NCBI GenBank assembly: GCA_009911715.1
Contig: CP047880.1
Location: 434,001 to 498,000, forward strand
Length of the DNA: 64,000 nucleotides
Direction of reading: 5' to 3'
From: Methanomassiliicoccaceae archaeon DOK
GTDB lineage: Archaea; Thermoplasmatota; Thermoplasmata; Methanomassiliicoccales; Methanomethylophilaceae
This document shows positions 1 through 64,000 of the stretch, in pieces (the first letter of the stretch is position 1; each line of letters begins with the position of its first letter). Under the pieces are notes generated by a model. The model saw only the letters and a program-made list of their open reading frames with translations. It searched no databases and was not told the origin of the DNA. The position numbers were made by a program, and so were the translations under genes.

Positions 1-258
1 GCGGATAGTCGACCTCGTGTCCCCCACGCAGGACGACCCGGAGTGACGGCGGTGCCGTCCCGGCATCCCCCGGCGCCCTCCGCGGCGCACCCTCCCGTCA
101 TCCCGCACCCTCACACAGTCACCCCTGTCCCTCGCGACGCCGAGGGAGCTCCGCGACCGAGGCGGAGCCAAACAGGCCGAGCGGTCGCGCCTGGCGCAGC
201 CCAGCGACCGCCGGCCGCCTTCCCGGGACGGCTCCGCCGTCCCACGATCAGAGATAAC

Positions 259-1749
259 ATGCAGATCGAAGACTACGACATCAGGCTCGAGGACAGACGC
301 CTCCGCGCATTCCAGCGCGACCTCGAGATGAAGGAGAGGCAGGGCCTCGCCGTCCAGGCAGCTCTGGCGGAGCACTCCGTCACATCCTATGTGAGGAACC
401 TGCCGGTGGAGGACTCCACGTATCCTGCCATAGAGTACCTTAGACTTCATCCGCAGGATGACGTCACCGGGACTCAGGAAGGTGTTCAGGAAGGCCTTTC
501 GGGAATACCCGTGCAGAAAGGACCCGAGCCCTACCGCCAGTACATATCCTGGTGCATGCCCGCCCATGACCTCACGCGTCCCGACAGGAAGGGCTGCGGC
601 TTCATCCGCTCCTCAGCCGGAGGCATCGTGTACTCCGCCTGTCCGGAGGATCCCGAGCATCACTGCAAGGGCAAGCGCAGGCACTGCTGGTCTCTTCGTT
701 GTCCCAAATGCATGAACGACACCGCACTCAAGCGCGGGGTCCAGATCGAGAAGCAGCTCCTCTCCTACAAGGTGCTCAGCGAGAAGAAGGGAATCGGCGT
801 AGGCGATATCGGCCATTGGGTCGTCTCCCCTCCCCAGGACCTCGTCAAGAGGCTCTGTCAGACCAAGCCGGAGTTCGATGACCTCTGCAAGCATATCGAT
901 GATTCCATGGTCGCGTTCGGTGCCACAGCAGGGGTCACCATATTCCACCCCTGGCGCCAGAAGGAGTCCGACTGGGAGTTCTCCCCGCACTTCCACATCC
1001 TCTGCTACGGACGCATAGACACCACCGAGTTCAGGAGACAGAACCCCGGATGGCTGATCAAGAAGGTCCACTCCAGGGAGAAGATCCGCAGCATCAGGCA
1101 CACCGCCGCCTATCTCACCACCCATATGGGTCTCGGCATGGCCGAGAAGGACCCCGACGACATCGACTGGGACCTCAAGGTCCTCGACATGCTCGTCCCC
1201 GGCCTCCTGTCCCCAGGTGCCGACTACACCGAGAAGGATTACAACGAGAAGGGAGAAGGCAAGGGAAGGATGCTCGGCGACCTGTCGGGAATCGACTGGG
1301 AGCAGTGGACAATGAAGTCGCTCTCCGTGGAGTTCAAGATCAGGTACTGGGGCGGTGCTTCCAAACGCAACATCCGCACTCTCGGGGTCTACCGCCAGTA
1401 CAAGATCCGCGTCTGCAGGCATTGCCACACCATACTCAGGACCTACGACGGCATCCACGACTGCGTCGGAACATACATCAGATACATCAGGGACGACCCC
1501 GTGGTCGTCTTCGCGGAGGACTTCGAGCTCGTGAATGCGGTCTTCCAGTCCTTCAAGTCCAGGCTCAGAGAAGAGCACCTGACCATCGTGGACTTCTCCA
1601 GGATGTGCCCTCTAGCCCTGTGCACGCTGGACCTCGGCCTCCCCATGGACGAAGACCTGGTAATGACAGGACCTTTCGAGGAGCCCGACGAGTACTTCCT
1701 CAGGAGGCAGCGCGAAGCCTTCGGAAGGGAAACGGAGGCGATAGCGTGA
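259..1749 (+). CDS. rep: Rolling-circle replication initiator (HUH Rep), plasmid type
   Basis: 496 residues from the ATG at 259; an upstream in-frame extension is proline/arginine-rich low-complexity sequence and is not taken as coding. The core carries an HUH metal-binding motif (H244-F-H246 inside PHFHILCYG) and a following helix with a candidate nicking tyrosine (Y285 in AAYLTTHMG), the arrangement of single-tyrosine rolling-circle Rep proteins. A cysteine/histidine cluster before the HUH motif (CPEDPEHHC, CWSLRCPKC) and another after it (CRHCH) are probably zinc sites. Rep proteins of this kind nick the double-strand origin of a plasmid and start replication. It stops one base before the convergent HepT gene. 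Together with the integrase at 24442 it suggests an integrated plasmid. The family call is by motif only; origin and copy status are unknown. Confidence 0.72.
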   Translation: MQIEDYDIRLEDRRLRAFQRDLEMKERQGLAVQAALAEHSVTSYVRNLPVEDSTYPAIEYLRLHPQDDVTGTQEGVQEGLSGIPVQKGPEPYRQYISWCMPAHDLTRPDRKGCGFIRSSAGGIVYSACPEDPEHHCKGKRRHCWSLRCPKCMNDTALKRGVQIEKQLLSYKVLSEKKGIGVGDIGHWVVSPPQDLVKRLCQTKPEFDDLCKHIDDSMVAFGATAGVTIFHPWRQKESDWEFSPHFHILCYGRIDTTEFRRQNPGWLIKKVHSREKIRSIRHTAAYLTTHMGLGMAEKDPDDIDWDLKVLDMLVPGLLSPGADYTEKDYNEKGEGKGRMLGDLSGIDWEQWTMKSLSVEFKIRYWGGASKRNIRTLGVYRQYKIRVCRHCHTILRTYDGIHDCVGTYIRYIRDDPVVVFAEDFELVNAVFQSFKSRLREEHLTIVDFSRMCPLALCTLDLGLPMDEDLVMTGPFEEPDEYFLRRQREAFGRETEAIA

Positions 1750-1750
1750 A

Positions 1751-2113
1751 TCAGTCGTCTTCCTGTTCGGATTCGAGATCCTGTTTGATCCTCAGGCATC
1801 TCTCCCTGAGCGCGGGGATGTCCTTCCGGATGGTGTTCCACTGTTTGACGAGGTCGTTGTTGTGGTACTGGTGTGCAGCACGGTCGCGCATCCCGGTGAT
1901 CTCGGACCATGGCACATCCTTGTACCTCTCCAGGAATTCAGAGGACAACCTCTTCACAGCCTCGCCGATCTGCAGGATGCCGAACGCTGTGCTCCACTGG
2001 TATTGCAGACTCTCCATGAAGTCCTCGATGTCGTCACCGTACAGATCCCTGGTGGCCAGGATCCCATCGCAGTACTCCAGGATGGCATCGATGTTCTCGA
2101 GGTCATGCTTCAT
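1751..2113 (-). CDS. hepT: HepT-like HEPN toxin (DUF86)
   Basis: 120 residues, all-helical DUF86/HepT family. It has the HEPN ribonuclease motif R76-x4-H81-x-Y83 (RDRAAHQY) near the C-terminal third. In characterised HepT/MntA pairs this protein is an RNase toxin, and the motif tyrosine is AMPylated by the partner to neutralise it. The start chosen is the ATG at 2113, which overlaps the end of mntA by 11 bases, the usual layout for this pair. The longer in-frame extension to 2218 lies inside mntA and is rejected. It is convergent with rep with one base between. Confident by motif and context. Confidence 0.88.
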   Translation of the reverse strand: MKHDLENIDAILEYCDGILATRDLYGDDIEDFMESLQYQWSTAFGILQIGEAVKRLSSEFLERYKDVPWSEITGMRDRAAHQYHNNDLVKQWNTIRKDIPALRERCLRIKQDLESEQEDD

Positions 2114-2408
2114 AGAGCAGCCTCCTGTCCCTGAGGACCTCTCTGCTGAAGTCGTCACGGAGGGACTCCTCGCATACGACGTCGATGTCCGTGCCGAGGG
2201 CATCCCTGAGATCTGCATAGAATCCGCCCACCTCGAAGAGGCCGTAGTCGTCCGGTGTCAGGATGCAGAAGTCGTAGTCGCTGCCCTCGGTGTTGTCGCC
2301 GCGGGCCCTGGAGCCGAAGAGGTACACGCGGATCATCCCATGGCGGGCCGCTACAGCTCCGACTATCTGACAGAGCTCCTCGAACGTGTACTCCTTCACC
2401 TCGTCCAT
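2103..2408 (-). CDS. mntA: MntA-like minimal nucleotidyltransferase antitoxin
   Basis: 101 residues of the minimal nucleotidyltransferase fold. The signature G32-S33-x10-D44-x-D46 (GSRARGDNTEGSDYD) is complete, and a third acidic position is present at D74/D76. In HepT/MntA systems this enzyme adds AMP units to the toxin tyrosine. The gene precedes and overlaps hepT. A TATA-like element on the minus strand at 2430-2438 sits 22 nt before the start codon, so the transcript is probably leaderless. Confidence 0.88.
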   Translation of the reverse strand: MDEVKEYTFEELCQIVGAVAARHGMIRVYLFGSRARGDNTEGSDYDFCILTPDDYGLFEVGGFYADLRDALGTDIDVVCEESLRDDFSREVLRDRRLLYEA

Positions 2409-2813
2409 GGTTATGTGATGGCGTTTGCGCTATATAAACAAGGGTCGGGACCGGTTCGGAGTCCCATCTCACCCATCTTCACGCTCAACATCTACACAGG
2501 CCTGAAAGCACGGCCTCGGACCGGATCACCTCCGAAGCAGGAGCATCCGCAAAGGTCCGTTCTTCGTCAAAATCGCATTTGAACAGTGAGAATGGTCGGA
2601 ATCGTGAATTTCGCTCCTTTGAGTATATAAGGAGTTTCGATTCCTTGTGTTACACTAAATCAAGGAATGTCATCGCATAAAGAATAAGCCGTCCAATCTT
2701 AGGAACGACCTATGGACGTCTGAATAGACCCCGGACAACAGAGAGCAGTGCATGGCCGGTCCGGAGTCGGGTCATCCCCTCGACAGAGGGCAATTCACAG
2801 GAGTGAAAACAAG
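2409..2813. other. Intergenic region between mntA and the 2814 gene
   Basis: No credible gene. It holds the minus-strand TATA at 2430-2438, a plus-strand TATA-like element (GTATATAAG) around 2623-2631, and an inverted repeat ATTCCTTG (2640-2647) / CAAGGAAT (2661-2668) with a 13-nt spacer that would lie at or just after the expected transcription start. The plus-strand transcript would have a leader of about 160 nt before the ATG at 2814. Confidence 0.5.
2430..2438 (-). promoter_or_regulatory. TATA box of the mntA-hepT operon
   Basis: AT-rich TATATA core in otherwise GC-rich sequence, 22 nt upstream of the mntA ATG, on the minus strand. Confidence 0.5.
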
Positions 2814-3287
2814 ATGACCAGAAATGGAATGGCGGCATATGCCGCAGGGAACTGCCAGTCGAACGACATCGAGGACACCGACGACATGACCGACTTCCTG
2901 TCGGAGAAGGTCGTGAGCATCGTCAGGATCCTCATCCCCGACGAGGGCATCAGGGCAATTGTCCTCGCCGACGCGTTCGCCAAGTGCTACGTGGACGACC
3001 TCTACACCGGAGACGTCTTCGAGGACATCGAGGACGCCAAGGACATGATCGGCGAGCTCGTGGCCGGGCACATCATCGACAACGACCCGATGCTCTGCAG
3101 CGACTACGGGTCCTGTCTGGACGACGACGGGTCGGACGTCGAAGAGGACTGCCCGGAGGACGTCTGCGACGGGCCCTTCTGCGACGGAGACTGCGGCAGG
3201 TGCCCATACAACGACGACATGCCCAGGTTCGTCTTCGACGACGGCATGGTCAGGAGGATCTCCGTCAGGAGGGCTCGCGATGCCTGA
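2814..3287 (+). CDS. Acidic cysteine-rich protein of unknown function
   Basis: 157 residues from the ATG at 2814, with a GGAG Shine-Dalgarno at 2800-2803; the in-frame extension back to 2748 is ignored. The protein is very acidic, with many D/E runs. The last third is cysteine-rich (CSDYGSC, then CPEDVC, CDGPFC, CDGDCGRC), suggesting metal binding. No family recognised. Its end overlaps the next gene by 8 bases, so the two are likely translated together. Confidence 0.55.
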   Translation: MTRNGMAAYAAGNCQSNDIEDTDDMTDFLSEKVVSIVRILIPDEGIRAIVLADAFAKCYVDDLYTGDVFEDIEDAKDMIGELVAGHIIDNDPMLCSDYGSCLDDDGSDVEEDCPEDVCDGPFCDGDCGRCPYNDDMPRFVFDDGMVRRISVRRARDA

Positions 3288-3660
3288 CCGGTACGAGCTC
3301 GTCCCGACCGCCAGGCAGAGGGGTTCCAAGCCGCCGCAGGGCTGGGTGCAGCTCGCACCTGGAATGAACCCCAAGCGCAGGACGATGACCGAGGGGTACC
3401 TCAACCAGAGGATGCCTAGGGGCAATACCATTGCCATGAATCAGAACTACGTGATGAAGGTCCTCAGCAATCCGAAGACCCCCAGGGAGAACCGCGAGGT
3501 CGTCATCGCCTATGTCCTGAACCATCCGGACAAGTTCACGCCTCTGGCGGATCAGACCGATGACCCCGTCCAGAATGAGTGGGCCAGGAAGAAGAACGGC
3601 AATGCTAATCGCGGGTTCATCAAGGAGTTCAGGAACTCTTTCGGGAGGGTCCGCAGATGA
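3280..3660 (+). CDS. Hypothetical basic protein
   Basis: 126 residues, basic, no recognised domain. It begins inside the preceding gene (8-base overlap) and ends in an ATGA overlap with the next one, so it is the middle gene of a three-gene cassette (2814-3875). Its real-gene status rests on these couplings and on consistent codon use. Confidence 0.5.
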   Translation: MPDRYELVPTARQRGSKPPQGWVQLAPGMNPKRRTMTEGYLNQRMPRGNTIAMNQNYVMKVLSNPKTPRENREVVIAYVLNHPDKFTPLADQTDDPVQNEWARKKNGNANRGFIKEFRNSFGRVRR

Positions 3661-3875
3661 AGGAGAAGCTCAACAGTCATGGTTTCCCAAAGGACATCAT
3701 GATAGACTATGATGTTGACTGTGGGAAGATCTCCTTCGGAGCGACGATGGAGCTTGTGGGCACGTTCGACATGATCGAGGATGACTACGGATTCATCTTC
3801 GCGGATGGCGAGCTCTCGGTGACCATCACGAAATCCGCGATGGAATCCATGTTGAAGCTGATTCCCAAGGCTTGA
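3657..3875 (+). CDS. Hypothetical small protein
   Basis: 72 residues, starting with an ATGA overlap of the preceding stop. The predicted secondary structure is mixed, with alternating hydrophobic and acidic strands. No family recognised. A hairpin followed by a T-rich run lies 27 bases after its stop, which would end this cassette. Confidence 0.5.
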   Translation: MKEKLNSHGFPKDIMIDYDVDCGKISFGATMELVGTFDMIEDDYGFIFADGELSVTITKSAMESMLKLIPKA

Positions 3876-3901
3876 AATCCTATATTCCCAACAAACTTTT
3901 T

Positions 3902-3928
3902 AGGGGTCTTCGGACCCTTATTTTATTT
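3902..3928 (+). terminator. Hairpin plus T-rich tract after the 2814-3875 cassette
   Basis: 7-bp stem AGGGGTC (3902-3908) / GACCCTT (3913-3919, one G-T pair) closed by a TTCG tetraloop and followed by ATTTTATTT. Confidence 0.55.
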
Positions 3929-3956
3929 CCCATAATGATATTTTACCAACATAATA

Positions 3957-3964
3957 GTATAAAT
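3957..3964 (+). promoter_or_regulatory. TATA box of the AbrB-domain gene
   Basis: GTATAAAT 22 nt before the ATG at 3987. The spacing supports 3987, not 3966, as a leaderless start. Confidence 0.5.
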
Positions 3965-3986
3965 AATGAAATTTCGATGTGGTTTC

Positions 3987-4997
3987 ATGCAGGTCAAGAG
4001 GGCTGTGAAGACTGTCAGCAAGACGGGTGATTCGCTGACAGTCGCCATCACCAAGGAGGCCAAGGCACTCGGTCTGGACAAGGGTGATTCGGTGACCATC
4101 ATGGTTGGGGATCTTTCTCCCGAAGAGATTCGTAATTTCGATCTCGCGATGTCGCTTTCCAATCGTAACGCATTCTACACCAATCAGTACTGGCTCAACT
4201 CTTCTGACCATTACATAGACGGTTCGAAAATTGAGGACATGAGCGACACACTCGATCCAGATGTCATGCTCGAGACGCAGGAGAGACTGTATGCGTTCAG
4301 GTGGTTCAAGGAGAGGGCCGAAAGGTTCATCCGCGAGCGTATCACGGGCCCCCACGCATTCTATTCCGATTCTCAGCGCTCATTCATAACGAAGTTCATG
4401 CCTGTGCTGGAGCCGGACGATCGTTCCAACGATTTCACCAAGACCCGTTATTACCTGGAGATCCTGGAGGACGCCCTCAAGGACTCCTACACTCTGGACT
4501 GTCCTCTCAATTCAGTCACCAGTATCAGCGCTTCTGTAGCCAGAGCTCTCAAGGACATCAGGGAGGTTGAGGGTTTGGATGACGGTGCCATCGACGAGAA
4601 GGTCCGTGAACTGAACAAGAAGTGGGAGGAGGAGAATACCAAGAAGCGGTATCCGGACACATGGTACTTCTCGATTTCAGTCACCTATGAGTTCAATGGA
4701 ACGGACTACGATCCCACAGGCTATCCCGAGTTCAAGCTCTATGAGGGACCTTATAAGAAGTATGTCGAAGCCATCGTAGATGAGTATGATGCCCATATGG
4801 CGGGTGAATATCAGGAGAGGTCGTCTATTGTGATCGGCCCCTTCGGTACGAAGGATGATGCCACCACCATCATGTCCTATCTGAAGATGGATGCCCTTCG
4901 CAACAAGACCCTGGGAACCATGGATTATCTGAAGAAGGTCAAACCGCTCGCATACGAGCTGATGGATTCTCTTGACAACAACGGTGATGTCATATGA
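3987..4997 (+). CDS. AbrB/SpoVT-type N-terminal domain protein with unknown C-terminal region
   Basis: 336 residues from the ATG at 3987. Residues about 1-45 (VKTVSKTGDSLTVAITKEAK, then a DKGDSVTIMVGD segment) look like a swapped-hairpin AbrB/MazE DNA-binding domain. The remaining ~290 residues are mixed alpha/beta and not recognised. AbrB domains usually occur in transcription factors and antitoxins; a protein this long is unusual for either. The 3' end overlaps the next gene (ATGA). It sits just outside the minus-strand defence operon and is convergent with it, so a role in the same island is possible but unproven. Confidence 0.55.
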   Translation: MQVKRAVKTVSKTGDSLTVAITKEAKALGLDKGDSVTIMVGDLSPEEIRNFDLAMSLSNRNAFYTNQYWLNSSDHYIDGSKIEDMSDTLDPDVMLETQERLYAFRWFKERAERFIRERITGPHAFYSDSQRSFITKFMPVLEPDDRSNDFTKTRYYLEILEDALKDSYTLDCPLNSVTSISASVARALKDIREVEGLDDGAIDEKVRELNKKWEEENTKKRYPDTWYFSISVTYEFNGTDYDPTGYPEFKLYEGPYKKYVEAIVDEYDAHMAGEYQERSSIVIGPFGTKDDATTIMSYLKMDALRNKTLGTMDYLKKVKPLAYELMDSLDNNGDVI

Positions 4998-5260
4998 GCG
5001 GCATAAGAAAGCCGGAGATCGGTCAGGTGACCTTCGACGAGAAACTCGAATACGTCCGTGGTACGGTCATGATGCTCGCCGATACAGATGAGGAAGCCAA
5101 GAACATCACCCAGACCCTCTCCATACAGATGGGAATCGAGTCCTCGAATCCCGATGACATCGATGCATGGTGTGATGAATACGGTTCTTTATCGAGGGAG
5201 ATGGCCATCCGCTATCATAAGGATGTGATGCCCGGATATCCAGACGGGAAAGACCGTTGA
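4994..5260 (+). CDS. Hypothetical protein coupled to the AbrB-domain gene
   Basis: 88 residues, starting in an ATGA overlap with the upstream stop. Acidic and probably helical, with no recognised motif. It ends one base before the convergent Abi_C gene. The pairing of a larger AbrB-like protein with a small overlapping partner resembles toxin-antitoxin layout, but neither product shows a known toxin motif. Confidence 0.5.
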   Translation: MSGIRKPEIGQVTFDEKLEYVRGTVMMLADTDEEAKNITQTLSIQMGIESSNPDDIDAWCDEYGSLSREMAIRYHKDVMPGYPDGKDR

Positions 5261-5261
5261 G

Positions 5262-6455
5262 TCATCTGCCGAGAGCCCTCATCGTGCTGCATTTGTTCTC
5301 GACGAGCTCCTTGTGTGACCTGTAACAATCCAGGCACGCGGGTTTCTCGGCGCTGACCTCACATTCCTTTCCGCATACGTAGCAATGCCCTTTCGGCTCG
5401 ACATATTTCATGTTGGAGTAGCGCTGCCATGAATCCATGCACCTGCCGCAGTACACGTAGTCGTGCGTCGAGGGGATCACACGCCCGCATCTGATGCAGT
5501 GGCATAATGCCGTTGTATCCACCGTTTTATTTTGATGTCTATCTTCTTCTGTCTGGGATTCGCTTTCGTTGATAATGGTGCGTTCCCTCAGGCATCCTTC
5601 ATCTGTCAAATCTATCAGATATTGTGCGACGGTCATCGAAGAGTTGATTACCAGCATGGCATCGCCTCTCGACAGTTTTACATGGACTTTAGAATGCCAG
5701 TGTGCATCTGTGTATTCGTTACGAATATGTGCGATGTTGCTGACGAGTGAAGTTAGTGCTTTGGTAACATTGGTTATGGGTTTGGGGATCTTAATCCGTT
5801 CATTAGACAAATATGTCTTGTTCACGTCCTCCATCATTGCCTGTATGTTGCCCTTATAGTCCTTTTCAATTCCATTGATTTTTAGGACATTGAGCAAGAG
5901 TCCCTCCAGCATGGTTCTACATTTGATTATTGCATCATCATAACGGCCATTGTCTATATCGTCACGGCATTTCCCGATGGTCTCGTCTATAGTGTCTAGA
6001 TTGAACCGTTTCTCGATTCCGATAATGCTCGGTTCATCCTCGAATCTTACATGAATGCCCTTCTCATTCACAGAGAATTCAACACCATCGTATTCCAGTA
6101 TAGTATTAAGTTCCTCGATGATGGCATTGACGACAAACTGTTTGCGCTCCTTTGGGGTTCCTGTGATGCCTATATCGTCGTATGCAGCTTGAGACATCAG
6201 GTATTTCATGAGGTCATCTATCCGGCCTAAATCCAAAGCTTCCTTTATTAGGGCCTCCATTATCATCCATCTGCTCGCGCCTTCCTCCACAGTATCTGTG
6301 GAACCAATCAGTTTGAACATGTTGCGAATTTCGTAGCCCTTCTGATAATACAATCCGACACGGATTCCGTATGATGATTCAACATCCGCATCACCGATTA
6401 GGATATTAATCACATCACGCCGTGTCAAGGATTCCTTTCCCATGTTCTTACCCAA
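5262..6455 (-). CDS. Abi_C (abortive infection C-terminus)/HEPN protein with two zinc ribbons
   Basis: 397 residues. Residues about 160-285 match the Abi_C type of helical domain: a conserved helix with CRTMLEGLL, then an A-H-I-R245-N-E-Y-T-D-A-H252 segment that reads as a HEPN R-x6-H ribonuclease motif. The C-terminus has two zinc-ribbon-like modules (CxxC pairs at about C318/C320/C323 with C336/C339, and C358/C361 with C374/C377). HEPN-Abi proteins typically act as RNases in phage-induced dormancy; here that is inference. It is the last gene of the minus-strand type III R-M operon, 24 nt after the nuclease gene, and is visibly less GC-rich than its neighbours. Confidence 0.72.
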   Translation of the reverse strand: MGKNMGKESLTRRDVINILIGDADVESSYGIRVGLYYQKGYEIRNMFKLIGSTDTVEEGASRWMIMEALIKEALDLGRIDDLMKYLMSQAAYDDIGITGTPKERKQFVVNAIIEELNTILEYDGVEFSVNEKGIHVRFEDEPSIIGIEKRFNLDTIDETIGKCRDDIDNGRYDDAIIKCRTMLEGLLLNVLKINGIEKDYKGNIQAMMEDVNKTYLSNERIKIPKPITNVTKALTSLVSNIAHIRNEYTDAHWHSKVHVKLSRGDAMLVINSSMTVAQYLIDLTDEGCLRERTIINESESQTEEDRHQNKTVDTTALCHCIRCGRVIPSTHDYVYCGRCMDSWQRYSNMKYVEPKGHCYVCGKECEVSAEKPACLDCYRSHKELVENKCSTMRALGR

Positions 6456-6479
6456 CCTATGTCACAGTTCGTAGGGTCT

Positions 6480-7916
6480 TCACCATTCGATGCATTCGGA
6501 CTCTTCGTATCCGATGACCTCGGTCTCAATCCTTCTCATCGTTTCTTTCGGGACTTCGGACATATCGAGGGTGTACACTATGTTCAGACGGGGGTTGAAG
6601 ATGCCGATGTTCCGCACCGTTTCGAAATGACTGTCCGTGCTGTGCTTCCCCATGATGTAGTACATGGCCAGCTGCAGGGTGTGCTCCTTGGTCGGGATGT
6701 TCTTCGAGACCTTGAAATCCCAGATTGTCGACTCGGTGAGGTAATCTCCATCGCCCGCTCCGACCACTTCCGTGTATGCTCCGGGGAACTTGGGTCCGGA
6801 TTCGGTGATCGGTCCGTAGACCTCGAAGAACCTCTTCGACCGTTCGATCATGATGCGGATGTTCTCACAGGTCTGATGGTCCACGAATGTCAGGAACGGG
6901 TCCGTCTTCGGTGCGCGTCTGGCCCTGTAGTAGGAATCGTACATGCATGTACGGCAGGCACACTCTATGGATTCGTCATCGAGCCCTCTGATCCCGCACA
7001 TGTGTTCCGCCACATCCTCGGCCTTTCCGCCTGCGAAACCTCCCATGACGGAGATGATGAATGCTTCGGAAAGGGATGACCCCATCACCCAACGGGTGAG
7101 GTAGTCAACTGCTAACCCTGCTATGGCAGGGGGCACGTTCTCCTCGCCCAGTGTTTTCCCATCATCGAATCTCGTCTCGTTCAGCAACCTGGGATTGATG
7201 AAACCTCCGGGCGGTTGATCCACTTCACTGATGCGCCTTGTGACACTGACCCCTCTCCTCTTAGTCGGCTTCGATTCGGTATCGACGGGTTGTTGCGGCG
7301 TTTCCGTTCTCACCGGTTCGGGCTTCGTGTCACGTTCCTTCTTGAGACGCTGGATCTCCGAATGGATCCTCCGTCTCTCATGGTTCTGCTTCTCCTTCTG
7401 GAATTTCTTCTCCAAATCTGCGATTTGCGTATTGTAAGAGCGGGTGCGCTTCTCCCAGGCTATGGCTTCGTGGAGAGGTTCATCACGGGAGAGGTTCCCA
7501 AGGCCTCTGACGATGTTCGCCCAGACCGCATCAAGGTCTAGACCTTCCAATTCCAAACTGTGATCGGCATTGGGTTTCCAATCGGTCTGGAACACAATGT
7601 CCTCGACCACTGCTATCTTCGAGACATCCCCATACGAGAGCACATAGACGGTCTTGTGTCCCAGTCTGTTCAGGAGCATCAGGTTCCCGTCATCGCAGTC
7701 CTGAACGTTCAGCTGCAGTTCCATGACGTAGATCGCGGAGACGTCCTTTCCCTTGTCGATGTTCACCGACTCCGGCGAGATGATCGACCTTATCGTGATG
7801 CTGTGGACCTGCTTGTCGAACCTCTCCCTCTCACGCCCTTTGATGTTCTTGCTGCTGAAGAACGCATCCTTTGGGATGGCCTTCCTCACATCCGTGGACG
7901 GCGGCAGGCCGAGCAT
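6480..7916 (-). CDS. DUF4391 domain fused to a PD-(D/E)XK nuclease
   Basis: 478 residues. Residues 1 to about 200 have the features of DUF4391 (MLGLPPSTDV start, LELEGLDLDAVW near 121-132, coiled coil at about 155-196), a family commonly found beside type III R-M genes. After a linker, residues about 260-450 form a RecB/Cas4-like nuclease: GDGDYL (388-393), D400-F-K402, then QLAMYY (415-420), which correspond to motifs II, III and QxxxY. Cysteines CACRTC at 319-324 could bind metal. It follows the SNF2 helicase gene by one base and precedes the Abi_C gene. Nucleolytic activity is inferred from intact motifs; the target is unknown. Confidence 0.7.
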   Translation of the reverse strand: MLGLPPSTDVRKAIPKDAFFSSKNIKGRERERFDKQVHSITIRSIISPESVNIDKGKDVSAIYVMELQLNVQDCDDGNLMLLNRLGHKTVYVLSYGDVSKIAVVEDIVFQTDWKPNADHSLELEGLDLDAVWANIVRGLGNLSRDEPLHEAIAWEKRTRSYNTQIADLEKKFQKEKQNHERRRIHSEIQRLKKERDTKPEPVRTETPQQPVDTESKPTKRRGVSVTRRISEVDQPPGGFINPRLLNETRFDDGKTLGEENVPPAIAGLAVDYLTRWVMGSSLSEAFIISVMGGFAGGKAEDVAEHMCGIRGLDDESIECACRTCMYDSYYRARRAPKTDPFLTFVDHQTCENIRIMIERSKRFFEVYGPITESGPKFPGAYTEVVGAGDGDYLTESTIWDFKVSKNIPTKEHTLQLAMYYIMGKHSTDSHFETVRNIGIFNPRLNIVYTLDMSEVPKETMRRIETEVIGYEESECIEW

Positions 7917-7917
7917 C

Positions 7918-10900
7918 TCACCTCACCACCAGGAAGCACACGAGTTCGAAATCGTCCATGCCGTTGGATTTCACGGTGGTGAAACTATCCTTGCCGTTCA
8001 GGAAGTCGTCCAGTTCCGATTGTTCCTTCTGATCCACGATGGAGTCGATCGATCTCGTCAGAAGCTTCGAGATCTCGGACATGTTGCGTCCGTCATCGGT
8101 CTCCTCGTTGAACGATCTGCATAGATCCGCGTATGGCTTGCTTTTCCCCTTGCAGGCATATCTCATGAGGTCGAGGAACCTCTTCGGATCCAGATGGTCG
8201 CAGACCACATCGCCTGCATTCGATATGTAGACCATGTAGAACGGATGCAGGCGGTTCTTCTTGTCGCGGTTGATGTTGTCCACGCGGTTCAACAGGACGA
8301 ACATGACCCCAGGTGGCATTTCCTCGGACGATGGGACGACGGCCTGGAGCCCGTAGGGGGTGCCGTCCAGCAGTCCCGCGGTACGGGTGTAGTCCAGAAG
8401 GTCTACTCTGAACTCGTTTAGCCCGAGATCCATTATCGAGACTCCGGATTGCATGTCCTCGATGTCGACGACCTCATCCTTCAGACGCTGGAGCTGGTTC
8501 TTCCTGTATTCCAGGTCACCCTTCTCATTGGTGTCCAGGACGTTGTCGTCCCCAGTGGATGTGAGGACGGACGCCTTCATACGGGACTCCACCCTCCCGC
8601 GGAGGTCGATGTACGTGTCCAGGTCCACGTCCGGCCAGAAGTTGACCAGCTGTATACGGTCGTTCCTGCTGCCGATACGGTCGATACGCCCGAATCTCTG
8701 GATGATACGGACGGGATTCCAGTGGATGTCGTAGTTGATACAGAAGTCGCAGTCCTGGAGGTTCTGACCCTCCGATATGCAGTCCGTTCCGATCAGGATG
8801 TCGAGTTCTTCCTTGGCATTCTTGTCCACCAGGTCCCTGCGCTTCGATATCGGGGAGAACCATGTCAGGGTGTCGTTGAAATCCCCCTTGATCTCCTTCA
8901 GGGTGTTCCTACCGTCCACCGTTCCCGTGATCTCGGCGGTGTTGAGTCCGTATCTCTCCTTGAACTCCTTGGATATGTTCTCGTAGAGGTAGTCGGCGGT
9001 GTCGCTGAAGGTCGTGAAGATCAGGACCTTCCTGTTACCCGGGTTTATGGGGTTGTCGATCTTGTCCAGGATGCATCTCTTGAGCGTGGCGAGCTTCTTG
9101 TCGTTCGTCGGTGTGATGCGGGCGACCGATTCCGACAGTTCTCTGAGGACAGCACGGTCGTTCTCCAGATAGTGCTTCCACTGGATGTAGTCCATGTCCT
9201 CCAGGCTGATCTTGATGTCGTGCTCGATCGCATAGACCTCATCGTCCTCTTCGAACTCCGACAGGTCCTCGCTCACCTTGACGGTCTTCTCACCGTTCTC
9301 GAACTTCTCTATGTTGGACAGTGTCTTCTCGATCCTGGCGAGGACCTTGTCCACGGTCTTCCGGAACGAGTAGATGGAACTCTCCAGACGTTTGAGGAGG
9401 TTGATGGCGGTGAGCCTCCTGATCCCCTGCTCGCGTCCGGAACGGTCGATGGTCGACCTGTCGATACCGTACTTGTACTGCTTGCTGGGGAGGATGAAAT
9501 CCGTCGGGACATACACCTCCAGGTTCAACCTCTGCAAGGAGGCGTTGATGCTCTCGAAGGTCACGCCCAGGTCATCATCCGTGATGCCCGGGTCCAGGTT
9601 GATCGGTTTCAGACGCTGCGGGAACTTCCCGACCTCGTCCATGCCGTAGTACTTCTCGATGTGCTTCCTGGAACGTGCGATGGTCACGCTGTCCAGGACC
9701 TGGAAGAAGTCGAAGTCGAGACAGTGCAGCAGATTTTCCGTGGTGCGTTCCTCGGGTTCAAGGGAGCTCCACCTGTTGAAGGCCTTCTGGGCATCCCTGA
9801 ATATCGCATCCAGCGGGCGGCTGACATCGAGGTTGTCCTGCATCAGGCTCGGCTCGCCTTCGTAGGCGATCATCAGCTGGTTGTAGAGGTCGTAGAACCT
9901 GTTGTTCACAGGCGTGGCAGACAGCATCAGCACCTTCGTCTGGGTGCCCGGCCTGATGACCTCATTGAGAAGGCGGCTGTAACGGTTGACGCTGGTCTCG
10001 TCATCGACATCCGTCCTCCCCCCGTTGCGGAAGTTATGCGACTCATCGATCACGACCAGGTCGAAGTTCTCCCAGTAGAACTGCTTCAGGTTGATGCCGT
10101 TGGAGTACCCGCTTCTTCTGGAGAGGTCCGTGTGGTACAGCACCTTGTACTGGAACTTGTCCTTGATCAGGGGGTTGTTCCTGTATTCAGAACGGTAGGT
10201 GTTCCAGTTCTCGGACAGCTTCTTTGGACATAGGACGAGGACGTTCTTGTTCCTCGACTCGTAGTACTTGATCACGCCCAGGGCGGTGTAGGTCTTTCCG
10301 AGTCCGACGCTGTCGGCCAGGATGCATCCGTTGAATGTCTCCAGTTTGTTGATGATCCCGAGCACCGCATCCTTCTGGAAGGAGTACAGGGAGTTCCAGA
10401 TCACCGAATCGCGGAACCTGATGCTCTCGTTGGGGAGGTTGTCTCCGGAGATGTCCTCCAGGAACTCCTTGAATATGTTGTACAGGGTGACGAAGTAGAT
10501 GAACCCCGGAGGATTCTCATCGTACGCTTCGGTGAGCTTGTCCACGATGTCCTCCTTCACATCCCTGAGAAGGTCGGGGTTGTTCCAGATCTGATCGAAC
10601 AGACGGAACATCGGCAGGGTCTCGTCATCGGCGAGTTTCGTGGTGTACATGCTGATGCTGTCGCCTTTCTCGCTGCCGATCCCGACGGTCGTGAACTCGC
10701 TGACCGGACGGTACGACGTCCTGGAATCGCCGGATTCGACGTTCAGCATCGAGTCCATGGGACGGTAGCTGACGTTCGACCTGAACTCGCATTTCCTGCG
10801 GATCCAGTCGGCGCATTCCCTGGCCAATGCCTTCTGGGTCAACCCGTTACGGAGCTTCACCTCGAACTCTGTTCCGTAGACGCTGCGCTCTCTGGACAGT

Positions 10901-11124
10901 CTCGGAATGTAGAACTCCTTCTTCTCACGGGGCGCCTTCTCCTCGAGGAATGTGGGCGAGGTGAAGATGAAGCGAAGCGATTCGACGCCCTTCAGCTCCC
11001 TTTTCAGCTCTTCGAAAGCGTAGATGGAGAAACATGCCGACGCGATCGAGACCTTGCTGCCCTTGGTGACCGTCTTCTTCAGGTCCTCGGCCAGCGTGTA
11101 GTTGATGTTGTCGATGTTCTCCAT
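7918..11124 (-). CDS. SNF2-family helicase with PLD-like N-terminal domain
   Basis: 1068 residues. Residues 1 to about 165 resemble the non-catalytic phospholipase-D-like module often attached to SNF2 helicases; I do not see an HKD motif. The helicase core has Walker A (DSVGLGKT, about 271-278), the Walker B box DESH (360-363), motif III LSATPVNN, and the C-terminal lobe ending in QRFGRIDRIG. The family remodels or translocates on double-stranded DNA using ATP. It sits between the type III Res gene (4-nt gap) and the DUF4391-nuclease gene (1-nt gap), so it is co-transcribed and presumably part of the same defence complex. Confidence 0.85.
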   Translation of the reverse strand: MENIDNINYTLAEDLKKTVTKGSKVSIASACFSIYAFEELKRELKGVESLRFIFTSPTFLEEKAPREKKEFYIPRLSRERSVYGTEFEVKLRNGLTQKALARECADWIRRKCEFRSNVSYRPMDSMLNVESGDSRTSYRPVSEFTTVGIGSEKGDSISMYTTKLADDETLPMFRLFDQIWNNPDLLRDVKEDIVDKLTEAYDENPPGFIYFVTLYNIFKEFLEDISGDNLPNESIRFRDSVIWNSLYSFQKDAVLGIINKLETFNGCILADSVGLGKTYTALGVIKYYESRNKNVLVLCPKKLSENWNTYRSEYRNNPLIKDKFQYKVLYHTDLSRRSGYSNGINLKQFYWENFDLVVIDESHNFRNGGRTDVDDETSVNRYSRLLNEVIRPGTQTKVLMLSATPVNNRFYDLYNQLMIAYEGEPSLMQDNLDVSRPLDAIFRDAQKAFNRWSSLEPEERTTENLLHCLDFDFFQVLDSVTIARSRKHIEKYYGMDEVGKFPQRLKPINLDPGITDDDLGVTFESINASLQRLNLEVYVPTDFILPSKQYKYGIDRSTIDRSGREQGIRRLTAINLLKRLESSIYSFRKTVDKVLARIEKTLSNIEKFENGEKTVKVSEDLSEFEEDDEVYAIEHDIKISLEDMDYIQWKHYLENDRAVLRELSESVARITPTNDKKLATLKRCILDKIDNPINPGNRKVLIFTTFSDTADYLYENISKEFKERYGLNTAEITGTVDGRNTLKEIKGDFNDTLTWFSPISKRRDLVDKNAKEELDILIGTDCISEGQNLQDCDFCINYDIHWNPVRIIQRFGRIDRIGSRNDRIQLVNFWPDVDLDTYIDLRGRVESRMKASVLTSTGDDNVLDTNEKGDLEYRKNQLQRLKDEVVDIEDMQSGVSIMDLGLNEFRVDLLDYTRTAGLLDGTPYGLQAVVPSSEEMPPGVMFVLLNRVDNINRDKKNRLHPFYMVYISNAGDVVCDHLDPKRFLDLMRYACKGKSKPYADLCRSFNEETDDGRNMSEISKLLTRSIDSIVDQKEQSELDDFLNGKDSFTTVKSNGMDDFELVCFLVVR

Positions 11125-11128
11125 CCGA

Positions 11129-14100
11129 TCATTCCCCTCTCACGAGATCCAAGAGGTTGGCGTAGCTGTTCACTGTCCCGAAGTCGACCTTGATGCCTGT
11201 TCCCTCGAACAGCTTCTTGGCGCACTTGATCTTGTTCTCCTCGATCTTTGACAGGTCCATGGATGACATGGAGCCCTTGGTCTCGGCCACGAAGAAGATG
11301 TGGCGGACTTTGTCCTTGTCGAAGGCGATCGCCCAATCAGGTGTGTACTCCCCCATCGGGGTGGGGATGTAGAACCCGCCCTTCCCGTCAGGCAGCTTGG
11401 AGTACACGATGACCTCCTCGGCTCCATCCAGATCCTCGGCGAACCTCCTCTCCACTTGGCTGTCAGTGAATATGTAGTCCTGGATGTTCTTCTTGGTCTC
11501 GTACGCCTTGTCGAAATCCCCTTCCGGACGGTTCATCGTGAAGATGCTGTTGTCGAACTTCCCTTCTGTCATATCGTACTCGATGTGATCCACGATGACT
11601 GTGGACTTCTCCTCGTTGATTAATCTGGAGACCTTCTCGATGAACTCCTCTGGGTTGACCTTGAACATGTCGAACTTCGAGTTCTCTATCTCCTTGAGGA
11701 TCGTCGCCACGGTCCTGCGGGTGAGTCCGGTCTTCGACGCCACCTTCCCTACGAGATCGTACTTCACCCCCACATAGGAGGATGCACCCACTTCGCCGCT
11801 GGATGTGGTGGCTTTGCTGAAACCATCCTTCTCAACCGCTTCCTCGTAGCTGATCTCGGATTTCTGGGAACCGGTGGTGACCGTGTACGAAATTCCAGAC
11901 ACGTTCAGCTTGGAGTTTATGCTGACGACGGATTTCCGGATCAGCTCCTGGCTGTCGAAGGAAACCTTGTAGTGATACATGTGGTTGATCTCGTTCCACA
12001 GCTCGATGAACTCCTTCCTCTGGAAGTTCTTGTTCAGACTGTTGGACTTGATCTTGGGCTTGCGTCCGTCCTCCGTTATGTCGCGCACCGTCTGAGGCTC
12101 TGCGACCCTCTTGAGGAACTGCCTGATTCCCGGAGCGAGTTTGGCGATCTCCTGCGGAAGCGGCTGGAGCTTGTTCGCATGGAGATCCTCCTTGAGCTTG
12201 TCCGTCGGCATGTCGTCGTAATCGATGTACCAGTTGCCTGAAAGGTACCTGTAGAGCACCTTGGCTTCCATGGTCTCGATGGTGATCTCGCCTTCCTCTG
12301 CGAGGATCTTCTTGCCCTTGAGGAACTCGGCGGTTATCGGCACCGCACGGTGACGGATGTCCAGGACGGTCTCCTCCTGCAGCCCCTTGACGAACGTCTC
12401 GTATTCCTCATCGGCGACGACAGTCAAGGAGTTCACATCGTGGAACAGTGGACCAAGCGCTTCGGAATCCTGTCTGTCCCCCTTCTGGTTCACGCAGATG
12501 CGCATACCGCGGCCGACCTCCTGCCTCCTGCGAGTGGTGCTGTCGGAGTGCTTGAGGGCGCATATCTGGAACACGTTGGGATTGTCCCATCCCTCGGACA
12601 GGGCGGAGTGAGAGAAGATGAAGCGGACGGGATTGCTCTGGCTGAGCAACAGCTCCTTGTTCTTCAGGATCAGGTCATAGGCGCTGACGTCCTGGGAACC
12701 CTCCTGTCCCCTCTTGACCTCGCTGTCGATGGCACGGCCCTTCTTGTCGATGCTGAAGTAACCTGAGTGGATCCTCGAGACGTCGGTGTTTGTGAGGTAC
12801 TCGATGTAGTCCGGGTCGTAGAACTTCCCGCGTTCGGCGATGATGGACCTGAACTCCTGTTCGAACATCTCCCCGTATTCGCCCAGCCTCTCGTTTCCGT
12901 CGTCATCGTACTGACGGTACTTGGCGACCTCGTCGATGAAGAACAGGGAGAGGACCTTGATACCCTTGGAGAACAGCTTGCTCTCCTGGTCCAAGTGCGA
13001 TAGGATGGTCTCCCTGATCTGGATGCGACGTTTCCCGGATTCGGTGATGTCGCCGACAGCCTCTCCCGCATAGAGGACAGTGCCATCGCTCAGGGTGACC
13101 GTGTTCGCGAGACCATCGATGTCCGTGATGAACAGGCCCTTGTAAGATTCGATGTGATTGGATGTCTCATACAGGTTGTCCTGTTGGCGGAAGACATGGG
13201 TCTCGTTGCGGATCCCGGCGGAATGGCTCACGAAGATCTCCATCCTCGCAGTGGGTGCTGTCTTCCCGGCATCGATCCCTTCCAGATAGATGTACCTCTC
13301 GGACCCCGACAGGTGGTTGATCCTCACGCCCTTCACGCGTATCTTCTTCACGAGTTTCTGGTTGTACGCATCGAGGGCATCAAGGGAATAGACCTGGTTG
13401 TGATGGGTCACATGCGTGGCGGAGAAGTTCATCGAGAACAGGGCGTTGAAGTGCTTGCGAAGAGCCTTCTGCGTCTTGCTGTCGTCCTTTCCGAGCTTCT
13501 GGGGCTCATCCAGGATGAGGACCGGCCTGTTGGCGGCGATGATGTCTATGGGACGTCTCGACTGGAACTCGTCCCTCACGGAATAGATGATCCTGCTCTG
13601 CTCGTTCTTCCCATCCTCCTTGAACGACGCCGCGAAGGCCTGGGAGTTGATGATCATCACGTTGATTCCGGAGCTCTGGGAAAACTCGTCTATCTTGTAG
13701 AGATCGGAAGAGCTGTAGATGAAAGCACGGAGCTTCTTCCCATACTGCTCCATGAAATGGGACTCGGTGGTCTGGATGCTCTTGTAGACCCCCTCGCGGA
13801 TGGCGATACTGGGGACCACGATGATGAACTTGTTCCATCCGTACCTCTTGTTGAGCTCGAACATCGTCTTGGTGTAGACGTACGTCTTACCTGTACCAGT
13901 CTCCATCTCGACGTCGAGTGTCACCGCTCCGAGCGGGTCGACGATCTCTTCCGATATGGGGATGCCGTTGTCCTTCTGGACGGTCTGGATGTTCTTCAGG
14001 ATCCGTTCCGGTGCGATCGTCAGATCGTTGTTGCGATAGGCGAGTCCGACCTCGGTCAGAGGGACACCAGATTCCTCGTCGAAGGTGGCCTGGGTGTCCT

Positions 14101-14221
14101 TCCTCGTACCCATGTCGTGTCTGTGCCGGATACCATCGCTGAACTCCTGGCCTTCGAACACACGGACTATGCTCTCGACAGCCTCTGTCTGATACGGGAG
14201 TGTCTTGAAGGTGAACTCCAT
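11129..14221 (-). CDS. res: Type III restriction endonuclease subunit Res
   Basis: 1030 residues, the normal size of EcoP1/P15-type Res. N-terminal SF2 helicase with Walker A METGTGKT (106-113), a DEPQ Walker B box (VLILDEPQK), and a motif VI-like RRRQEVGRGMR. The C-terminal endonuclease motif is intact: YTPDW followed by AETKG (PD...ExK arrangement, about residues 960-985). It uses ATP to sense paired unmodified sites and cuts DNA with the Mod subunit. The gene starts 9 nt after the mod stop. Nothing looks truncated. Confidence 0.93.
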   Translation of the reverse strand: MEFTFKTLPYQTEAVESIVRVFEGQEFSDGIRHRHDMGTRKDTQATFDEESGVPLTEVGLAYRNNDLTIAPERILKNIQTVQKDNGIPISEEIVDPLGAVTLDVEMETGTGKTYVYTKTMFELNKRYGWNKFIIVVPSIAIREGVYKSIQTTESHFMEQYGKKLRAFIYSSSDLYKIDEFSQSSGINVMIINSQAFAASFKEDGKNEQSRIIYSVRDEFQSRRPIDIIAANRPVLILDEPQKLGKDDSKTQKALRKHFNALFSMNFSATHVTHHNQVYSLDALDAYNQKLVKKIRVKGVRINHLSGSERYIYLEGIDAGKTAPTARMEIFVSHSAGIRNETHVFRQQDNLYETSNHIESYKGLFITDIDGLANTVTLSDGTVLYAGEAVGDITESGKRRIQIRETILSHLDQESKLFSKGIKVLSLFFIDEVAKYRQYDDDGNERLGEYGEMFEQEFRSIIAERGKFYDPDYIEYLTNTDVSRIHSGYFSIDKKGRAIDSEVKRGQEGSQDVSAYDLILKNKELLLSQSNPVRFIFSHSALSEGWDNPNVFQICALKHSDSTTRRRQEVGRGMRICVNQKGDRQDSEALGPLFHDVNSLTVVADEEYETFVKGLQEETVLDIRHRAVPITAEFLKGKKILAEEGEITIETMEAKVLYRYLSGNWYIDYDDMPTDKLKEDLHANKLQPLPQEIAKLAPGIRQFLKRVAEPQTVRDITEDGRKPKIKSNSLNKNFQRKEFIELWNEINHMYHYKVSFDSQELIRKSVVSINSKLNVSGISYTVTTGSQKSEISYEEAVEKDGFSKATTSSGEVGASSYVGVKYDLVGKVASKTGLTRRTVATILKEIENSKFDMFKVNPEEFIEKVSRLINEEKSTVIVDHIEYDMTEGKFDNSIFTMNRPEGDFDKAYETKKNIQDYIFTDSQVERRFAEDLDGAEEVIVYSKLPDGKGGFYIPTPMGEYTPDWAIAFDKDKVRHIFFVAETKGSMSSMDLSKIEENKIKCAKKLFEGTGIKVDFGTVNSYANLLDLVRGE

Positions 14222-14230
14222 GTTCCCACC

Positions 14231-16243
14231 TCAGAGCACCTTGGTCTGCGTGTTGGGACTGAACGTCTTGAAGATCTCACCGAAGTTTATCGCGACCGAA
14301 TCGGACGACATGGAGCTGTCCCTGAACACCGCGTACCTGGGCTGACGTTTGGCAATCTCCGTGACAAGGCCATCATCCACATCCGAGTCGAAGCATGCGA
14401 TGAGGTAGTCTCCATCGACTGAGAACACCGTCTTGCCCGCAACCTTCTCTTCCTGGATGTCGGCGGACAGTTCGATACCGAGCTCTAGCATAACCTGAAC
14501 CAGAAGGTCCTGCCCGCTGCGGTCGGATTTGATGTTCTCCGCAGCGTAATCAAGAATCTCCTTCTTGGTGGCCGTCGGATCGTAGAACACATCGTTCATG
14601 TTAGACGAGTCGACCTTGAACACGCGGAATCCGACATCCAGTTCATTGTCATCAAGAGTCTGTTGTCCTGTCAGTTGCTTACCCGCACGCCTTATGCGTT
14701 CCTTTCCGATCTCGCAAATGTTGTGGGGTCTGTCTCCGAGAAGTTCTATGGCATTGTTGTAGATTGTCTTTGAAGCTTCGGAAGTGCCTTTAACATTCTC
14801 CAGGGGCTCGGGAATCTGGACCAATATGAACGTACGGTTTCCTCCATCGGCTTTGTTCTGAAGGAATACCGAATGGGCTGTCGTCGCCGATCCAGAGAAG
14901 AAATCCATGATTATGGAATCCTTGTCGGTGCAGAATTGTATCAGGGACTGGATGATCTCCTCGTCCTTCGGATTCTGGAACACGTCCTTCCCCATCAGAT
15001 CTCTAAGTCTTTTCGTCGCAGCGCGACCATCCTTGTAGAACACACTATAGGGTGCAGACAATTCGTGTTCTTTGAGGTAGCTTTTAACACAGGGGACGGA
15101 TTTTTCATCATCGCCAAATACAATTCTGTCGTCTGCGATTAATTCTTTAAGGCGTTTTTCTGAATACAACCATCCTCTTGATGGTATTTTGACAGGTTTG
15201 CCTGTTATTGGGTGTAAGACTTCGTATTTGGGGCCGCCTCCGCCTGGCCATGAGATATTGTCAGCAAAGTAAATGCCTCTCTTGTCTACGCTGTTGTAAT
15301 GTTTATGATTCTTTGCAGGATCATTGGCACCTAGCGATTTATACCACCTTTTCAGCTCTTTCTCTACAGCAGCATCATCTGAGCCGTACTTCTTTCTCAG
15401 AGCATCATACTCGGCGTAGATGTCGTCTAGACCCTGTTTCCTCTCACGCCATTTGACAGCGTTTTCCTTCAGGTAATCCATGGAACGGACATAACACAGA
15501 ATGTACTCGTGAGACACCGATACAAGTTTCGAATCGTTCTTACGACCCGCAGCCCATGTGAATGTCGTAACGAAATTGCGCTCTCCGAAGATCTCATCGC
15601 ATACACGTTTCAGATTGGCCTGCTCATTGTCATCTATGCTGATGAATATCGCACCATCATCTGTCAAGAAATCCTTCGCCAGAATCAGGCGAGGGTAGAT
15701 CATGTTCAGCCAGTCGGTATGATATTTCCCATTGCTCCCGGAGTTGATGACCATCCGACGTCCGGAATCATCGTAATCCCCGCTGATCTGGCTGTATTCC
15801 TCCTCGGTCGATTCGAACTTGTCATCATAGAGGAAATCATTCCCTGTGTTGTAGGGGGGATCGATGTAGATCATTTTCACCTTCCCAAGATACGTTTCCC
15901 TTAAGAGTTTGAGAGCATCCAGGTTGTCTCCCTCGATGTAGATGTTTCTGGTGTCGGCAAACTTAGAGTGCTCATCGAGGCAGGGTCTGAGCGTCAGTGT
16001 CGTCGGACTGTTAGCTAGACGCTGAGCCTCCGATTTTCCCGGCCACGAGATGATATACCTCTCCTTTCCTTCCGGGATGACAGCATCCGAGAGCTGACGC
16101 TTGAGGCTCTCGAAGTCAACAGCCAGTCTGGTCTTCCCACCATCCGTTTTCGTCTCGGTTACGCATGAGGGGAAGATCTCTGCGATTTTCTGGATGTTGA
16201 TTTCTGTGATGTCCTTTGTCTGCATCTCGAGCCTGTCTGCCAT
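14231..16243 (-). CDS. mod: Type III DNA methyltransferase subunit Mod
   Basis: 670 residues from the ATG at 16243; the track can extend to a TTG at 16270 but the ATG has a TATA-like region upstream. Beta-class N6-adenine methylase order: motif IV D128-P-P-Y131 (IDPPYNTGND) comes first and the SAM-binding motif I (DFFSGSATTAH) near the C-terminal side. The middle contains the target-recognition region (about 190-430), less GC-rich than the flanks, as expected for exchangeable specificity. It modifies the recognition site and is needed for Res cleavage. First gene of the five-gene defence operon. Confidence 0.93.
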   Translation of the reverse strand: MADRLEMQTKDITEINIQKIAEIFPSCVTETKTDGGKTRLAVDFESLKRQLSDAVIPEGKERYIISWPGKSEAQRLANSPTTLTLRPCLDEHSKFADTRNIYIEGDNLDALKLLRETYLGKVKMIYIDPPYNTGNDFLYDDKFESTEEEYSQISGDYDDSGRRMVINSGSNGKYHTDWLNMIYPRLILAKDFLTDDGAIFISIDDNEQANLKRVCDEIFGERNFVTTFTWAAGRKNDSKLVSVSHEYILCYVRSMDYLKENAVKWRERKQGLDDIYAEYDALRKKYGSDDAAVEKELKRWYKSLGANDPAKNHKHYNSVDKRGIYFADNISWPGGGGPKYEVLHPITGKPVKIPSRGWLYSEKRLKELIADDRIVFGDDEKSVPCVKSYLKEHELSAPYSVFYKDGRAATKRLRDLMGKDVFQNPKDEEIIQSLIQFCTDKDSIIMDFFSGSATTAHSVFLQNKADGGNRTFILVQIPEPLENVKGTSEASKTIYNNAIELLGDRPHNICEIGKERIRRAGKQLTGQQTLDDNELDVGFRVFKVDSSNMNDVFYDPTATKKEILDYAAENIKSDRSGQDLLVQVMLELGIELSADIQEEKVAGKTVFSVDGDYLIACFDSDVDDGLVTEIAKRQPRYAVFRDSSMSSDSVAINFGEIFKTFSPNTQTKVL

Positions 16244-16309
16244 GGGGCCAGTATAACAATGATAGAACAATAATATTGGCGTTTGTTCAGATTATGATTT
16301 TGTAAGTCA

Positions 16310-16330
16310 GGGGGCGTTTGCCCCCTTTTT
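16310..16330 (+). terminator. Strong hairpin with T5 tail between mod and the 16332 gene
   Basis: GGGGGC (16310-16315), GTTT loop, GCCCCC (16320-16325), then TTTTT on the plus strand. The genes on both sides run on the minus strand, where the hairpin is followed by no T-run, so as a terminator it would act on antisense transcription; it may equally mark the 3' end of the 16332 gene transcript. Confidence 0.45.
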
Positions 16331-16331
16331 A

Positions 16332-17021
16332 TCAAAGATTCACGCCCAGTCTCCTGAGCTCCGTCTCCGCCTGCACCCTGCCTGGATACTTGTCGAGCAT
16401 CTCCTCGTATCTTTCGGCGTCGTCCTCCCTTGTGGGTCCGAATCCCAGGTTCACGTGGCAGATCTGGGAGTACAGGGCGTAGTCCAGAGCCTCTTCCGGA
16501 ACGTCCTCCGAGTCCAGCGCCGGGTTCATGACGATCGTCCTCATCAGGACGCTGGACCTTCCGAACTTCCGGCTCCTGTCCCCGACGCTGCTCCATCTGA
16601 TGACGAGGTCTGGGTCGTATTCGACCAGCCCTCTCTCGGCGAGCCTCCTGTAGCAGTCCAGCAGGTCGACACTCTCCCCGCGTGCGGTCTCGCTGATGCC
16701 CCTGAACCTCTTCAGGTACATCCCCTGGTTCTCCTCCAGGAACTCCTTCGAGTTGAGGTAGTCGCAGACCTCCTCGGAGTAGGCGGTCCTGTCCTCCCCT
16801 CTGATCCTTGCGAAGACGGTCTCCGCCAGGCTCTGGATCACGTTCTCCGGTGCATTTCTGAGGTAGTCGGAGACCTCGAAGCTGATCCACTTGTAGGACC
16901 TGGTCCACTTCAGCTTGAAGTCCCTGAAGGCGGAGAACTCCGCCTGTATCTCGTCGAATCCGTTTCTGATGCCAGCGTTGCGCATGGCCCTGTTCAGCAT
17001 CTCGCTGTCGCAGTTCTCCAT
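16332..17021 (-). CDS. SprT-like protein with degenerate HExxH motif (paralog 1)
   Basis: 229 residues. The layout matches archaeal SprT/M48-like metallopeptidase-fold proteins: a ...YKWISFEVSDYL... strand pair near 43-54, GRSSVLMRTIVMN at 154-166, and a helix VPEEALDYALYSQICHVNLGF where the zinc-binding HExxH should be. Here it reads S185-Q-I-C-H189, so the first histidine and the catalytic glutamate are gone. A close paralog lies at 35365-36051 with the same loss (SQLAH). It is presumably not a protease; function unknown. An AGGAG-like Shine-Dalgarno precedes the ATG at 17021. Confidence 0.6.
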   Translation of the reverse strand: MENCDSEMLNRAMRNAGIRNGFDEIQAEFSAFRDFKLKWTRSYKWISFEVSDYLRNAPENVIQSLAETVFARIRGEDRTAYSEEVCDYLNSKEFLEENQGMYLKRFRGISETARGESVDLLDCYRRLAERGLVEYDPDLVIRWSSVGDRSRKFGRSSVLMRTIVMNPALDSEDVPEEALDYALYSQICHVNLGFGPTREDDAERYEEMLDKYPGRVQAETELRRLGVNL

Positions 17022-17276
17022 TTCTTTTTCTCTCCTGGGCCTTAGTGCCCGGAGAGGGGCTTGGCGGAGACGCGCTTACGTGACCGGCGCGCGCCGAGAG
17101 AGTTCAGGAAGAGAAGGCGCCGACGGGCCGATATGCGCGCGAAGCGTACCCCTGAAGGGCACGAGGCACAGGAGAATAGGACTCTTTGTCTTCAGATCCT
17201 GAACTGTTTTGTTCGGTCGGAAGTTAGATATGCGCTCCACATCCCTTCAGGTCTCTATATCGAAGGGGTCTGTCAG

Positions 17277-18131
17277 ATGTCGATAATCGATCTGTGCTGT
17301 CCACACTGCGGCGGGCAAATTGTGCTTGATGATGCCAACAAATTCGGTTTCTGCATGTATTGTGGCCACAAGATCATGTTATCGGATGTCACCACCCATG
17401 TGGTGAAGGTGGACAACTCGGAACGTCTGGCGAGTTTTCTGAAACTCGTGACCCCCACCATCGAGAGCGGCAACGCCTTCGAGATGCGTTCTCTGTCCAA
17501 CGACATCCTCCAGATGGATCCGGAACAGGGGAGCGCATGGCTTTGCAGAGGGCACGCGGCCGCTCTGGAAGGCAACTTCAAGGAATGCTTTCAGTCATGG
17601 GTCAAGGCTGTCCGTCTCGGAGGGATGACCGATTTCGAGCGTGATTTCGATCAGATGGCCGAGTCCGTGAAGGATGGGATCATCATAGCATGCGACGAGG
17701 ATCTGGCGTTCATCAGGGTCGCCAGGTCGTCCGATGTCGAGACCGCTCTGTATTCCAAGTTCCCCGAGCAGATGGCGGGCACCTCGCTGATAGCCAACGT
17801 CACCTCGAGATGCGAGGCCGCATTGTCCACGTACAGGTCATGGGCACAGGAACAGATATCCATGGCCTGCACGAATCTGACATCGTCCTCCCTGGCCGTG
17901 ATCAAGGATCCCAAGGCCCTCCATGAGCTCGCAGCCAATGCGTTGGGGATCATCAGGTCGTCACAGAGCGGATTCGGTTTCCTGAACCGTCTGTCCGGTT
18001 CCAACTTCGAGCTCAATGACCAGCTGCAGGAGGTCATGGACATCACCCGCCGTCCGGATTCCTGTTCGGAGTCCGATATCGAGAAGATCAACAAGAGATG
18101 GTCCACGAAGGGCAAATTCTCCTCGGTCTGA
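17277..18131 (+). CDS. Zinc-ribbon protein of unknown function
   Basis: 284 residues from the ATG at 17277 (the in-frame extension to 17061 is unsupported). The N-terminus is a zinc ribbon (C8-x2-C11 and C26-x2-C29). The rest is predicted helical, with a TPR-like stretch (about 60-105: SNDILQMDPEQGSAWLCRGH) suggesting one or two tetratricopeptide-type helices. No enzyme motif. Similar soluble zinc-ribbon/TPR proteins occur in several copies in gut Methanomassiliicoccales; that is general knowledge, not shown here. Confidence 0.6.
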   Translation: MSIIDLCCPHCGGQIVLDDANKFGFCMYCGHKIMLSDVTTHVVKVDNSERLASFLKLVTPTIESGNAFEMRSLSNDILQMDPEQGSAWLCRGHAAALEGNFKECFQSWVKAVRLGGMTDFERDFDQMAESVKDGIIIACDEDLAFIRVARSSDVETALYSKFPEQMAGTSLIANVTSRCEAALSTYRSWAQEQISMACTNLTSSSLAVIKDPKALHELAANALGIIRSSQSGFGFLNRLSGSNFELNDQLQEVMDITRRPDSCSESDIEKINKRWSTKGKFSSV

Positions 18132-18344
18132 CCACTTTTGCAAATATGATCGGGCGTCTTGGCATCGCAGAACGCTGTCGTCATCCTCAGAAACATCGCA
18201 AACCGATGGATGTCTTCCTTGCCGACCTCGGTTCCGACTTCGACCGCATGTGGATTCCAGGCGACAGACCGAAGGTCTTCGCCTGAATCCCCATCGTCGA
18301 CAGCATCCTGTCAGCGTGAGCTATCTCCGGAGATGCGATGGTTT

Positions 18345-18398
18345 AGCGAGAGACACGTTCTCGCAGTGCAAAAGCACTGCTCGATCGTGTCTCTCGCT
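18345..18398. repeat. 54-nt two-part hairpin
   Basis: Outer stem of 13 bp (AGCGAGAGACACG, 18345-18357, with CGTGTCTCTCGCT, 18386-18398), a 5x5 internal loop, an inner 7-bp stem (GCAGTGC, 18363-18369, with GCACTGC, 18374-18380) and an AAAA tetraloop. All 20 pairs are Watson-Crick. It could be a structured RNA, a terminator, or a protein-binding DNA cruciform. Confidence 0.75.
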
Positions 18399-18606
18399 TG
18401 TTATTCTGTTCTTCGGACTATCAGATTTATTCGCTTTGGACTCATCTCGTCCTTTGCGAACACGAACTTCCTGTTCTATACAGCGACCGTTTGTTATTTT
18501 CTCAGTTTCCAGTTATGCTTCTTGGGGTTGCGTTTCATTGTATTGACCAACTGACGAAACGAAACCCCGCTTCTACACACTTTCGGTCGATATGGTTCTG
18601 CGCTCC

Positions 18607-18628
18607 CGCCTCACGCGCGCGTGAGGCG
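18607..18628. repeat. 22-bp perfect palindrome
   Basis: CGCCTCACGCG followed directly by its reverse complement. The core CACGCGCGCGTG recurs at 20753-20764; the two copies bracket the gene pair 18677-20614. Confidence 0.7.
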
Positions 18629-18676
18629 GTCGCACGCGAACTGTGTACTCTGCACATCCCAAGGTTGTTTGATGGG

Positions 18677-19249
18677 TCAGAGGTGCAGTACGACCCTGTA
18701 CTGCTCTCCGGAATGCAAGGTCAGCGTCTCGCTATCGGTGTAGGTGGTCCCTGTCGACAATCCCACTCCGGTGGCGGTGAAGGTGATGACATCGCTTTCG
18801 CCATCGAGCTCTACGATGTAGAAGTTTAGACCGTACTGGAAATTGTCCTCTTTCAGATCCACAGGCTCGAAGTATGTGACGCCCCCGCCCTCCAGGGTGA
18901 TGTTCAGCGTCTGGTTCTGATCGTTGTAGACCGTGAACGTCACAAGTGCGTAGTCCTTCTCTTCAGCCGGGCTGTCGCCGGGAATTGACACCACGAAAAA
19001 TCCAACGACAATCAGGACTATCGCGATCACGATGCCGATTGTGTATGGGTTGCGACCCTTCTTGGGCTTGGTAGAGCCTGCGGAATGGCTCTCTGCGGAG
19101 GGACTCGGTTCAGGGCTGGCAGGGCTGGCCTCCGGCTCCGTTCTGTGGGCGGTGTCGCCGTGGGCGTTGACGTTCTTGAAATCGTAACCACATGATATGC
19201 AGAATCTGGCGCCTTCCTCATTGTTGGTGCCACAGTTCGGACAGTACAT
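18677..19249 (-). CDS. Zinc-ribbon, single-pass membrane protein
   Basis: 190 residues. N-terminal zinc ribbon (C3-x2-C6, C17-x2-C20), a serine/proline-rich linker with basic residues, one transmembrane helix (about 70-90), and a ~100-residue beta-rich outer domain. The zinc ribbon would be cytoplasmic and the beta domain outside. The ATG follows immediately after the stop of the LRR gene (TGA|ATG), so the two are co-translated. Confidence 0.7.
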   Translation of the reverse strand: MYCPNCGTNNEEGARFCISCGYDFKNVNAHGDTAHRTEPEASPASPEPSPSAESHSAGSTKPKKGRNPYTIGIVIAIVLIVVGFFVVSIPGDSPAEEKDYALVTFTVYNDQNQTLNITLEGGGVTYFEPVDLKEDNFQYGLNFYIVELDGESDVITFTATGVGLSTGTTYTDSETLTLHSGEQYRVVLHL

Positions 19250-20614
19250 TCACAATCCCCTCTTTGAAATTCTGTTATGTCTGATGTACAGCAGGACGAA
19301 GACGACCAGCAGCAGGCCTCCGAGCATCCACATCAGCATTCCGATCGTCGTATAGGGGTACTCTGCTCCGCTGCCGGCAGGTTCCACGATGTTATTCGGC
19401 TCGAAGATCGCGACGAAGGTGGCATCTCCGGACACGGTTATCGTCCTGTGGCTCGAAGTGACTCTGTCACTCCATCCGACGAAGGAGTATCCGTCGTTCG
19501 GGGAGGCGGAGATCGTCACTTTGCTGCCGGACAAATATGTTCCGGCACCATCGATCTCACCCCAACCGGGGGTGTCAGAATAGATTGTAATCGTGTATTT
19601 CACAGAGGGGTCGGGATCGGGAGTTGGGTCAATAGTCCCCCCATCCTGCATTACCATCTTGCCATTCACTTTGACGAATGTGTGTCCGCAGAGGTTGGAG
19701 GATGTCTGGCTGAGGATCGTCACGCCGTCGCTCGCATAGAACACGAAGCTGGAGAAGGTCTGTGAATCGATCACGGTGCTGGAGGAGCTGATGGTGATGG
19801 ACGAGATGCTGGAGCTGCAGGTGAATGCCTGGCTGCCGATGGAGGTGACAGATGAGGGGATGTCGATGTTTCCCGTGAAATCGCAGTTCTTGAAGGCTCC
19901 TTCGCCGATGGTCTTCACGGAGTCTCCGAGATTGAGGTTACCGGTTAGTTTGGTCTCGGCGAAAGCGTAGTCGCCCACGGACGTCACCCGGTCTCCGAGA
20001 TTGAGGTTACCGGTGAATTCGGATTTGTAGAAGGCGTAGTTGCCGATGGTGGTCAGCGACGAAGGGAGGCGGAGGTTTCCTGTGAAGTCCGTCTCGGCGA
20101 AAGCGTAGTCGCCTATCGATTGGACGGTGGACGGGAGGTTGAGGTTCCCGGTGATCTCCGAGCTTCTGAATGCCGAATTGCCGATGGTTTTCAGACCATT
20201 GGATATGTTGAAGTTCCCAGTGATGTCGGCTTTCTCGAATGCGCTGTCGCCTATGGATGTGACAGCTGAGGAGATGTTGAGGTTCCCAGTGATGTCGGCC
20301 CCCTGGAAAGCGCCGGCTCCGATGGTGCGGACGCTTCCGGTGTTCATGTTCCCAGTGAGTTTCTCATTCTGGAACGCATTATCTCCGATGGCGACCACGT
20401 TGTATGTCTTTGATTCATAGCGGATCGTTGAAGGGATGTTTTTGACCATCGAATCCATGAGGCCGATGACCGTTGCTTGGCTCGACGGTTCGTCCAATTC
20501 GTAGATGAACGTGCCATCATTAACAGATATGGCCGCGGAATCATCTGAAACAAAAGGAACGAAGCATATCGCTGAAGCCAAAATTATGGTGGTTATGATA
20601 ATTTTTGAGTTCAT
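19250..20614 (-). CDS. Leucine-rich-repeat (BspA-like) surface protein
   Basis: 454 residues from the ATG at 20614; the extension upstream to 20797 is not needed. Signal peptide at 1 to about 25 (IIITTIILASAICFVPFV). Residues about 55-310 are BspA/LRR_5-type repeats of about 23 residues (core GNLNLPSSVTSIGDYAF). Near 350-425 is a beta domain with GYSFVGWSDRV, the signature of Listeria-Bacteroides-type repeats. A C-terminal transmembrane helix (TIGMLMWMLGGLLLVVFVLL) is followed by a basic tail, anchoring it at the cell surface. BspA-like proteins are typical of gut archaea and are thought to bind host or neighbouring cells. Confidence 0.85.
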   Translation of the reverse strand: MNSKIIITTIILASAICFVPFVSDDSAAISVNDGTFIYELDEPSSQATVIGLMDSMVKNIPSTIRYESKTYNVVAIGDNAFQNEKLTGNMNTGSVRTIGAGAFQGADITGNLNISSAVTSIGDSAFEKADITGNFNISNGLKTIGNSAFRSSEITGNLNLPSTVQSIGDYAFAETDFTGNLRLPSSLTTIGNYAFYKSEFTGNLNLGDRVTSVGDYAFAETKLTGNLNLGDSVKTIGEGAFKNCDFTGNIDIPSSVTSIGSQAFTCSSSISSITISSSSTVIDSQTFSSFVFYASDGVTILSQTSSNLCGHTFVKVNGKMVMQDGGTIDPTPDPDPSVKYTITIYSDTPGWGEIDGAGTYLSGSKVTISASPNDGYSFVGWSDRVTSSHRTITVSGDATFVAIFEPNNIVEPAGSGAEYPYTTIGMLMWMLGGLLLVVFVLLYIRHNRISKRGL

Positions 20615-20752
20615 ATGCTCGAACTGACTATCATGTCTTAAAATAAAAAAGGGCCTATTGCAAAATGAGTGGAAACGAGGCAATCCGAACAGCGATTCTT
20701 TTGAGTCTGATGTCCATTTCGATACGTGGTTTCTAATCTTGAATTGCGCAGT

Positions 20753-20764
20753 CACGCGCGCGTG
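20753..20764. repeat. 12-bp palindrome CACGCGCGCGTG
   Basis: Second copy of the core of the palindrome at 18607-18628, lying upstream of the LRR gene. Confidence 0.5.
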
Positions 20765-20800
20765 CGAAGCTTCAAGCTGATACCTGTACAAATCCAATCC

Positions 20801-21133
20801 TCAGGGCAGTTCGTCCTCCGAGAAATCATCTGTGCCGGTTCCATCTCTTTCCAGGTCGTTCAAGTCAGAGCGGGATACGAGCCCCATGCCCTCCATGACA
20901 TTGAGCGCGTATTCCGTCAGATGCGGGTGAGGGGCATGCCTTTTCAGTTCATCCAGCGATGGATTCAAGATGCAGTATATGGCAGCAAGAAGCGCATTGA
21001 TGTTCTCGCCCACCATCTGCGCCTCTTCCATCAGCAGCCTGTGCTCATCAGCTTCTTCGATGATCCTGTACTCATCGGTCATGAGGTGCTTTTCATACGC
21101 ATCGGGTATATCAAAGAAGCAGTGTGCGTCCAT
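20801..21133 (-). CDS. Hypothetical helical protein
   Basis: 110 residues from the ATG at 21133. Mostly helical and acidic, rich in charged residues at the C-terminus (DLERDGTGTDDFSEDELP). The longer in-frame form to 21262 overlaps the zinc-ribbon microgene at 21154-21267 in another frame, so the shorter start is preferred. It is the last gene of the compact minus-strand run 20801-22792. No family recognised. Confidence 0.5.
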   Translation of the reverse strand: MDAHCFFDIPDAYEKHLMTDEYRIIEEADEHRLLMEEAQMVGENINALLAAIYCILNPSLDELKRHAPHPHLTEYALNVMEGMGLVSRSDLNDLERDGTGTDDFSEDELP

Positions 21134-21153
21134 ATTGTAACTGTTGATGTCCG

Positions 21154-21267
21154 TCAGAAGAATTTCGGTCTGTCGTCGTTGATTGCCATGATAGTCTGTC
21201 CGCAGAACGGGCAGAAGTTGAACGGCTGTGTATCCGGGATCTCCGAGTGACAGAAGGCGCACGTCAT
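21154..21267 (-). CDS. 37-residue zinc-ribbon microprotein
   Basis: ATG at 21267, TGA at 21154-21156. The product has two paired cysteine knuckles, C3-x2-C6 (TCAFCHS) and C19-x2-C22 (CPFCGQT), spaced as in a rubredoxin-type zinc ribbon, then a short basic tail. Reading the same bases in the neighbouring frame gives no sensible protein. It lies 20 nt before the 20801-21133 gene. Too short for routine gene calling; function unknown. Confidence 0.55.
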   Translation of the reverse strand: MTCAFCHSEIPDTQPFNFCPFCGQTIMAINDDRPKFF

Positions 21268-21352
21268 ACCTCGTCGGAACATTTCGTCGGATTTAAGGGG
21301 TTCCGACCGACCTGAAAGGGTTGTAGGTCGGAGGTCTTCCTCCGACCTGTGG

Positions 21353-21649
21353 TCAGTACTCGTCCGGGAACAGGACGGTCGTCACCGATCTGTCGCACTC
21401 CGTGATGATGTAGATCTCCCTGTTTCCGATGGTGTAGAGGCTGAACAGGCTGTCGGAGAACTGCCCGTTCCTCCCTGCCTCCAGAGCTTCGTCGTTCATT
21501 CTCCGGCTCTCGTCGCCGACGTCTCCCCAGTCGCCCCTGCAGTGCCTGTCCAGACACTCCCTGACGCTCATCAGGAACGAGTAGTCATCCCTCATGGCCT
21601 GTGCGATTCCGCATGTCGTGACGACCTGCCCGGTCTGGAACAGCGGCAT
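21353..21649 (-). CDS. Small conserved plasmid-type protein
   Basis: 98 residues. The N-terminal QTGQVVTTCGIAQAM, central CLDRHCRGDWGDVG, and C-terminal EIYIITECDRSVTTVLFPDEY match a small family that is widespread on plasmids and integrated elements and has no assigned function. The match is from memory of the pattern. It starts exactly after the TGA of the upstream regulator gene. Confidence 0.6.
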   Translation of the reverse strand: MPLFQTGQVVTTCGIAQAMRDDYSFLMSVRECLDRHCRGDWGDVGDESRRMNDEALEAGRNGQFSDSLFSLYTIGNREIYIITECDRSVTTVLFPDEY

Positions 21650-22147
21650 TCAGGCCACCTCCCTGGACAGGCTGAGGATCGCCATCGACGCGTGCTCAAT
21701 CGCCGCCCTGGCCTTCGACTGGTCCCCCTCGGCTCCGAGAGCCGCAGTGGCGTTCCTGGCCCTCTCCAGCTCCTCCAGGGCCCTGGCCACGTTCGGGGAC
21801 ATCCCCCTGGAGTTCCCCGGACGCCTGATCACGTCGTCGACCCTGATGCGTTCCTCCCTGAGATGCTCGCTGATCTCCTTCGCCCTCTCTATGCCGGAAG
21901 GGAGCAGATAGTACGCCCTCATCCTCGATGTGGTCCCCTTGGGATGGGTGTACACGCTGTCCACCAGCCCCTTCTCCCTCATCTCCGTCATGCAGTTGGA
22001 GACGTGCGCCCTGGACATCCCGGCGGCGAGTCCGATGCCCTGCTGCGTCATCGCGTGCGGCATCACGTACCCGCTCACCGGCACGTCGATGTACTGCAGA
22101 AGGTGCAGGAGGATCATCTCCTGCCTGGTCAGGATGCGGTCGGCCAT
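21650..22147 (-). CDS. Winged-helix (MarR/PadR-like) DNA-binding protein
   Basis: 165 residues. Residues about 10-85 form a winged helix: a helix pair ending in MSRAHVSNCMTEMREKGLV (the recognition helix) followed by a wing containing TSRMRAYYL. The C-terminal half is helical and probably dimerises. It likely regulates the element's own genes. It starts directly after the stop of the upstream gene (TGA|ATG). Confidence 0.65.
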   Translation of the reverse strand: MADRILTRQEMILLHLLQYIDVPVSGYVMPHAMTQQGIGLAAGMSRAHVSNCMTEMREKGLVDSVYTHPKGTTSRMRAYYLLPSGIERAKEISEHLREERIRVDDVIRRPGNSRGMSPNVARALEELERARNATAALGAEGDQSKARAAIEHASMAILSLSREVA

Positions 22148-22603
22148 TCAGCATCCCTCCCTTGTCGAGTAGATCGTGTCCGAATACCTCGGCTTCCCCG
22201 TCTCCGACGGGAGGTCGAAGGAGTCGCACGGACACTCCGAGTACAGGCACGGCCTGACGCTCCTGACGAAGTCGTCCGCCTCGGAGATTGTCATCAGCCT
22301 CCCCTCCAGCTGGGGCATCGTGGACCTCCACATCCTGGTCGCCAGGTCGAAGGTCCAGGTCCAGTTGTCCCAGTCGGCCATCCCCTCCGCTTCGCCGGAG
22401 TCGTACAGGTAGTACGACGCGTCGCTGCACTCCCCGCACATCACCTTCACGATGACATTGCAGATCAGGTTGTGGACATCCCTGCGGGACTCCGGCAGCG
22501 CGTCGTGCACGGCCTTCACCGCCCTCAGTCCCGCCCAATGGCAGTATAGGTCCGGGGACCTCCTGTCCACATCGGTAATCCTGATGACGATCCTGTCGCC
22601 CAT
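22148..22603 (-). CDS. Hypothetical cysteine-containing protein
   Basis: 151 residues, no recognised family. It has a CGEC pair (about 57-60) and a CLYSECPC cluster near 119-126, suggesting a metal site, and a WDNWTWTFDL segment. It is the second gene of the compact run 20801-22792 and starts directly after the preceding TGA. Confidence 0.5.
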   Translation of the reverse strand: MGDRIVIRITDVDRRSPDLYCHWAGLRAVKAVHDALPESRRDVHNLICNVIVKVMCGECSDASYYLYDSGEAEGMADWDNWTWTFDLATRMWRSTMPQLEGRLMTISEADDFVRSVRPCLYSECPCDSFDLPSETGKPRYSDTIYSTREGC

Positions 22604-22792
22604 TCAGAGCACCTCCCAGATGTTTTCCGGGTAGTTCCCGTCGTCGTCCAGGACGTAGCCGATCGGCGGCTTCGAGAAATCGGTGTGAGGTTCGATGGGC
22701 GTCATCGCCCTGAGGTCGTCCCATGCGACCCTTCTCGTGTTGGAGTTTCTGTTGTAGTTTCCGTTTCTTCTCTGACTCGTCTTCCTAGTCAT
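22604..22792 (-). CDS. Small basic protein
   Basis: 62 residues from the ATG at 22792. Arginine/asparagine-rich N-terminus and acidic C-terminus; no family recognised. The start is chosen because the longer in-frame form to 22972 is low-complexity. It is the first gene of the TGA|ATG-linked series. Confidence 0.45.
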   Translation of the reverse strand: MTRKTSQRRNGNYNRNSNTRRVAWDDLRAMTPIEPHTDFSKPPIGYVLDDDGNYPENIWEVL

Positions 22793-23463
22793 CTTCCATT
22801 TCCTGGGGAAGAGCCCCGGGACGGCTGTCCGAAGAACGGCGGCACGACGCTTGCGCCGAAGACCAAGAAGAACAGAGAGGCGCAAGCCCGATGCGCCCGT
22901 TCGAGTCTTGAGGCACGGGGCGATGACCGGAAATGGAACTTGTCTTCCCTCGTTTCCGTGAATCGACAGCAAGTTCTATATTGGGGTTCCAGATGCCGTT
23001 CAGGTCTATTGGATGCATGTTTCGTCCGAATCTTGCCACTATTCTACAGATTCTCAATGATTCTCTGTAATCATCAATAGGCGTTAACATAAGCTATAAA
23101 AATCAGAACCAGGCTTTTTCATTTTACCCTGACAAGGTGAAACCATGCGGCACATCAATCTCTGATGAGCGGTCTTCGGATTCTCTGTGAATGTTCGAAG
23201 ACCTTCTCACGTGAGGTTGAAATAAAAATTGCAATGCGTATTAATCAATGACTAAGGCCTTTGCAGGTCTCTGCATCGGCATGTCGTTGATTAATCGGAG
23301 TTGCAATCTATGCATGTCGCATAAACGTTCCAGAACCTGGACGTCCGTCTGCAGCCGTCGGAACCGGGCCGCCGTGAGGCGCGTTGCTCCCGGAGCTCAC
23401 GATGGCAACTGCTTCGGCAAGTCGGGAACGCCGGGGAAAGGTGCGGGAAAAGGAGGAGTCAAA
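22793..23463. other. Intergenic/leader region before the 23496 gene
   Basis: No credible protein-coding gene. It contains a TATA-like element (CTATAAAAA, about 23094-23102), a six-codon mini-ORF at 23145-23165 behind AAGGTGA, an 8-bp hairpin GGTCTTCG (23171-23178) / CGAAGACC (23196-23203), and an ATTGCAAT octamer at 23228-23235 that also occurs at 24263-24270. Confidence 0.4.
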
Positions 23464-23499
23464 ATGGCAACGACTGATTCAGAAGAAGTGTTCGTATGA
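23464..23499 (+). CDS. Possible 11-codon leader peptide
   Basis: ATG at 23464 with a strong GGAGGAG Shine-Dalgarno at 23452-23458, encoding MATTDSEEVFV and then TGA. The stop overlaps the start of the next gene (ATGA). It may simply couple translation to the downstream gene. Confidence 0.4.
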   Translation: MATTDSEEVFV

Positions 23500-23831
23500 G
23501 TGGCGAGACTGCTCATGTGAACAAAGGGGGACGTCGTGATCTGAAAGATGAGGACGAGATGCGCGCGATGAGGGAGTACGAGACCGACAGCAATCCCTAC
23601 TGGCATCCGGAGAGGGTCGATATCTTCGGTGACGGGGATTTCCATGTCGTGCACCGTACCGAGTCGGAGCTCGTGCTCGAGTCCGTCTATCATCCGTACT
23701 CCAGACTGGTCCATGATCTCGTCGAAGGGGGATGCATCCTGATTGACGAGATCAGTGGCACGGAGTCCAAGTTCAGGGGTCTGGATGATATGAAGGACGC
23801 CTTCATCCGGGGCGAGATCACGCTCGAATGA
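23496..23831 (+). CDS. Hypothetical protein
   Basis: 111 residues, hydrophilic, alpha/beta, with no recognised domain. It starts in an ATGA overlap with the mini-ORF at 23464 and has a long leader of about 370 nt from the TATA-like element near 23094. Codon use fits the rest of the element. Confidence 0.5.
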   Translation: MSGETAHVNKGGRRDLKDEDEMRAMREYETDSNPYWHPERVDIFGDGDFHVVHRTESELVLESVYHPYSRLVHDLVEGGCILIDEISGTESKFRGLDDMKDAFIRGEITLE

Positions 23832-23923
23832 CCCTGGGCGGTATGTCATGATCCGTTCGGAACATGGGCATACCGCTCGTCCAAACTATTTTGAGAAGTT
23901 TTGTGGGTTTGATCCGACAGGTT

Positions 23924-24256
23924 TCAATCCGAGGCTTTGTTGCCATCTTCGGTGCCGACATCCCTGTGTCCGGCGTCGATGGTCTCCAGAACCTTGGAGA
24001 TCTTGTAGATGCTCTCAGCGATCTCCTGTCCTTGGGGGGTGAGGTACAGCTTGGTGGAGTTCCACTGGCCGTCTCCCTGCTTGGAATCGATGAGTCCGCA
24101 TTCGATCAATTCGTTGATCCTCACGAACTTGGTCCTCTCGTTCCCCTCTTCGAGACGCATGAGCTGTGTCTTGGTGAGTCCCGGATTGTCACGCACCGTC
24201 AGCAGGATGTACAGGGCGGACTTCCTCTCCAGGACCGATAGGTCTACTGCCATCAT
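23924..24256 (-). CDS. Winged-helix transcriptional regulator
   Basis: 110 residues from the ATG at 24256 (another ATG at 24253; the upstream ATG at 24274 would lie inside the TATA region). The winged-helix core is ALYILLTVRDNPGLTKTQLM, then the recognition helix ERTKFVRINELIECGL and a wing with TKLYLTPQG. It is transcribed away from the integrase, and the gap holds two operator-like repeats (24342-24358, 24372-24388), so it may repress both itself and the integrase. A TATA-like stretch at 24275-24285 (minus strand) fits a leaderless start. Confidence 0.65.
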   Translation of the reverse strand: MMAVDLSVLERKSALYILLTVRDNPGLTKTQLMRLEEGNERTKFVRINELIECGLIDSKQGDGQWNSTKLYLTPQGQEIAESIYKISKVLETIDAGHRDVGTEDGNKASD

Positions 24257-24341
24257 GCCATTATTGCAATGCATCTTATAAAAAAATCTCCCAGAAATCC
24301 ACTGCCGGACGGTTCCATTCTAGACGGATTGATTACTTCGC

Positions 24342-24358
24342 ATTGCTACAATATCAAT
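24342..24358. promoter_or_regulatory. Operator-like inverted repeat, copy 1
   Basis: ATTGCTA-CAA-TATCAAT: same 7-3-7 layout as copy 2 with one mismatch between the arms. It lies 30 bp from copy 2, start to start. Confidence 0.5.
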
Positions 24359-24371
24359 CTTTAAATATTGC

Positions 24372-24388
24372 ATTGCTAATATAGCAAT
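24372..24388. promoter_or_regulatory. Operator-like inverted repeat, copy 2
   Basis: Perfect repeat ATTGCTA-ATA-TAGCAAT, 54 nt before the integrase ATG, overlapping an AT-rich stretch that probably includes its TATA box. Confidence 0.6.
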
Positions 24389-24441
24389 TAGTTTCGGACG
24401 CGGCTGCTCCGGAACTTATAGGAAGGGAGGAAAAACGAAGA

Positions 24442-25377
24442 ATGGCAAGGTATCCGTTCAATGAAAAGGCAACCGAGTACATGGACGCAAGGCGCGGTTG
24501 CATAGCGGAGTCCTCGTGGAGAGTCCAGGACCGTCGTTACAGGAGGATGGAGCGCGAGCTCATAATGCTCAACAGGGAAGGCAAGGTCTCGACCCTGTCC
24601 CCCACGAAGATGACCGTCGCCGACGTCAAGGCTTTCATCCTGTACCGCAAGGGACAGGAGGTCAGCGGTTCCGATCTCAGCCACGACATCTCCGCGCTCG
24701 ACCAGCTCCTGCAGTTCAGCGGCAACACCGCCGTCCAGAACTGCCTCCAGCTGAACCCGGGGCTCAAGCCTGTGACCAGACAGGGCAGGCTCAAGCCCCT
24801 GTCCGAGAAGACCTACCGCCGCATCATGCAGAGGTGGGAGGAGATCGACCAGAGCGACATCTACCAGGTCCGCCCGGTCGCCATGGTCCTGATGTACATC
24901 GGGACCGGTGCCAGGAACAAGGAGCTCCGTCTCGCGAAGATGGAGGACCTCGACACTGACCAGTGGATGATCCACTTCGAGCACGTCAAGGGGGAGGACT
25001 CCTACGGAGAACCCCGCGACGTCCCGATCCCCACCGAGCTTGTACCAGTCCTCAAGCAGTATCTGATCGTCAGGGATGCTTGGCTGCTCTGCCACAGGGC
25101 GAGCAGCGAGTACCTCTTCTTCGCGATGGATGGCGAGTACTCGTTCCTCTCCGGGAACAGCGTCAGGACCATCAAGGCGAAGGTGGAGGTCGCCATCGGC
25201 GAGAGGTTCGAGCTCAGAGACTGCAGGCGCGCCTGCGGTCAGTTCTACCTCGACAAGGGACTTACCATAGAAGAAGTAGCAAGGCTGCTCGGCCACTTCA
25301 CCTCGAAGACAACCGAGACCTACTATTGCAGAAAGAACAATGCAGATGTAGCAAGGAAGGCAAAGGGGGTGTGGTGA
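24442..25377 (+). CDS. int: Tyrosine recombinase/integrase
   Basis: 311 residues. N-terminal SAM-like helical domain (about 8-110), then the catalytic domain with R158 (GTGARNKELRL), a candidate K183 (HVKGE), R259 (FELRDCRRA), H285 (LLGHFTSKT) and nucleophile Y294 or Y295 (TETYY). The usual first histidine of the HxxR box is F256 here. It lies 47 nt from the 3' end of tRNA-Gly and points at it, the classic arrangement of an element inserted at a tRNA gene. An intact gene, so the element may still excise. Confidence 0.88.
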   Translation: MARYPFNEKATEYMDARRGCIAESSWRVQDRRYRRMERELIMLNREGKVSTLSPTKMTVADVKAFILYRKGQEVSGSDLSHDISALDQLLQFSGNTAVQNCLQLNPGLKPVTRQGRLKPLSEKTYRRIMQRWEEIDQSDIYQVRPVAMVLMYIGTGARNKELRLAKMEDLDTDQWMIHFEHVKGEDSYGEPRDVPIPTELVPVLKQYLIVRDAWLLCHRASSEYLFFAMDGEYSFLSGNSVRTIKAKVEVAIGERFELRDCRRACGQFYLDKGLTIEEVARLLGHFTSKTTETYYCRKNNADVARKAKGVW

Positions 25378-25424
25378 AACACAGAGGTTGCAACGAAGTG
25401 GGGGTCTGGATAGGAAAAAATGAG

Positions 25425-25497
25425 TGCAGCCGCCGGGATTCGAACCCGGGCAATGAGCTTGGAAGGCTCAGATCCTAACCAGCTAGATCACAGCTGC
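25425..25497 (-). tRNA. tRNA-Gly (anticodon TCC)
   Basis: 73-nt cloverleaf: acceptor GCAGCTG/CGGCTGC, anticodon stem TGAGC/GCTCA with loop CTTCCAA (TCC), T-stem CCGGG/CCCGG around TTCGAAT. CCA is not encoded. A TATA-like element about 27 nt upstream on the minus strand (near 25522-25529) is its promoter. The 3' end faces the integrase and is the probable attachment site. Confidence 0.92.
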
Positions 25498-25593
25498 ACT
25501 GAAGACCCCCTAAAACAATGACCTATATAACATTAATGGCCGGTCGATGCATCCAGACCTCAGATATATCTATGCTCTGGACGATACGGTGGC

Positions 25594-28500
25594 ATGACCG
25601 GCCGCCCAATCCTTCAGACCCAGTTCGAGAAACGTTTGTGGAGAACACTGAATGGAGGGGGAATACTCGGCCGCTACGCCGCCACGAACGGCGGCTCCCA
25701 GACGGCCCTGGAGAGCATCTCCACGTACCAGGGCACGGTCGACCCCGGTCTCCTGGTGTCCCTGATGGACCGTCTGGCGGAGGAGGGCAAGGCGACCGCG
25801 GAGGTCCTGAGGGAGCTCGTGTCAAGCAGCCGTGCGGTGGACTGCACCCCGTCCATAAGGGCGTCTGAGATCCTGCTCGAGAAGGGGGAGTTCAGGGCGG
25901 CAGAGGAGCTTCTGGCCAGGTCCGACAGGTCGCAGGAGGTCCTCCACCGCTCCATTGCCGAGGCCAGGATAAGGAAGGCGTCCGGGGACATGGAGGGTGC
26001 GAAGGCTGCGGCGGTCCGCGCCTACGAGTCCGATCCGTCCTGCGACGAGCCGTATGCCATCCTGGCCGAGCTGGATCCCTACGGGGAGTGGCCGCAGAGG
26101 CACAACATCCAGCAGGTGTTCGACGGGAGGTCCCCGTCGGACGCGCCCGGCGAGGGCAGGATGCAGGAGCTCTACAGGATTTACTACGAATGGTTCAGAG
26201 GGAGCAGGGAGAGCGCCTCGGAGATGCTCGCCAAGTCCCGGCACTACGCGTCGGGGGACAGGGACTTCATGCTGGCGTCCGCCAGGATGTCCGTGGACGA
26301 GGGCGACTGGCACTCCGCGGACATGATGTACGCCAGGCTGCTCCCCGGGGCGCCAGCGTTCCTGAGGCGCGAGATGGCGGAGGCCAGTCTCGACGCAGGG
26401 GACTACGGCCGCGCCCTCCAGCTGCTCGCGGAGTCGGACCAGACCTCGCCGAGGACCATGCTCGACACGGTCAGGGCGAGGCACGGCACTGGGGACAGGA
26501 GGGAGACGATGGTCGCGCTGCGTGCGTACCTGGACAGCGAGTGGGCCGGCTCGGAGGAGTACCTGGAGGCCGTCAGGATGCTGATAGGATTCGGGATGGA
26601 CGCCGAGGCCTCCACGGTTCTGGACATGTATGTCGACAGCTGCGGGAACGACGCGGAATCGCTCATCCTGAGGTCCATGCTCTCCGAGAGGGCCGGGGAC
26701 AGCATGTCCGCGCTCATATTCGCCACCGAGGCAACGATGAGGGAGAAGGGCTCCCGGGGCGCCAGGGCACAGAGGGCAAGGGTGTACCTGTCGATGGACG
26801 ACCCGGTAAAGGCTGGGAAGGAATGCGCGCGCATCCTCGCCGAGGACCCGAACGACCCGGACGCCCTCCGTCTCATGATGACCATCCAATCCCGTGCGGG
26901 CGACCACAAGGGCGCCCTCGAATCCTGCAGGAAGCTGATGGACGTCCAGCCCGCGGATGCAGGCCTCCTCCTCGATATGGCCGACGCGCTGATGCGCACG
27001 GGTTCGGCCGAAGATGCCGCGGACGCCGCACACAGGGCCGTCAGGATGGACGGGACCATGGACGTATACACCAGGGCGATCTCCGTCCTCATGTCCTCAG
27101 GGCCGAACAGGGACGCCTCGTATCTGTGCAGGGAAGCGGAGACAAGGTTCCCCAGGGAGCCCGTGTTCAAGAGGATCAGAGGGAACATGGAGTACGCCGG
27201 GGGAGAGTACGTCAGGGCATCAGCCAGCTACGCGGAGGCGGCCCTGGGGGATCCCGAGAACCCCGGTGTCTGGTATTCGAAAGGGATGTCCGACGAGGCG
27301 AGCGGCGACCTGGAATCCGCCGAGGAGGCGTTCGACAGGGCGCTGGCCCTGGATCCGGATGACAGCGGGTGCTGGATCGCCAAGGCATCCGTGAGGGAGG
27401 CCAGGGGGGACCTGCGCGGCGCCGTCAGGGCGCTGGACCGTGCGGCGGAGCTAGACCGTGCGGACACCTATCCTATGGTGAGGAAGGCAGTGATGCTGTC
27501 CAACCAGGGAAGGCACGCCGAGGCACTCCGCATCCTGGGATACGCCGCGCGCATGGAGCCGGACAACGCCTCGATCAGGGACGAGATGGAGCGGGTGCGC
27601 CGTGAGATGGACTCCTATGTTCCGGAAGCGCCGGAGACAGCGGACCGGAACGAACCCGAGCCGGTCCCGGTTGTCCCGGCCGCCGAGCACAGTCACGACA
27701 GGGAAGTGCAGGAGGTGACGCTTGAGTCGTTCGTCGAGACAGAGCCGGATGCGCCTGTCCCGGCAGAGGAGGTCGGTAAGCACACGGTGCCGATGTCGGA
27801 GGAGGTCGGGTCCGAGCCCATCCCGGAGCCGGAGCCCATCCCGGAGCCCTCCGAGGAGCCTGTCACGGACCAGGAGCCGGAACCAGAGCCGGAATCCGAA
27901 CCCGAACCGGAACCCGAACCGGAGGTCCAAAGGGCGCCCGCCCTGGATGTGGATGCCCTGTACTCCACGGCATTCTCGTTGGAGGAGGCAGGTGACCACA
28001 GAGGCGCGACACGCATCCTGGACAGGATCCTGTCCGCCGATCCGGACAACACAGATGCACTCAAGCTTAGGGCCGAGATAGCCGTCAGAACAGGCGACCT
28101 CGATTCCGCGGTCACACTGGCGGGGAAAGCCGCCGGGCTGTCACCGGACGACCCCGACCCGTACAGGATCATGGGCGAGGCGAAGATGGCCAAGGGCGAC
28201 CTAGGTGGCGCCCTCTCGGATCTGGACACCGCCGTGTCCATGGGGGCCGACGACGCCGATGTGCATGCGGCGAGGGGCGAGGTCCTGGAGAGGATGGGGG
28301 TCCTGGACAGGGCGTCCGAGTGCTATTCCGCCGCCGTATCCAGGGATCCGAGCAGGTTGGACCTGGCGGAGCGGCTCGCACGCATGATGTACGCCCGCAA
28401 GGAGGCGATCGCCGCGGACGGGATGCTGAACCGCATCCTGAGGAGGGACCCGAGACGCATGTCGGCCATCCTTCTGAAGGCGGAGATCGCCAACGCCAGG

Positions 28501-29145
28501 AAGGACGACAAGTCGTTGATGGCGGCGTACGACTACTTCGTCAAATGCCCGAACCCCGGACCGGAGAACACGGTCCGCATGGTCAGGATACTGGAGGAGT
28601 CCGGGCACCAGGCCGAGGCCAAGGGCCTGGTCGTGGGCAGACCGCAGAAGGATGTCGCCGACAACTCGGTCAAGAGATATGCTGAGAAGGCTCTTCGCCG
28701 TGCGTTCTCCATGAAGGTGTCGCCGACGGACCCGGATCTGATAAACGCCCTGGGACTGGACCAGGAGTCCGCCGCGGAGGTCACGGCGTATCTGGCGGAG
28801 CAGCCCGACTACGGGTCGATAAATCCAGGGAGCGAATCCTTCGGGAGGATGGAGTCCCTTTCCAGGGACGCGGTGATGAAGCTGGACTGGAGGGATCTGG
28901 AGCACAATCCCAGGCTGCCTCTCGAGAGGGTGTTCGTGCAGTGCGGCTGCAAGGACGCCGACTCCGCCAAGGAGATCGTCGCCTACGTCCTGAGGGCGAT
29001 GCTGGCCGATCCCGGGAGGAACGCGGACCCGAGGCTCTCGGACATGTCGATGCGCCTGCCCAAGGGCATCACCGTCTATGAGATAATGCGCGAGTGCGGG
29101 GTCGGGGTGTACGAGGCGAGGGTCGTCCAGAGCCTGATCGTCTGA
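25594..29145 (+). CDS. Large tetratricopeptide-repeat protein
   Basis: 1183 residues. Most of residues 60-680 and 780-1010 are TPR-type helix pairs (for example DPENPGVWYSKGMSDEASGD and the ALALDPDD type). Between them, residues about 700-770 are an acidic Pro-Glu-rich linker (PEPEPIPEPSEEP). The last ~150 residues form a separate helical domain. There is no signal peptide or transmembrane segment, so it is a cytoplasmic scaffold. A TATA-like GATATATC near 25562 is about 24 nt before the ATG. The stop abuts the stop of the convergent truD gene. The partner is unknown. Confidence 0.75.
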   Translation: MTGRPILQTQFEKRLWRTLNGGGILGRYAATNGGSQTALESISTYQGTVDPGLLVSLMDRLAEEGKATAEVLRELVSSSRAVDCTPSIRASEILLEKGEFRAAEELLARSDRSQEVLHRSIAEARIRKASGDMEGAKAAAVRAYESDPSCDEPYAILAELDPYGEWPQRHNIQQVFDGRSPSDAPGEGRMQELYRIYYEWFRGSRESASEMLAKSRHYASGDRDFMLASARMSVDEGDWHSADMMYARLLPGAPAFLRREMAEASLDAGDYGRALQLLAESDQTSPRTMLDTVRARHGTGDRRETMVALRAYLDSEWAGSEEYLEAVRMLIGFGMDAEASTVLDMYVDSCGNDAESLILRSMLSERAGDSMSALIFATEATMREKGSRGARAQRARVYLSMDDPVKAGKECARILAEDPNDPDALRLMMTIQSRAGDHKGALESCRKLMDVQPADAGLLLDMADALMRTGSAEDAADAAHRAVRMDGTMDVYTRAISVLMSSGPNRDASYLCREAETRFPREPVFKRIRGNMEYAGGEYVRASASYAEAALGDPENPGVWYSKGMSDEASGDLESAEEAFDRALALDPDDSGCWIAKASVREARGDLRGAVRALDRAAELDRADTYPMVRKAVMLSNQGRHAEALRILGYAARMEPDNASIRDEMERVRREMDSYVPEAPETADRNEPEPVPVVPAAEHSHDREVQEVTLESFVETEPDAPVPAEEVGKHTVPMSEEVGSEPIPEPEPIPEPSEEPVTDQEPEPEPESEPEPEPEPEVQRAPALDVDALYSTAFSLEEAGDHRGATRILDRILSADPDNTDALKLRAEIAVRTGDLDSAVTLAGKAAGLSPDDPDPYRIMGEAKMAKGDLGGALSDLDTAVSMGADDADVHAARGEVLERMGVLDRASECYSAAVSRDPSRLDLAERLARMMYARKEAIAADGMLNRILRRDPRRMSAILLKAEIANARKDDKSLMAAYDYFVKCPNPGPENTVRMVRILEESGHQAEAKGLVVGRPQKDVADNSVKRYAEKALRRAFSMKVSPTDPDLINALGLDQESAAEVTAYLAEQPDYGSINPGSESFGRMESLSRDAVMKLDWRDLEHNPRLPLERVFVQCGCKDADSAKEIVAYVLRAMLADPGRNADPRLSDMSMRLPKGITVYEIMRECGVGVYEARVVQSLIV

Positions 29146-30453
29146 TCAGTAGTCCCTCATCTCGGACTTCATGAACTCCCTCATGAGGCACGTGGCGTAG
29201 TTGCCCTTGGGAAGGGAGAACCTCAGCGTGTAGCCGTCGTCGCGGAACTCGCTGGCTATGTCCTTCACAGGGCACATGAGCTCCCTCCTGCCGCCCTTGG
29301 AACTGCATTTCGGCAGCCCGGGGATGACGAAGTCCTGGGCCTCGAGGCCGTTGTCCTCGATGACCTTCCTCTCGATCTCCCCCATCTCGCCCTCGGCGAG
29401 AACGGTCTCCGATCCGAAGAGGGCCCCGGTCACGAACGCGCGTCCCGCGCGGACCTGCCTGGCGACGAGGTCGACGTTCTTCGAAGTCGTCATGACGGGG
29501 TTCTCGTGCTGAGGTGCGCCCTTGGGGTCCAGCGGGATGACCACATCCCCCTCGACGGGCATGTTTATCGGCAGACCCCTCTGGATCCTCAGGCTGAGCA
29601 TCTCGTTGAAAAGGTATGACTGGTAGGCGTGGACGAACATCATCTGGAGGTTCGTGGGCATCGCGTCGATCGCATCCACCCAGCTGCCGCCCCCGGCGAG
29701 CACCTGGGCCATAGTCTTCTCGAACGACATGGGCTCGGGCATGACCCTTGCAGCCGCGGACCAGTCCGTGGTCCCCTCCAGGGATCCGCGGATCTCCTGG
29801 AGCCCCTCGTCCTCCTCTGGGGTCGTGAAGCACACGTACGTCCTCACGGCGCCCTCTATGTCGCCCCTGACCAGTCTCTCGCCGACCAGATGTGTGACGG
29901 GCCTGACGACTCCGAACCTCTGGACCCCGAAGTAGTTGGGGAATCCGCCTGTCCTCTTTATGACGGATATGTCCTCGGCGACCGTCTCGGGTATGCGGGC
30001 GGGATCCATCGTGCAGTCCTTGACGGTGATCTCGAACTCGTTCCCTATGAGGTCCCCGATCTGGATGGCCCTGCTGCCCCTGTACGCGTCCCTTATCTCC
30101 ACATCCTTGAGGTCCACCTTGGCGAGATCCTCCGGAGGGCACTTGAACGACATGAGCTGTGTCGTGACGGCGCGCTTGTCCTTGGTCCCGGCGAAGCCGA
30201 TCCTCTCCCTGGACATGCCCATGCTGCGGGCCATGATCCTGACGAGGCGGTTGGTCTCCCAGTTGCGGCTGACGACGGTAGCTATCGTGTAGTCTCCGTT
30301 CTCCTTGGCCCTGGGAGGGTCGGAGATCTCGGTGACGACGAAGTCCTCGGGGAGGGTCTTGAGGTGTCCGCCCGTGCCCTCGGCAGGGCACAGGTAGCAT
30401 CTCATTCCGATGTCCGCTTCCGCGGTCCTGCACTCTCTGAACAAAACGTTCAC
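29146..30453 (-). CDS. truD: tRNA pseudouridine(13) synthase TruD
   Basis: 435 residues, usual length for archaeal TruD. The N-terminal PEDFVVTEI and the catalytic aspartate D92 in GFAGTKDKRAVT are clear. It isomerises U13 in the D-arm of tRNA. The start is a GTG at 30453 that overlaps the stop of rpo11 (GTGA), showing translational coupling. Confidence 0.93.
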   Translation of the reverse strand: MNVLFRECRTAEADIGMRCYLCPAEGTGGHLKTLPEDFVVTEISDPPRAKENGDYTIATVVSRNWETNRLVRIMARSMGMSRERIGFAGTKDKRAVTTQLMSFKCPPEDLAKVDLKDVEIRDAYRGSRAIQIGDLIGNEFEITVKDCTMDPARIPETVAEDISVIKRTGGFPNYFGVQRFGVVRPVTHLVGERLVRGDIEGAVRTYVCFTTPEEDEGLQEIRGSLEGTTDWSAAARVMPEPMSFEKTMAQVLAGGGSWVDAIDAMPTNLQMMFVHAYQSYLFNEMLSLRIQRGLPINMPVEGDVVIPLDPKGAPQHENPVMTTSKNVDLVARQVRAGRAFVTGALFGSETVLAEGEMGEIERKVIEDNGLEAQDFVIPGLPKCSSKGGRRELMCPVKDIASEFRDDGYTLRFSLPKGNYATCLMREFMKSEMRDY

Positions 30454-30701
30454 TCTTTGACGGAGTAGTATTCGGAGACTGCGTCGGATGCCTTCTCGAT
30501 CGCCTCGATGGGGCTTCCGGATTTCACCTTGACGTAGAGCCTGCGGTCCTCGAGCTCGGGGTGTTTGTCGATGTACCTGACCAGCTCGACGTTATCGTCC
30601 TTGTAGAGCGCGTCCATGAGGGGCGTGATGAGTGTCAGGTTCGCGTCCTTGAACGCGATGGTGACGGAGTCGTCGGTCTTCTCGACAATGTAGGGCTGCA
30701 T
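30450..30701 (-). CDS. rpo11: DNA-directed RNA polymerase subunit Rpo11 (RpoL)
   Basis: 83 residues from the ATG at 30701. The family pattern is present: LTLITPLMDALYKDDNVELVRYIDKHP..., then LYVKVKSG and a C-terminal helix. It pairs with Rpo3 in polymerase assembly. The longer in-frame form to 30809 is rejected: a TATA box at 30721-30728 lies 20 nt before 30701, fitting a leaderless transcript shared with truD. Confidence 0.88.
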   Translation of the reverse strand: MQPYIVEKTDDSVTIAFKDANLTLITPLMDALYKDDNVELVRYIDKHPELEDRRLYVKVKSGSPIEAIEKASDAVSEYYSVKE

Positions 30702-30787
30702 GCCCGCGTCTATAACGTACTTATAAAAATGATTTTGGGAGCCCGTGTCGCACGGGTCCTCCCGGAGGTGTCGGCCGGTGCCGGGAC

Positions 30788-30871
30788 TCAGTCCCCGCTG
30801 CCGTCCCATACGTTGTGCTCATCCGCTGCGCGTATGTGCTCCTTCTTCTCCTCGTCCATTTTACATCCCAT
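30788..30871 (-). CDS. Possible 27-residue microprotein
   Basis: ATG at 30871 (or 30859), TGA at 30788-30790; the product is acidic and helical (core MDEEKKEHIRAADEHNVWDG). A TATA-like TTTATAAA lies upstream on the minus strand near 30915-30922. Only spacing and composition support it. Confidence 0.3.
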   Translation of the reverse strand: MGCKMDEEKKEHIRAADEHNVWDGSGD

Positions 30872-30973
30872 CCAGTCGACAATCCATGCCGACGATATGT
30901 GTAGAACCGTTCCGTTTATAAAAGGAACGGGCAGAATGTCGCACTGTGGACAAGCGATGGGCTGATATGTCCG

Positions 30974-32740
30974 TCATTCCGAAAGTCCGTCGGAGTCGTG
31001 CACCTGCATCTCGAACATCTCGATGATCTCGGACACCGAGGTGCACTGCTCGGGCGTCTTGTCATCCCTGACGCGTCCCGTGAACCTGGGGAACCTGATG
31101 CCGAGCCCCGCGCCCTCCTTCAGCACATCCTTGGCGGCGGTGTGGATGGGGCTCAGGGTGATCTCGGCCGCCACGACCTCCAGCACGACGTTCGGCTCGA
31201 ACCACACATCGGGTACCATCTCGGCGTCCACGGACGACGGCTTCGACTCCGAGAGGGAGCCGTCCAGCAGGGCAGGCATGGCGTCCAGGAACGCGTCGTC
31301 GAATCCGGTCCCGAGCTTGCATACGGTCTCGAACCTTCCAGTCTCGCCGTCGTACGCCGCCATCAGGAGGGCGCCGTACCTGCCCGCCCTCTTGCCCATG
31401 CCGTAGAACGCCCCCACGACGACGAGGTCGAACGAGTCCGTGAGGGCCTGCTGGTAGTCCTTCTTGTACTTGATCCAGAGGAACCCCCTGGAGCCGGCGC
31501 GGTAGACGGAGTCGGGGGCCACCGATTTCGCCATTATGCCCTCGCACCTGGCGCCGATGGCGTTGGCGAAGAACTCCTCGCCCTCCTCCGGGCTGCCGAC
31601 CATCCTCATGGTGGTCATCTGGACGTTGTCCCCGATCTCGAACCCCTCCTCCAGAGCCGCCCTTCTCTCCAGATAGGGCCTGGGGGTCCAGTCCTCGCCG
31701 TCGGCGTACAGCATGTCGAACATGAAGATCCTGACCGGGACGTCCCTGACGGCCTCGTCCATCCCGTGCTTCTTCCTGCGGTGTGTGACGTTCTGGAACG
31801 GCAGCATGAATCCGGTCTCCGGATCGATCGCGACGCACTCGCCCTCGATGATGGCCTCGTCGTGACCGCATCTGGCCCTCAGGGCCTCGGCGATGTCGGG
31901 GAAGTTGGAGGTCAGGTCCTCCAGCCTCCTGGAATACAGTTTGACGGAGTCCCTGCCAATGTGGGCCTGGACCCTGATCCCGTCGTACTTGTACTCCATG
32001 GCGCATCTGCCGCCCATCTTCTCGACGACCTCGGATATGGAAGGCAGCCTCTCCGCGAGCATGACCTTCACCGGGCTGCCGACCTTGACGCCGATGGCGC
32101 GGACCGCGTCCATGCCGCCGTTGGCGATGGTCTCGGCGACCAGGCCGATGTCGCATGTGACGTTGAACGCCCTCTCGATCGCGGGGCGGTCCTCCTTCGT
32201 CGCGAAGGCCTCGGCCAGCGCGTCCAGGATGGTCATGTCCGCGGCACCGACCCTCATCCTGCCCGTGACGGTCCTGCAGAGGTACCTGGCCTCCAGTGGC
32301 CCGGAGTCGTGGAGGAGGCCGGCTAGGGTTTTCTGCTTGGTGTCCTGGGAGTCCTTGCCGTCCGCGTTCTCGATCGTGGTCAGCCCCCTGACGACTCTGG
32401 CTACTGTCAGCTCCTCGGAGAACAGCGCCATCTGCTTCTTCCTGGAGATCATGGTCTCGGCGACCTGGCCCATGTCTCCCGTCTCGATGGTGAGCTTCTC
32501 CACCTTGTCGTCCGGGTTCCCGGAGGCTTTGGCTATGGCCTTCATGACAAGCCTGTCGGCCATGCCGAGCACCCCGGGCACGAAGTCGGGGTGGAGCTTC
32601 CCCTGGCTGAGGTAGACGATGGAACGCAGCTCGCCCTTGTCCGCTCTGCGGAAGAACTCCGCGAGTATGGACGTCATCTCGAGGCGGCTGCCCGTGGATT
32701 CCAGTCTGTCGAAGGTCTCTGCCAGGTCGGAGTAAAGCAT
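30974..32740 (-). CDS. lig: ATP-dependent DNA ligase
   Basis: 588 residues from the ATG at 32740 (a TTG at 32761 is also open). The N-terminal DNA-binding domain is followed by nucleotidyltransferase motif I E-Y-K251-Y-D-G-I-R, with motif III FMFDMLYADGE, motif IV EGIMAKS and motif V WIKYKKDY. Normal length for archaeal LigI. It seals nicks in replication and repair. It lies 36 nt downstream of the Hef-type helicase gene, so the two are probably one transcript. Confidence 0.95.
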   Translation of the reverse strand: MLYSDLAETFDRLESTGSRLEMTSILAEFFRRADKGELRSIVYLSQGKLHPDFVPGVLGMADRLVMKAIAKASGNPDDKVEKLTIETGDMGQVAETMISRKKQMALFSEELTVARVVRGLTTIENADGKDSQDTKQKTLAGLLHDSGPLEARYLCRTVTGRMRVGAADMTILDALAEAFATKEDRPAIERAFNVTCDIGLVAETIANGGMDAVRAIGVKVGSPVKVMLAERLPSISEVVEKMGGRCAMEYKYDGIRVQAHIGRDSVKLYSRRLEDLTSNFPDIAEALRARCGHDEAIIEGECVAIDPETGFMLPFQNVTHRRKKHGMDEAVRDVPVRIFMFDMLYADGEDWTPRPYLERRAALEEGFEIGDNVQMTTMRMVGSPEEGEEFFANAIGARCEGIMAKSVAPDSVYRAGSRGFLWIKYKKDYQQALTDSFDLVVVGAFYGMGKRAGRYGALLMAAYDGETGRFETVCKLGTGFDDAFLDAMPALLDGSLSESKPSSVDAEMVPDVWFEPNVVLEVVAAEITLSPIHTAAKDVLKEGAGLGIRFPRFTGRVRDDKTPEQCTSVSEIIEMFEMQVHDSDGLSE

Positions 32741-32776
32741 GCCGTCCGCATCGGGGCACAACTAAAAAAGGTTGGT

Positions 32777-34327
32777 TCAGTAGCCGTCGAGGCGGGTCTG
32801 GTTCTTCCTGACCACGGGGGAGCTGCCGCGGCTGAGCTCCTCGCTCAGCCTCTCCAGCCTGTCCCTCATCGCCCGCTCCTTCTCGGCGCTGTTCCTCTCG
32901 AGGACCTCGTCCAGCGTGCCCTTGGCGACGAGGACGTAGACCTCCCCGTCGTTCTTCCTGCCCGTCCTCCCGCGGCGCTGGATCGTGCGGATCTCGGAAG
33001 AGACAGGCTCGTAGAACACCACAGCGTCGGTGCTGGACACATCCAGTCCCTCCTCACCGACGGATGTGGAGACGATGACGTTGTACTCCCCGCGCCTGAA
33101 CCCGTCCAGGAGGGCGACCTGGTCCCTCTGCCTCAACCCCCCGTTGGACTGGCCGACGAGCATCCCCACCCTGGCGCCGGGCACCGAGGCGAGCTTCCGG
33201 GTCAGCATCTCGCACGTGTCCCTGTACTGGGCGAACACGATGACCTTCGAGCCCGACCCCCCGTCGATGGTGCGGCTGACAAGGGAGAGAACCCTTGACA
33301 CCTTGGGATGCTCCACGTTGGTCCTGTCGACGATGGTCCTGACGCCGACGTACTCGGGACGTCTGACTATCTCCCTGGAGCTCCTGCCTCCCTCCTTTTG
33401 GTCCGCCTCGGCTTCGATCTTCTCCAGGTAGACCCTGAGCGGGGTCATCCCCTGGGTCTCGGCGAGCCCGATGGCGTGGAGGAGCTTGATGCAAATCGAG
33501 TGGAGTGCCAGGCCCCTGTAGACGATGGCCGTCTTCTCGCCGCGTGTGAGTCTAGCCTGGAGCCCCTGGCCTACGGTCAGCATGTACGAGGTGGATATCT
33601 GCCATCCGGGACGGATGAGGTTGAGGCTCACCATCTCCGAGACGAAGTGGTCCAGCATGGACCTCAGCAGGGCGGTGGTGTCCTGGATGTCCTGGGGGAT
33701 GTTGACCTCGATCCTGTTCACGTATGTGTAGTGGATGTAGGGGGACACGTCCGGATCCTCGTCGGAGCGGATGTCTATCCTCCTGAGGTGCAGGTTGATG
33801 CACACCTCCTCGATCTTCGAGGTGTCGCTGCCCGGCGAGGCGGTCATGCCGATGCATCTGGCACCCTTGGGGCAGAAGCGCGCGACCCTCACGTAGGCGT
33901 AGTTCCCGACGCCTCTGTGGGCCTCGTCGTAGATGATGAGGGAGAATCCTTCCAGACCGTACCTTCCGGCCTCCAGGTCGTTGGCCACGGACTGGGGCGT
34001 CGACACGACCACGTCGCAGGAATCGACGATCCCGGCGCGGGTCTCCGGCTTCATGTTCCCATTCATCTCGCCGATCTTAGCATCGACCAGTGTCCTGGAG
34101 AAGGACCCGCGGTGCTGGTCGACCAGCGGCTTGGTGGGTGCCAGGATGAGGACCTTCCCGGTGGACAGGTACTCCGCGGCGACCCTGACGGCGACCACGG
34201 TCTTCCCGAGGCCTGTCGGCAGGATCACGAGGGTGTTGTTCCTCAGGCATCCCTGCACCATGGCGGTCTGGTACCTGCGCTCCTCGACGGAGCCCGGAAC
34301 TATGCGGGGATGCTCGACGGACGTCAT
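32777..34327 (-). CDS. Hef/FANCM-family helicase without nuclease domain
   Basis: 516 residues. Walker A PTGLGKT (37-43), DEAH box (134-137), SAT-type motif III as TASPG, and motif VI QRRGRTGR. Euryarchaeal Hef proteins usually carry a C-terminal XPF-type nuclease; here the protein ends after the helicase with SSPVVRKNQTRLDGY, whose QTRLDGY resembles a PCNA-interacting peptide. The role would be remodelling of stalled forks or branched DNA. Translated upstream of the DNA ligase in the same orientation. Confidence 0.85.
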   Translation of the reverse strand: MTSVEHPRIVPGSVEERRYQTAMVQGCLRNNTLVILPTGLGKTVVAVRVAAEYLSTGKVLILAPTKPLVDQHRGSFSRTLVDAKIGEMNGNMKPETRAGIVDSCDVVVSTPQSVANDLEAGRYGLEGFSLIIYDEAHRGVGNYAYVRVARFCPKGARCIGMTASPGSDTSKIEEVCINLHLRRIDIRSDEDPDVSPYIHYTYVNRIEVNIPQDIQDTTALLRSMLDHFVSEMVSLNLIRPGWQISTSYMLTVGQGLQARLTRGEKTAIVYRGLALHSICIKLLHAIGLAETQGMTPLRVYLEKIEAEADQKEGGRSSREIVRRPEYVGVRTIVDRTNVEHPKVSRVLSLVSRTIDGGSGSKVIVFAQYRDTCEMLTRKLASVPGARVGMLVGQSNGGLRQRDQVALLDGFRRGEYNVIVSTSVGEEGLDVSSTDAVVFYEPVSSEIRTIQRRGRTGRKNDGEVYVLVAKGTLDEVLERNSAEKERAMRDRLERLSEELSRGSSPVVRKNQTRLDGY

Positions 34328-34391
34328 GTGACGCCTGCATTATTGATAGAATAAGATAAAGGGTTGGGAGGTCGGGCCTCCCGGTTCCCGT

Positions 34392-34718
34392 TTAGTGGCA
34401 TCCGCCGCCGCAGGAGGCGCAGCCGTTGAAGTTGGGGTTCCTGATGGTCAGGCCGGTCCCGAAGTTGGGGTCGTCGATGAACTCGATGACGCACTCCTCG
34501 AGCTCCTTCTTCGTCTCGTCGTCGTAGAACATGTCGAAGCCGTGGGCGGACTTGTCGACGTTCTCCCCCTCGGCGGCCTTCTCCTGGAAGGACATTCCGA
34601 ACTGGGGGCCGGAGCACGCGAATCCGGACAGGTAGATCTTGATCCCGTAGCCGACCTTCTGGTTCTTCTCCAGCAGGTCGTTGATGAACTTCTCTGCATC
34701 GGGTGTAATCTGTACCAT
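34392..34718 (-). CDS. HesB/IscA-type iron-sulfur assembly protein
   Basis: 108 residues from the ATG at 34718. The fold pattern of A-type carriers is present: ITPDAEKFINDLL..., a LSGFACSGPQFGMSF segment with the first cysteine, and the C-terminal NGCASCGGGCH that supplies the others. It probably carries Fe-S clusters to apoproteins. It is one of the few genes here with a TAA stop. Confidence 0.82.
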   Translation of the reverse strand: MVQITPDAEKFINDLLEKNQKVGYGIKIYLSGFACSGPQFGMSFQEKAAEGENVDKSAHGFDMFYDDETKKELEECVIEFIDDPNFGTGLTIRNPNFNGCASCGGGCH

Positions 34719-34770
34719 TTCTATCGCTCCGTCATTCTCCGCACTGTATTTAACGTTGTTGAATTCCACA

Positions 34771-35157
34771 TCACTGGTCCAGTTCGATGTCGAAAAGCTC
34801 GGCATATCTCCTGTAGGCGTAGGACTGGGCACGGGTCATCGCCATGTACGAGCCGATGGTTATCGCCTCCAGGATCTCCCCGCGGGTCGCTCCGGCGTCC
34901 AGGGCGTGCCGAGACTGCACCGACACGCAGTATTCCCCTCCGGCAGCGGTCGCGGCGGCGATGGCGCACAGAAGCCTCTGCTTCCTGTCCAGCTCCCCCT
35001 CGCCCTCCAGCACCGCGCGGGCAAGGCCGGTCATGGGGAGGAAGAGGTCCGGGCGCTCGCTCAGGACCTGGTTCACCACCGGCACGAACCCGTACCGCCT
35101 CCGGGTGGCCTCCAGCACCTTCTCGGTCTCCTCTCTCAGACGCTGATCGTCGTTCAT
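34771..35157 (-). CDS. Carboxymuconolactone decarboxylase/AhpD-like protein
   Basis: 128 residues from the ATG at 35157. The CMD helix GGEYCVSVQSRHALDAGATRGEILEA is visible, but the family's CxxC...H redox pattern is incomplete: only one cysteine is left (EYC), and the histidine that follows CxxC by three is glutamine. It may therefore not be a peroxidase-type enzyme. No operon link is evident except orientation. Confidence 0.7.
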   Translation of the reverse strand: MNDDQRLREETEKVLEATRRRYGFVPVVNQVLSERPDLFLPMTGLARAVLEGEGELDRKQRLLCAIAAATAAGGEYCVSVQSRHALDAGATRGEILEAITIGSYMAMTRAQSYAYRRYAELFDIELDQ

Positions 35158-35364
35158 GGATTCGGAACCGTGTCGCTGGCTTAAGTCACTCTCCACCACG
35201 TGAACGGCGTCCTGGGTCGGAGCCCACGTGGAAAACACGTGCAACCGGCGTCCGAAGGTCATTTCAAGGCGTGATCCGGGAATCAACGTGACCGCACGGT
35301 ACCTCCTTTATCTCCAGAACGTCAAGTAGTGCTCTCCGCGGCGCATGCCGCAGGAGAAACAACG

Positions 35365-36051
35365 ATGAACAATCAGACTCTGACGGCCATCTTCACAGTG
35401 GTCGGCACAAGGAACGGATACGATCGCGTGCAGGCGGAGTTCTCGCCGTTCCGCGATTTCAAGGTCAAGTGGTCCCGCTCTTACAAGTGGATAGAGTTCG
35501 AGGTGAGCGACTACCTCTGCGACGCCCCCGAGGACGTCATCGAGTCCCTGGCGGTCACGATCTTCCACAGGATCAGGGACGATACCCACGACAACCTGAT
35601 GAGGTACGGCGATGCGGTCTGTGAATGGATAACCTCGGACGATTTCGTAAGGTCGAAGCAGCCCGTGTTCGTCCGCAGGTTCAGGGGGATAAGCCTGAGC
35701 ACGATGGGCAACCACAGGGACCTCGCCGAGTCCTACCAGAGGCTCGTGGACATGGGGCTCGTGGAGAGGGACCCCGACATCTACCTGGGATGGGCCGCCG
35801 GCGGCAGCAGCAGGGCCGTGGGCCGCGCGAGCATACTGATGAAGGTCGTGGCGATGTCGCAGCTGCTCGACTGCGACGATGTCCCGGACGAGGTGATGGA
35901 TTACTGCCTCTATTCGCAGCTCGCCCATGTCGGCATGGGGTTCAACAGGAACGGGGAGAGCCGCGGGTCCCAGTACGACGCCCTCCTGTCCAGGTTCCCA
36001 GACCGTGCGGAGATGGACAGCGCGCTGAGGAGGTTCAACATGCACATATGA
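35365..36051 (+). CDS. SprT-like protein with degenerate HExxH motif (paralog 2)
   Basis: 228 residues from the ATG at 35365, with CAGGAG at 35351-35356. It aligns end to end with the 16332-17021 product: the YKWIEFEVSDYL segment (40-51), GRASILMKVVAMS, and a helix VPDEVMDYCLYSQLAHVGMGF in which the metallopeptidase HExxH has become S184-Q-L-A-H188. Both copies have lost the catalytic residues the same way, so the loss predates the duplication. Function unknown; not a typical protease. Confidence 0.6.
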   Translation: MNNQTLTAIFTVVGTRNGYDRVQAEFSPFRDFKVKWSRSYKWIEFEVSDYLCDAPEDVIESLAVTIFHRIRDDTHDNLMRYGDAVCEWITSDDFVRSKQPVFVRRFRGISLSTMGNHRDLAESYQRLVDMGLVERDPDIYLGWAAGGSSRAVGRASILMKVVAMSQLLDCDDVPDEVMDYCLYSQLAHVGMGFNRNGESRGSQYDALLSRFPDRAEMDSALRRFNMHI

Positions 36052-36554
36052 AGAGGAAAAGCGGGGTGTCCCCCGTGCGCTAACACACGCCATCATGGTC
36101 GGACGGTGACGTCCGTCTCCGGGCACTGACTTACGCAGGGGGTGTGTGTCGGACCCGACGTTGGCCTCCGGTCACGGCTGCGACGACTCGTCGCCAGCTC
36201 CCGCAGGAGCCCCAAATGAATGGGAAACGGGCCACTGTGCGCCGTCCCGTGCACATGGCGTTCACGGATCGCGCCCCTCCGCCGGCACGGCGCGTTAACA
36301 TCCTGCGCCCCTTATTTCAAGATACCTCCGAGGGGAGGGGGCGGACCCCTTCCCCGCCATTCGTCAAACGACGGATTATCAGTCTGTTATGGGGAGATGT
36401 ACGATGAAAACTAAGACGATTGTCGTAATTTTACTGATTCAGTAGAAATATATGCGGGATTTCTACGATATCCCTAGGCATCACTACGAATTATGAGGAC
36501 AAATTACGAATTCTGCACAAAGCTTTATCAAAGACTACAAGATACCACGCCTCC
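36052..36554. other. 503-nt intergenic region
   Basis: No convincing gene or known RNA. It holds several GC-rich imperfect hairpins (for example around 36060-36080 and 36331-36355, the latter resembling a terminator) and becomes AT-rich from about 36400. A TATA-like GCTTTATCA near 36521-36529 is the likely promoter of the downstream acetyl-CoA synthetase gene. Confidence 0.5.
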
Positions 36555-38651
36555 ATGAAGGAAGTACTCACGCCTAAGTCAGTCGCCATCATCGGTGCAT
36601 CCAACGATGAGACCAAACTGGGCGGTATGCTTGTCAAGAACATGATAAACGCGGGCTTCAAGGGCAAGCTCTACCCCATCAACCCCAAGGGCGGGGAGAT
36701 CCAGGGCCTGAAGGCCTACACCTCCGTCGCCGAGGTCGGGGAGCCCATCGACCTCGCGGTCTTCGCCGTCAAGAACACCCTCGTAGCAGAGGAGGTCAAG
36801 AAGCTCGGCGAGGCCAAGGTGCCCTACGCCGCCATCCTCACAGCCGGATTCAAGGAGGAGAGCGCAGCCGGAGCGGAGCTCGAGAAGGAGCTCATCAAGG
36901 TCGCCAAGGAGGCCGGAGTCAGGTTCCTGGGACCCAACTGCTTCGGAGTCATGAACCCCGGCGCCGGTGTCAACGCCACGTTCGCGCACCTGCTGCCTCC
37001 CGTGGGCAACATCTCCATCTTCTCCCAGTCCGGAGCCGTCGGATCGTCCATCATCGACTGGGCCATCTTCAACGGAATGGGAATCGCCAACTTCATCACC
37101 TACGGAAACAAGGCCGACCTGGACGAGGCTGACATCATCCACGACATCATGGAGGACCCCCAGACCAAGGTCCTGGGAATGTACTGCGAGGGAATCACCA
37201 ACGGTGAGAAGTTCGTCACCGAGATCCAGAACACCAAGGTCAAGAAGCCCATCGTCATCTTCAAGAGCGGAAGGACCCAGGCCGGATCCGCGGCGGCGTC
37301 CTCCCACACAGGATCCCTCGCCGGATCCGATGCCGTCAACAACGTCATCTTCGACAAGCTCAACATCTACAGGGCCCACGACCTTGACGACATGTTCGAC
37401 GCGCTCAGCGTGTTCAGCAGCTGCGGTCCGATGAAGAAGGACGGAATCGCCATCATCACCAACGCCGGAGGTCTCGGTGTGATGTCCGCGGACGCCGCCT
37501 TCGAGGCCCCCAACGTGTACGCCGTCAAGTTCTCCGACAAGACCATCGAGGAGATCAAGACCAGGGTCCCCACCGTCGCCGGACTCACCAACCCCATCGA
37601 CGTCCGCGGAGACGCCAAGCCCGAGTACTTCAGGGAGGTCATCGACATCGTGACCAAGGACCCGGAGGTCGGAGGACTGGTCATCATGGGATCCCCGCTG
37701 GACACCGCGGACCTCGAGTCCGTCGCCAAGATCATCGTCGAGATGAAGGACGAGATCCCCGTGCCCACCGTCGTGTGCTTCGCCGGAGGTGTGAAGTGCG
37801 ACAGGGCCAACGCGATCTTCAAGGAGGGCAAGATGCCCACGTACCCCACACCCGACAGGGCCGTCCACGCGCTGTCCGTGCTCAGGGGATACACGAAGAA
37901 CCTGGACAAGGCCGCGACCCCCATGGAGGTCCCCGACGTCAAGGGATACGAGACCGCCCAGAAGGTCCTCGGCAAGGCCAGGGCCGAGGGAAGGGACTCG
38001 CTCACCGAGTCCGAGGGTAAGGAGATCTTCGCCGCCTACGGCGTCCCCACGCCCGGAGAGGCTCTGGTCAACAGTGCCGACGAGGCCGCCGCCGCCTGCG
38101 ACAAGATCGGCTACCCCGTGGTCATGAAGATCGTCTCCCCCGACATCAAGCACAAGACCGATGTCGGAGGTGTCGTCGTCGGCGTCAAGGACGCCGCGGA
38201 GGCCAAGGCCGCATACACCAAGATCATGGACTCCTGCACCAAGAACGTGCCCGGCGCGAACATCGTCGGAGTGTCGATCCAGCAGATGGTCTCCGGACAG
38301 GAGGTCATCCTCTCGATGATCCGCGACCCGCAGTTCGGACCCGTCATCTCCTTCGGTCTCGGAGGAATCTACGTCGAGATCCTGGGAGAGATCTCCCAGG
38401 CCCACGCTCCCATGACCGAGGAGCAGCTGGACAGGATGATCAAGTCCACCAAGGCCTACAAGCTCATGTCCGGCGCCAGGGGACTCCCCGAGGCCGACGT
38501 CGACGCCATGAAGGACTGCATCCGCAGAATCGTCACCATCGCCCTGGAGAACCCCGAGATCCACGAGCTGGAGATCAACCCCGTCATCGTCGGACTCAAG
38601 GGCAAGGGCTGCTGGGCGGTCGACGCGCTGGTCACCCTGGTCAAGGAGTGA
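36555..38651 (+). CDS. acd: Acetyl-CoA synthetase (ADP-forming), fused alpha-beta
   Basis: 698 residues, the fused form. The N-terminal CoA-binding domain (PKSVAIIGASNDETKLGG) and ligase-CoA domain with the phosphohistidine segment SHTGSLAG are followed by an ATP-grasp beta domain (from about residue 475: GYPVVMKIVSPDIKHKTDVGGV). It interconverts acetyl-CoA, ADP and Pi with acetate, CoA and ATP. A GC-rich terminator-like hairpin follows the stop. Highly biased codon use suggests strong expression. Confidence 0.92.
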   Translation: MKEVLTPKSVAIIGASNDETKLGGMLVKNMINAGFKGKLYPINPKGGEIQGLKAYTSVAEVGEPIDLAVFAVKNTLVAEEVKKLGEAKVPYAAILTAGFKEESAAGAELEKELIKVAKEAGVRFLGPNCFGVMNPGAGVNATFAHLLPPVGNISIFSQSGAVGSSIIDWAIFNGMGIANFITYGNKADLDEADIIHDIMEDPQTKVLGMYCEGITNGEKFVTEIQNTKVKKPIVIFKSGRTQAGSAAASSHTGSLAGSDAVNNVIFDKLNIYRAHDLDDMFDALSVFSSCGPMKKDGIAIITNAGGLGVMSADAAFEAPNVYAVKFSDKTIEEIKTRVPTVAGLTNPIDVRGDAKPEYFREVIDIVTKDPEVGGLVIMGSPLDTADLESVAKIIVEMKDEIPVPTVVCFAGGVKCDRANAIFKEGKMPTYPTPDRAVHALSVLRGYTKNLDKAATPMEVPDVKGYETAQKVLGKARAEGRDSLTESEGKEIFAAYGVPTPGEALVNSADEAAAACDKIGYPVVMKIVSPDIKHKTDVGGVVVGVKDAAEAKAAYTKIMDSCTKNVPGANIVGVSIQQMVSGQEVILSMIRDPQFGPVISFGLGGIYVEILGEISQAHAPMTEEQLDRMIKSTKAYKLMSGARGLPEADVDAMKDCIRRIVTIALENPEIHELEINPVIVGLKGKGCWAVDALVTLVKE

Positions 38652-38666
38652 TCCCGAAACCCCGAA

Positions 38667-38685
38667 GGGAGGGGACACCCCTCCC
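38667..38685 (+). terminator. Hairpin after acd
   Basis: GGGAGGGG (38667-38674), ACA loop, CCCCTCCC (38678-38685), 16 nt after the stop, followed by a pyrimidine-rich stretch. Confidence 0.5.
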
Positions 38686-38749
38686 ACCATTCCCTTCTCA
38701 CCCTCCTCCTTCGCCGAGGATTTAATATCCAACGCTCATTCGGCATCCG

Positions 38750-39547
38750 ATGACTTCCGAACTTATCTTCGTGGGACTCGGCCTCAGCGGCACAGACGGA
38801 ATGACCGTGAAGGCCTTCAACGCACTGAAGGAATGCGACAAGATCTACGCCGAGTTCTACACCTCGATGCTCATCGGCACCAAGGTCGAGGACCTGGAGG
38901 CCGCCCTGGGCAAGAGGGTGCATGTCCTCTACCGCGCACAGGTGGAGGAGTGCGACGACGTCATCAAGGATGCCATGGAGATGAGGGTCGGCTTCATCAC
39001 CGCCGGGGACACGATGTCCGCAACCACCCATGTGGACCTCAGGATCCAGGCCGCCGAGGCCGGGATACCCGTCAGGGTCTTCCACGGGATCTCCATATTC
39101 TCCGCCTGCCCCACATCCCTCGGGCTGCAGCACTACAAGTTCGGCAGGACCGTGACCCTCCCCTTCCTCGAGGAGAACTACCATCCCAAGTCCCCCTATG
39201 ACCACATCAAGGAGAACAAGGACAGGGGCCTGCACACGATGATCCTCCTGGACATCAGGGCGGATGAGCTCAGGTACATGACCGCCCACCAGGCCATAGA
39301 GTGGCTCATCGAGGGGGAGAAGGCCTGGGGAGAGGGTCTCATCGACGACAAGACGCTGCTCTGTGTCGCATCTCAGGTCGGATCGCCCAACGAGAAGGTG
39401 TTCGCCGGCTACCCCCAGGACCTCCTCAAGATGGACCTCGGGGAGCCCCTGCACACCCTGGTCCTCCCGGGCAATCTGCACTTCATGGAGGCATTCGCCC
39501 TCGTGAGGTTCGCCGGCGCCCCCGAGGAGATCATCGAGGACGAGTGA
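38750..39547 (+). CDS. dphB: Diphthine synthase
   Basis: 265 residues, standard length. The N-terminal SAM-methylase motif FVGLGLSG, GDTMSATTH, and the TLPFLEENYHPKSPYDHI segment are typical. It methylates the modified histidine of elongation factor 2 in diphthamide synthesis. A TATA-like TTTAATAT at 38720-38727 puts the transcript start close to the ATG, so it is probably leaderless. Confidence 0.93.
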   Translation: MTSELIFVGLGLSGTDGMTVKAFNALKECDKIYAEFYTSMLIGTKVEDLEAALGKRVHVLYRAQVEECDDVIKDAMEMRVGFITAGDTMSATTHVDLRIQAAEAGIPVRVFHGISIFSACPTSLGLQHYKFGRTVTLPFLEENYHPKSPYDHIKENKDRGLHTMILLDIRADELRYMTAHQAIEWLIEGEKAWGEGLIDDKTLLCVASQVGSPNEKVFAGYPQDLLKMDLGEPLHTLVLPGNLHFMEAFALVRFAGAPEEIIEDE

Positions 39548-39603
39548 AGTTCACCCAAACCTCTTCCCTTATCCAGAATCTGTATGATGGATAATCCATC
39601 CAT

Positions 39604-39612
39604 CCTTATATA
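39604..39612 (+). promoter_or_regulatory. TATA box of the surface-protein/ABC locus
   Basis: CTTATATAG 43 nt before the ATG at 39656. The short leader includes a GGTGAT Shine-Dalgarno at about 39646. Confidence 0.5.
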
Positions 39613-39655
39613 GATAGAACGACATCTCCATCCAATCCAGAATTATGGTGATTGA

Positions 39656-40585
39656 ATGGAAAAGAAACAGATGTACGCCGCGGTTGCCGCCGTGGTTGTC
39701 GTGATCATTGTCGTTGCTGCAGGCGTCTGGTACATGACGAGCAACAACGGCGGATCGAACGAATCCTCTGAGACCGGGGATTCCTATTATTTCTACCTCG
39801 ACGGGATGGGGGACCTGAACGGATGGTACACCGCACAGGGATCCGATGCCGAGGTTGCCCTCAAGGCCGCCCTCGATGAGGCCGGTGTCGAGTACAACAT
39901 CTCTAACGGATGGATGTCCAGCATCGGCGACTGTGTCGCGGGTGCAAACGGACTTTATCTCGGGACTTATGTCTACACGGCGAACACTATTGAAGATCCC
40001 ATCGAGGACTATTTCGTCAACGGTTCTGTTCTGAACGAGAGCGCCGGAAACATCATCTATGTCACATACAGCACATACACAATGGACGAGTACGGTGTGA
40101 TGTTTTACGATGTCAACCCCCATTCCACGACCGATGCCAACCTGATGTCCACAGGCCCCTTCGCTTCTGATTCCTACAGCCCTCTGTCGTATGATGACAC
40201 ATACTGGTTCTATCTCGACGGGATGGGGGACCTGAACGGATGGTACACCGCACAGGGGTCCGATGCAGAGGTTGCCCTCAAGGCCGCCCTCGATGAGGCC
40301 GGTATCGAGTACAACATCTCGAACGGATGGGTGTCCAGCATCGGTGAATGCATCCCCGGTGTTGGAGACAAGTACATCGGCTCCTTCGTCTACACCTCGA
40401 ACACGACAGACAACGCTTACCAGACATACTTCGGGACCGGACCCGCACTGAATCAGGCCATCGGGAACATCGTATACCTCACATATTCGACGTACACCTT
40501 CGTCGACTACACCATGAGCTACGATCTCAACCCATACAACACGACCAGTGACCTGATGACCACAGGCCCCTTCGCAACCGCTTAA
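39656..40585 (+). CDS. Membrane-anchored surface protein with internal tandem duplication
   Basis: 309 residues: a short N-terminal membrane anchor (about 6-28, AAVAAVVVVIIVVAAGVWYM), a linker, then two copies of a ~139-residue domain (YFYLDGMGDLNGWYTAQGSD start; TGPFA end). The copies begin 417 bp apart and are nearly identical over the first ~130 nt (39793 and 40210). No known family is certain; the GSDAEVALKAALDEAG helix and the wall-like beta segments suggest a DUF4430/transcobalamin-type fold, weakly. It opens the ABC uptake locus and would sit outside the cell. Confidence 0.6.
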   Translation: MEKKQMYAAVAAVVVVIIVVAAGVWYMTSNNGGSNESSETGDSYYFYLDGMGDLNGWYTAQGSDAEVALKAALDEAGVEYNISNGWMSSIGDCVAGANGLYLGTYVYTANTIEDPIEDYFVNGSVLNESAGNIIYVTYSTYTMDEYGVMFYDVNPHSTTDANLMSTGPFASDSYSPLSYDDTYWFYLDGMGDLNGWYTAQGSDAEVALKAALDEAGIEYNISNGWVSSIGECIPGVGDKYIGSFVYTSNTTDNAYQTYFGTGPALNQAIGNIVYLTYSTYTFVDYTMSYDLNPYNTTSDLMTTGPFATA

Positions 40586-40594
40586 ACTATAAAC

Positions 40595-40613
40595 GGCGGG
40601 AGTCAATCCCGCC
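40595..40613 (+). terminator. Hairpin between the surface-protein gene and the binding-protein gene
   Basis: GGCGGGA (40595-40601), GTCAA loop, TCCCGCC (40607-40613), perfect 7-bp stem. There is no long T-run, so it could be a processing or attenuation site. Confidence 0.4.
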
Positions 40614-40634
40614 CACCTTCAGCAAGGTGCGCAA

Positions 40635-41993
40635 ATGGATGACCGCTCCCGCGTGACTCTTTCTATAGCCATCGTCTTGGCAGGCGTTCTACTAGCGGTC
40701 GCTGCGGCATCCCTGGTTTCGGAGGCAGAGACCGACCAGGCCAGCGGGACCGTCATCGACTACGGCGACCGCGACACTCTGTGGACGGACGCCGACCTGT
40801 CCGGATACGGCACCGCCCTCGATCTCCTGGAGTACGCATGCGAGTTCAACGGGCTCTCCGTCACATTCGACGATGACGGGGCGATCACCGAGATCGGGGG
40901 AGTGGCCAACACGGACACGGCCGAATGGGGCCTCTGGGTGGTCTATCCCGGATCGATCGAGTGGGTACATCTGGATGCGCCATACGACTACGACCCGGAG
41001 GAGTTCACCATAACGTCCTGGTCCTATGTGGCCGAGGGCGAGGAGCCGACCGTCGCCGTCGACTACTCGGGCAATCCCATATACGGATACCAGCAGAAGT
41101 TCAGGGTCGTGTCGCTCTCACCGTCCATCACGGAGATCCTGGCATCGGTCAAGGCGGAGAACGTCGTCGTCGGCGTCGACTCCTACTCCAACTATCCCCA
41201 GTCTATAGCAGATGCGGCGGCATCGGGGGACATCGCGGTGGTCGGATCGTACACCAGCCCGAGCTTCGAGCTCATAACGGGGACGAATCCCGACGTGGTC
41301 TTCGCCGATTCGTCCCAGAGGTCCCACACCAACATGGTATCGCAGCTGCGCTCGGCATCGGTGGACTCCGTCCTCCTCTATCCGGGGGAGGACCTGGAGA
41401 GCATCATGGACAACATCTTCATCGTGGGGACCGTGATCAACTACGGCATGGCCGCGGAGGAGGTCATAGACGACACCTACGAGGTGATCGACCTCCTCGC
41501 CGACAAGGTCTTCACGCCCGAGGCCGGGGGGACCGTCGATCTCATGATATCCCTCGATCCCGACATAAGCCCGTGGGTGTCCGGCTCGGACACATACATG
41601 AGCAGCATATCTTCACTCTTCAATTCAAACAACGTCTTCTCCGAATGGGGCGGCTGGGTCCATCTGACCTCGGACAGGATCCCGTACGCCAACCCAGAGA
41701 AGATAATCATCATCACGACGGAGTACTCCGCTACGCAGGAGGAGTACGATTACCTCTACGAGAACCTGCCCGCCCAGTGGAAGGACACGGACGCCTGGAG
41801 GAACGGGGAGGTCTACGTCATCTGCGAGAGCGCCGCCGACCTGGTCCAGCGCTTCGGACCCAGGACGGCGCAGGTGGCCGAGCTGACGGCCATGATCCTG
41901 CATCCGGACGCCTTCGACACGGAGGTCCCCAAGATCATCGGGGACGACTACGAGGACTATCTGGAGTTCAGCACCTACATGAGCTACGATTGA
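40635..41993 (+). CDS. BtuF/FepB-type substrate-binding protein with DUF4430-like N-terminal domain
   Basis: 452 residues. N-terminal anchor (about 7-30). Residues about 35-125 look like a DUF4430 domain (GYGTALDLLEYACEFNGL, then WGLWVVYPGS). From about residue 155 the class III periplasmic-binding fold begins (RVVSLSPSITEILASV ... VVGVDSYSNYP; GSYTSPSFE; VFADSSQR). These proteins capture iron-siderophore or cobamide for a FecCD permease. The permease-fusion gene starts 9 nt after the stop, so it is an operon. Cobamide as substrate is inferred from the setting. Confidence 0.8.
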   Translation: MDDRSRVTLSIAIVLAGVLLAVAAASLVSEAETDQASGTVIDYGDRDTLWTDADLSGYGTALDLLEYACEFNGLSVTFDDDGAITEIGGVANTDTAEWGLWVVYPGSIEWVHLDAPYDYDPEEFTITSWSYVAEGEEPTVAVDYSGNPIYGYQQKFRVVSLSPSITEILASVKAENVVVGVDSYSNYPQSIADAAASGDIAVVGSYTSPSFELITGTNPDVVFADSSQRSHTNMVSQLRSASVDSVLLYPGEDLESIMDNIFIVGTVINYGMAAEEVIDDTYEVIDLLADKVFTPEAGGTVDLMISLDPDISPWVSGSDTYMSSISSLFNSNNVFSEWGGWVHLTSDRIPYANPEKIIIITTEYSATQEEYDYLYENLPAQWKDTDAWRNGEVYVICESAADLVQRFGPRTAQVAELTAMILHPDAFDTEVPKIIGDDYEDYLEFSTYMSYD

Positions 41994-42002
41994 GGATTGT
42001 CA

Positions 42003-44927
42003 ATGAACGGTAAGGCACTGGCATCGATGGCGGTCGTCGCCATACTTCTCGTCACAGCGGTCTGCATCGTCCCACCGTCGGATGCGACGGGGGACACGGA
42101 CGTGCTGTTGGACCACGGAAACGGTTCCGTCGAATGGACGCAGTCCTCCGGAGGCACGGTGGAGGACGTGCTCGCCGATGCGATGATCGGGCTCGGGGTC
42201 GATTTCGAGATATCATCCGGCACGATCTCCGTGGACGGTGTCTCCTCCAAGACGGTCGGGTCCTCCTCCAACGGAGGGTCTCTCGAGGAGTCCGGAGCGA
42301 CGGGGGCGACGGTCACCACGGAGTGGCACGTCTTCCTGTGGTACGGCTCCTCATGGGTGGAGACGGACGAGCTGTCCGTTCCGGCCGACGCGTCCGCGGT
42401 GGCGCTGGCGTTCTATCCCGACGGGATCGCGCCGGTGGTGACGCCGGACCACCCCTACGCTGTGACGATGTCCAGAGGGGATTCGTCGAACACAGGGAAC
42501 TTCGATGCCGACTACTCCTCCGGGGAGGAGTACGAGGTGACATGGTCAGAGACCGGGACCGCCCATGCCAACATCCTCTACGCCGGAGGATACGTATTCC
42601 AGAAGTACGGCATCGACTCCACAGGCACGGCAAGGGTCGTGTGCATCGACGGGGAGACCGGGGAGCACGTCTGGGAGTTCGAGTTCACCAGCGGCTCCAA
42701 CTACGAGTCGTCCACCCCGCTCATCGTCGGCGACTGGATATACGTCGCGACCATGACCGGGTACATCTACAGGATTCCGCTCTACGAGGGTCCCGGCGAG
42801 AACAACGCCAACGTGACGTCCATAGGCGGCGTCCCGTTCTCGGAGGCGAGCCCCGTGGAGGCCGTGCTGAAGGACTTCGAGGTCGGCAACACCTACGACT
42901 CGGGATTCTCGTCCATGGTCTTCGACTCCGGGGTCATCTACGTGACCCATTCCAACGGCATGGTCTACTGCTTCGACACCGACCTGAGCCTCATATGGTC
43001 CCAGATGCTGGACGGGAGCACATACCTGGTCGCCCCCACCGTCTACGACGGGTACCTCTTCACCGGCGCGCTCGACGGGCGTCTCTACGTTCTTGACGCG
43101 GTCGGGGGAGGGATCGTCGCGGACACCACGGTGGCCCAGTACAGGTACCAGTCCAAGGTCTACGGGGGCGTGGGGCAGGTCGCCGTCCAGCCCACGGGGA
43201 ACGGGACGTACACGCTGTACATGACGTTCTCCGATGGACTCGGGATGAGCCAGATCAACTGCGGGTTCGCGATATACGAGTTCTCCCCGAGCGGAAACGT
43301 GCTCGTGGAGAGGTACAGGAACGAGGACCTCGGCGACATGGGCAGGTACATCCTGCCGGTTGACACCCCCGATTTCAGGGGCGTGTACTTCGTCGCCGCA
43401 CCCGGCTCGGGAACCAACCTCTACCGCATAGACTCCGCTGGCAACCTTGAGACGATGACGGAGGGACTCGCGGAGATCCACTCCGCACCGGTGCTGGCGG
43501 ACGACCGCTACATCTACCTGGTCAGCTACTCGTCCTCGGACCCCATCTACCAGATCTCCCTCGACGGGACGATCGTAGGAACCGCCTCCTGTCCGTCCGG
43601 CGTGCGCAACTTCAACATGATCCCGCTCGTCGTCCTCGGCGACACGATCTTCGGCGGGACAGACTCCGGTATCTACAGGTTCGACGGCGTGTTCCCTGTC
43701 TATGTGGCACCCTCGCTCGAGCAGGGCCAGCCGCTGATCCTCATCATAGCCGAGATCGTCGCGGCGATCCTCGTCGCCCTCGGCCTCGTGTACGCCGTCC
43801 TGAGGTTCAAGGGACATGAGAAGCCCTTCAACTACCTCAAGACCTCGTTCCTCCACTACCTCTACGGTGACGACCAGTCCCACAACACGAGGAACAAGCA
43901 CAGGCTCAAGTTCATCATAGTCATCGGCGCCATCCTGACGTTCGCCGCTTTCACGCTCTGCCTGTGCGTGGGGTCCACCTCGATTGAGAACCCGGTGGAG
44001 GCCTACTCCGCGCTGTTCTCGGCGATATCCAAGGGAGGCGTGGGCCTGGACTCTCTGGAGACCACGATATACGTCTCAAGGCTCCCGCGCACGATCGCCG
44101 CGCTCGCGGTGGGGATCGGGCTGTCCGTGGCCGGATGCATCTACCAGGCCATCATCAGGAACCCTCTGGTCGACCCGTACATCATGGGCGTGTCCTCGGG
44201 TGCCGGGGTGGCGGCCATCGCCGTCATAGCGTTCGATTTCACGTTCTTCGGGATGTTCTCGTCCCATTCGATATTCCTGACAGCCATAACAGCCTGCATC
44301 GGAGGCCTCATCGCCTTCGCGTGCACCATGCTCCTGGCGGAGAAGTCGGGAGGCTCGGCGATCAACTACGTCCTGTCCGGAGTGGTCATAGGGCTCGCGT
44401 TCTCCGCCGTCCAGACCATCATGCTGACCATGGCCGGCAACAAGCTTAGCAACGCGCTGTCGTGGCTGTACGGCTCGTTCGCGGAGGTCACATGGTCACA
44501 GGTCGGAATCATCGTGTTCCTGGCCGTGTTCCTCTCCCTGGTCCCGCTGATATGGGCCAAGGAGCTGAACCTGGTGCTTCTGGGCGAGGACCAGGCCCGC
44601 CAGATGGGTCTGAACGTCAGACGTTTCAACAGGTGGATGCTGATCCTCGCCTCGATCCTGACCTCGGTCTGCGTGGCGTTCTGCGGAGTCATCGGCTTCG
44701 TGGGACTGGTCATCCCGCACCTGTGCAGGATGCTCCTGGGAAGCGACCACAGGATGGTGCTTCCCGCCTCGATATGCTTCGGAGGCGTGATGCTGATGCT
44801 CGCCGACCTTCTGGCGAGGACAGGCTACTACGGCATGGAGCTGCCGGTCGGCGCCATCACCACGGTGATAGGCATACCCGTGTTCGCCTATCTCCTGATC
44901 AAGAGGGGGAGGATGTACGATGGATGA
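42003..44927 (+). CDS. Fusion of ectodomain, PQQ-type beta propeller and FecCD/BtuC permease
   Basis: 974 residues from the ATG at 42003 (GAGG Shine-Dalgarno at 41992-41995; the TTG at 41997 is rejected). Order: signal/anchor helix (about 5-25), a DUF4430-like domain (about 30-135), a propeller with PQQ-type blades (about 160-560: ARVVCIDGETGEHVWEF, WIYVATMTGYIYRI, GMVYCFDTDLSLIWS), one transmembrane helix (about 577-600), a basic cytoplasmic linker, and a complete FecCD permease (about 634-974: SRLPRTIAALAVGIGLSVAG, GVSSGAGVAAI, GFVGLVIPHLCR). FecCD permeases normally lack any ectodomain. The 3' end overlaps the ATPase gene by 8 bases. Confidence 0.85.
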   Translation: MNGKALASMAVVAILLVTAVCIVPPSDATGDTDVLLDHGNGSVEWTQSSGGTVEDVLADAMIGLGVDFEISSGTISVDGVSSKTVGSSSNGGSLEESGATGATVTTEWHVFLWYGSSWVETDELSVPADASAVALAFYPDGIAPVVTPDHPYAVTMSRGDSSNTGNFDADYSSGEEYEVTWSETGTAHANILYAGGYVFQKYGIDSTGTARVVCIDGETGEHVWEFEFTSGSNYESSTPLIVGDWIYVATMTGYIYRIPLYEGPGENNANVTSIGGVPFSEASPVEAVLKDFEVGNTYDSGFSSMVFDSGVIYVTHSNGMVYCFDTDLSLIWSQMLDGSTYLVAPTVYDGYLFTGALDGRLYVLDAVGGGIVADTTVAQYRYQSKVYGGVGQVAVQPTGNGTYTLYMTFSDGLGMSQINCGFAIYEFSPSGNVLVERYRNEDLGDMGRYILPVDTPDFRGVYFVAAPGSGTNLYRIDSAGNLETMTEGLAEIHSAPVLADDRYIYLVSYSSSDPIYQISLDGTIVGTASCPSGVRNFNMIPLVVLGDTIFGGTDSGIYRFDGVFPVYVAPSLEQGQPLILIIAEIVAAILVALGLVYAVLRFKGHEKPFNYLKTSFLHYLYGDDQSHNTRNKHRLKFIIVIGAILTFAAFTLCLCVGSTSIENPVEAYSALFSAISKGGVGLDSLETTIYVSRLPRTIAALAVGIGLSVAGCIYQAIIRNPLVDPYIMGVSSGAGVAAIAVIAFDFTFFGMFSSHSIFLTAITACIGGLIAFACTMLLAEKSGGSAINYVLSGVVIGLAFSAVQTIMLTMAGNKLSNALSWLYGSFAEVTWSQVGIIVFLAVFLSLVPLIWAKELNLVLLGEDQARQMGLNVRRFNRWMLILASILTSVCVAFCGVIGFVGLVIPHLCRMLLGSDHRMVLPASICFGGVMLMLADLLARTGYYGMELPVGAITTVIGIPVFAYLLIKRGRMYDG

Positions 44928-45726
44928 TGTCCCGCTGCTCGAGCTCCGCGATGTGGAGAAGACCTACGAGGACGGCTACAGGGCCGTCCGCGGGGTGTCC
45001 TACAAGCTCGGCCCCGGCCAGCTGGTGGGCCTCATAGGCCCGAACGGATGCGGCAAGACAACGATGATGAAGTGCATCAACAGGATGCACGATCCGACGG
45101 CAGGCGACATCCTGATAGACGGGGAGTCGGTCCTCGACAAGACCCCCGGCGAGATCGCCAGGAAGGTGGCCAACGTTCCCGCCGAGCTGAGGGGCAGCTT
45201 CGGCCTGACGGTGTTCGAGACCGTCATGCTCGGCAGGTACCCGTATCTCAAGAACGTCTGGTGGGAGCCGAAGGAGGACGAGGACATGGTCCTCGACGCG
45301 CTGGAGAAGTTCGGCGTCGCCCATCTGAAGGACCGTGCGGTCGGAGCCCTGTCGTCCGGTGAGAGGCAGAGGGTCCTGATCGCCAAGGCCTACGTGCAGC
45401 AGCCGAGGCTCATGCTGGTCGACGAGCCCACGTCCCATCTCGACATGAAGTACAAGCTGGACGTCATGGAGTACCTCAACGCCATGGTGAAGAAGGACAT
45501 GACCGTGCTCGTGGCCGAACACGACATCTCCCTGATGGCGAGGTACTGCGACACCTGCATCATCATGAGGAAGGGGGAGATTGTAGGCATGGGCGACCCG
45601 AAGAAGGTCATAACCCCCGAGCTCATCGAGGACGTCTACGAGGTCAGCGCATCGGTCGGGTTCGACGACGACGGGGAGCTCTTCGTGCTGCCAAAGAGGT
45701 ACGTCCGCGGCCACGACACACTTTAA
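44920..45726 (+). CDS. FecE/BtuD-type ABC transporter ATPase
   Basis: 268 residues. Walker A GPNGCGKTT, signature LSSGERQRV, Walker B LMLVDEPTSHLD, and switch histidine in VAEHDIS. It is the motor of the FecCD-type importer encoded just upstream, with which it overlaps. The last gene of the locus; the Trm5 gene starts 24 nt later and may be read from the same transcript. Confidence 0.93.
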   Translation: MDDVPLLELRDVEKTYEDGYRAVRGVSYKLGPGQLVGLIGPNGCGKTTMMKCINRMHDPTAGDILIDGESVLDKTPGEIARKVANVPAELRGSFGLTVFETVMLGRYPYLKNVWWEPKEDEDMVLDALEKFGVAHLKDRAVGALSSGERQRVLIAKAYVQQPRLMLVDEPTSHLDMKYKLDVMEYLNAMVKKDMTVLVAEHDISLMARYCDTCIIMRKGEIVGMGDPKKVITPELIEDVYEVSASVGFDDDGELFVLPKRYVRGHDTL

Positions 45727-45750
45727 GAACGTCAGGCGGATGGGGTCGAC

Positions 45751-46749
45751 ATGGTCAGATGCGTGCGCGTGCCGAAGCGCGAAGGGGAGCAAGTGCGCTC
45801 AGCGCTGTTCGCGGAGGGTCTGCTGGACCTCGGTGCGAGGATCCGCTCCGAGGGTGACTGCCTGCTGATCCCGGTGCTCTGCGACTCGTACATGGACTAC
45901 GAGGTCGTGGATGCGGACATGGCTGTGCAGGAGCAGCGCCCCACGGACTACCGCGATGTGGCGGACGTGCCAGAGGATCTGAGGGACCATCTGCCATCGT
46001 CGTTCGATGTAGTCGGGGATGTGGCAATGATCAAGCTCCCCGACGAGCTGAGGCCATATGCGTCCCAGATAGGCGAGGCGCTTCTGAAGGTGAACCGCAG
46101 CATCCGCATCGTTTTCGAGGACCACGGAGTCAAGGGGGAGTTCAGGATCCGCGACCTGGAGAGGATCGCGGGGGAGGGGACCTCCGAGACCGTCCACAAG
46201 GAGTTCGGGGTCAGGCTGTACACGGACCCCGCCAGGGTGTACTTCAATCCACGTCTGAGCAGTGAGAGGGCCCGCATCGCAGGGCTGGTCCGTGACGGGG
46301 AGACGGTCATAGACATGTTCGGAGGGGTCGCCCCGTTCGGCACGGTGATGTGCCGTCTGGCGAAACCGGAGGTCGTGTACTCGATCGACCTCAACCCTGA
46401 TGCGGAGCACTTCGCCAGGATAAACGCGGAAAGGAACCACATCTCCAATCTGCATCCGATGACGGGTGACTCATCGGAGCTCGTCTACGGATTGCCAATG
46501 GCCAATCGCATAATCATGAACCTCCCGCAGATCGCGGACAGGTTCCTGCCCATTGCCCTGGACAGGCTGGAGCACGGCGGCGTCATCCACATGTACAAGA
46601 TCATCGAGAGGGAGGACTTCCCGCCGTTCCTGGAGAGGCTGGTGTCGGATGCCGCGTCGGGAGGGCACTCCATCTCCATAGAGCACTCCGAACTCAAGAC
46701 TTACTCCCCGACGATGAGCGTCTACTCTCTGGACATCACGAAGGGCTGA
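45751..46749 (+). CDS. trm5: tRNA (guanine37-N1)-methyltransferase Trm5-like
   Basis: 332 residues, Trm5/TYW2 class. D1/D2 N-terminal parts (VRCVRVPKREGEQVRSAL) precede a class I SAM methylase: VIDMFGGVAPFG (motif I), VYSIDLNPDAEHFARINAERN (motif II), and RIIMNLPQIADRFL (the N-L-P motif). It methylates G37 of tRNA to m1G, the first step toward wyosine derivatives. Homologs with a changed N-terminus can be TYW2, so the substrate is not certain. Confidence 0.85.
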   Translation: MVRCVRVPKREGEQVRSALFAEGLLDLGARIRSEGDCLLIPVLCDSYMDYEVVDADMAVQEQRPTDYRDVADVPEDLRDHLPSSFDVVGDVAMIKLPDELRPYASQIGEALLKVNRSIRIVFEDHGVKGEFRIRDLERIAGEGTSETVHKEFGVRLYTDPARVYFNPRLSSERARIAGLVRDGETVIDMFGGVAPFGTVMCRLAKPEVVYSIDLNPDAEHFARINAERNHISNLHPMTGDSSELVYGLPMANRIIMNLPQIADRFLPIALDRLEHGGVIHMYKIIEREDFPPFLERLVSDAASGGHSISIEHSELKTYSPTMSVYSLDITKG

Positions 46750-46788
46750 AGTTGTTTGTCCGCCGGCCCGTCCAGCCGGCGGAGGCGC

Positions 46789-47760
46789 TCAGCTGCCTTC
46801 CTCCAGAACCTCGAGGCCCCTCAGACCGAAGACCTCCGGACGCATCATCTTGGTCCTCAGCTCGCACTCGCGTCTGAACGTCTTGAAGTTCACAGTGGGC
46901 GATCCGTAGCGCTTGACGGCATCCCACATGCACTCCGTCACCACGCAGTGCCAGACCGTCCCGAGGAGTTGTCCGGGGACGGCCTTCCTCGACTCGGATT
47001 CGGCGACGATCCTGGAGTACTCCTTGTCTACCAGGTCCTGGGTCACGTACCTGAGCGCCATCTCGTGCTCGGTGCTGGTCCCATCCCTTTTCTCCTCGCG
47101 TCTGTTTCCTGTGGATGAGACCTTGAACACGCAGAAGCTCCTGTTTAGGACCTTCGCCCAGTTCGTTCTTCCGAACCGGTTCACGAACCCGTATCTCTTG
47201 ACAACGATCCCTTCCCCGCATCCGGCTCCTTCCGCCACCATCCAAGTGTTTTCAACATCGGCGAACCGCTCCAGGGTCTTCAGGTCGGGGCGGTCGATGA
47301 CGGCCAGCGGAGGGATGTACTCGATCCCGTAGGCGTCGAGGATCGGTGCGTACTCCTCGTAGGGGATGTACTGCCTTCCGTCGCATCTGAGCATCTTGCC
47401 GTCTCCCCAGGGGTACTCGGCGGACGTGTCCTCGGCGGTCACGTCGAACACGAACCATCTGTTCCAGGTCTCGGGTACGTACGATCTCACCGTATGGGGC
47501 ACCATCCACTCCCCGTACAGGCGGAGTCCAGGGAAGTCCCTGAGGAACCTCCCGATCCCGGGGTGCCCCTGGACGAATGTCGCGAAGGGCTCGGGAGGTT
47601 GGATCTCCTTGTTCCTGCTCATCGTGCGGACCTCTCCGTCCTCGGTGTAGGCGCACATGTTGGAGCCGTCCATCTTGGGGAAGATGTGGCAGACTCCGTC
47701 GAGGAGCCCTTCCGTCTCGTCGGCGTCGATGCGTTCAACATGCTGGTATCTGACGAACAT
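46789..47760 (-). CDS. T4 Rnl2-type RNA ligase
   Basis: 323 residues. Nucleotidyltransferase motifs: I, K29-M-D-G (FPKMDGSN); Ia/III, LYGEWM; IV, GEGIVVKRYGF; V, WAKVLNRSF. The C-terminal ~90 residues are helical. Rnl2-type enzymes join RNA ends through an AMP intermediate, mostly in viral or repair settings. It stands alone, flanked by convergent trm5 and the 47932 gene, and the AT-rich gap upstream suggests its own promoter. Confidence 0.8.
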   Translation of the reverse strand: MFVRYQHVERIDADETEGLLDGVCHIFPKMDGSNMCAYTEDGEVRTMSRNKEIQPPEPFATFVQGHPGIGRFLRDFPGLRLYGEWMVPHTVRSYVPETWNRWFVFDVTAEDTSAEYPWGDGKMLRCDGRQYIPYEEYAPILDAYGIEYIPPLAVIDRPDLKTLERFADVENTWMVAEGAGCGEGIVVKRYGFVNRFGRTNWAKVLNRSFCVFKVSSTGNRREEKRDGTSTEHEMALRYVTQDLVDKEYSRIVAESESRKAVPGQLLGTVWHCVVTECMWDAVKRYGSPTVNFKTFRRECELRTKMMRPEVFGLRGLEVLEEGS

Positions 47761-47931
47761 TTTCTTTCACTCCTCGGCCTCATCATCGGCCGTGAGGCGT
47801 CCTCAGACACATCTCGTATTTGAATGATTATGTTATAACAATCAAACATGATTTGTTAATTGTTGAAAACACATCGACTGGTAACTACAACTTCTCAAAA
47901 ACAATAAATAGATGGATGCGGAAGTGAACGC

Positions 47932-48189
47932 ATGACCTACATCGTCCGCATAGTGAAGGGCAGGTACGAGTATCTGTACGAGTGCCGCAGCAGAAGGGTT
48001 GAGGGGAAGAGGAACCCCGTCTCCGATCGCATATTCATCGGACGTGTGGATCTCGAGACGAGGGAGTTCATCCCCAAGAGCTATGTGGTGAAGGGAATGC
48101 TGGATGTGGAGAGGATGGAGGTCACGGGCAGATCGCTGCCGCGTGTGCCCTCCTGTTACCTTCCGATGTCCGGAGAGGTCACTTCTTGA
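47932..48189 (+). CDS. Small protein, possible transposase N-terminal remnant
   Basis: 85 residues. The sequence MTYIVRIVKGRYEYLYECRS, VEGKRNPVSDRIFIGRVD resembles the N-terminal entry of some IS4/IS1634-type transposases, but no catalytic DDE part follows, so it would be a remnant or an unrelated small protein. It overlaps the convergent dUTPase gene by 11 bases. No family is certain. Confidence 0.45.
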   Translation: MTYIVRIVKGRYEYLYECRSRRVEGKRNPVSDRIFIGRVDLETREFIPKSYVVKGMLDVERMEVTGRSLPRVPSCYLPMSGEVTS

Positions 48190-48667
48190 GCGGGTCCAGC
48201 GTGATGCCCGTCTGGCCCTGGTAGTTGCCGCTGCGCTGGGCGTAATCCTTGACGGTCTCGGAGTTCAGGGTCTCCATGACCATCTGGCAGAACCTCTCGC
48301 CGATCGGAATCTCCACGGGGTCGTCAGTGGCGTTGTACGCTCCGAGCGTGAGGGTCCCTTCGAAGCCGGCGTCAATCTTCCCGAACGCGCCGATGACCCC
48401 CTTCCTTATCCAGGTCGTCCTGAGCCACAGCTGGGCGCAGATGTCTCCTGCCATCCTGACCCTCTCGACCGTCGACACGTAGAACATGGTGCGGGGAGGT
48501 ATGGTCACGACGCCCTCCCTCTTGATCACCGGGTCGCCGCGAACCGATATCTCCGCGATGCGGAGGTCGTAGCCGTTGGGGGTGAGGCCCCTCTCGCTGA
48601 AGTCGCTGATGCCGATGTACCCTGTCATCAGGCTCTCCATGATGTCCCTGTCGGATAGGATTCCCAT
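48179..48667 (-). CDS. dCTP deaminase/dUTPase-family protein (probable dUTPase)
   Basis: 162 residues. The trimeric dUTPase/Dcd fold is clear: GLTPNGYDLRI, then LWLRTTWIRKGV, FGKIDAGFEGTLTLGAYN, GERFCQMVME and a C-terminal RSGNYQGQTGI. dCTP deaminases need a glutamate in the TLEL stretch; here it is a glycine (TLGAYN), which argues for dUTP hydrolysis only. The longer minus-strand open frame that covers the S66 gene is an artefact. It shares a single TATA element with the S66 peptidase gene (48690-48695). Confidence 0.75.
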   Translation of the reverse strand: MGILSDRDIMESLMTGYIGISDFSERGLTPNGYDLRIAEISVRGDPVIKREGVVTIPPRTMFYVSTVERVRMAGDICAQLWLRTTWIRKGVIGAFGKIDAGFEGTLTLGAYNATDDPVEIPIGERFCQMVMETLNSETVKDYAQRSGNYQGQTGITLDPLKK

Positions 48668-48689
48668 GCGACCCGGAATGGCTACATGA

Positions 48690-48695
48690 TTTATA
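48690..48695. promoter_or_regulatory. Single TATA element shared by two divergent genes (dUTPase and S66)
   Basis: TTTATA/TATAAA read from either strand. The dUTPase ATG (48667) lies 22 nt to one side and the S66 ATG (48719) 23 nt to the other; no second TATA is visible in the gap. Confidence 0.5.
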
Positions 48696-48718
48696 GAGTA
48701 TCCTCGAATTCCAGTCTC

Positions 48719-49732
48719 ATGATCGTGCCCCGTTTCATCAGGAAAGGAGACAAGCTCGGAGTCACCGCGCCCTCGTTCGGCGTGAACGACCCTCTGGACG
48801 CCAACAGGTTCTCCAGTGCCAAGGAGAAGTTCTCGGCCATGGGGTACGGGATAGTGGAGACCCCCGACGTCTACACCGCAGACGAGGAAGGCAGGTCCGC
48901 TCCCGCGAGGCAGAGAGTGGACGAGCTCACGAGCCTTCTGGAGGATCCCGAAGTCTCGTGCATATTCTCGGCCAAGGGCGGGGACTACCAGTTCGAGATG
49001 CTGCCCCTGATGGACTGGGACGCTTACGAATCGAACCCCAAGTGGTTCCAGGGCTATTCGGACAACTCCACACTCATGTTCAAGATGACGGCGGAGCACG
49101 ACGTCGCCACCGTGTACTGCGGCAACTTCGGGGACTTCGGCATGGCGGAGTGGCATCCGAGCCTGACGGAGAACCTGGAGTTCCTGGAGGGCTCCAGAAC
49201 TTCGCAGGACTCGTTCCCGTTCCACGCGACGGACTTCGTCGACAGGGTCACAGGCCTGGAGTCCTTCCAGGAGGACGAGCCCACCGTCTGGGGCTCGTCC
49301 GTGGGCGACTGCCGCTTCTCGGGCAGACTGATCGGAGGGTGCATGGACGTCCTGGCGTGGTTCCATGACAAGCGGACCGCGGACCCGTCCGGATTCGTCG
49401 ACAGGTACTCGGGGGACGGCATCGTCTGGTACATGGAGACCTTCGATATGACCGAGGACAGGATCCGCTCGATGCTCAGGGGGATGGAGGCGGACGGATG
49501 GTTCCGCGGATGCACAGGGTTCGTGTTCGGGAGGCCGCTCTTCTATCACGGCGAGACGACGTACACGGAGCTCGTCAGGGGAGCGCTGGCACATCTGGAG
49601 GTTCCGGTCCTGACGGACGCCGATGTCGGCCACAAGGCGCCGAGGATGACCTTCATAAACGGCGCGATGGCGGAGTTCTCGTACTCCGACGGCGGATGCT
49701 CGCTCGGGTACGACCTCCGCAGCGATGCCTGA
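48719..49732 (+). CDS. S66-family LD-carboxypeptidase / MccF-like peptidase
   Basis: 337 residues from the ATG at 48719. The nucleophile serine is in G-Y-S114-D-N, with the glutamate in WYMETFDMT and the histidine in DVGHKAP, the S66 triad. Family members cleave LD bonds of peptidoglycan or hydrolyse peptide-nucleotide antibiotics such as microcin C. An archaeon without murein more likely uses it for toxin resistance or scavenging of bacterial wall peptides; that is inference. Confidence 0.85.
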   Translation: MIVPRFIRKGDKLGVTAPSFGVNDPLDANRFSSAKEKFSAMGYGIVETPDVYTADEEGRSAPARQRVDELTSLLEDPEVSCIFSAKGGDYQFEMLPLMDWDAYESNPKWFQGYSDNSTLMFKMTAEHDVATVYCGNFGDFGMAEWHPSLTENLEFLEGSRTSQDSFPFHATDFVDRVTGLESFQEDEPTVWGSSVGDCRFSGRLIGGCMDVLAWFHDKRTADPSGFVDRYSGDGIVWYMETFDMTEDRIRSMLRGMEADGWFRGCTGFVFGRPLFYHGETTYTELVRGALAHLEVPVLTDADVGHKAPRMTFINGAMAEFSYSDGGCSLGYDLRSDA

Positions 49733-49769
49733 CGTCCCAGGCTTTTATCCGGCAAGACGATACTGCTTC

Positions 49770-51350
49770 ATGAACAAGGTTCAGAAGGCGGTCGTCATCG
49801 TCATAGCGGTGATACTGTGCGCCGGAGTAACGTACACGGTCTTCGGCAGCGATGACGGCGAGAAGCCCCGCTTCGACGAGATCAACCTTCTCCCGCCGGA
49901 CGAAGTACAGGAGATGTCCGCTACCGAGGCATGGGACGGGTTGAAGTCCAGGGCGGACACGCTCGTCGGGGAGGCGGCGGACGGAAACCTCTCCGTGAAC
50001 GCCATGTCGATGTACGTGGAGGACATGAGGCTGTTCCACGAGGATACGCAGACGTCGTACATGCTCTTCTACTGGGAATACAATCGTGACCCGTCCGGCC
50101 TCTCCGAGGAGTACAGCATGTGGGAGACCTACTACTCCCAGAGCCTGGAGATCATGAACGATGCGTTCAGGGAGGTCCTCAACGGTCCAGGAGCGGACAC
50201 TCTGAGGCGTGTCATAGGAGACGGGCTCGCGGACTCGGTGCTCGCGGGAGAGTCCATGACGGACGAGGAGCTGCGGCTCATCGAGGCGGAGGCCGAGGCG
50301 CAGGACCGCTACTTCAACGCGGACCCGTCCGATGCGGAGACCATCGCGGGGATCTACGGGGAGCTCATCGACATACGCGGGAGTCTTGCCGACCTCAAGG
50401 GCTACGATAGCTATTCGGAGTACGCATACGAGGTGCAGTACGGCCGCGGGTACTCCCCCGAGGACACCGGGGCCTACAAGGAGGTCGTCAAGGAGGCCCT
50501 CGTCCCTCTCTTCCAGATCCTGGATGACCGCGTGGGAGTTCCGCTGTACAGCTATTCCGGCGAGGACGAGCTGTTCGCGGATGGAGGGGAGTTCATCAGA
50601 GGGGTATGCCCCGAGTTCGCGGAGCTCTACGACACGATGCTCGGGTACGACCTCATCGATTTCGAGGATTTGGACACGAAGATCGACTCGGGGTTCTGCT
50701 TCTCCCAGACACTCTCCGACGGGAGGGACTTCGTCTACATATACGACGACCCATACGGCGACTTCTTTGACCTGACCGCTCTGGTGCACGAGTTCGGTCA
50801 CGCCTCGGCGGCCGCGCTGTCCTGGGAACAGACCAACGACAAAGACGTCGGGGAGGTCCAGTCGACCGGCCTGGAGGCGATCTTCGGAGTGTACTGCGGG
50901 ATGATGGGAGGTTCGACCGCCATTCCTGAATACATGGCCCTTCAGCTCCTGTACATGGTCATAGAGGGCTGCTTCTGGGACGATTTCCAGCAAATCGCCT
51001 ACGAGGAAGGTGCCGACACCTCGGAGGAGTTCGATGCCATCGTCGAGCGCCTGAGCCAGGAGTACGGGTACGTACCCGGCAACGGATGGTATGTGATATC
51101 GCACAACTTCGACAGTCCGTTCTACTACATCAGCTACAGCGTCTCCGCGTTCATCTCCATGGGGATCTTCGTCGACGCACTGGACGACTACGATGCGGCT
51201 GTCGACAAGTACCTGGACGTGGTCGCATCCCCCGATGGGTACCTCGACATGGTCGAGAACCTGGGGATGGCGAGCCCCTTCGACCGCGAAGAGGCCATGA
51301 CCGTCGCTGAGGATCTCGGAGAGTGGATCGCGATCGCCCTCGCCGCCTGA
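49770..51350 (+). CDS. M3-like (oligopeptidase F-type) zinc peptidase, membrane-anchored
   Basis: 526 residues from the ATG at 49770. N-terminal hydrophobic anchor (about 5-24, AVVIVIAVILCAGVTYTVF), then a long helical body and the zinc site H340-E-F-G-H344 (LVHEFGHASAA), with the downstream glutamate in the STGLEAIFG region. The fold pattern is that of M3 oligoendopeptidases, here placed outside the cell. A TTTTAT element about 25 nt before the ATG (near 49743) fits a leaderless transcript. Confidence 0.85.
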   Translation: MNKVQKAVVIVIAVILCAGVTYTVFGSDDGEKPRFDEINLLPPDEVQEMSATEAWDGLKSRADTLVGEAADGNLSVNAMSMYVEDMRLFHEDTQTSYMLFYWEYNRDPSGLSEEYSMWETYYSQSLEIMNDAFREVLNGPGADTLRRVIGDGLADSVLAGESMTDEELRLIEAEAEAQDRYFNADPSDAETIAGIYGELIDIRGSLADLKGYDSYSEYAYEVQYGRGYSPEDTGAYKEVVKEALVPLFQILDDRVGVPLYSYSGEDELFADGGEFIRGVCPEFAELYDTMLGYDLIDFEDLDTKIDSGFCFSQTLSDGRDFVYIYDDPYGDFFDLTALVHEFGHASAAALSWEQTNDKDVGEVQSTGLEAIFGVYCGMMGGSTAIPEYMALQLLYMVIEGCFWDDFQQIAYEEGADTSEEFDAIVERLSQEYGYVPGNGWYVISHNFDSPFYYISYSVSAFISMGIFVDALDDYDAAVDKYLDVVASPDGYLDMVENLGMASPFDREEAMTVAEDLGEWIAIALAA

Positions 51351-51506
51351 GAGACCTGATGCCGGTCGCCGACGTGATGACCTCCGCGGCGACCTCCAAA
51401 CACTTTTCCATCTGGAATCAAAGCGATGCAGCGGACGGTTTTACAAAGAGGACGACGAGTGCGAAACCCAGGAAACGTGTCCCAAGAACTGTATGGAGAA
51501 GGATGG

Positions 51507-51590
51507 TGCAAGGGACGAGATTTGAACTCGCGGACCACTAAGGACTAGCCCCTCAAGCTAGCGTCGTTGGCCAGGCTTGACTACCCTTGC
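51507..51590 (-). tRNA. tRNA-Leu (anticodon GAG)
   Basis: 84 nt with a long variable arm, as expected for leucine tRNA. Acceptor GCAAGGG/CCCTTGC, anticodon stem CTAGC/GCTAG with loop TTGAGGG (GAG), T-stem GCGAG/CTCGT around TTCAAAT. CCA is not encoded. Confidence 0.9.
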
Positions 51591-51625
51591 AGTAAAGGAG
51601 GGGATGGGAGTCCCCTTAATAAATT

Positions 51626-52681
51626 TTACGCTTTCCTGGACCAGTAATCCCTGCCCGCACGGCCCATGGCCAGCACGTTCTCGTCGGGACTGCTGATCGG
51701 GGTCTCGCATCCGGGGGCGAGGACGAAGCCTCCGTCCTGGCCGGCCGCGTCTATGAGCCTGTAGGACTCCTTCGTGATCTGCTCGGGCGTGCCGCTCATG
51801 ACCAGCTCCACGGGATCGAGGTTGCCCATGAGGGCGATGTCTCTGCCGGCGAGCTCCTTGGCCCTGTTGATGTCCACGGCATGGTCGAAGCTCAGACAGT
51901 CGGCATGCGTCCTTTTCAGGGGTTCGATTATGTTCAGGGTGTTCCCGCAGATGTGGACGAAGGTAGGCACGTCATCGACGGCCTTCACGTCCTCCACGAC
52001 CTTCCTGATGTGGTCCTCGGAGTACTCGGTGAACATGTCAGGGGAGATGATGTCCGCGGAGGACGTCGGGTCGGCCATCCACATGACGGTGGCTCCGGCG
52101 TCGATCATGCGCCTCTGCATCGCGGACACGAGGTCAGTGACCTTCGTGACGAGCTTCTTGACCGTGTCACCCTCGCCGAACATCGTGGCCATGAGCATGT
52201 TCTCGACGCCCATGCAGTATCCGGCTGTGGTGATGGGGCCCCATGAGAGGCCGCAGATGTGCAGATCCTCGGGCAGGTTCCTCGACGTCTCCTCGAGGGC
52301 CTCCACAAACACCTTGGTGAACCTGGGGCACTCCTCAGCCCTGTAGGGGTCGAAGACCGCGAGTCCGTCTATGTCCTCGGCGTTCTCCACGACATGGCCG
52401 GGGACCCTTCCGTAGTCGTCCTCGGGGAACCTCACCTTCATGCCCATGTCCTGGAAAGGGACCTGCGAGTCGAGGATGGGCTTGACGAAATCCGATTCGG
52501 TCTTCAGCGCGTAGTCTATGGACACCCTGGCCGAGAGCTGGGGGTTCCATCTGGCCTCGTCGACCTTGTACCCGGCGCTGCGGGCTGCGGTGACGAGCGC
52601 GAAGTTGTTGACAGGCGTCCTGTCCGTGGTCTCGAAGTTGAGTGCTGCTTCTACGCAGGATCTGTGACCGGCATCCTTCAT
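51626..52681 (-). CDS. Methylcobamide:coenzyme M methyltransferase (MtaA/MtbA-like)
   Basis: 351 residues of the uroporphyrinogen-decarboxylase superfamily. The zinc ligands H243-x-C245 (TFVHICGN) and C325 (APGCETP) fit MtaA/MtbA enzymes, which move the methyl group from a corrinoid protein to CoM. These are central to methanol- or methylamine-dependent methanogenesis. The dedicated methyltransferase/corrinoid partners are not in the window, so methanol versus methylamine specificity cannot be set. A minus-strand TATA-like TTTTATTAG at 52714-52722 lies about 32 nt before the ATG. Confidence 0.88.
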   Translation of the reverse strand: MKDAGHRSCVEAALNFETTDRTPVNNFALVTAARSAGYKVDEARWNPQLSARVSIDYALKTESDFVKPILDSQVPFQDMGMKVRFPEDDYGRVPGHVVENAEDIDGLAVFDPYRAEECPRFTKVFVEALEETSRNLPEDLHICGLSWGPITTAGYCMGVENMLMATMFGEGDTVKKLVTKVTDLVSAMQRRMIDAGATVMWMADPTSSADIISPDMFTEYSEDHIRKVVEDVKAVDDVPTFVHICGNTLNIIEPLKRTHADCLSFDHAVDINRAKELAGRDIALMGNLDPVELVMSGTPEQITKESYRLIDAAGQDGGFVLAPGCETPISSPDENVLAMGRAGRDYWSRKA

Positions 52682-52732
52682 TGGAACACTTCCGGGTGGA
52701 GGATTGCCGACATCTAATAAAACGTTCAGGGC

Positions 52733-53722
52733 TCAGATGCGGGAGAGAACGCAGTCGGTGAACTGCTCCGTCGTGAGCGTCCCGCCCACGTCCGGGGTCC
52801 TCTCCCCGGCGCCGTATGTGTCGGTCAGGGCGCGGATGATCGACAGCGCCTCGTCCCTGCGCCCCATGTCGAACAGTGCCATGGCGGCCGCTGATATGGC
52901 GGAAGTGGGGTTTGCGTAGCCCTTGGGGACGTCCTCGAACGTCTTGTAGAGGCCCGGGACGATGAGGTTGCACCCCTCGCCGACGTAGGCGATGGGGGAC
53001 AGCCTGTTGCCGCCCGTCATTCCGGCCATTATCCCCGCGGCGACGTTGCTGTACAGGTCCGCGCACACGACGTAGTCGAACTCCTTCGGGTCCCTGACGA
53101 ACTTGGACGCCCAGTACTGGACGTTCCTGTGGTCCGTGCGGAACGCCGCAGGGTCGAACAGCGAGTCGAACGTCTCGGAGAACATGTTGCTGGAGTCGGG
53201 GAAGAGGGTGTCCTGCGTGACGCAGACGACACTCCCCTTCCCGCTGAGCTCCAGGTCGGTCAGTGCGCGGGCCATCATCCTGCTGTAGGACGACGACCTG
53301 ATGTACTTGCTTATGGTGATCCCGTCTATGTCCCTGCTCTCGACGATGTCGCTGCCGACGGTCATGTTGCTGGCCCACAGCGTGATGTCCAGTCCGGGCA
53401 CCCCGAGGTCGTCGGAGAGCGTGCGGAAGCATCTGACCACCGCGTAGAGGTCGAGGCCCACCTTGAGGCTCTCGAGGGGGTTGACGGACTTCCCGCCCTC
53501 GTCCCTGTAGTCCTTCACGGGTCCGCAGATGACCGTTCCGCACTCCCTGACCAGATCCATCGTGTCGCGCGGCAGGAGCTCCCCGGTGCGCTCGTAGCCA
53601 GCGAACCCTATGTCGCCGCGTACGACCTCGACGTCGCTGGTCGCCATCGACAGCGTCCTCTCCGCGGCGTCGATTATCGACGGCCCGTAGCCGTCGCCGG
53701 GGATCAGCAGGATCCTGTCCAT
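52733..53722 (-). CDS. Isocitrate/isopropylmalate dehydrogenase-family protein
   Basis: 329 residues of the IDH/IPMDH decarboxylating dehydrogenase family: N-terminal ILLIPGDGYGPSI, the substrate loop LDLYAVVRCF, and the metal-binding region YVVCADLYSNVAAGI. It could act on isocitrate, homoisocitrate or isopropylmalate; the sequence does not decide. The ATG is one base after the deoxyhypusine synthase stop, so they are co-transcribed, an odd pairing. Confidence 0.8.
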   Translation of the reverse strand: MDRILLIPGDGYGPSIIDAAERTLSMATSDVEVVRGDIGFAGYERTGELLPRDTMDLVRECGTVICGPVKDYRDEGGKSVNPLESLKVGLDLYAVVRCFRTLSDDLGVPGLDITLWASNMTVGSDIVESRDIDGITISKYIRSSSYSRMMARALTDLELSGKGSVVCVTQDTLFPDSSNMFSETFDSLFDPAAFRTDHRNVQYWASKFVRDPKEFDYVVCADLYSNVAAGIMAGMTGGNRLSPIAYVGEGCNLIVPGLYKTFEDVPKGYANPTSAISAAAMALFDMGRRDEALSIIRALTDTYGAGERTPDVGGTLTTEQFTDCVLSRI

Positions 53723-53723
53723 G

Positions 53724-54680
53724 TCAGAGCAGCCTCTCGGCGAGTCCGGCGTAGATCAGGGGGAGGCTGATGGTGGCGTCGCCCTCGACGGTCATCTTCT
53801 TCGCGTCCTCCTTGACCTTGCCCCAGGAGACGGCCTCTCTGATGCGCGCACCGGAGAGGGATCCGTCGTACTCCTCGGCTGTGGTCAGGTAGATGCAGTA
53901 GTCCAGCCCTCCGCGGAACTGGTTCCACCAGATGACGTGGTGCTTGGAGATTCCTCCTCCGATGATGATGGCTCCGGTGAACTCGGCGTCGTTGGTCATC
54001 TCGGAGAGCATCTGCTCGTCGCCGAACAGGTCGATCCTGAGCTTCCTGTGCATCTGGTAGTACATCCAGAGCTGGCATCCGAAGGACCCGTCGGTGATTC
54101 CGGGGACCACGATGGGGACGTTGTGCTTGTGGCACTGGTACAGGAGGGAGTCCTCGTTGTCGAGCCTGGCGCCGACCTGGTCGATGATCTCGTGGGTGGT
54201 CAGGGACTGGGTCTCGGCGAAGATCTCGTCGAACATGGGCAGGAGGTTGTCCTCGAGGACGACCCCGTAGCAGGAGTCGGGGACCAGGACGTTCCCGAGC
54301 CTGCTGATCTCGTACTCGTCCCTGAGCATGGCGTCGTCCATCATGAAGTCGCCCTTGTAGTACTGGGCGAAGGTCCTGGACAGGTCGTGGTCGAGGGTTC
54401 CGCAGGTCGTGATGATCAGGTCGATCATGTTGTTCTTGACCATGTCGACGATGACTCCGCGGGTTCCCGTGGCCATGATGCAGGCGGGGAAGGAGAGGAT
54501 CCTGAGGCAGCCCTCCTTCTTGATCATGGCCTCGGCGATGTCGGTGGCGTCGGCCAGCTTCTGGGCGGTGAACCCGCCAGCGCGGCCCATGGCCTTGAGC
54601 ATCTGGTCAACGGTCATCCCTTTGGTCACTTTGATATCCTCTACGGGAATGAGTTCGAGTTTGTCCGACATTGTTGTCAC
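53724..54680 (-). CDS. dys: Deoxyhypusine synthase
   Basis: 318 residues. The NAD fold and the active-site lysine K246 in GGGISKHHVIWWNQFRGG are intact. It transfers an aminobutyl group from spermidine to a lysine of aIF5A. A TATA-like TTTAATATG on the minus strand near 54703-54711 precedes the ATG by about 23 nt, giving a leaderless start. First gene of the two-gene transcript with the dehydrogenase. Confidence 0.95.
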   Translation of the reverse strand: MTTMSDKLELIPVEDIKVTKGMTVDQMLKAMGRAGGFTAQKLADATDIAEAMIKKEGCLRILSFPACIMATGTRGVIVDMVKNNMIDLIITTCGTLDHDLSRTFAQYYKGDFMMDDAMLRDEYEISRLGNVLVPDSCYGVVLEDNLLPMFDEIFAETQSLTTHEIIDQVGARLDNEDSLLYQCHKHNVPIVVPGITDGSFGCQLWMYYQMHRKLRIDLFGDEQMLSEMTNDAEFTGAIIIGGGISKHHVIWWNQFRGGLDYCIYLTTAEEYDGSLSGARIREAVSWGKVKEDAKKMTVEGDATISLPLIYAGLAERLL

Positions 54681-54784
54681 TGATTCGGGCTAGTGGCCAC
54701 ATATTAAAGTAAGTTTGGGACGGACATATGTACGTTGTGAGAAAAGGGTCCGAAGGCACACGGGTATCACTTCTGAAACCACAC

Positions 54785-54794
54785 CGTATATAAA
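54785..54794 (+). promoter_or_regulatory. TATA box of the flavoprotein gene
   Basis: CGTATATAAA about 33 nt before the ATG at 54827; an operator-like inverted repeat follows at 54811-54825. Confidence 0.55.
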
Positions 54795-54810
54795 CGAAGC
54801 CGACGTTATA

Positions 54811-54825
54811 GTATCATTGTGATAC
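54811..54825. promoter_or_regulatory. Operator-like perfect inverted repeat GTATCA-TTG-TGATAC
   Basis: 6-bp arms with a 3-nt spacer, ending one base before the start codon and overlapping the expected transcription start. A single half-site GTATCA lies upstream at 54764-54769. A repressor here would block transcription. Confidence 0.55.
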
Positions 54826-54826
54826 C

Positions 54827-55381
54827 ATGACTGTCGTGTCCATCGTAGCAAGTCCGAGGAAGAACGGAGCCGGAGACAGGATCGCCGGGCAGATCGAGGC
54901 CGGGGCCAGGTCAGCCGGCAGGGACGTCGTGCGCTTCAACCTGAACGACATGAGGTCATACAGGCAGTGCCAGAACTGCGAGGCGTGCAAGAACAACGGC
55001 GGCACCTGCGTGATCAAGGACGACATCTCGCCGATCATAGACGCGGTCCGCGACGCGGAGGCCGTCATCCTCTGCACGAACATCAGTTTCAACGAGATGA
55101 ATGGGCTGTTCAAGCTGTTCCACGACCGCATGTACGTGTTCCTGGACATGAACGCGACGACGATACTCCCCAAGGGGAAGAAGCTGGCCACCGTCGTCAC
55201 GGCGGGTCTGGACGACATGAGCGCCGATAGGGTGTCCAAGAGCATCGAGAAGGTGATGGCCGAGCATTTCTTCTTCGAACCCGTGGGCAGGATGACGTAC
55301 CTCACATGGATGATGCCAAGGGAGTCGCCGATGGACGAGGGCGTCCTGAAGGAGGCCTTCGACATCGGGACGAGGCTCTGA
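54827..55381 (+). CDS. Flavodoxin-fold NADPH-dependent FMN reductase-like protein
   Basis: 184 residues. The phosphate-binding loop SPRKNGAGDRI near the N-terminus and the cysteine cluster CQNCEACKNNGGTC (about 46-59) mark the iron-sulfur flavoprotein/FMN reductase group. It probably carries FMN and perhaps an Fe-S cluster, for redox or stress functions. The promoter contains a perfect operator-like repeat. It ends 3 nt before the convergent thymidylate kinase gene. Confidence 0.85.
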   Translation: MTVVSIVASPRKNGAGDRIAGQIEAGARSAGRDVVRFNLNDMRSYRQCQNCEACKNNGGTCVIKDDISPIIDAVRDAEAVILCTNISFNEMNGLFKLFHDRMYVFLDMNATTILPKGKKLATVVTAGLDDMSADRVSKSIEKVMAEHFFFEPVGRMTYLTWMMPRESPMDEGVLKEAFDIGTRL

Positions 55382-55384
55382 GGG

Positions 55385-55933
55385 TCACAGCCCCAGGGCC
55401 TCCCGGGCGCGTCTGTGCACGTCCTCGGGGTCGCCGTTCGCGTCGACGACTGTGAACCTGTCGTCGGACGAGAGCATCCTCGACCTGACCTCTGTCATCG
55501 AGTCGATGTTCTCGAACATCTCCTCCTTGTCCCCTCTGTCGCCGACACGGGAGAGCGCACGGGAGGGGTCTATGTCGAGCAGGATCATCAGGTCAGGCTC
55601 GGGCAGAAGGGTCTTCAGGCCCCAGTGGACCACCTTCGATACCCGTCCGTCGAGGTAGCAGGACGATAGGGTGTACCTCACGGCGATGACGTCCTCGCCC
55701 TTCCGGACCTTCCTGCCCGTCGAGAGCATGTCCAGGAAGAGGAATACCGCCGAGGACGCCTTGGACACGCGGCCGCGGCCCAGGAGGGACATCTTGGCGA
55801 GACGGCCCCATCTCCCGTCGCCGGGGTGCTCCCTGACGGTGACGCTCACGCCTCTGGAACTGAGGTCATCAGCGAGGGCCCTGGCTACGGTGCTCTTCCC
55901 GCTTCCGTCCAGCCCGTCGATCGCCAGGAACAT
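55385..55933 (-). CDS. tmk: Thymidylate kinase
   Basis: 182 residues. The P-loop GLDGSGKST (about 7-15), DR-type pocket and LID pattern are those of dTMP kinase (the REHPGDGRWGRL segment replaces the usual REP motif). It makes dTDP. It is the shorter archaeal form. It shares one palindromic TATA element (55956-55963) with the divergent 55986 gene; its ATG is 23 nt from that element. Confidence 0.85.
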   Translation of the reverse strand: MFLAIDGLDGSGKSTVARALADDLSSRGVSVTVREHPGDGRWGRLAKMSLLGRGRVSKASSAVFLFLDMLSTGRKVRKGEDVIAVRYTLSSCYLDGRVSKVVHWGLKTLLPEPDLMILLDIDPSRALSRVGDRGDKEEMFENIDSMTEVRSRMLSSDDRFTVVDANGDPEDVHRRAREALGL

Positions 55934-55955
55934 GGCCTTCCGCGACGTGAATTCA

Positions 55956-55963
55956 TTTTAAAA
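55956..55963. promoter_or_regulatory. Palindromic TATA element shared by tmk and the 55986 gene
   Basis: TTTTAAAA, identical on both strands. The two ATG codons (55933 minus, 55986 plus) each lie exactly 22 nt from its edges, which fits two leaderless transcripts driven from one site. Confidence 0.55.
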
Positions 55964-55985
55964 CCATTCTGTCGATTAGAGGTCC

Positions 55986-56450
55986 ATGACCGTCATGGCT
56001 AGGGACAGGGATTACGAGACGCTCCTCGAGGACGTCCGGGGCAGGAAGGTCCTGGTCTGGACCTGCAACACATGTGCCAGGCTGTGCAACATCGGCGGCC
56101 AGGACGCCGGGCAGAGGCTGGCGGACAGGCTGTCCCGCGACGGGGTGGAGGTCGCCGGATGCGTGTCCAGCTCCGCCCCGTGCTTCATGTCAAAGGCCGA
56201 CAGGATGGCGGCATCCGTGGAGGGCGACTACGACCTCGTGGTCTCGGTGAACTGCGATATGGGTGCCAGGAACGCCGCGGAGGCCACCGGGAGGGAGGTC
56301 CTCAACCCCGTGGTGACATTCGGCACGGGGTACATAGACAGGGACGGCAGGAACCGCCTGGCGACCATCGTCTGCGGCAGGACCGTCTACGACGAGGACG
56401 CCGAGGAGGTCGCGAAGCGCAACGGCCTGTGGATGTCCCCCTTCGTCTGA
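55986..56450 (+). CDS. MetV/MTHFR-C-like cysteine-rich protein
   Basis: 154 residues. Six cysteines: C27, C30 and C34 (WTCNTCARLC), C59, C66 and C90. The pattern resembles MetV, the zinc/iron-sulfur partner of methylenetetrahydrofolate reductase, which also has a short form in other methanogens. Its role here is unknown. It starts from the shared palindromic TATA with tmk. Confidence 0.6.
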   Translation: MTVMARDRDYETLLEDVRGRKVLVWTCNTCARLCNIGGQDAGQRLADRLSRDGVEVAGCVSSSAPCFMSKADRMAASVEGDYDLVVSVNCDMGARNAAEATGREVLNPVVTFGTGYIDRDGRNRLATIVCGRTVYDEDAEEVAKRNGLWMSPFV

Positions 56451-56487
56451 GCGAAACATTATCTCGGCTGTGGTCGGTTCACCGGTC

Positions 56488-56817
56488 ATGGCAATCTGCT
56501 TCAAGTACGCCTTCTGCACCGCCAGGGGCGGGATCACGGAGAACGTGTTCGCATCCCCCGGCGACGCGGAGATGTGGGCATCGCGCCTCTCCGAGGACAA
56601 CCCCGGCACGCTGTACATCTACGACGAGGGCTGCTGGGTACCGGACATGGTGTTCGGGCTTCCCGACGACGACCTCTCTGTAGTTGCACGCGGCATGGCA
56701 TTCGTGAGCGCCGTCAAGGGCGGGAGCTACGTCGAGGCACTCAGGGACTACATCGGATGCGAGGACCTGCCGGAGTCCGTGAGGGAGACGCTCCTCTCAG
56801 AGGTCTCCGACGATTGA
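56488..56817 (+). CDS. Hypothetical protein
   Basis: 109 residues from the ATG at 56488. Alpha/beta, acidic C-terminus; no recognised family. An alternative upstream start at 56470 adds six residues. It ends before a strong terminator-like hairpin. Confidence 0.5.
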   Translation: MAICFKYAFCTARGGITENVFASPGDAEMWASRLSEDNPGTLYIYDEGCWVPDMVFGLPDDDLSVVARGMAFVSAVKGGSYVEALRDYIGCEDLPESVRETLLSEVSDD

Positions 56818-56833
56818 AACGATTCAGAACCGA

Positions 56834-56861
56834 ATTCTAAGATGGGATGGGGAGGACCCCA
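56834..56861 (+). terminator. Bidirectional-looking hairpin between the 56488 gene and hppA
   Basis: GGGATGGGG (56834-56842), AGGA loop, CCCCATCCC (56847-56855), 9-bp perfect stem, then TGTTTTC. The flanking genes converge on it. Confidence 0.7.
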
Positions 56862-56881
56862 TCCCTGTTTTCACATCGCGA

Positions 56882-59050
<2,169 letters not shown>

Positions 59051-59270
59051 TTTATCGATTCCTTTAGCGTTTAAGCGGGACGTGTATGGGTTCTTCTAAA
59101 TAAATGCGATTGTCGATGCTCGAAGGATGTGAAAGGTTCGTCCGGGCGGGCCCCAACATGCAGGTCTGGCACTGTCGGAGGGGCCCCGACGGCGCTTCCG
59201 GGGAGGCACCTCCCATCTGGTGCCGGGACGTCTTCCTTTATTATTATATAAGAAGAACCCAGCAAGTCAC

Positions 59271-59280
59271 GTTTAAATAC
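59271..59280 (+). promoter_or_regulatory. TATA box of the rpo7-spt4 operon
   Basis: GTTTAAATAC about 40 nt upstream of the Rpo7 ATG. A GAGAGG-type Shine-Dalgarno lies near 59304. Confidence 0.5.
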
Positions 59281-59318
59281 GAGATGGCTATAGTCGGGTA
59301 CATTCGAGAGGACCCACC

Positions 59319-59894
59319 ATGTATATGCTAACCGAGGTCGAGAAGGTCGTGCGCATTCCGCCGAAGGACCTGAAGGATGACATAGACAGCGTCATCGACA
59401 GCCTCACCTGGGAGACCTACGAGGGCCGCCTTGGAGAGGACAAGAACTTCACCGTGCTGATCAAGAACGTCAGGACCGTAGGTCCCGGCCGCATCGTCCA
59501 CGGGGACGGGGCGGTCTACCAGACCGTGAAGTTCGACCAGGTCGTGTTCAAGCCCAGGGACAACGAGATCATCATCGGCAAGGTCGTTGAGATCCTCAAG
59601 TTCGGTGCGTTCGTCAGGTTCGGTCCGCTCGACGGCCTCCTGCACATCAGCCAGGTCATGGACGACCGCGTGGACATCGACGAGACCAACCAGAGGCTCG
59701 TCGGCAAGGACACCGGAAGGTACCTCGCCGTCGGCGACATCGTCAAGGCCAGGGTCGTGAGCATCGACCTCAACGAGAAGAACCCTCAGGAGAGCAAGAT
59801 CGGACTCACCATGCGTCAGCCCGGTCTCGGGAAGCTCCAGTGGCTCGAGGAGGACCACAACAAGAAGTCCGAGAAGAACGGAGGCGATGAGTGA
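59319..59894 (+). CDS. rpo7: RNA polymerase subunit Rpo7 (RpoE')
   Basis: 191 residues. N-terminal RNP-like domain and an S1/OB fold (IIIGKVVEILKFGAFVRFGPLDGLLHISQVMDD) define Rpo7. It forms the polymerase stalk with Rpo4. It opens a conserved archaeal operon with spt4, the dephospho-CoA kinase and ribosomal protein genes. Confidence 0.97.
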   Translation: MYMLTEVEKVVRIPPKDLKDDIDSVIDSLTWETYEGRLGEDKNFTVLIKNVRTVGPGRIVHGDGAVYQTVKFDQVVFKPRDNEIIIGKVVEILKFGAFVRFGPLDGLLHISQVMDDRVDIDETNQRLVGKDTGRYLAVGDIVKARVVSIDLNEKNPQESKIGLTMRQPGLGKLQWLEEDHNKKSEKNGGDE

Positions 59895-60085
59895 TGGTCG
59901 GACCCGTGCTCAAGGCCTGCAAGCAGTGCAGCTTCATCTCGGAGGACGACACCTGCCCCCGCTGCGGCGGACAGACATCGAAAGAGTGGCAGGGCTACCT
60001 CGCGGTCATCGACTTCGAGAAGTCGGAGATCGCCAAGAAGATGGGCATATCCGCCAACGGCAGGTACGCCCTCAAGGTCCGCTGA
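59894..60085 (+). CDS. spt4: Transcription elongation factor Spt4 (RpoE'')
   Basis: About 63 residues from the ATG at 59894 (a GTG at 59891 is also possible). The zinc ribbon is clear: C9-x2-C12 and CPRCGG (about 20-25), with the hydrophobic YLAVIDFEKSEIAKKMG. It partners Spt5 in elongation. It overlaps the rpo7 stop. Confidence 0.95.
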   Translation: MVGPVLKACKQCSFISEDDTCPRCGGQTSKEWQGYLAVIDFEKSEIAKKMGISANGRYALKVR

Positions 60086-60090
60086 GTCCC

Positions 60091-60594
60091 ATGTTCGAGA
60101 GGGACCTGGTCCTCCCCGAATCCCAGAGGGGAGCGTTCAAGGAGCCCATCGGAAGGGAGATGGACGAAGGCGAACTTGACAACATCAACGCTCAAACATG
60201 TTTCATAACGGTCGGGGACGTGGTATCTCTGACCTTCAGAAGGCACGGCGTGAGGCCGCTGCTGTCGGTGTACGACGGCAGCACGGAGCGCAGGGAGATG
60301 ACCGACTTCGCGAAGCTCGTGGAGGGCGAGGAGAAGGAGGTCGTCTCGAACCCCGCGGGGAGGATCACAGCCGCAATGGCTGATGCGATCCGCAGGGGCA
60401 TCGGAGGGGAGGTCGGCCTGATACGCGTCGACGGCGAGGAGGACCTGGCACTGCTGCCATGTCTGTTCTACGCCGAGGACGACGCGGTCGTGGTCTACGG
60501 CATGCCCGGAAGATGCATGATGGCAGTCACCACGGACGGAGCCATCCGCAAGAGGGTCACGGAACTCGTGGCCAGAATGGAGGAACTGGAATGA
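60091..60594 (+). CDS. GTP-dependent dephospho-CoA kinase (DUF359)
   Basis: 167 residues from the ATG at 60091. Pattern of the archaeal GTP-dependent dephospho-CoA kinase: TVGDVVSLTF, PLLSVYDGSTER, VSNPAGRIT and VDGEEDLALLPC. It makes coenzyme A by phosphorylating dephospho-CoA with GTP. The gene sits in the usual operon after spt4 and overlaps rps24e (ATGA). Confidence 0.9.
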   Translation: MFERDLVLPESQRGAFKEPIGREMDEGELDNINAQTCFITVGDVVSLTFRRHGVRPLLSVYDGSTERREMTDFAKLVEGEEKEVVSNPAGRITAAMADAIRRGIGGEVGLIRVDGEEDLALLPCLFYAEDDAVVVYGMPGRCMMAVTTDGAIRKRVTELVARMEELE

Positions 60595-60917
60595 AGATGG
60601 AAATAACCCAGCAGAAAGACAACCCTCTGCAGAAGAGGGTCGAGGTGTACTTCACCATCGACCACAACGGAGAGTCCACCCCCGGCAGGAACGCCGTCGC
60701 CGAGGAGGTCGCGAAACAGACCAAATCCAAGAGGGACTGTGTCGTCGTCGACAACATCGAGTCCGTCTACGGAAGGGGCATGTCCAAGGGATACGCCAAG
60801 GTCTACGAGAGCAAGGAGGCCGCCCTCGAGTTCGACAGGGAGTACCTGCTGAAGAGGAACGGAATCGAGGCAACCAAGCCCGAGGCACCCGCCGAAGAGG
60901 AAGCACCCCAGGAGTGA
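60591..60917 (+). CDS. rps24e: 30S ribosomal protein S24e
   Basis: 108 residues. EITQQKDNPLQKRVEVYFTIDHNG, VVVDNIESVYGRGMSKGYAKVY, and an acidic C-terminal tail are typical. Starts in an ATGA overlap with the upstream gene. Confidence 0.96.
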   Translation: MKMEITQQKDNPLQKRVEVYFTIDHNGESTPGRNAVAEEVAKQTKSKRDCVVVDNIESVYGRGMSKGYAKVYESKEAALEFDREYLLKRNGIEATKPEAPAEEEAPQE

Positions 60918-60922
60918 TTTGA

Positions 60923-61105
60923 ATGGCAAAAGCAGCCGCACCCAAGAAAGTCGTCGCCAAGAAGGACGCATACAAGGTCGAGGGCGACAAGCTCGTCAGG
61001 ACCAAGCCCGTCTGCCCCAAGTGCGGACCCGGTGTCTTCATGGCAACCCACAAGGACCGTGTCTCCTGCGGAAACTGCGGATACACCGAGTTCAAACAGA
61101 ACTGA
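60923..61105 (+). CDS. rps27ae: 30S ribosomal protein S27ae
   Basis: 60 residues. Zinc ribbon CPKCGPGVFMATHKDRVSCGNCGYTEF. Five bases after S24e; last gene of the operon. A 9-bp terminator-like hairpin follows at 61160-61182. Confidence 0.96.
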   Translation: MAKAAAPKKVVAKKDAYKVEGDKLVRTKPVCPKCGPGVFMATHKDRVSCGNCGYTEFKQN

Positions 61106-61159
61106 GAAGAGAGATCATCTTCAATCCGCCTCCACCCTCTCAACAGGAGGCTCAGGATC

Positions 61160-61182
61160 GCCGGGGCGAAACCCGCCCCGGC
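61160..61182 (+). terminator. Hairpin after rps27ae
   Basis: GCCGGGGCG (61160-61168), AAACC loop, CGCCCCGGC (61174-61182), perfect 9-bp stem, 54 nt after the stop and before tRNA-Arg. Confidence 0.6.
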
Positions 61183-61216
61183 ACAACTATTCTTCTCAAA
61201 CCCCAAAATTCTCTCT

Positions 61217-61290
61217 GGGCCCGTAGTATAGCTTGGATAGCATGGGGGCCTCCGGAGCCTCAGACTCGGGTTCGAATCCCGACGGGCCCG
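61217..61290 (+). tRNA. tRNA-Arg (anticodon CCG)
   Basis: 74-nt cloverleaf: acceptor GGGCCCG/CGGGCCC, anticodon stem GGGGC/GCCTC (one G-T pair) with loop CTCCGGA (CCG), T-stem TCGGG/CCCGA around TTCGAAT. CCA is not encoded. Confidence 0.92.
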
Positions 61291-61456
61291 CCTGACCGAG
61301 AACATCCGCACGGATCCCCGTCCGGGCGTCAATGTAATCTCCCTGATTCCAATCGGCCAATATCTGTGCCTACGACGCCATCGGTTATAAAGAGCCAGAC
61401 CTGCGGAAAGATGATGGATGGAACCATCAGCCGATAGCATAAATACGGTGATTCCG

Positions 61457-62581
61457 ATGCGTCCGGCAATGACGAAGGGGCGCATATCACCTAGAAGCGA
61501 ACTGGCTAACCTCCCCCGCACCGTTCACGGCGGGAAGGGATGGATGCTCGACAACGTCGAGGACTACAGCCACAACCTGAATCCCTTCGGACCCCCAGAG
61601 GACCTGGCGGAGATTGTCGCCTCGGCCATACCGCAGGTCGGCCACTACCCGGACGACTCCTGCGCGGAGCTCAGGGAGGTCATCGCAAAGACGTTCAACG
61701 TCGCAACGGATTGCATCTCCGTCGGCGCCGGATCGTCAGATATAATTAGGAACGTCCCCAACACGTTCTACGAGAGGGGCGACAGGGTCGTCATCCCGAG
61801 TCCTTCGTTCGCCGAGTACACCCAGCAGTGCAGGATTGTCGGCGCCGAGGTCCATCCGTTCGAGCTTCAGCCCGAGGAGGACTTCAGGATCGACGCCGAC
61901 CGTCTGCTGGAGGCCGCCGAGGGCGCCAGGGCGGTGTACATATGCAACCCCAATAACCCCACCGGCAGGGTGGAGCCCCGTGACAAGCTCGTCCGCATCG
62001 CCCGCGAGCTCGAGGAGCAGGGCACGCTCCTTTTCCTGGACGAGACGCTCCTGGAGCTGGTCCCCGGCTACACGGACATAACGCTGTCCGGGATGGTGAG
62101 CCGCTTCTCCAACCTCATTGTCGCATCCTCACTCACGAAATCGTTCGCGATCCCCGGCATAAGGATAGGGTTCGGGTTCTCCAACCCCGATATCATCGCC
62201 GAGATGGACAAGGTCCGCATGACATGGAACGTGGGCGAGATAGAGCAGACCGTGGCGACGGTCCTGCTGAGGGACAAGATGGACTACGTGGATCATGCGG
62301 CGGCCGTCATGGCCGAGGAGTCGGAGCTCATGAACTCCTCGCTCGGGGAGATCGGTTTCCCCGTGGGAGCCGTTTCTGACTCGTTCTTCTACTTCAACTC
62401 CCTCGAGTCGCTGGGGATGACCGGCGCCGAGTTCAACAAGAGGATGATCACGCACGGGATCTCCGTCCGCGACTGCGCATCCTTCGGCGACCGCTTCACG
62501 AATTACATACGCTACAGCGTGAAGGACAGGGAGCGCAACTGCAGGTTCATCGCTGCCGTAGACGCAGTCATCAACGGGTGA
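61457..62581 (+). CDS. cobD: PLP aminotransferase-fold protein, probable CobD L-threonine-O-3-phosphate decarboxylase
   Basis: 374 residues from the ATG at 61457, chosen for a GGTGAT Shine-Dalgarno at about 61447; the ATG at 61418 is also open. Fold type I PLP enzyme of the HisC/CobD family: HNLNPFGPP, NPNNPTGRV, and the PLP lysine K228 (SSLTKSFAIPGIRIG). The sequence alone does not separate HisC from CobD; position directly before cbiB points to CobD, which supplies (R)-1-aminopropan-2-ol phosphate for the cobamide lower-loop linker. Confidence 0.75.
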   Translation: MRPAMTKGRISPRSELANLPRTVHGGKGWMLDNVEDYSHNLNPFGPPEDLAEIVASAIPQVGHYPDDSCAELREVIAKTFNVATDCISVGAGSSDIIRNVPNTFYERGDRVVIPSPSFAEYTQQCRIVGAEVHPFELQPEEDFRIDADRLLEAAEGARAVYICNPNNPTGRVEPRDKLVRIARELEEQGTLLFLDETLLELVPGYTDITLSGMVSRFSNLIVASSLTKSFAIPGIRIGFGFSNPDIIAEMDKVRMTWNVGEIEQTVATVLLRDKMDYVDHAAAVMAEESELMNSSLGEIGFPVGAVSDSFFYFNSLESLGMTGAEFNKRMITHGISVRDCASFGDRFTNYIRYSVKDRERNCRFIAAVDAVING

Positions 62582-62588
62582 TGGTCCA

Positions 62589-63611
62589 ATGGTTCCGTGG
62601 CTGGACGCGATACTGGTCGTCGTTCTGGCCCTGGCCATAGACAGGTACATCGGGGAGGTCCCGAACTCTGTCCACCCGCTCAGGTGGATGGGCAACATCC
62701 TCGCCGCGATCGACAGGCATGTCGGCTGCAGGGGGTCCAGGAAGGCCGTCCTGATTGGGTTCCTTTCCTACCTCCTCGTGTTCATACTGTTCGCCGGCAT
62801 CGGCCTCCTGTTCACGTCCCTCGTGCGCTACGGGCTGTCCGAGACGGTGTCCCCGCTCGCGGGCGAGATAGCCTGGATCGTCCTGACGGCTGTCCTGTTC
62901 AAGGTGTCCTTCGCGATATTCTCGTTCAGGAAGCACTGCGATCCCATCTGCGCAGACTTGGACGCCGGCAGGACCGAGGACGCGGCCGCCAAGGTGCAGA
63001 TGATCGTCAGCCGCAACACGAAGGGCATGGACGCCGAGCACATCGCGTCGTCATGCTGCGAGACGGTGACCGAGAACCTGGTCGACAGCGTCTATTCGCC
63101 CGTCCTGTACTTCGGGATCCTGGGCCTGCCCGGAGCGGTCATGTTCAGGTGCGCCAACCTCATGGATGCCATGTGGGGGTACCTCAACGACAAGTACGCC
63201 CTCCTGGGACGCTTCCCAGCGAGGTTCGACGACGTCCTTGGCTTCGTGACGTCGAGGGTGTCGCCCTACTTCATAGCGCTGGCCGGGATGATCCTCGGGA
63301 TGGACTGGAGGGCCTCGGTGCCCGCCGCCAAGGCCGAGCACACCATGACCCCCAGCCCCAACAGCGGATGGTCGATGACCGCCGCTGCCGCGGTTCTGGG
63401 CATAAGCATGGAGAAGCGCGGGGTCTACGTCATGAACGGAGGGCATCCCATGCCGACGACCGACGATGTGAGGAGGTGCTGCCGTCTGATCGAGCTGTCG
63501 GCGATGATCTACCTCCTTCTCGTGGGCATCATCCTGTACGGGCTCATCGGCATCCAGGTGCAGCTGTTCGTCGAGGATGCCGTCTTCGGATTCTGGGGGT
63601 CGGTGTTCTGA
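62589..63611 (+). CDS. cbiB: Adenosylcobinamide-phosphate synthase CbiB
   Basis: 340 residues, membrane protein with about 4-5 helices. CbiB signatures: LAIDRYIGEVPNSVHPLRWMG, ASSCCETVTENLVDSVYSPVLYFG, and WRASVPAAKAEHTMTPSPNSGWSMTAAA. It joins adenosylcobyric acid to aminopropanol phosphate. Follows cobD by 7 bases and overlaps the cbiZ start. Confidence 0.95.
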   Translation: MVPWLDAILVVVLALAIDRYIGEVPNSVHPLRWMGNILAAIDRHVGCRGSRKAVLIGFLSYLLVFILFAGIGLLFTSLVRYGLSETVSPLAGEIAWIVLTAVLFKVSFAIFSFRKHCDPICADLDAGRTEDAAAKVQMIVSRNTKGMDAEHIASSCCETVTENLVDSVYSPVLYFGILGLPGAVMFRCANLMDAMWGYLNDKYALLGRFPARFDDVLGFVTSRVSPYFIALAGMILGMDWRASVPAAKAEHTMTPSPNSGWSMTAAAAVLGISMEKRGVYVMNGGHPMPTTDDVRRCCRLIELSAMIYLLLVGIILYGLIGIQVQLFVEDAVFGFWGSVF

Positions 63612-64000
63612 GCGGAATCGCTTCGGTCGAGGTCCGCGAGGTCGACGGAACCGCGGTCGGCTTCGTCCGCTTCTCCGGACCAATGGAGGTCACGAGCAGC
63701 GCGGTCCTGAACGGCGGCAGCCGCATGGCCGAGGCGTTCTTCATCATGCAGGTCCCGAAGGACTACGACGGCGACCCGGTGCCCGACGCCGATCGTGTGA
63801 GGCGTTCCCTGGGCCTGCCGGAGGACACCGTCGGGATGATGACCGCTGCCGAGGTCCGTCATGTGTTCAACGTCACGGAGGCGGAGTACAACGGCATCCG
63901 CGTCTCCGCCGTCGCCACGGCCGGTCTGAGCAACCATGTCGTCGCAGGGGACGTCCTGGACAACTATCCCGAGCGCAGGGTGGTTTCGGACCGCAGGGCG
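63608..64000 (+). CDS. cbiZ: CbiZ adenosylcobinamide amidohydrolase (partial, runs off the window)
   Basis: 131 residues visible, continuing past the window end. CbiZ pattern: VLNGGSRMAEAFFIMQVPKDYDGDPVPD, DTVGMMTAAEVR, TAGLSNHVVAGD. It cleaves cobinamide (and whole cobamides) to cobyric acid so that CbiB can rebuild them, i.e. corrinoid salvage and remodelling. There is no ATG/GTG/TTG in frame near the front; the likely start is CTG at 63608, overlapping the cbiB stop as CTGA, behind a GGGGGT Shine-Dalgarno. Confidence 0.88.
   Translation, partial: MSGIASVEVREVDGTAVGFVRFSGPMEVTSSAVLNGGSRMAEAFFIMQVPKDYDGDPVPDADRVRRSLGLPEDTVGMMTAAEVRHVFNVTEAEYNGIRVSAVATAGLSNHVVAGDVLDNYPERRVVSDRRA

Follow-up and report, generated by a model that had tools for sequence, protein, structure and literature searches.

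Relatives of the SNF2-family gene described here, together with a DUF4391 gene, form a near-obligate recurring neighbourhood of type III restriction-modification (R-M) genes. The window, i.e., the whole 64,000-nucleotide stretch of archaeal DNA analysed here, holds a version of this neighbourhood that is special in two respects: a PDC-S61 nuclease is fused to DUF4391, and the gene order is permuted, with mod-res first rather than the SNF2-DUF4391-mod-res order found elsewhere. Our best explanation is that the window system is a type III R-M system joined by an SNF2-DUF4391 accessory pair and two predicted effectors, and taken together with the full mechanism proposed below, we put its probability at roughly 50%. 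We found no description of SNF2-DUF4391-mod-res in the literature searched, which was chiefly open-access and partly in excerpt, and DUF4391 itself appeared there in one paper, as a line in a table, while PDC-S61 likewise turned up in a single paper. The features of the locus are as follows.

16309..16326, minus strand: 7-bp G+C-rich hairpin between the upstream gene and mod
14231..16243, minus strand: Mod, beta-class type III DNA methyltransferase, 670 aa, with DPPY at residue 128
11129..14221, minus strand: Res, type III restriction helicase-nuclease, 1030 aa, with GTGKT at 109, DEPQ at 238 and PD...ETK at 961-982
7918..11124, minus strand: SNF2-family translocase, 1068 aa, with a PLD fold at residues 1-200, Walker A GLGKT at 274 and DESH at 360
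7317..7916, minus strand: DUF4391 domain, residues 1-200 of the fused gene 6480-7916 (Pfam 1.9e-24)
6480..7259, minus strand: predicted PDC-S61 RecB/Cas4-like PD-(D/E)XK nuclease domain, residues ~220-478 of the same gene, with GDGD at 388-391 and DFK at 400-402
5262..6455, minus strand: AbiJ-family HEPN protein, 397 aa, with RNEYTDAH (R-x6-H) at 245 and four CxxC pairs (zinc-ribbon type) at 320-377

The list of open reading frames bears out the original prediction of a five-gene, same-strand unit: mod, res, SNF2, the DUF4391 fusion and AbiJ adjoin one another on the minus strand between 5262 and 16243, separated by 9, 4, 1 and 24 nt. The last of these spacers is counted from the TTG start of AbiJ and becomes 36 nt if the earliest in-frame ATG (at 6443) is used; mod starts with ATG at 16243, and a TTG at 16270 is possible as a longer start. 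The unit has clear ends, because an 88-nt spacer with a strong hairpin (z = -2.75) separates mod from the same-strand gene upstream, and a convergent gene terminates 1 nt past AbiJ. The hairpin is likely the 3' end of the upstream gene's transcript. No informative PHROGs names were found for the operon's neighbour genes.

Type III R-M is usually regarded as a two-subunit system that methylates one strand and requires two inverted unmodified sites for cleavage. The window system resembles the EcoP1I/EcoP15I type in its Mod and Res families, its adjoining genes (gap 9 nt) and its catalytic motifs. Mod matches N6_N4_Mtase and the PADLOC type III MTase model (1.4e-212); two search patterns for motif I gave no match, and read by eye in the translation, DFFSGSATT resembles methyltransferase motif I. 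Res matches ResIII, RE_endonuc and the PADLOC type III REase model (1.2e-278), and its catalytic motifs are intact (Walker A GTGKT at 109; PD-(D/E)XK as PD...ETK at 961-982). However, the window unit has three further genes, and SNF2-DUF4391 lies outside the described two-subunit system.

The SNF2 protein matches Helicase_C, SNF2-rel_dom and the PADLOC model C3a139 "HKD+Snf2" (1.8e-119). Its earlier description as PLD-like holds for the fold but not for the catalytic residues. The N-terminal fold resembles that of SauUSI (Z 13.3 over 151 residues, rmsd 3.7), with further support from Foldseek (6.9e-05), and, as in SauUSI-type ATP-dependent restriction enzymes, it is followed by a helicase. In contrast to those enzymes, the HKD catalytic motif is absent by motif search from the window protein, and it is not conserved among its relatives, where H-x-K occurs in 8 of 88 aligned rows at scattered positions. 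The reading as an active PLD nuclease is therefore rejected. With its ATPase motifs retained and HKD lost, the protein is probably a motor without a nuclease of its own, which would work, if at all, nuclease-less. The DISARM protein DrmD was also considered and rejected, as the SNF2 protein scores 154.5 bits against a cut-off of 610; the other four operon genes gave no match to the DrmA and DrmB models.

Neighbourhood counts were made on 103 loci holding relatives of the window SNF2 gene. SNF2-DUF4391-mod-res lie on one strand in the same order at 76 of these loci, and 26 of the 27 incomplete loci are within 4.5 kb of a contig end, so the recurrence beside type III R-M is stronger than originally stated. 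All 76 complete loci keep this order, across phyla, and so do the E. coli loci read (the SNF2 gene is present in 88 of 5,426 E. coli genomes). Because these four genes are found in a single order in different phyla, the set is not a chance association. Despite its permuted gene order, the window Res falls within the clade of SNF2-associated Res in the tree. We also looked for occurrence independent of mod-res. In a sample of 196 Clostridia genomes, SNF2 was present in 11, each of which has Res as well (Fisher p 2e-12); 10 of 13 DUF4391 genes adjoin SNF2 and 2 of 13 stand alone; independence was seen for the Abi_C gene, discussed below.

It is possible, though doubtful, that Mod-Res is sufficient and that SNF2-DUF4391 and the cargo genes found with it are separate defence genes, linked only by sharing a defence island. 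Half of the Clostridia genomes with Res (11/22) are without SNF2, the cargo varies widely (60 of its 79 clusters are singletons), and in the excerpted text of PMC8259958, Eco86II is able to restrict in vitro when no accessory helicase is detected, although that helicase is probably of another family. Yet SNF2 without Res was never seen in the Clostridia sample, and simple hitch-hiking is disfavoured because it would be unable to keep the four-gene order across phyla.

The Eco86II helicase deserves comparison. The available portions of Murray et al. 2021 (PMC8259958) describe BspHIV and Eco86II as type III R-M systems that encode an additional helicase-like ATPase 5' of mod, and report an SF2 ATPase without a nuclease motif near mod and res in >500 genomes. 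A conserved, nuclease-less SF2 ATPase beside mod-res is common to those systems and ours. However, the Murray gene lies directly 5' of mod, with ~140 bp of non-coding DNA in BspHIV, and those portions mention no DUF. The Eco86II host NCTC86 is missing from the set of 88 E. coli genomes that carry window-type SNF2 (blastn, nucleotide level), so the Eco86II helicase probably belongs to another family.

Changing defence or toxin genes occupy slots in the four-gene core, chiefly those between DUF4391 and mod and between mod and res. The slot directly after DUF4391 is the busiest, filled in 55 of the 76 complete loci; the mod-res slot is filled in 41, and 19 have cargo in neither. Many of the families represented in the cargo are toxin-like or linked to abortive infection (Abi_C, TIR, ThsB, Fic, HEPN, SIR2, AAA_13). 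This composition, like the heavy use of the slot after DUF4391, would suit an arrangement in which SNF2-DUF4391 shares Mod for self-recognition only and uses its own cargo to kill or stall the cell, with Res as a parallel arm. We consider this unlikely, given that the 19 loci without cargo in the main slots and the frequent use of the mod-res slot indicate that cargo is not tied to DUF4391. A cargo-free four-gene system is found on the Leuconostoc kimchii plasmid LkipL4701, and mod-res cargo also occurs in two type III loci (L183 and L184) where no copy of window-type SNF2 was found.

AbiJ (Abi_C, 8.7e-11; PADLOC AbiJ, 7.9e-40) is a probable RNA-cutting toxin, judging from its sequence. The original prediction held that this terminal HEPN gene makes the window version unusual, which did not hold up: AbiJ is ordinary, optional cargo of the four-gene core, present at 5 of the 103 loci, and it also occurs alone on plasmids. 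Since those other five loci place AbiJ after mod, unlike the window, control of AbiJ by the window system is a guess.

The fused nuclease, in contrast, proved as unusual as first proposed. Other DUF4391-nuclease fusions were absent from all 103 other DUF4391 frames, from 300 genomes of the class and from the 13 Clostridia DUF4391 hits (open frames of 103-281 aa). In the window gene, DUF4391 matches residues 2-194 (1.9e-24) and PADLOC PDC-S61 matches residues 223-471 (4.2e-94). Both domains are modelled with confidence (pLDDT mostly >90 for DUF4391), and the low-confidence linker at residues 205-219 is probably flexible. An assembly artefact was rejected in view of the single open frame and the confident models of both domains. 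The modelled nuclease fold resembles MGME1, AdnA, Cas4 and Dna2, with the best match to MGME1 (Z 10.7, 154 residues, rmsd 3.6), and the matches span the nuclease part and a long helix; a PDB sequence search with the fusion gave no match (best E 0.72). GDGD and DxK are present in 8 of 9 aligned PDC-S61 rows, and the ninth (L099) has lost them. By predicted fold and D...DxK motif, the fused domain is classed as a RecB/Cas4-like PD-(D/E)XK nuclease.

The PDC-S61 family is present in 6 of 292 genomes of the phylum and 1 of 196 Clostridia genomes, and none was found in 15 genomes holding SNF2 loci. Whereas the window domain is fused to DUF4391, PDC-S61 elsewhere is a standalone gene of ~250 aa, including on plasmids, with no DUF4391 partner found nearby; in G244, from the same genus as the window archaeon, it is fused to a type III-like Res. 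It is quite improbable that DUF4391 restrains the nuclease as a toxin freed on infection instead of docking it for DNA degradation: the standalone plasmid genes do suggest a self-sufficient effector in need of control, but the Res-like fusion in G244 better fits DNA targeting.

In the mechanism we propose for the accessory-module explanation, Mod would methylate an asymmetric site and, with Res, recognise and cut unmodified invading DNA. SNF2 would be recruited to unmodified DNA and then travel along it, with DUF4391 as its docking partner. The DUF4391-tethered nuclease of the window system would resect the invader as an exonuclease, motor and nuclease thereby working in trans as an AddAB/RecBCD-type machine. 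AbiJ would be kept inactive by the complex and cut RNA if the first layers fail, like PrrC in type I systems. On the favourable side of this explanation are the four-gene order, the constant presence of Res with SNF2, the Res clade, the fusion model, the folds and the G244 fusion; on the other side are the five AbiJ loci elsewhere, the lone DUF4391 genes, the L183 and L184 cargo and standalone PDC-S61 without DUF4391.

The analogy with PrrC in type I R-M (PMC3710099, in excerpt) makes a layered defence plausible, with DNA cleavage, a second nuclease and RNA cleavage as the fallback. The same excerpt lists AbiJ proteins in operons with R-M, and in the window as in its PrrC/RloC- and HEPN-linked systems, a HEPN RNase encoded in the R-M operon is presumed to act as the second line. 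A type III system with SNF2-DUF4391 and a RecB-like nuclease, however, is not among the systems described there.

More tentatively, SNF2(dead PLD)-DUF4391 might lie at the heart of a plug-in platform built on type III R-M, one that is widespread and as yet undescribed. Mod-Res would flag foreign DNA, and the nuclease-less motor and its adaptor would relay either the signal or the DNA itself to exchangeable effectors in fixed operon slots; the archaeal fusion would then reveal DUF4391 as the docking subunit, with the RecB-like nuclease re-arming a motor that has lost its own. Should both SNF2 and DUF4391 rely on Mod-Res, type III loci would be a modular immune platform, its slots open to the exchange of toxins and nucleases, on a par with type I and BREX loci, in which back-up effectors are embedded. 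Natural versions with and without cargo exist, E. coli included, so the role of SNF2-DUF4391 can be tested directly.

When viral contigs were scanned, the fused protein by itself gave no match. With an alignment of the nuclease domain, the scan found six loci, and 1 of 50,697 phage records holds the domain.

The five genes predicted to form a type III restriction-modification (R-M) defence operon have the proposed order on the minus strand, and the ORF list gives the same spacings of 9, 4, 1 and 24 nt. Their families were assigned with Pfam, PADLOC and NCBIfam:

14231-16243, minus strand, mod
11129-14221, minus strand, res
7918-11124, minus strand, SNF2
6480-7916, minus strand, DUF4391 fusion
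5262-6455, minus strand, AbiJ

The ends of the operon are clear, since mod is preceded by an 88-nt spacer that contains a strong hairpin and a convergent gene stops 1 nt past AbiJ. The genome itself is a single contig of 1.889 Mb.

Searching species genomes with the SNF2 protein brought up 447 relatives; we combined the best 80 of these with 5 loci from plasmid hits and 18 from viral contigs. In this 103-locus set, SNF2-DUF4391-mod-res is complete on one strand in 76 loci, so SNF2 and DUF4391 beside type III R-M are indeed the recurring neighbourhood that had been claimed. Among the 27 incomplete loci, 26 run out no more than 4.5 kb from SNF2; the only roomy one, a viral contig (L109, 10 kb), has mod and no recognisable res. 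Within the stretch covered, neither mod nor res lies upstream of SNF2 in any of the 103 loci, and thus, among these loci, only the window has the order mod-res-SNF2-DUF4391. The system turned up in one further member of the window's family (G208, locus L122), with the usual order and no cargo. In a tree built by a quick method, the window's Res, on a long branch, falls inside a 34-row clade (support 99) in which nearly all rows are SNF2-associated. This SNF2 gene is matched in 88 of 5,426 E. coli genomes. It occurs in only 2 of 300 genomes of the window's class, the window's own included, which suggests horizontal gain there.

To avoid starting from SNF2 only, we searched 196 Clostridia genomes in three ways, finding SNF2 in 11, Res (at E 1e-50) in 22 and DUF4391 in 13. 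Every SNF2 genome has Res (11/11; Fisher p 2e-12) and 10 of the 11 have DUF4391 (p 2e-13), yet half of the Res genomes (11/22) lack SNF2, which argues that SNF2-DUF4391 depends on type III R-M and not the reverse. DUF4391 lies directly downstream of SNF2 in 10 of its 13 cases, and in another (G334) a contig end cuts the locus and mod-res follow. Independence from mod-res was therefore seen for 2 of the 13 DUF4391 genes in this sample but never for SNF2. These two (261 and 276 aa; L185 and L186, in G404 and G498), with SNF2, mod and res all absent nearby, are an independent use of DUF4391.

The description of SNF2 as PLD-like holds for its fold but not for catalysis. In a model of its first 250 residues (mean pLDDT 74, weak at 62-83), residues 1-200 resemble SauUSI (Z 13.3), NgoAVII (11.5), BfiI (11.2) and further PLD proteins. 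The ATPase motifs are kept in all 88 aligned rows, which represent 87 different loci because one row, L001, duplicates the gene of the window itself. H-x-K is absent from the conserved columns of this alignment; it appears at scattered positions in 8 rows, with the full H-x-K-x4-D string in 2, which argues against an active PLD nuclease. The PADLOC 'HKD+Snf2' match starts at residue 174, past most of the PLD region. We conclude that the N-terminus has a PLD fold without PLD chemistry.

The fused nuclease is as unusual as first thought, as none of the 103 other DUF4391 frames carries PDC-S61. The fusion is a single 478-aa open frame (DUF4391 at 2-194, PDC-S61 at 223-471), modelled with a mean pLDDT of 92 and a low-confidence linker at 205-219. 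Its nuclease part keeps GDGD and DFK and resembles MGME1, AdnA, Cas4-like ACE1, AddA, RecB and Dna2 (Z 10.7 down to ~8). Elsewhere, on Bacillota and Bifidobacterium plasmids, PDC-S61 is a standalone gene of ~250 aa. A genome of the same genus (G244) encodes a 1203-aa type III-like Res with a C-terminal PDC-S61 domain (L121, 4337-7948), flanked by Mod and a DUF1016/YhcG nuclease gene; together with the window's fusion, this means that PDC-S61 was combined with type III machinery on two or more occasions within a single genus. Three genomes of the same family (G131, G235 and G085; L099, L100 and L101) have a PDC-S61-like protein without the DxK residues, its gene between trm1-like and purA-like genes (named by eye), which is possibly a domesticated non-nuclease. 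AbrB/SpoVT-like genes lie near PDC-S61 genes at three separate loci: the window (3966-4997, plus strand; a weak match), L096 (571-1377; by eye) and L089 (8850-9140; annotated).

The terminal HEPN gene had also been considered unusual; AbiJ turns out to be ordinary cargo, since it is present in 5 of the 103 loci (best 80 of 447 relatives included). There it directly follows mod, whereas in the window it follows DUF4391. AbiJ has the HEPN R-x6-H motif and, after it, four CxxC pairs of zinc-ribbon type; this C-terminal part has no other match among the loci compared.

Cargo varies widely. In the 76 complete loci, again with the best 80 of 447 relatives included, SNF2 and DUF4391 are less than 100 nt apart in 63, and inserts of at least 300 nt occupy the DUF4391-mod slot in 55, the mod-res slot in 41, both in 40 and neither in 19. 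Of the 129 cargo frames in that set that reach roughly 100 aa, 123 are on the operon strand, and these 123 form 79 clusters, 60 of them singletons. Pfam assigns 56 families in all to these 123 frames, including RhuM (9), YhcG/DUF1016 nuclease (6), Abi_C (5), AAA_21 (4), TIR_2 (4), AbiGi (4), ThsB (3), AAA_13 (2), Fic (2), HEPN (2), SIR2 (2), Schlafen (2) and ThsA macro (1). Cargo varies even inside E. coli: strain H5 has two genes in the DUF4391-mod slot, while no cargo is annotated on the operon strand of pLAO18, CFT073 or NCTC11023. Such slots also exist outside the four-gene form, because two loci (L183, L184) have cargo between mod and res though this SNF2 was not found in either.

Gene order, motifs, folds and association can be read from sequence, and what fits best is that SNF2 is a motor without a nuclease, supplied with one by its partner. 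SNF2, DUF4391 and Mod-Res would bind one another, the fused PDC-S61 nuclease would resect DNA, and AbiJ may be released as a fallback. The main rival is hitch-hiking, in which SNF2-DUF4391 and the cargo stay beside Mod-Res through linkage alone.

The literature searched yielded no description of SNF2-DUF4391-mod-res. In the parts of Murray et al. (2021; PMC8259958) drawn on here, a third, helicase-like ATPase gene of type III m4C systems lies near mod-res in >500 genomes, is not needed for methylation and is assigned no role. That gene is immediately 5' of mod and those parts mention no DUF; also, the 88 E. coli genomes that match the SNF2 gene do not include NCTC86, the Eco86II host (a DNA-level test only). 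Both points suggest a different helicase. Anantharaman et al. (2013; PMC3710099) proposed that HEPN proteins, AbiJ among them, give R-M operons a multi-pronged defence, and a BREX study (PMC12839542) reports back-up as well as HKD-helicase effectors for BREX-related systems.

Other window genes include a 568-aa protein (43-1749, plus strand), rolling-circle replication protein-like by eye and without a Pfam or PHROG match. Genes at 16332-17021 (minus strand) and 35329-36051 (plus strand) are paralogues from a family without a name, with a further relative in G141 (L124, 7010-7693). Near the operon, at 1751-2408 (minus strand), a HepT-like HEPN gene (PF01934, 3e-17) overlaps a small gene that, by eye, resembles an MNT nucleotidyltransferase (GSRARGD...DYD); the two probably form a toxin-antitoxin pair of the HepT-MntA kind.

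Follow-up and report, generated by a model that had tools for sequence, protein, structure and literature searches.

The gene at 42003..44927 of the analysed stretch of DNA (64,000 nucleotides, hereafter the window) encodes a 974-residue protein in which a signal helix, a DUF4430-like domain, a PQQ-type beta-propeller and a transmembrane helix precede a FecCD/BtuC permease. The product is probably the permease of a BtuCDF-type (type II ABC) corrinoid importer of gut methanogens, with the ectodomain acting as a permanently attached capture module. This reading joins computed features (the domain architecture and how widely it is conserved, the operon, the occurrence of both split and fused states, the kinship of the permease with the BtuC of cobamide operons, and the retained docking arginines) to a corrinoid substrate, an outside location and a two-step capture that we infer. 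A preliminary description of this DNA had proposed such a fusion of a permease with an outside ectodomain, and the fusion proved real by its one reading frame, its full-length relatives, and the Pfam and AlphaFold2 results.

The reading frame of the fusion gene was open from end to end, and all window features described here lie on the forward strand. The signal helix (residues 1–29; 42003..42089) was recognized from the sequence, and its hydrophobic N-terminus was also conserved in relatives. It is followed by the DUF4430-like domain (residues 30–150; 42090..42452), supported by alignment, hhalign, AlphaFold2 and Foldseek, and by the propeller (about residues 175–565; 42525..43697), which matched Pfam PQQ_2 with an E-value of 1.4e-11 and 44.9 bits against a cut-off of 27.6. 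The AlphaFold2 model of the ectodomain (residues 30–576) reached a pLDDT of 93.6 and a pTM of 0.93, and its closest solved structures in Foldseek were the PQQ-type propellers YxaL, BamB and tetrathionate hydrolase, in agreement with the PQQ-type propeller proposed in the preliminary description. The blades numbered about eight, as read from DSSP strands only, and PQQ-dependent enzyme families matched the propeller only weakly in profile searches. The transmembrane helix linking the ectodomain with the permease, previously placed at about 577–600, was found at residues 578–600 (43734..43802), and fusions of other genomes carry a helix at the equivalent place. A basic linker without a methionine start, presumably cytoplasmic (residues 601–636; 43803..43910; 8 K/R versus 3 D/E), leads into the permease domain (residues 646–967; 43938..44903), which carries the docking arginines and matched FecCD (PF01032) with an E-value of 1.5e-79 and 267.7 bits against a cut-off of 26.5, covering profile positions 2–311 of 311. 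The N-terminus of BtuC is cytoplasmic; since a further helix follows the signal helix here, the ectodomain would face outside the membrane. Acidic residues far outnumber basic ones in the ectodomain (69 D/E versus 17 K/R), a strongly negative charge that fits the capture of cationic corrins; against this, acidity is a common feature of secreted archaeal proteins. The genome holding the window, a single contig of 1,889,135 bases, encodes six more FecCD permeases, all without an ectodomain.

The fusion is a conserved feature of the family and not a one-off. A search for propeller-FecCD fusions in other genomes, as the preliminary description had suggested, gave a single full-length match in about 55 of the 147 Methanomassiliicoccales genomes, the full-length relatives being 35–82% identical, while about a dozen more genomes had longer fusions. 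Inspection of twelve loci with broken matches revealed a signal helix, an ectodomain, a transmembrane helix and a permease in one frame in every case, the ectodomain of the longer fusions extending to about 800 residues. By eye, the longer fusions appear to add two DUF4430-like domains between the propeller and the transmembrane helix (L089, residues about 560–800). The dN/dS values were 0.03–0.08 for the permease, 0.11–0.22 for the propeller, 0.13–0.32 for the transmembrane helix and linker, and 0.27–0.62 for the N-domain, indicating that the frame across the junction is constrained and that the ectodomain changes much faster than the permease. A frameshift or assembly error joining two genes, envisaged earlier as a refutation, was ruled out by the many full-length relatives from independent assemblies, the conserved junction and the dN/dS values. 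The companion objection that all relatives might have separate genes did not apply to the many full-length fusions; the genes are separate in paralogous clusters. An internal permease start was rejected in view of the absence of any ATG between codons 539 and 728 of the fusion gene. It is highly improbable that one chain is cut after the ectodomain, or that the permease is started separately inside the gene, so as to make the fusion structurally meaningless; separate genes do work in the paralogous clusters and the junction has a few GTG codons nearby, but these codons lack an obvious ribosome site, no ATG is available, the transmembrane helix and basic linker are conserved, and the tree shows several origins of the fusion.

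Outside Methanomassiliicoccales, the ectodomain profile had no match among 400 genomes of the class, and the N-domain had one weak match outside the order (G283). Long open frames beside some permeases proved to be standalone permeases of 378–416 residues. One fusion homologue (L022; G042:C20:1474-4347) contains one in-frame TAG, which could be pyrrolysine read-through, a pseudogene or an error; Methanomassiliicoccales archaea use pyrrolysine. Another homologue (G095:C66:7505-10549) contains one in-frame TGA.

The relationship of the N-domain to DUF4430 was indirect. Pfam DUF4430 (PF14478) gave no match above cut-off to the fusion N-domain and no match across the whole genome holding the window, and the direct hhalign comparison of the N-domain with DUF4430 was weak (48.9%). 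The fusion N-domain aligned with the N-domain of the adjoining binding protein at 95.6%, and the latter aligned with DUF4430 sequences from other archaea at 96.7%; the propeller controls gave 0.1–0.5%. A separate AlphaFold2 model of the N-domain had a pLDDT of 89.7, and its Foldseek neighbours were weak (E 0.1–0.3), with ubiquitin-like folds among them, haptocorrin ranking fifth and 3u7z sixth. A PDB search with the N-domain profile returned only unconvincing matches. Based on the missing Pfam match, the indirect profile relation and the weak structural neighbours, the domain was labelled DUF4430-like, that is, a probable distant relative and not a member of the DUF4430 family. The same label in the preliminary description is only partly right: its support comes from the profile link via the binding protein, and not from the direct comparison or Pfam. 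The C-terminal region of transcobalamin has been described as a DUF4430 domain (PMC4350170), and the beta domain of transcobalamin, when isolated, binds both cobalamin and cobinamide (PMC5599065).

The fusion gene lies between a gene for a substrate-binding protein (40635..41993), with an N-terminal anchor helix, a DUF4430-like domain (34–152) and a Peripla_BP_2 domain (158–396) identified by Pfam and hhalign, and a gene for a BtuD/FecE-type ATPase (44920..45726; Pfam ABC_tran), which shares 8 bases with the end of the fusion gene. Two synteny anchors flank the operon, namely the diphthine synthase gene dph5 (38750..39547; TIGR00522 above cut-off) and a TRM5/TYW2 tRNA methyltransferase gene (45751..46749; Pfam and synteny). 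The order of binding protein, fusion, sometimes a second permease, and ATPase was conserved in relatives. In nine loci the second permease directly follows the fusion, which suggests a heterodimer there and, in the window, a homodimer with two ectodomains. In BtuCDF, the BtuC arginines R56, R59 and R295 take part in docking of the BtuF binding protein. These correspond to R693, R696 and R939 in the fusion; across 40 fusion rows, R693 and R696 were invariant and R939 was R or K. Because the docking arginines are retained, the ectodomain appears to supplement the binding protein rather than replace it.

Corrinoid is the best-supported substrate, by association through the permease tree and the gene context. 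Permease operons of relatives contain cobD, cbiB, cobS, cobY or cbiD/cbiG/cbiJ, the CobD and CobY assignments being best matches below curated cut-offs. One locus (L141) carries cbiG and cbiJ followed by binding protein, permease, ATPase, cobD and cbiB, and another (L159) carries cobY, cobS, cbiB, cobD, ATPase, permease and binding protein. A third (L150) encodes binding protein, two permeases, ATPase, cobS and cobY with no ectodomain, and a fourth (L158) was assigned to a cobamide operon only by its sequence similarity to these three. L111 has an uninterrupted series of propeller, binding protein, permease, ATPase, cobD and cbiB. The two L150 permeases nest within the fused and tandem clades, respectively, and placement outside was rejected (p-AU 0.0015), so the L150 permease of the fused clade appears to have lost its ectodomain. 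The dph5 and trm5 genes that flank the window operon recur at two other loci: in L159 they adjoin a btuFCD-cobD-cbiB-cobS-cobY operon, and in L112 an ECF transporter accompanied by a true DUF4430 protein and by a propeller protein. Within the window, a cobD-like threonine-phosphate decarboxylase gene (61418..62581; TIGR01140 best, E 1.2e-70, below the curated cut-off) lies about 16 kb downstream, followed by the adenosylcobinamide-phosphate synthase gene cbiB (62589..63611; PF03186; TIGR00380 above cut-off), and cobS of this genome lies just past the window end. The cobamide operons of relatives, the nesting of L150, the dph5/trm5 synteny and the genome's own cobD, cbiB and cobS together point to corrinoid.

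Several observations weigh against the capture reading on this side. The cobD-cbiB pair of the window lies 16 kb off, outside the operon, and the systems in the cob operons of L141, L150, L158 and L159 lack any propeller. The genome contains cbiD, so import is not its sole corrinoid source, and the argument that missing corrin synthesis would imply import was dropped. Import of another large metal chelate, heme or siderophore, is quite improbable. FecCD permeases are common to all these substrates, and the best-scoring solved structure for the permease was FhuB, as the best-scoring match of the binding protein was an iron-binding protein; however, the permease clade has several members in cobamide operons, one of them nested in the fused clade, and the best NCBIfam permease model was the BtuC-type NF007081, although its 224.6 bits fell below the equivalog cut-off of 461. 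Of the two substrates named in the preliminary description, cobamide is thus favoured by the permease tree and the cobamide operons of the nearest relatives, and siderophore is disfavoured.

The ectodomain also occurs outside the fusion. In about 20 related clusters it forms its own gene (about 620–660 residues) between the binding protein and the permease, and in L121 a split cluster and a fused cluster occur within 18 kb of one contig. In L111, found in one genome, the propeller, PKD domains, a DUF4430-like domain and the binding protein are joined in one 1045-residue frame. The permease beside this fusion (G008, 3644–4675) has one in-frame TGA and may be broken or mis-sequenced. The permease tree contained one large fused clade and at least two isolated fusions (L080 and L085) among split relatives, a topology that would require several changes of state. 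Since the ectodomain and the permease are separate adjoining genes in paralogous clusters, the fusion is best seen as one state of a modular system, and since the ectodomain lies between, or is fused to, the binding protein and permease genes, it would functionally belong with both.

Similar components accompany transporters of another class. Families f3 and f6 have a protein of DUF4430-like or DUF4430-plus-propeller type beside a true DUF4430 protein, EcfT (CbiQ) and a double EcfA ATPase. ECF-type clusters that include a DUF4430 protein as well as a propeller protein were found in other families of the order (L112, L113, L114, L116, L117 and L124); they contain EcfT, a double EcfA and, where examined, an S component, which Pfam identified in L117. 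These clusters are candidate corrinoid importers, and one type of ectodomain would then serve both ECF and ABC importers. We tentatively raise the possibility that a transcobalamin-like domain and a PQQ-type propeller form a capture module that binds corrinoid independently of BtuG, is interchangeable between the unrelated ECF and type II ABC importers, has been fused repeatedly and works in a two-receptor relay. If true, the module would have been fused repeatedly to a permease or a binding protein, and two receptors would relay the corrinoid at one archaeal membrane.

In the proposed importer, the fused permease would pair with itself, or with the second permease of some relatives, and work with the products of the adjoining genes, the ATPase and the DUF4430-like/Peripla_BP_2 binding protein. 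The binding protein and the ectodomain, each anchored, would both face out at a single membrane, where the ectodomain may raise the concentration of corrinoids (cobamides or cobinamide) at the permease mouth. It would either bind the corrinoid itself, like BtuG in function though not in family, and pass it to the anchored binding protein, or hold that protein in place. The binding protein would still dock on the permease with the bound corrinoid, and ATP hydrolysis would drive import as in BtuCDF.

It is rather unlikely, yet worth weighing, that the ectodomain has no ligand contact and is a docking platform that holds the binding protein or adhesin-like surface proteins over the permease, as a BamB-like scaffold, with corrinoid still being imported. 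The closest propeller structures are BamB and YxaL and not the B12-binding BtuG, the N-domain falls below the Pfam DUF4430 cut-off with weak Foldseek matches that include ubiquitin-like folds, and all of these count against the capture reading. The arginines and the binding protein are both kept, so that normal delivery continues, and the ectodomain evolves much faster than the permease. The split clusters adjoin large repeat-rich surface proteins: those at L145–L148, L151–L153 and L156 lie beside very large surface proteins, which reach 2380 residues and contain leucine-rich and Listeria-Bacteroides repeats. Against a mere platform, the DUF4430-like domain is common to the ectodomain and the binding protein and is probably a distant relative of a corrinoid-binding fold, and a similar propeller protein accompanies an ECF transporter, a type that lacks a binding protein of this kind. 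The capture module is retained as the preferred reading.

The importer resembles E. coli BtuCDF in its FecCD-type permease, BtuF-like binding protein, BtuD-like ATPase and conserved docking arginines, but its permease has an extra transmembrane helix and a 550-residue ectodomain, and its binding protein is anchored and has an added DUF4430-like domain. Bacteroides BtuG, too, is a propeller outside the cytoplasm that partners a corrinoid transporter (PMC10404256, PMC6143338), and corrinoids bind to an acidic face of the BtuG2 propeller (PMC10404256). However, BtuG is a lipoprotein with seven blades that forms the lid of an outer-membrane TonB-dependent barrel, whereas the propeller described here sits on an inner ABC permease in archaea, which have no outer membrane; BtuG was not matched by profile search of PDB sequences and was absent from the best 50 folds listed. 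The N-domain shares distant profile similarity and weak fold similarity with the beta domain (DUF4430) of transcobalamin, haptocorrin and intrinsic factor, but it lacks the alpha domain, falls below the Pfam cut-off and is fused to a propeller and a permease. In GlnPQ and OpuA, an extracytoplasmic domain is also covalently joined to the permease (PMC8025302, PMC11065425); those importers belong to type I, and their fused domains are themselves binding proteins, whereas the present system has a separate binding protein and a fused domain of another fold.

A survey of Methanomassiliicoccales described the diversity of BtuC and a btuCDF cluster next to adhesin-like proteins, and tied the BtuC repertoire of the order to rumen competition for B12 (PMC10804542); in the portions of that survey consulted, the ectodomain and the fusion are not mentioned, and the words propeller and fused are absent from the main text. 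In the literature consulted, searches on DUF4430, on fusions of FecCD with a propeller and on propellers in this order turned up no account of the layout, in line with the earlier remark that no such transporter was known to have been described. A capture domain built into the importer, if true, would explain a competitive edge for B12, and would form an archaeal parallel to Bacteroides BtuG and animal transcobalamin. Methanomassiliicoccales produce methane via corrinoid-dependent methyltransferases.

Upstream of the binding protein, the gene at 39656..40585 encodes a membrane-anchored protein, likely an accessory protein, with two tandem repeats that hhalign related distantly to the DUF4430-like domain (94.2% with the fusion N-domain, 83.3% with the binding-protein N-domain and 3.0% with DUF4430 itself). 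Homologues were present at the equivalent position in close relatives, the orthologues sharing only about 40–45% identity. Within the gene, a 154-base stretch (39791–39944 versus 40208–40361) was repeated with 92% identity at a spacing of 417 bases, which suggests a recent duplication or gene conversion.
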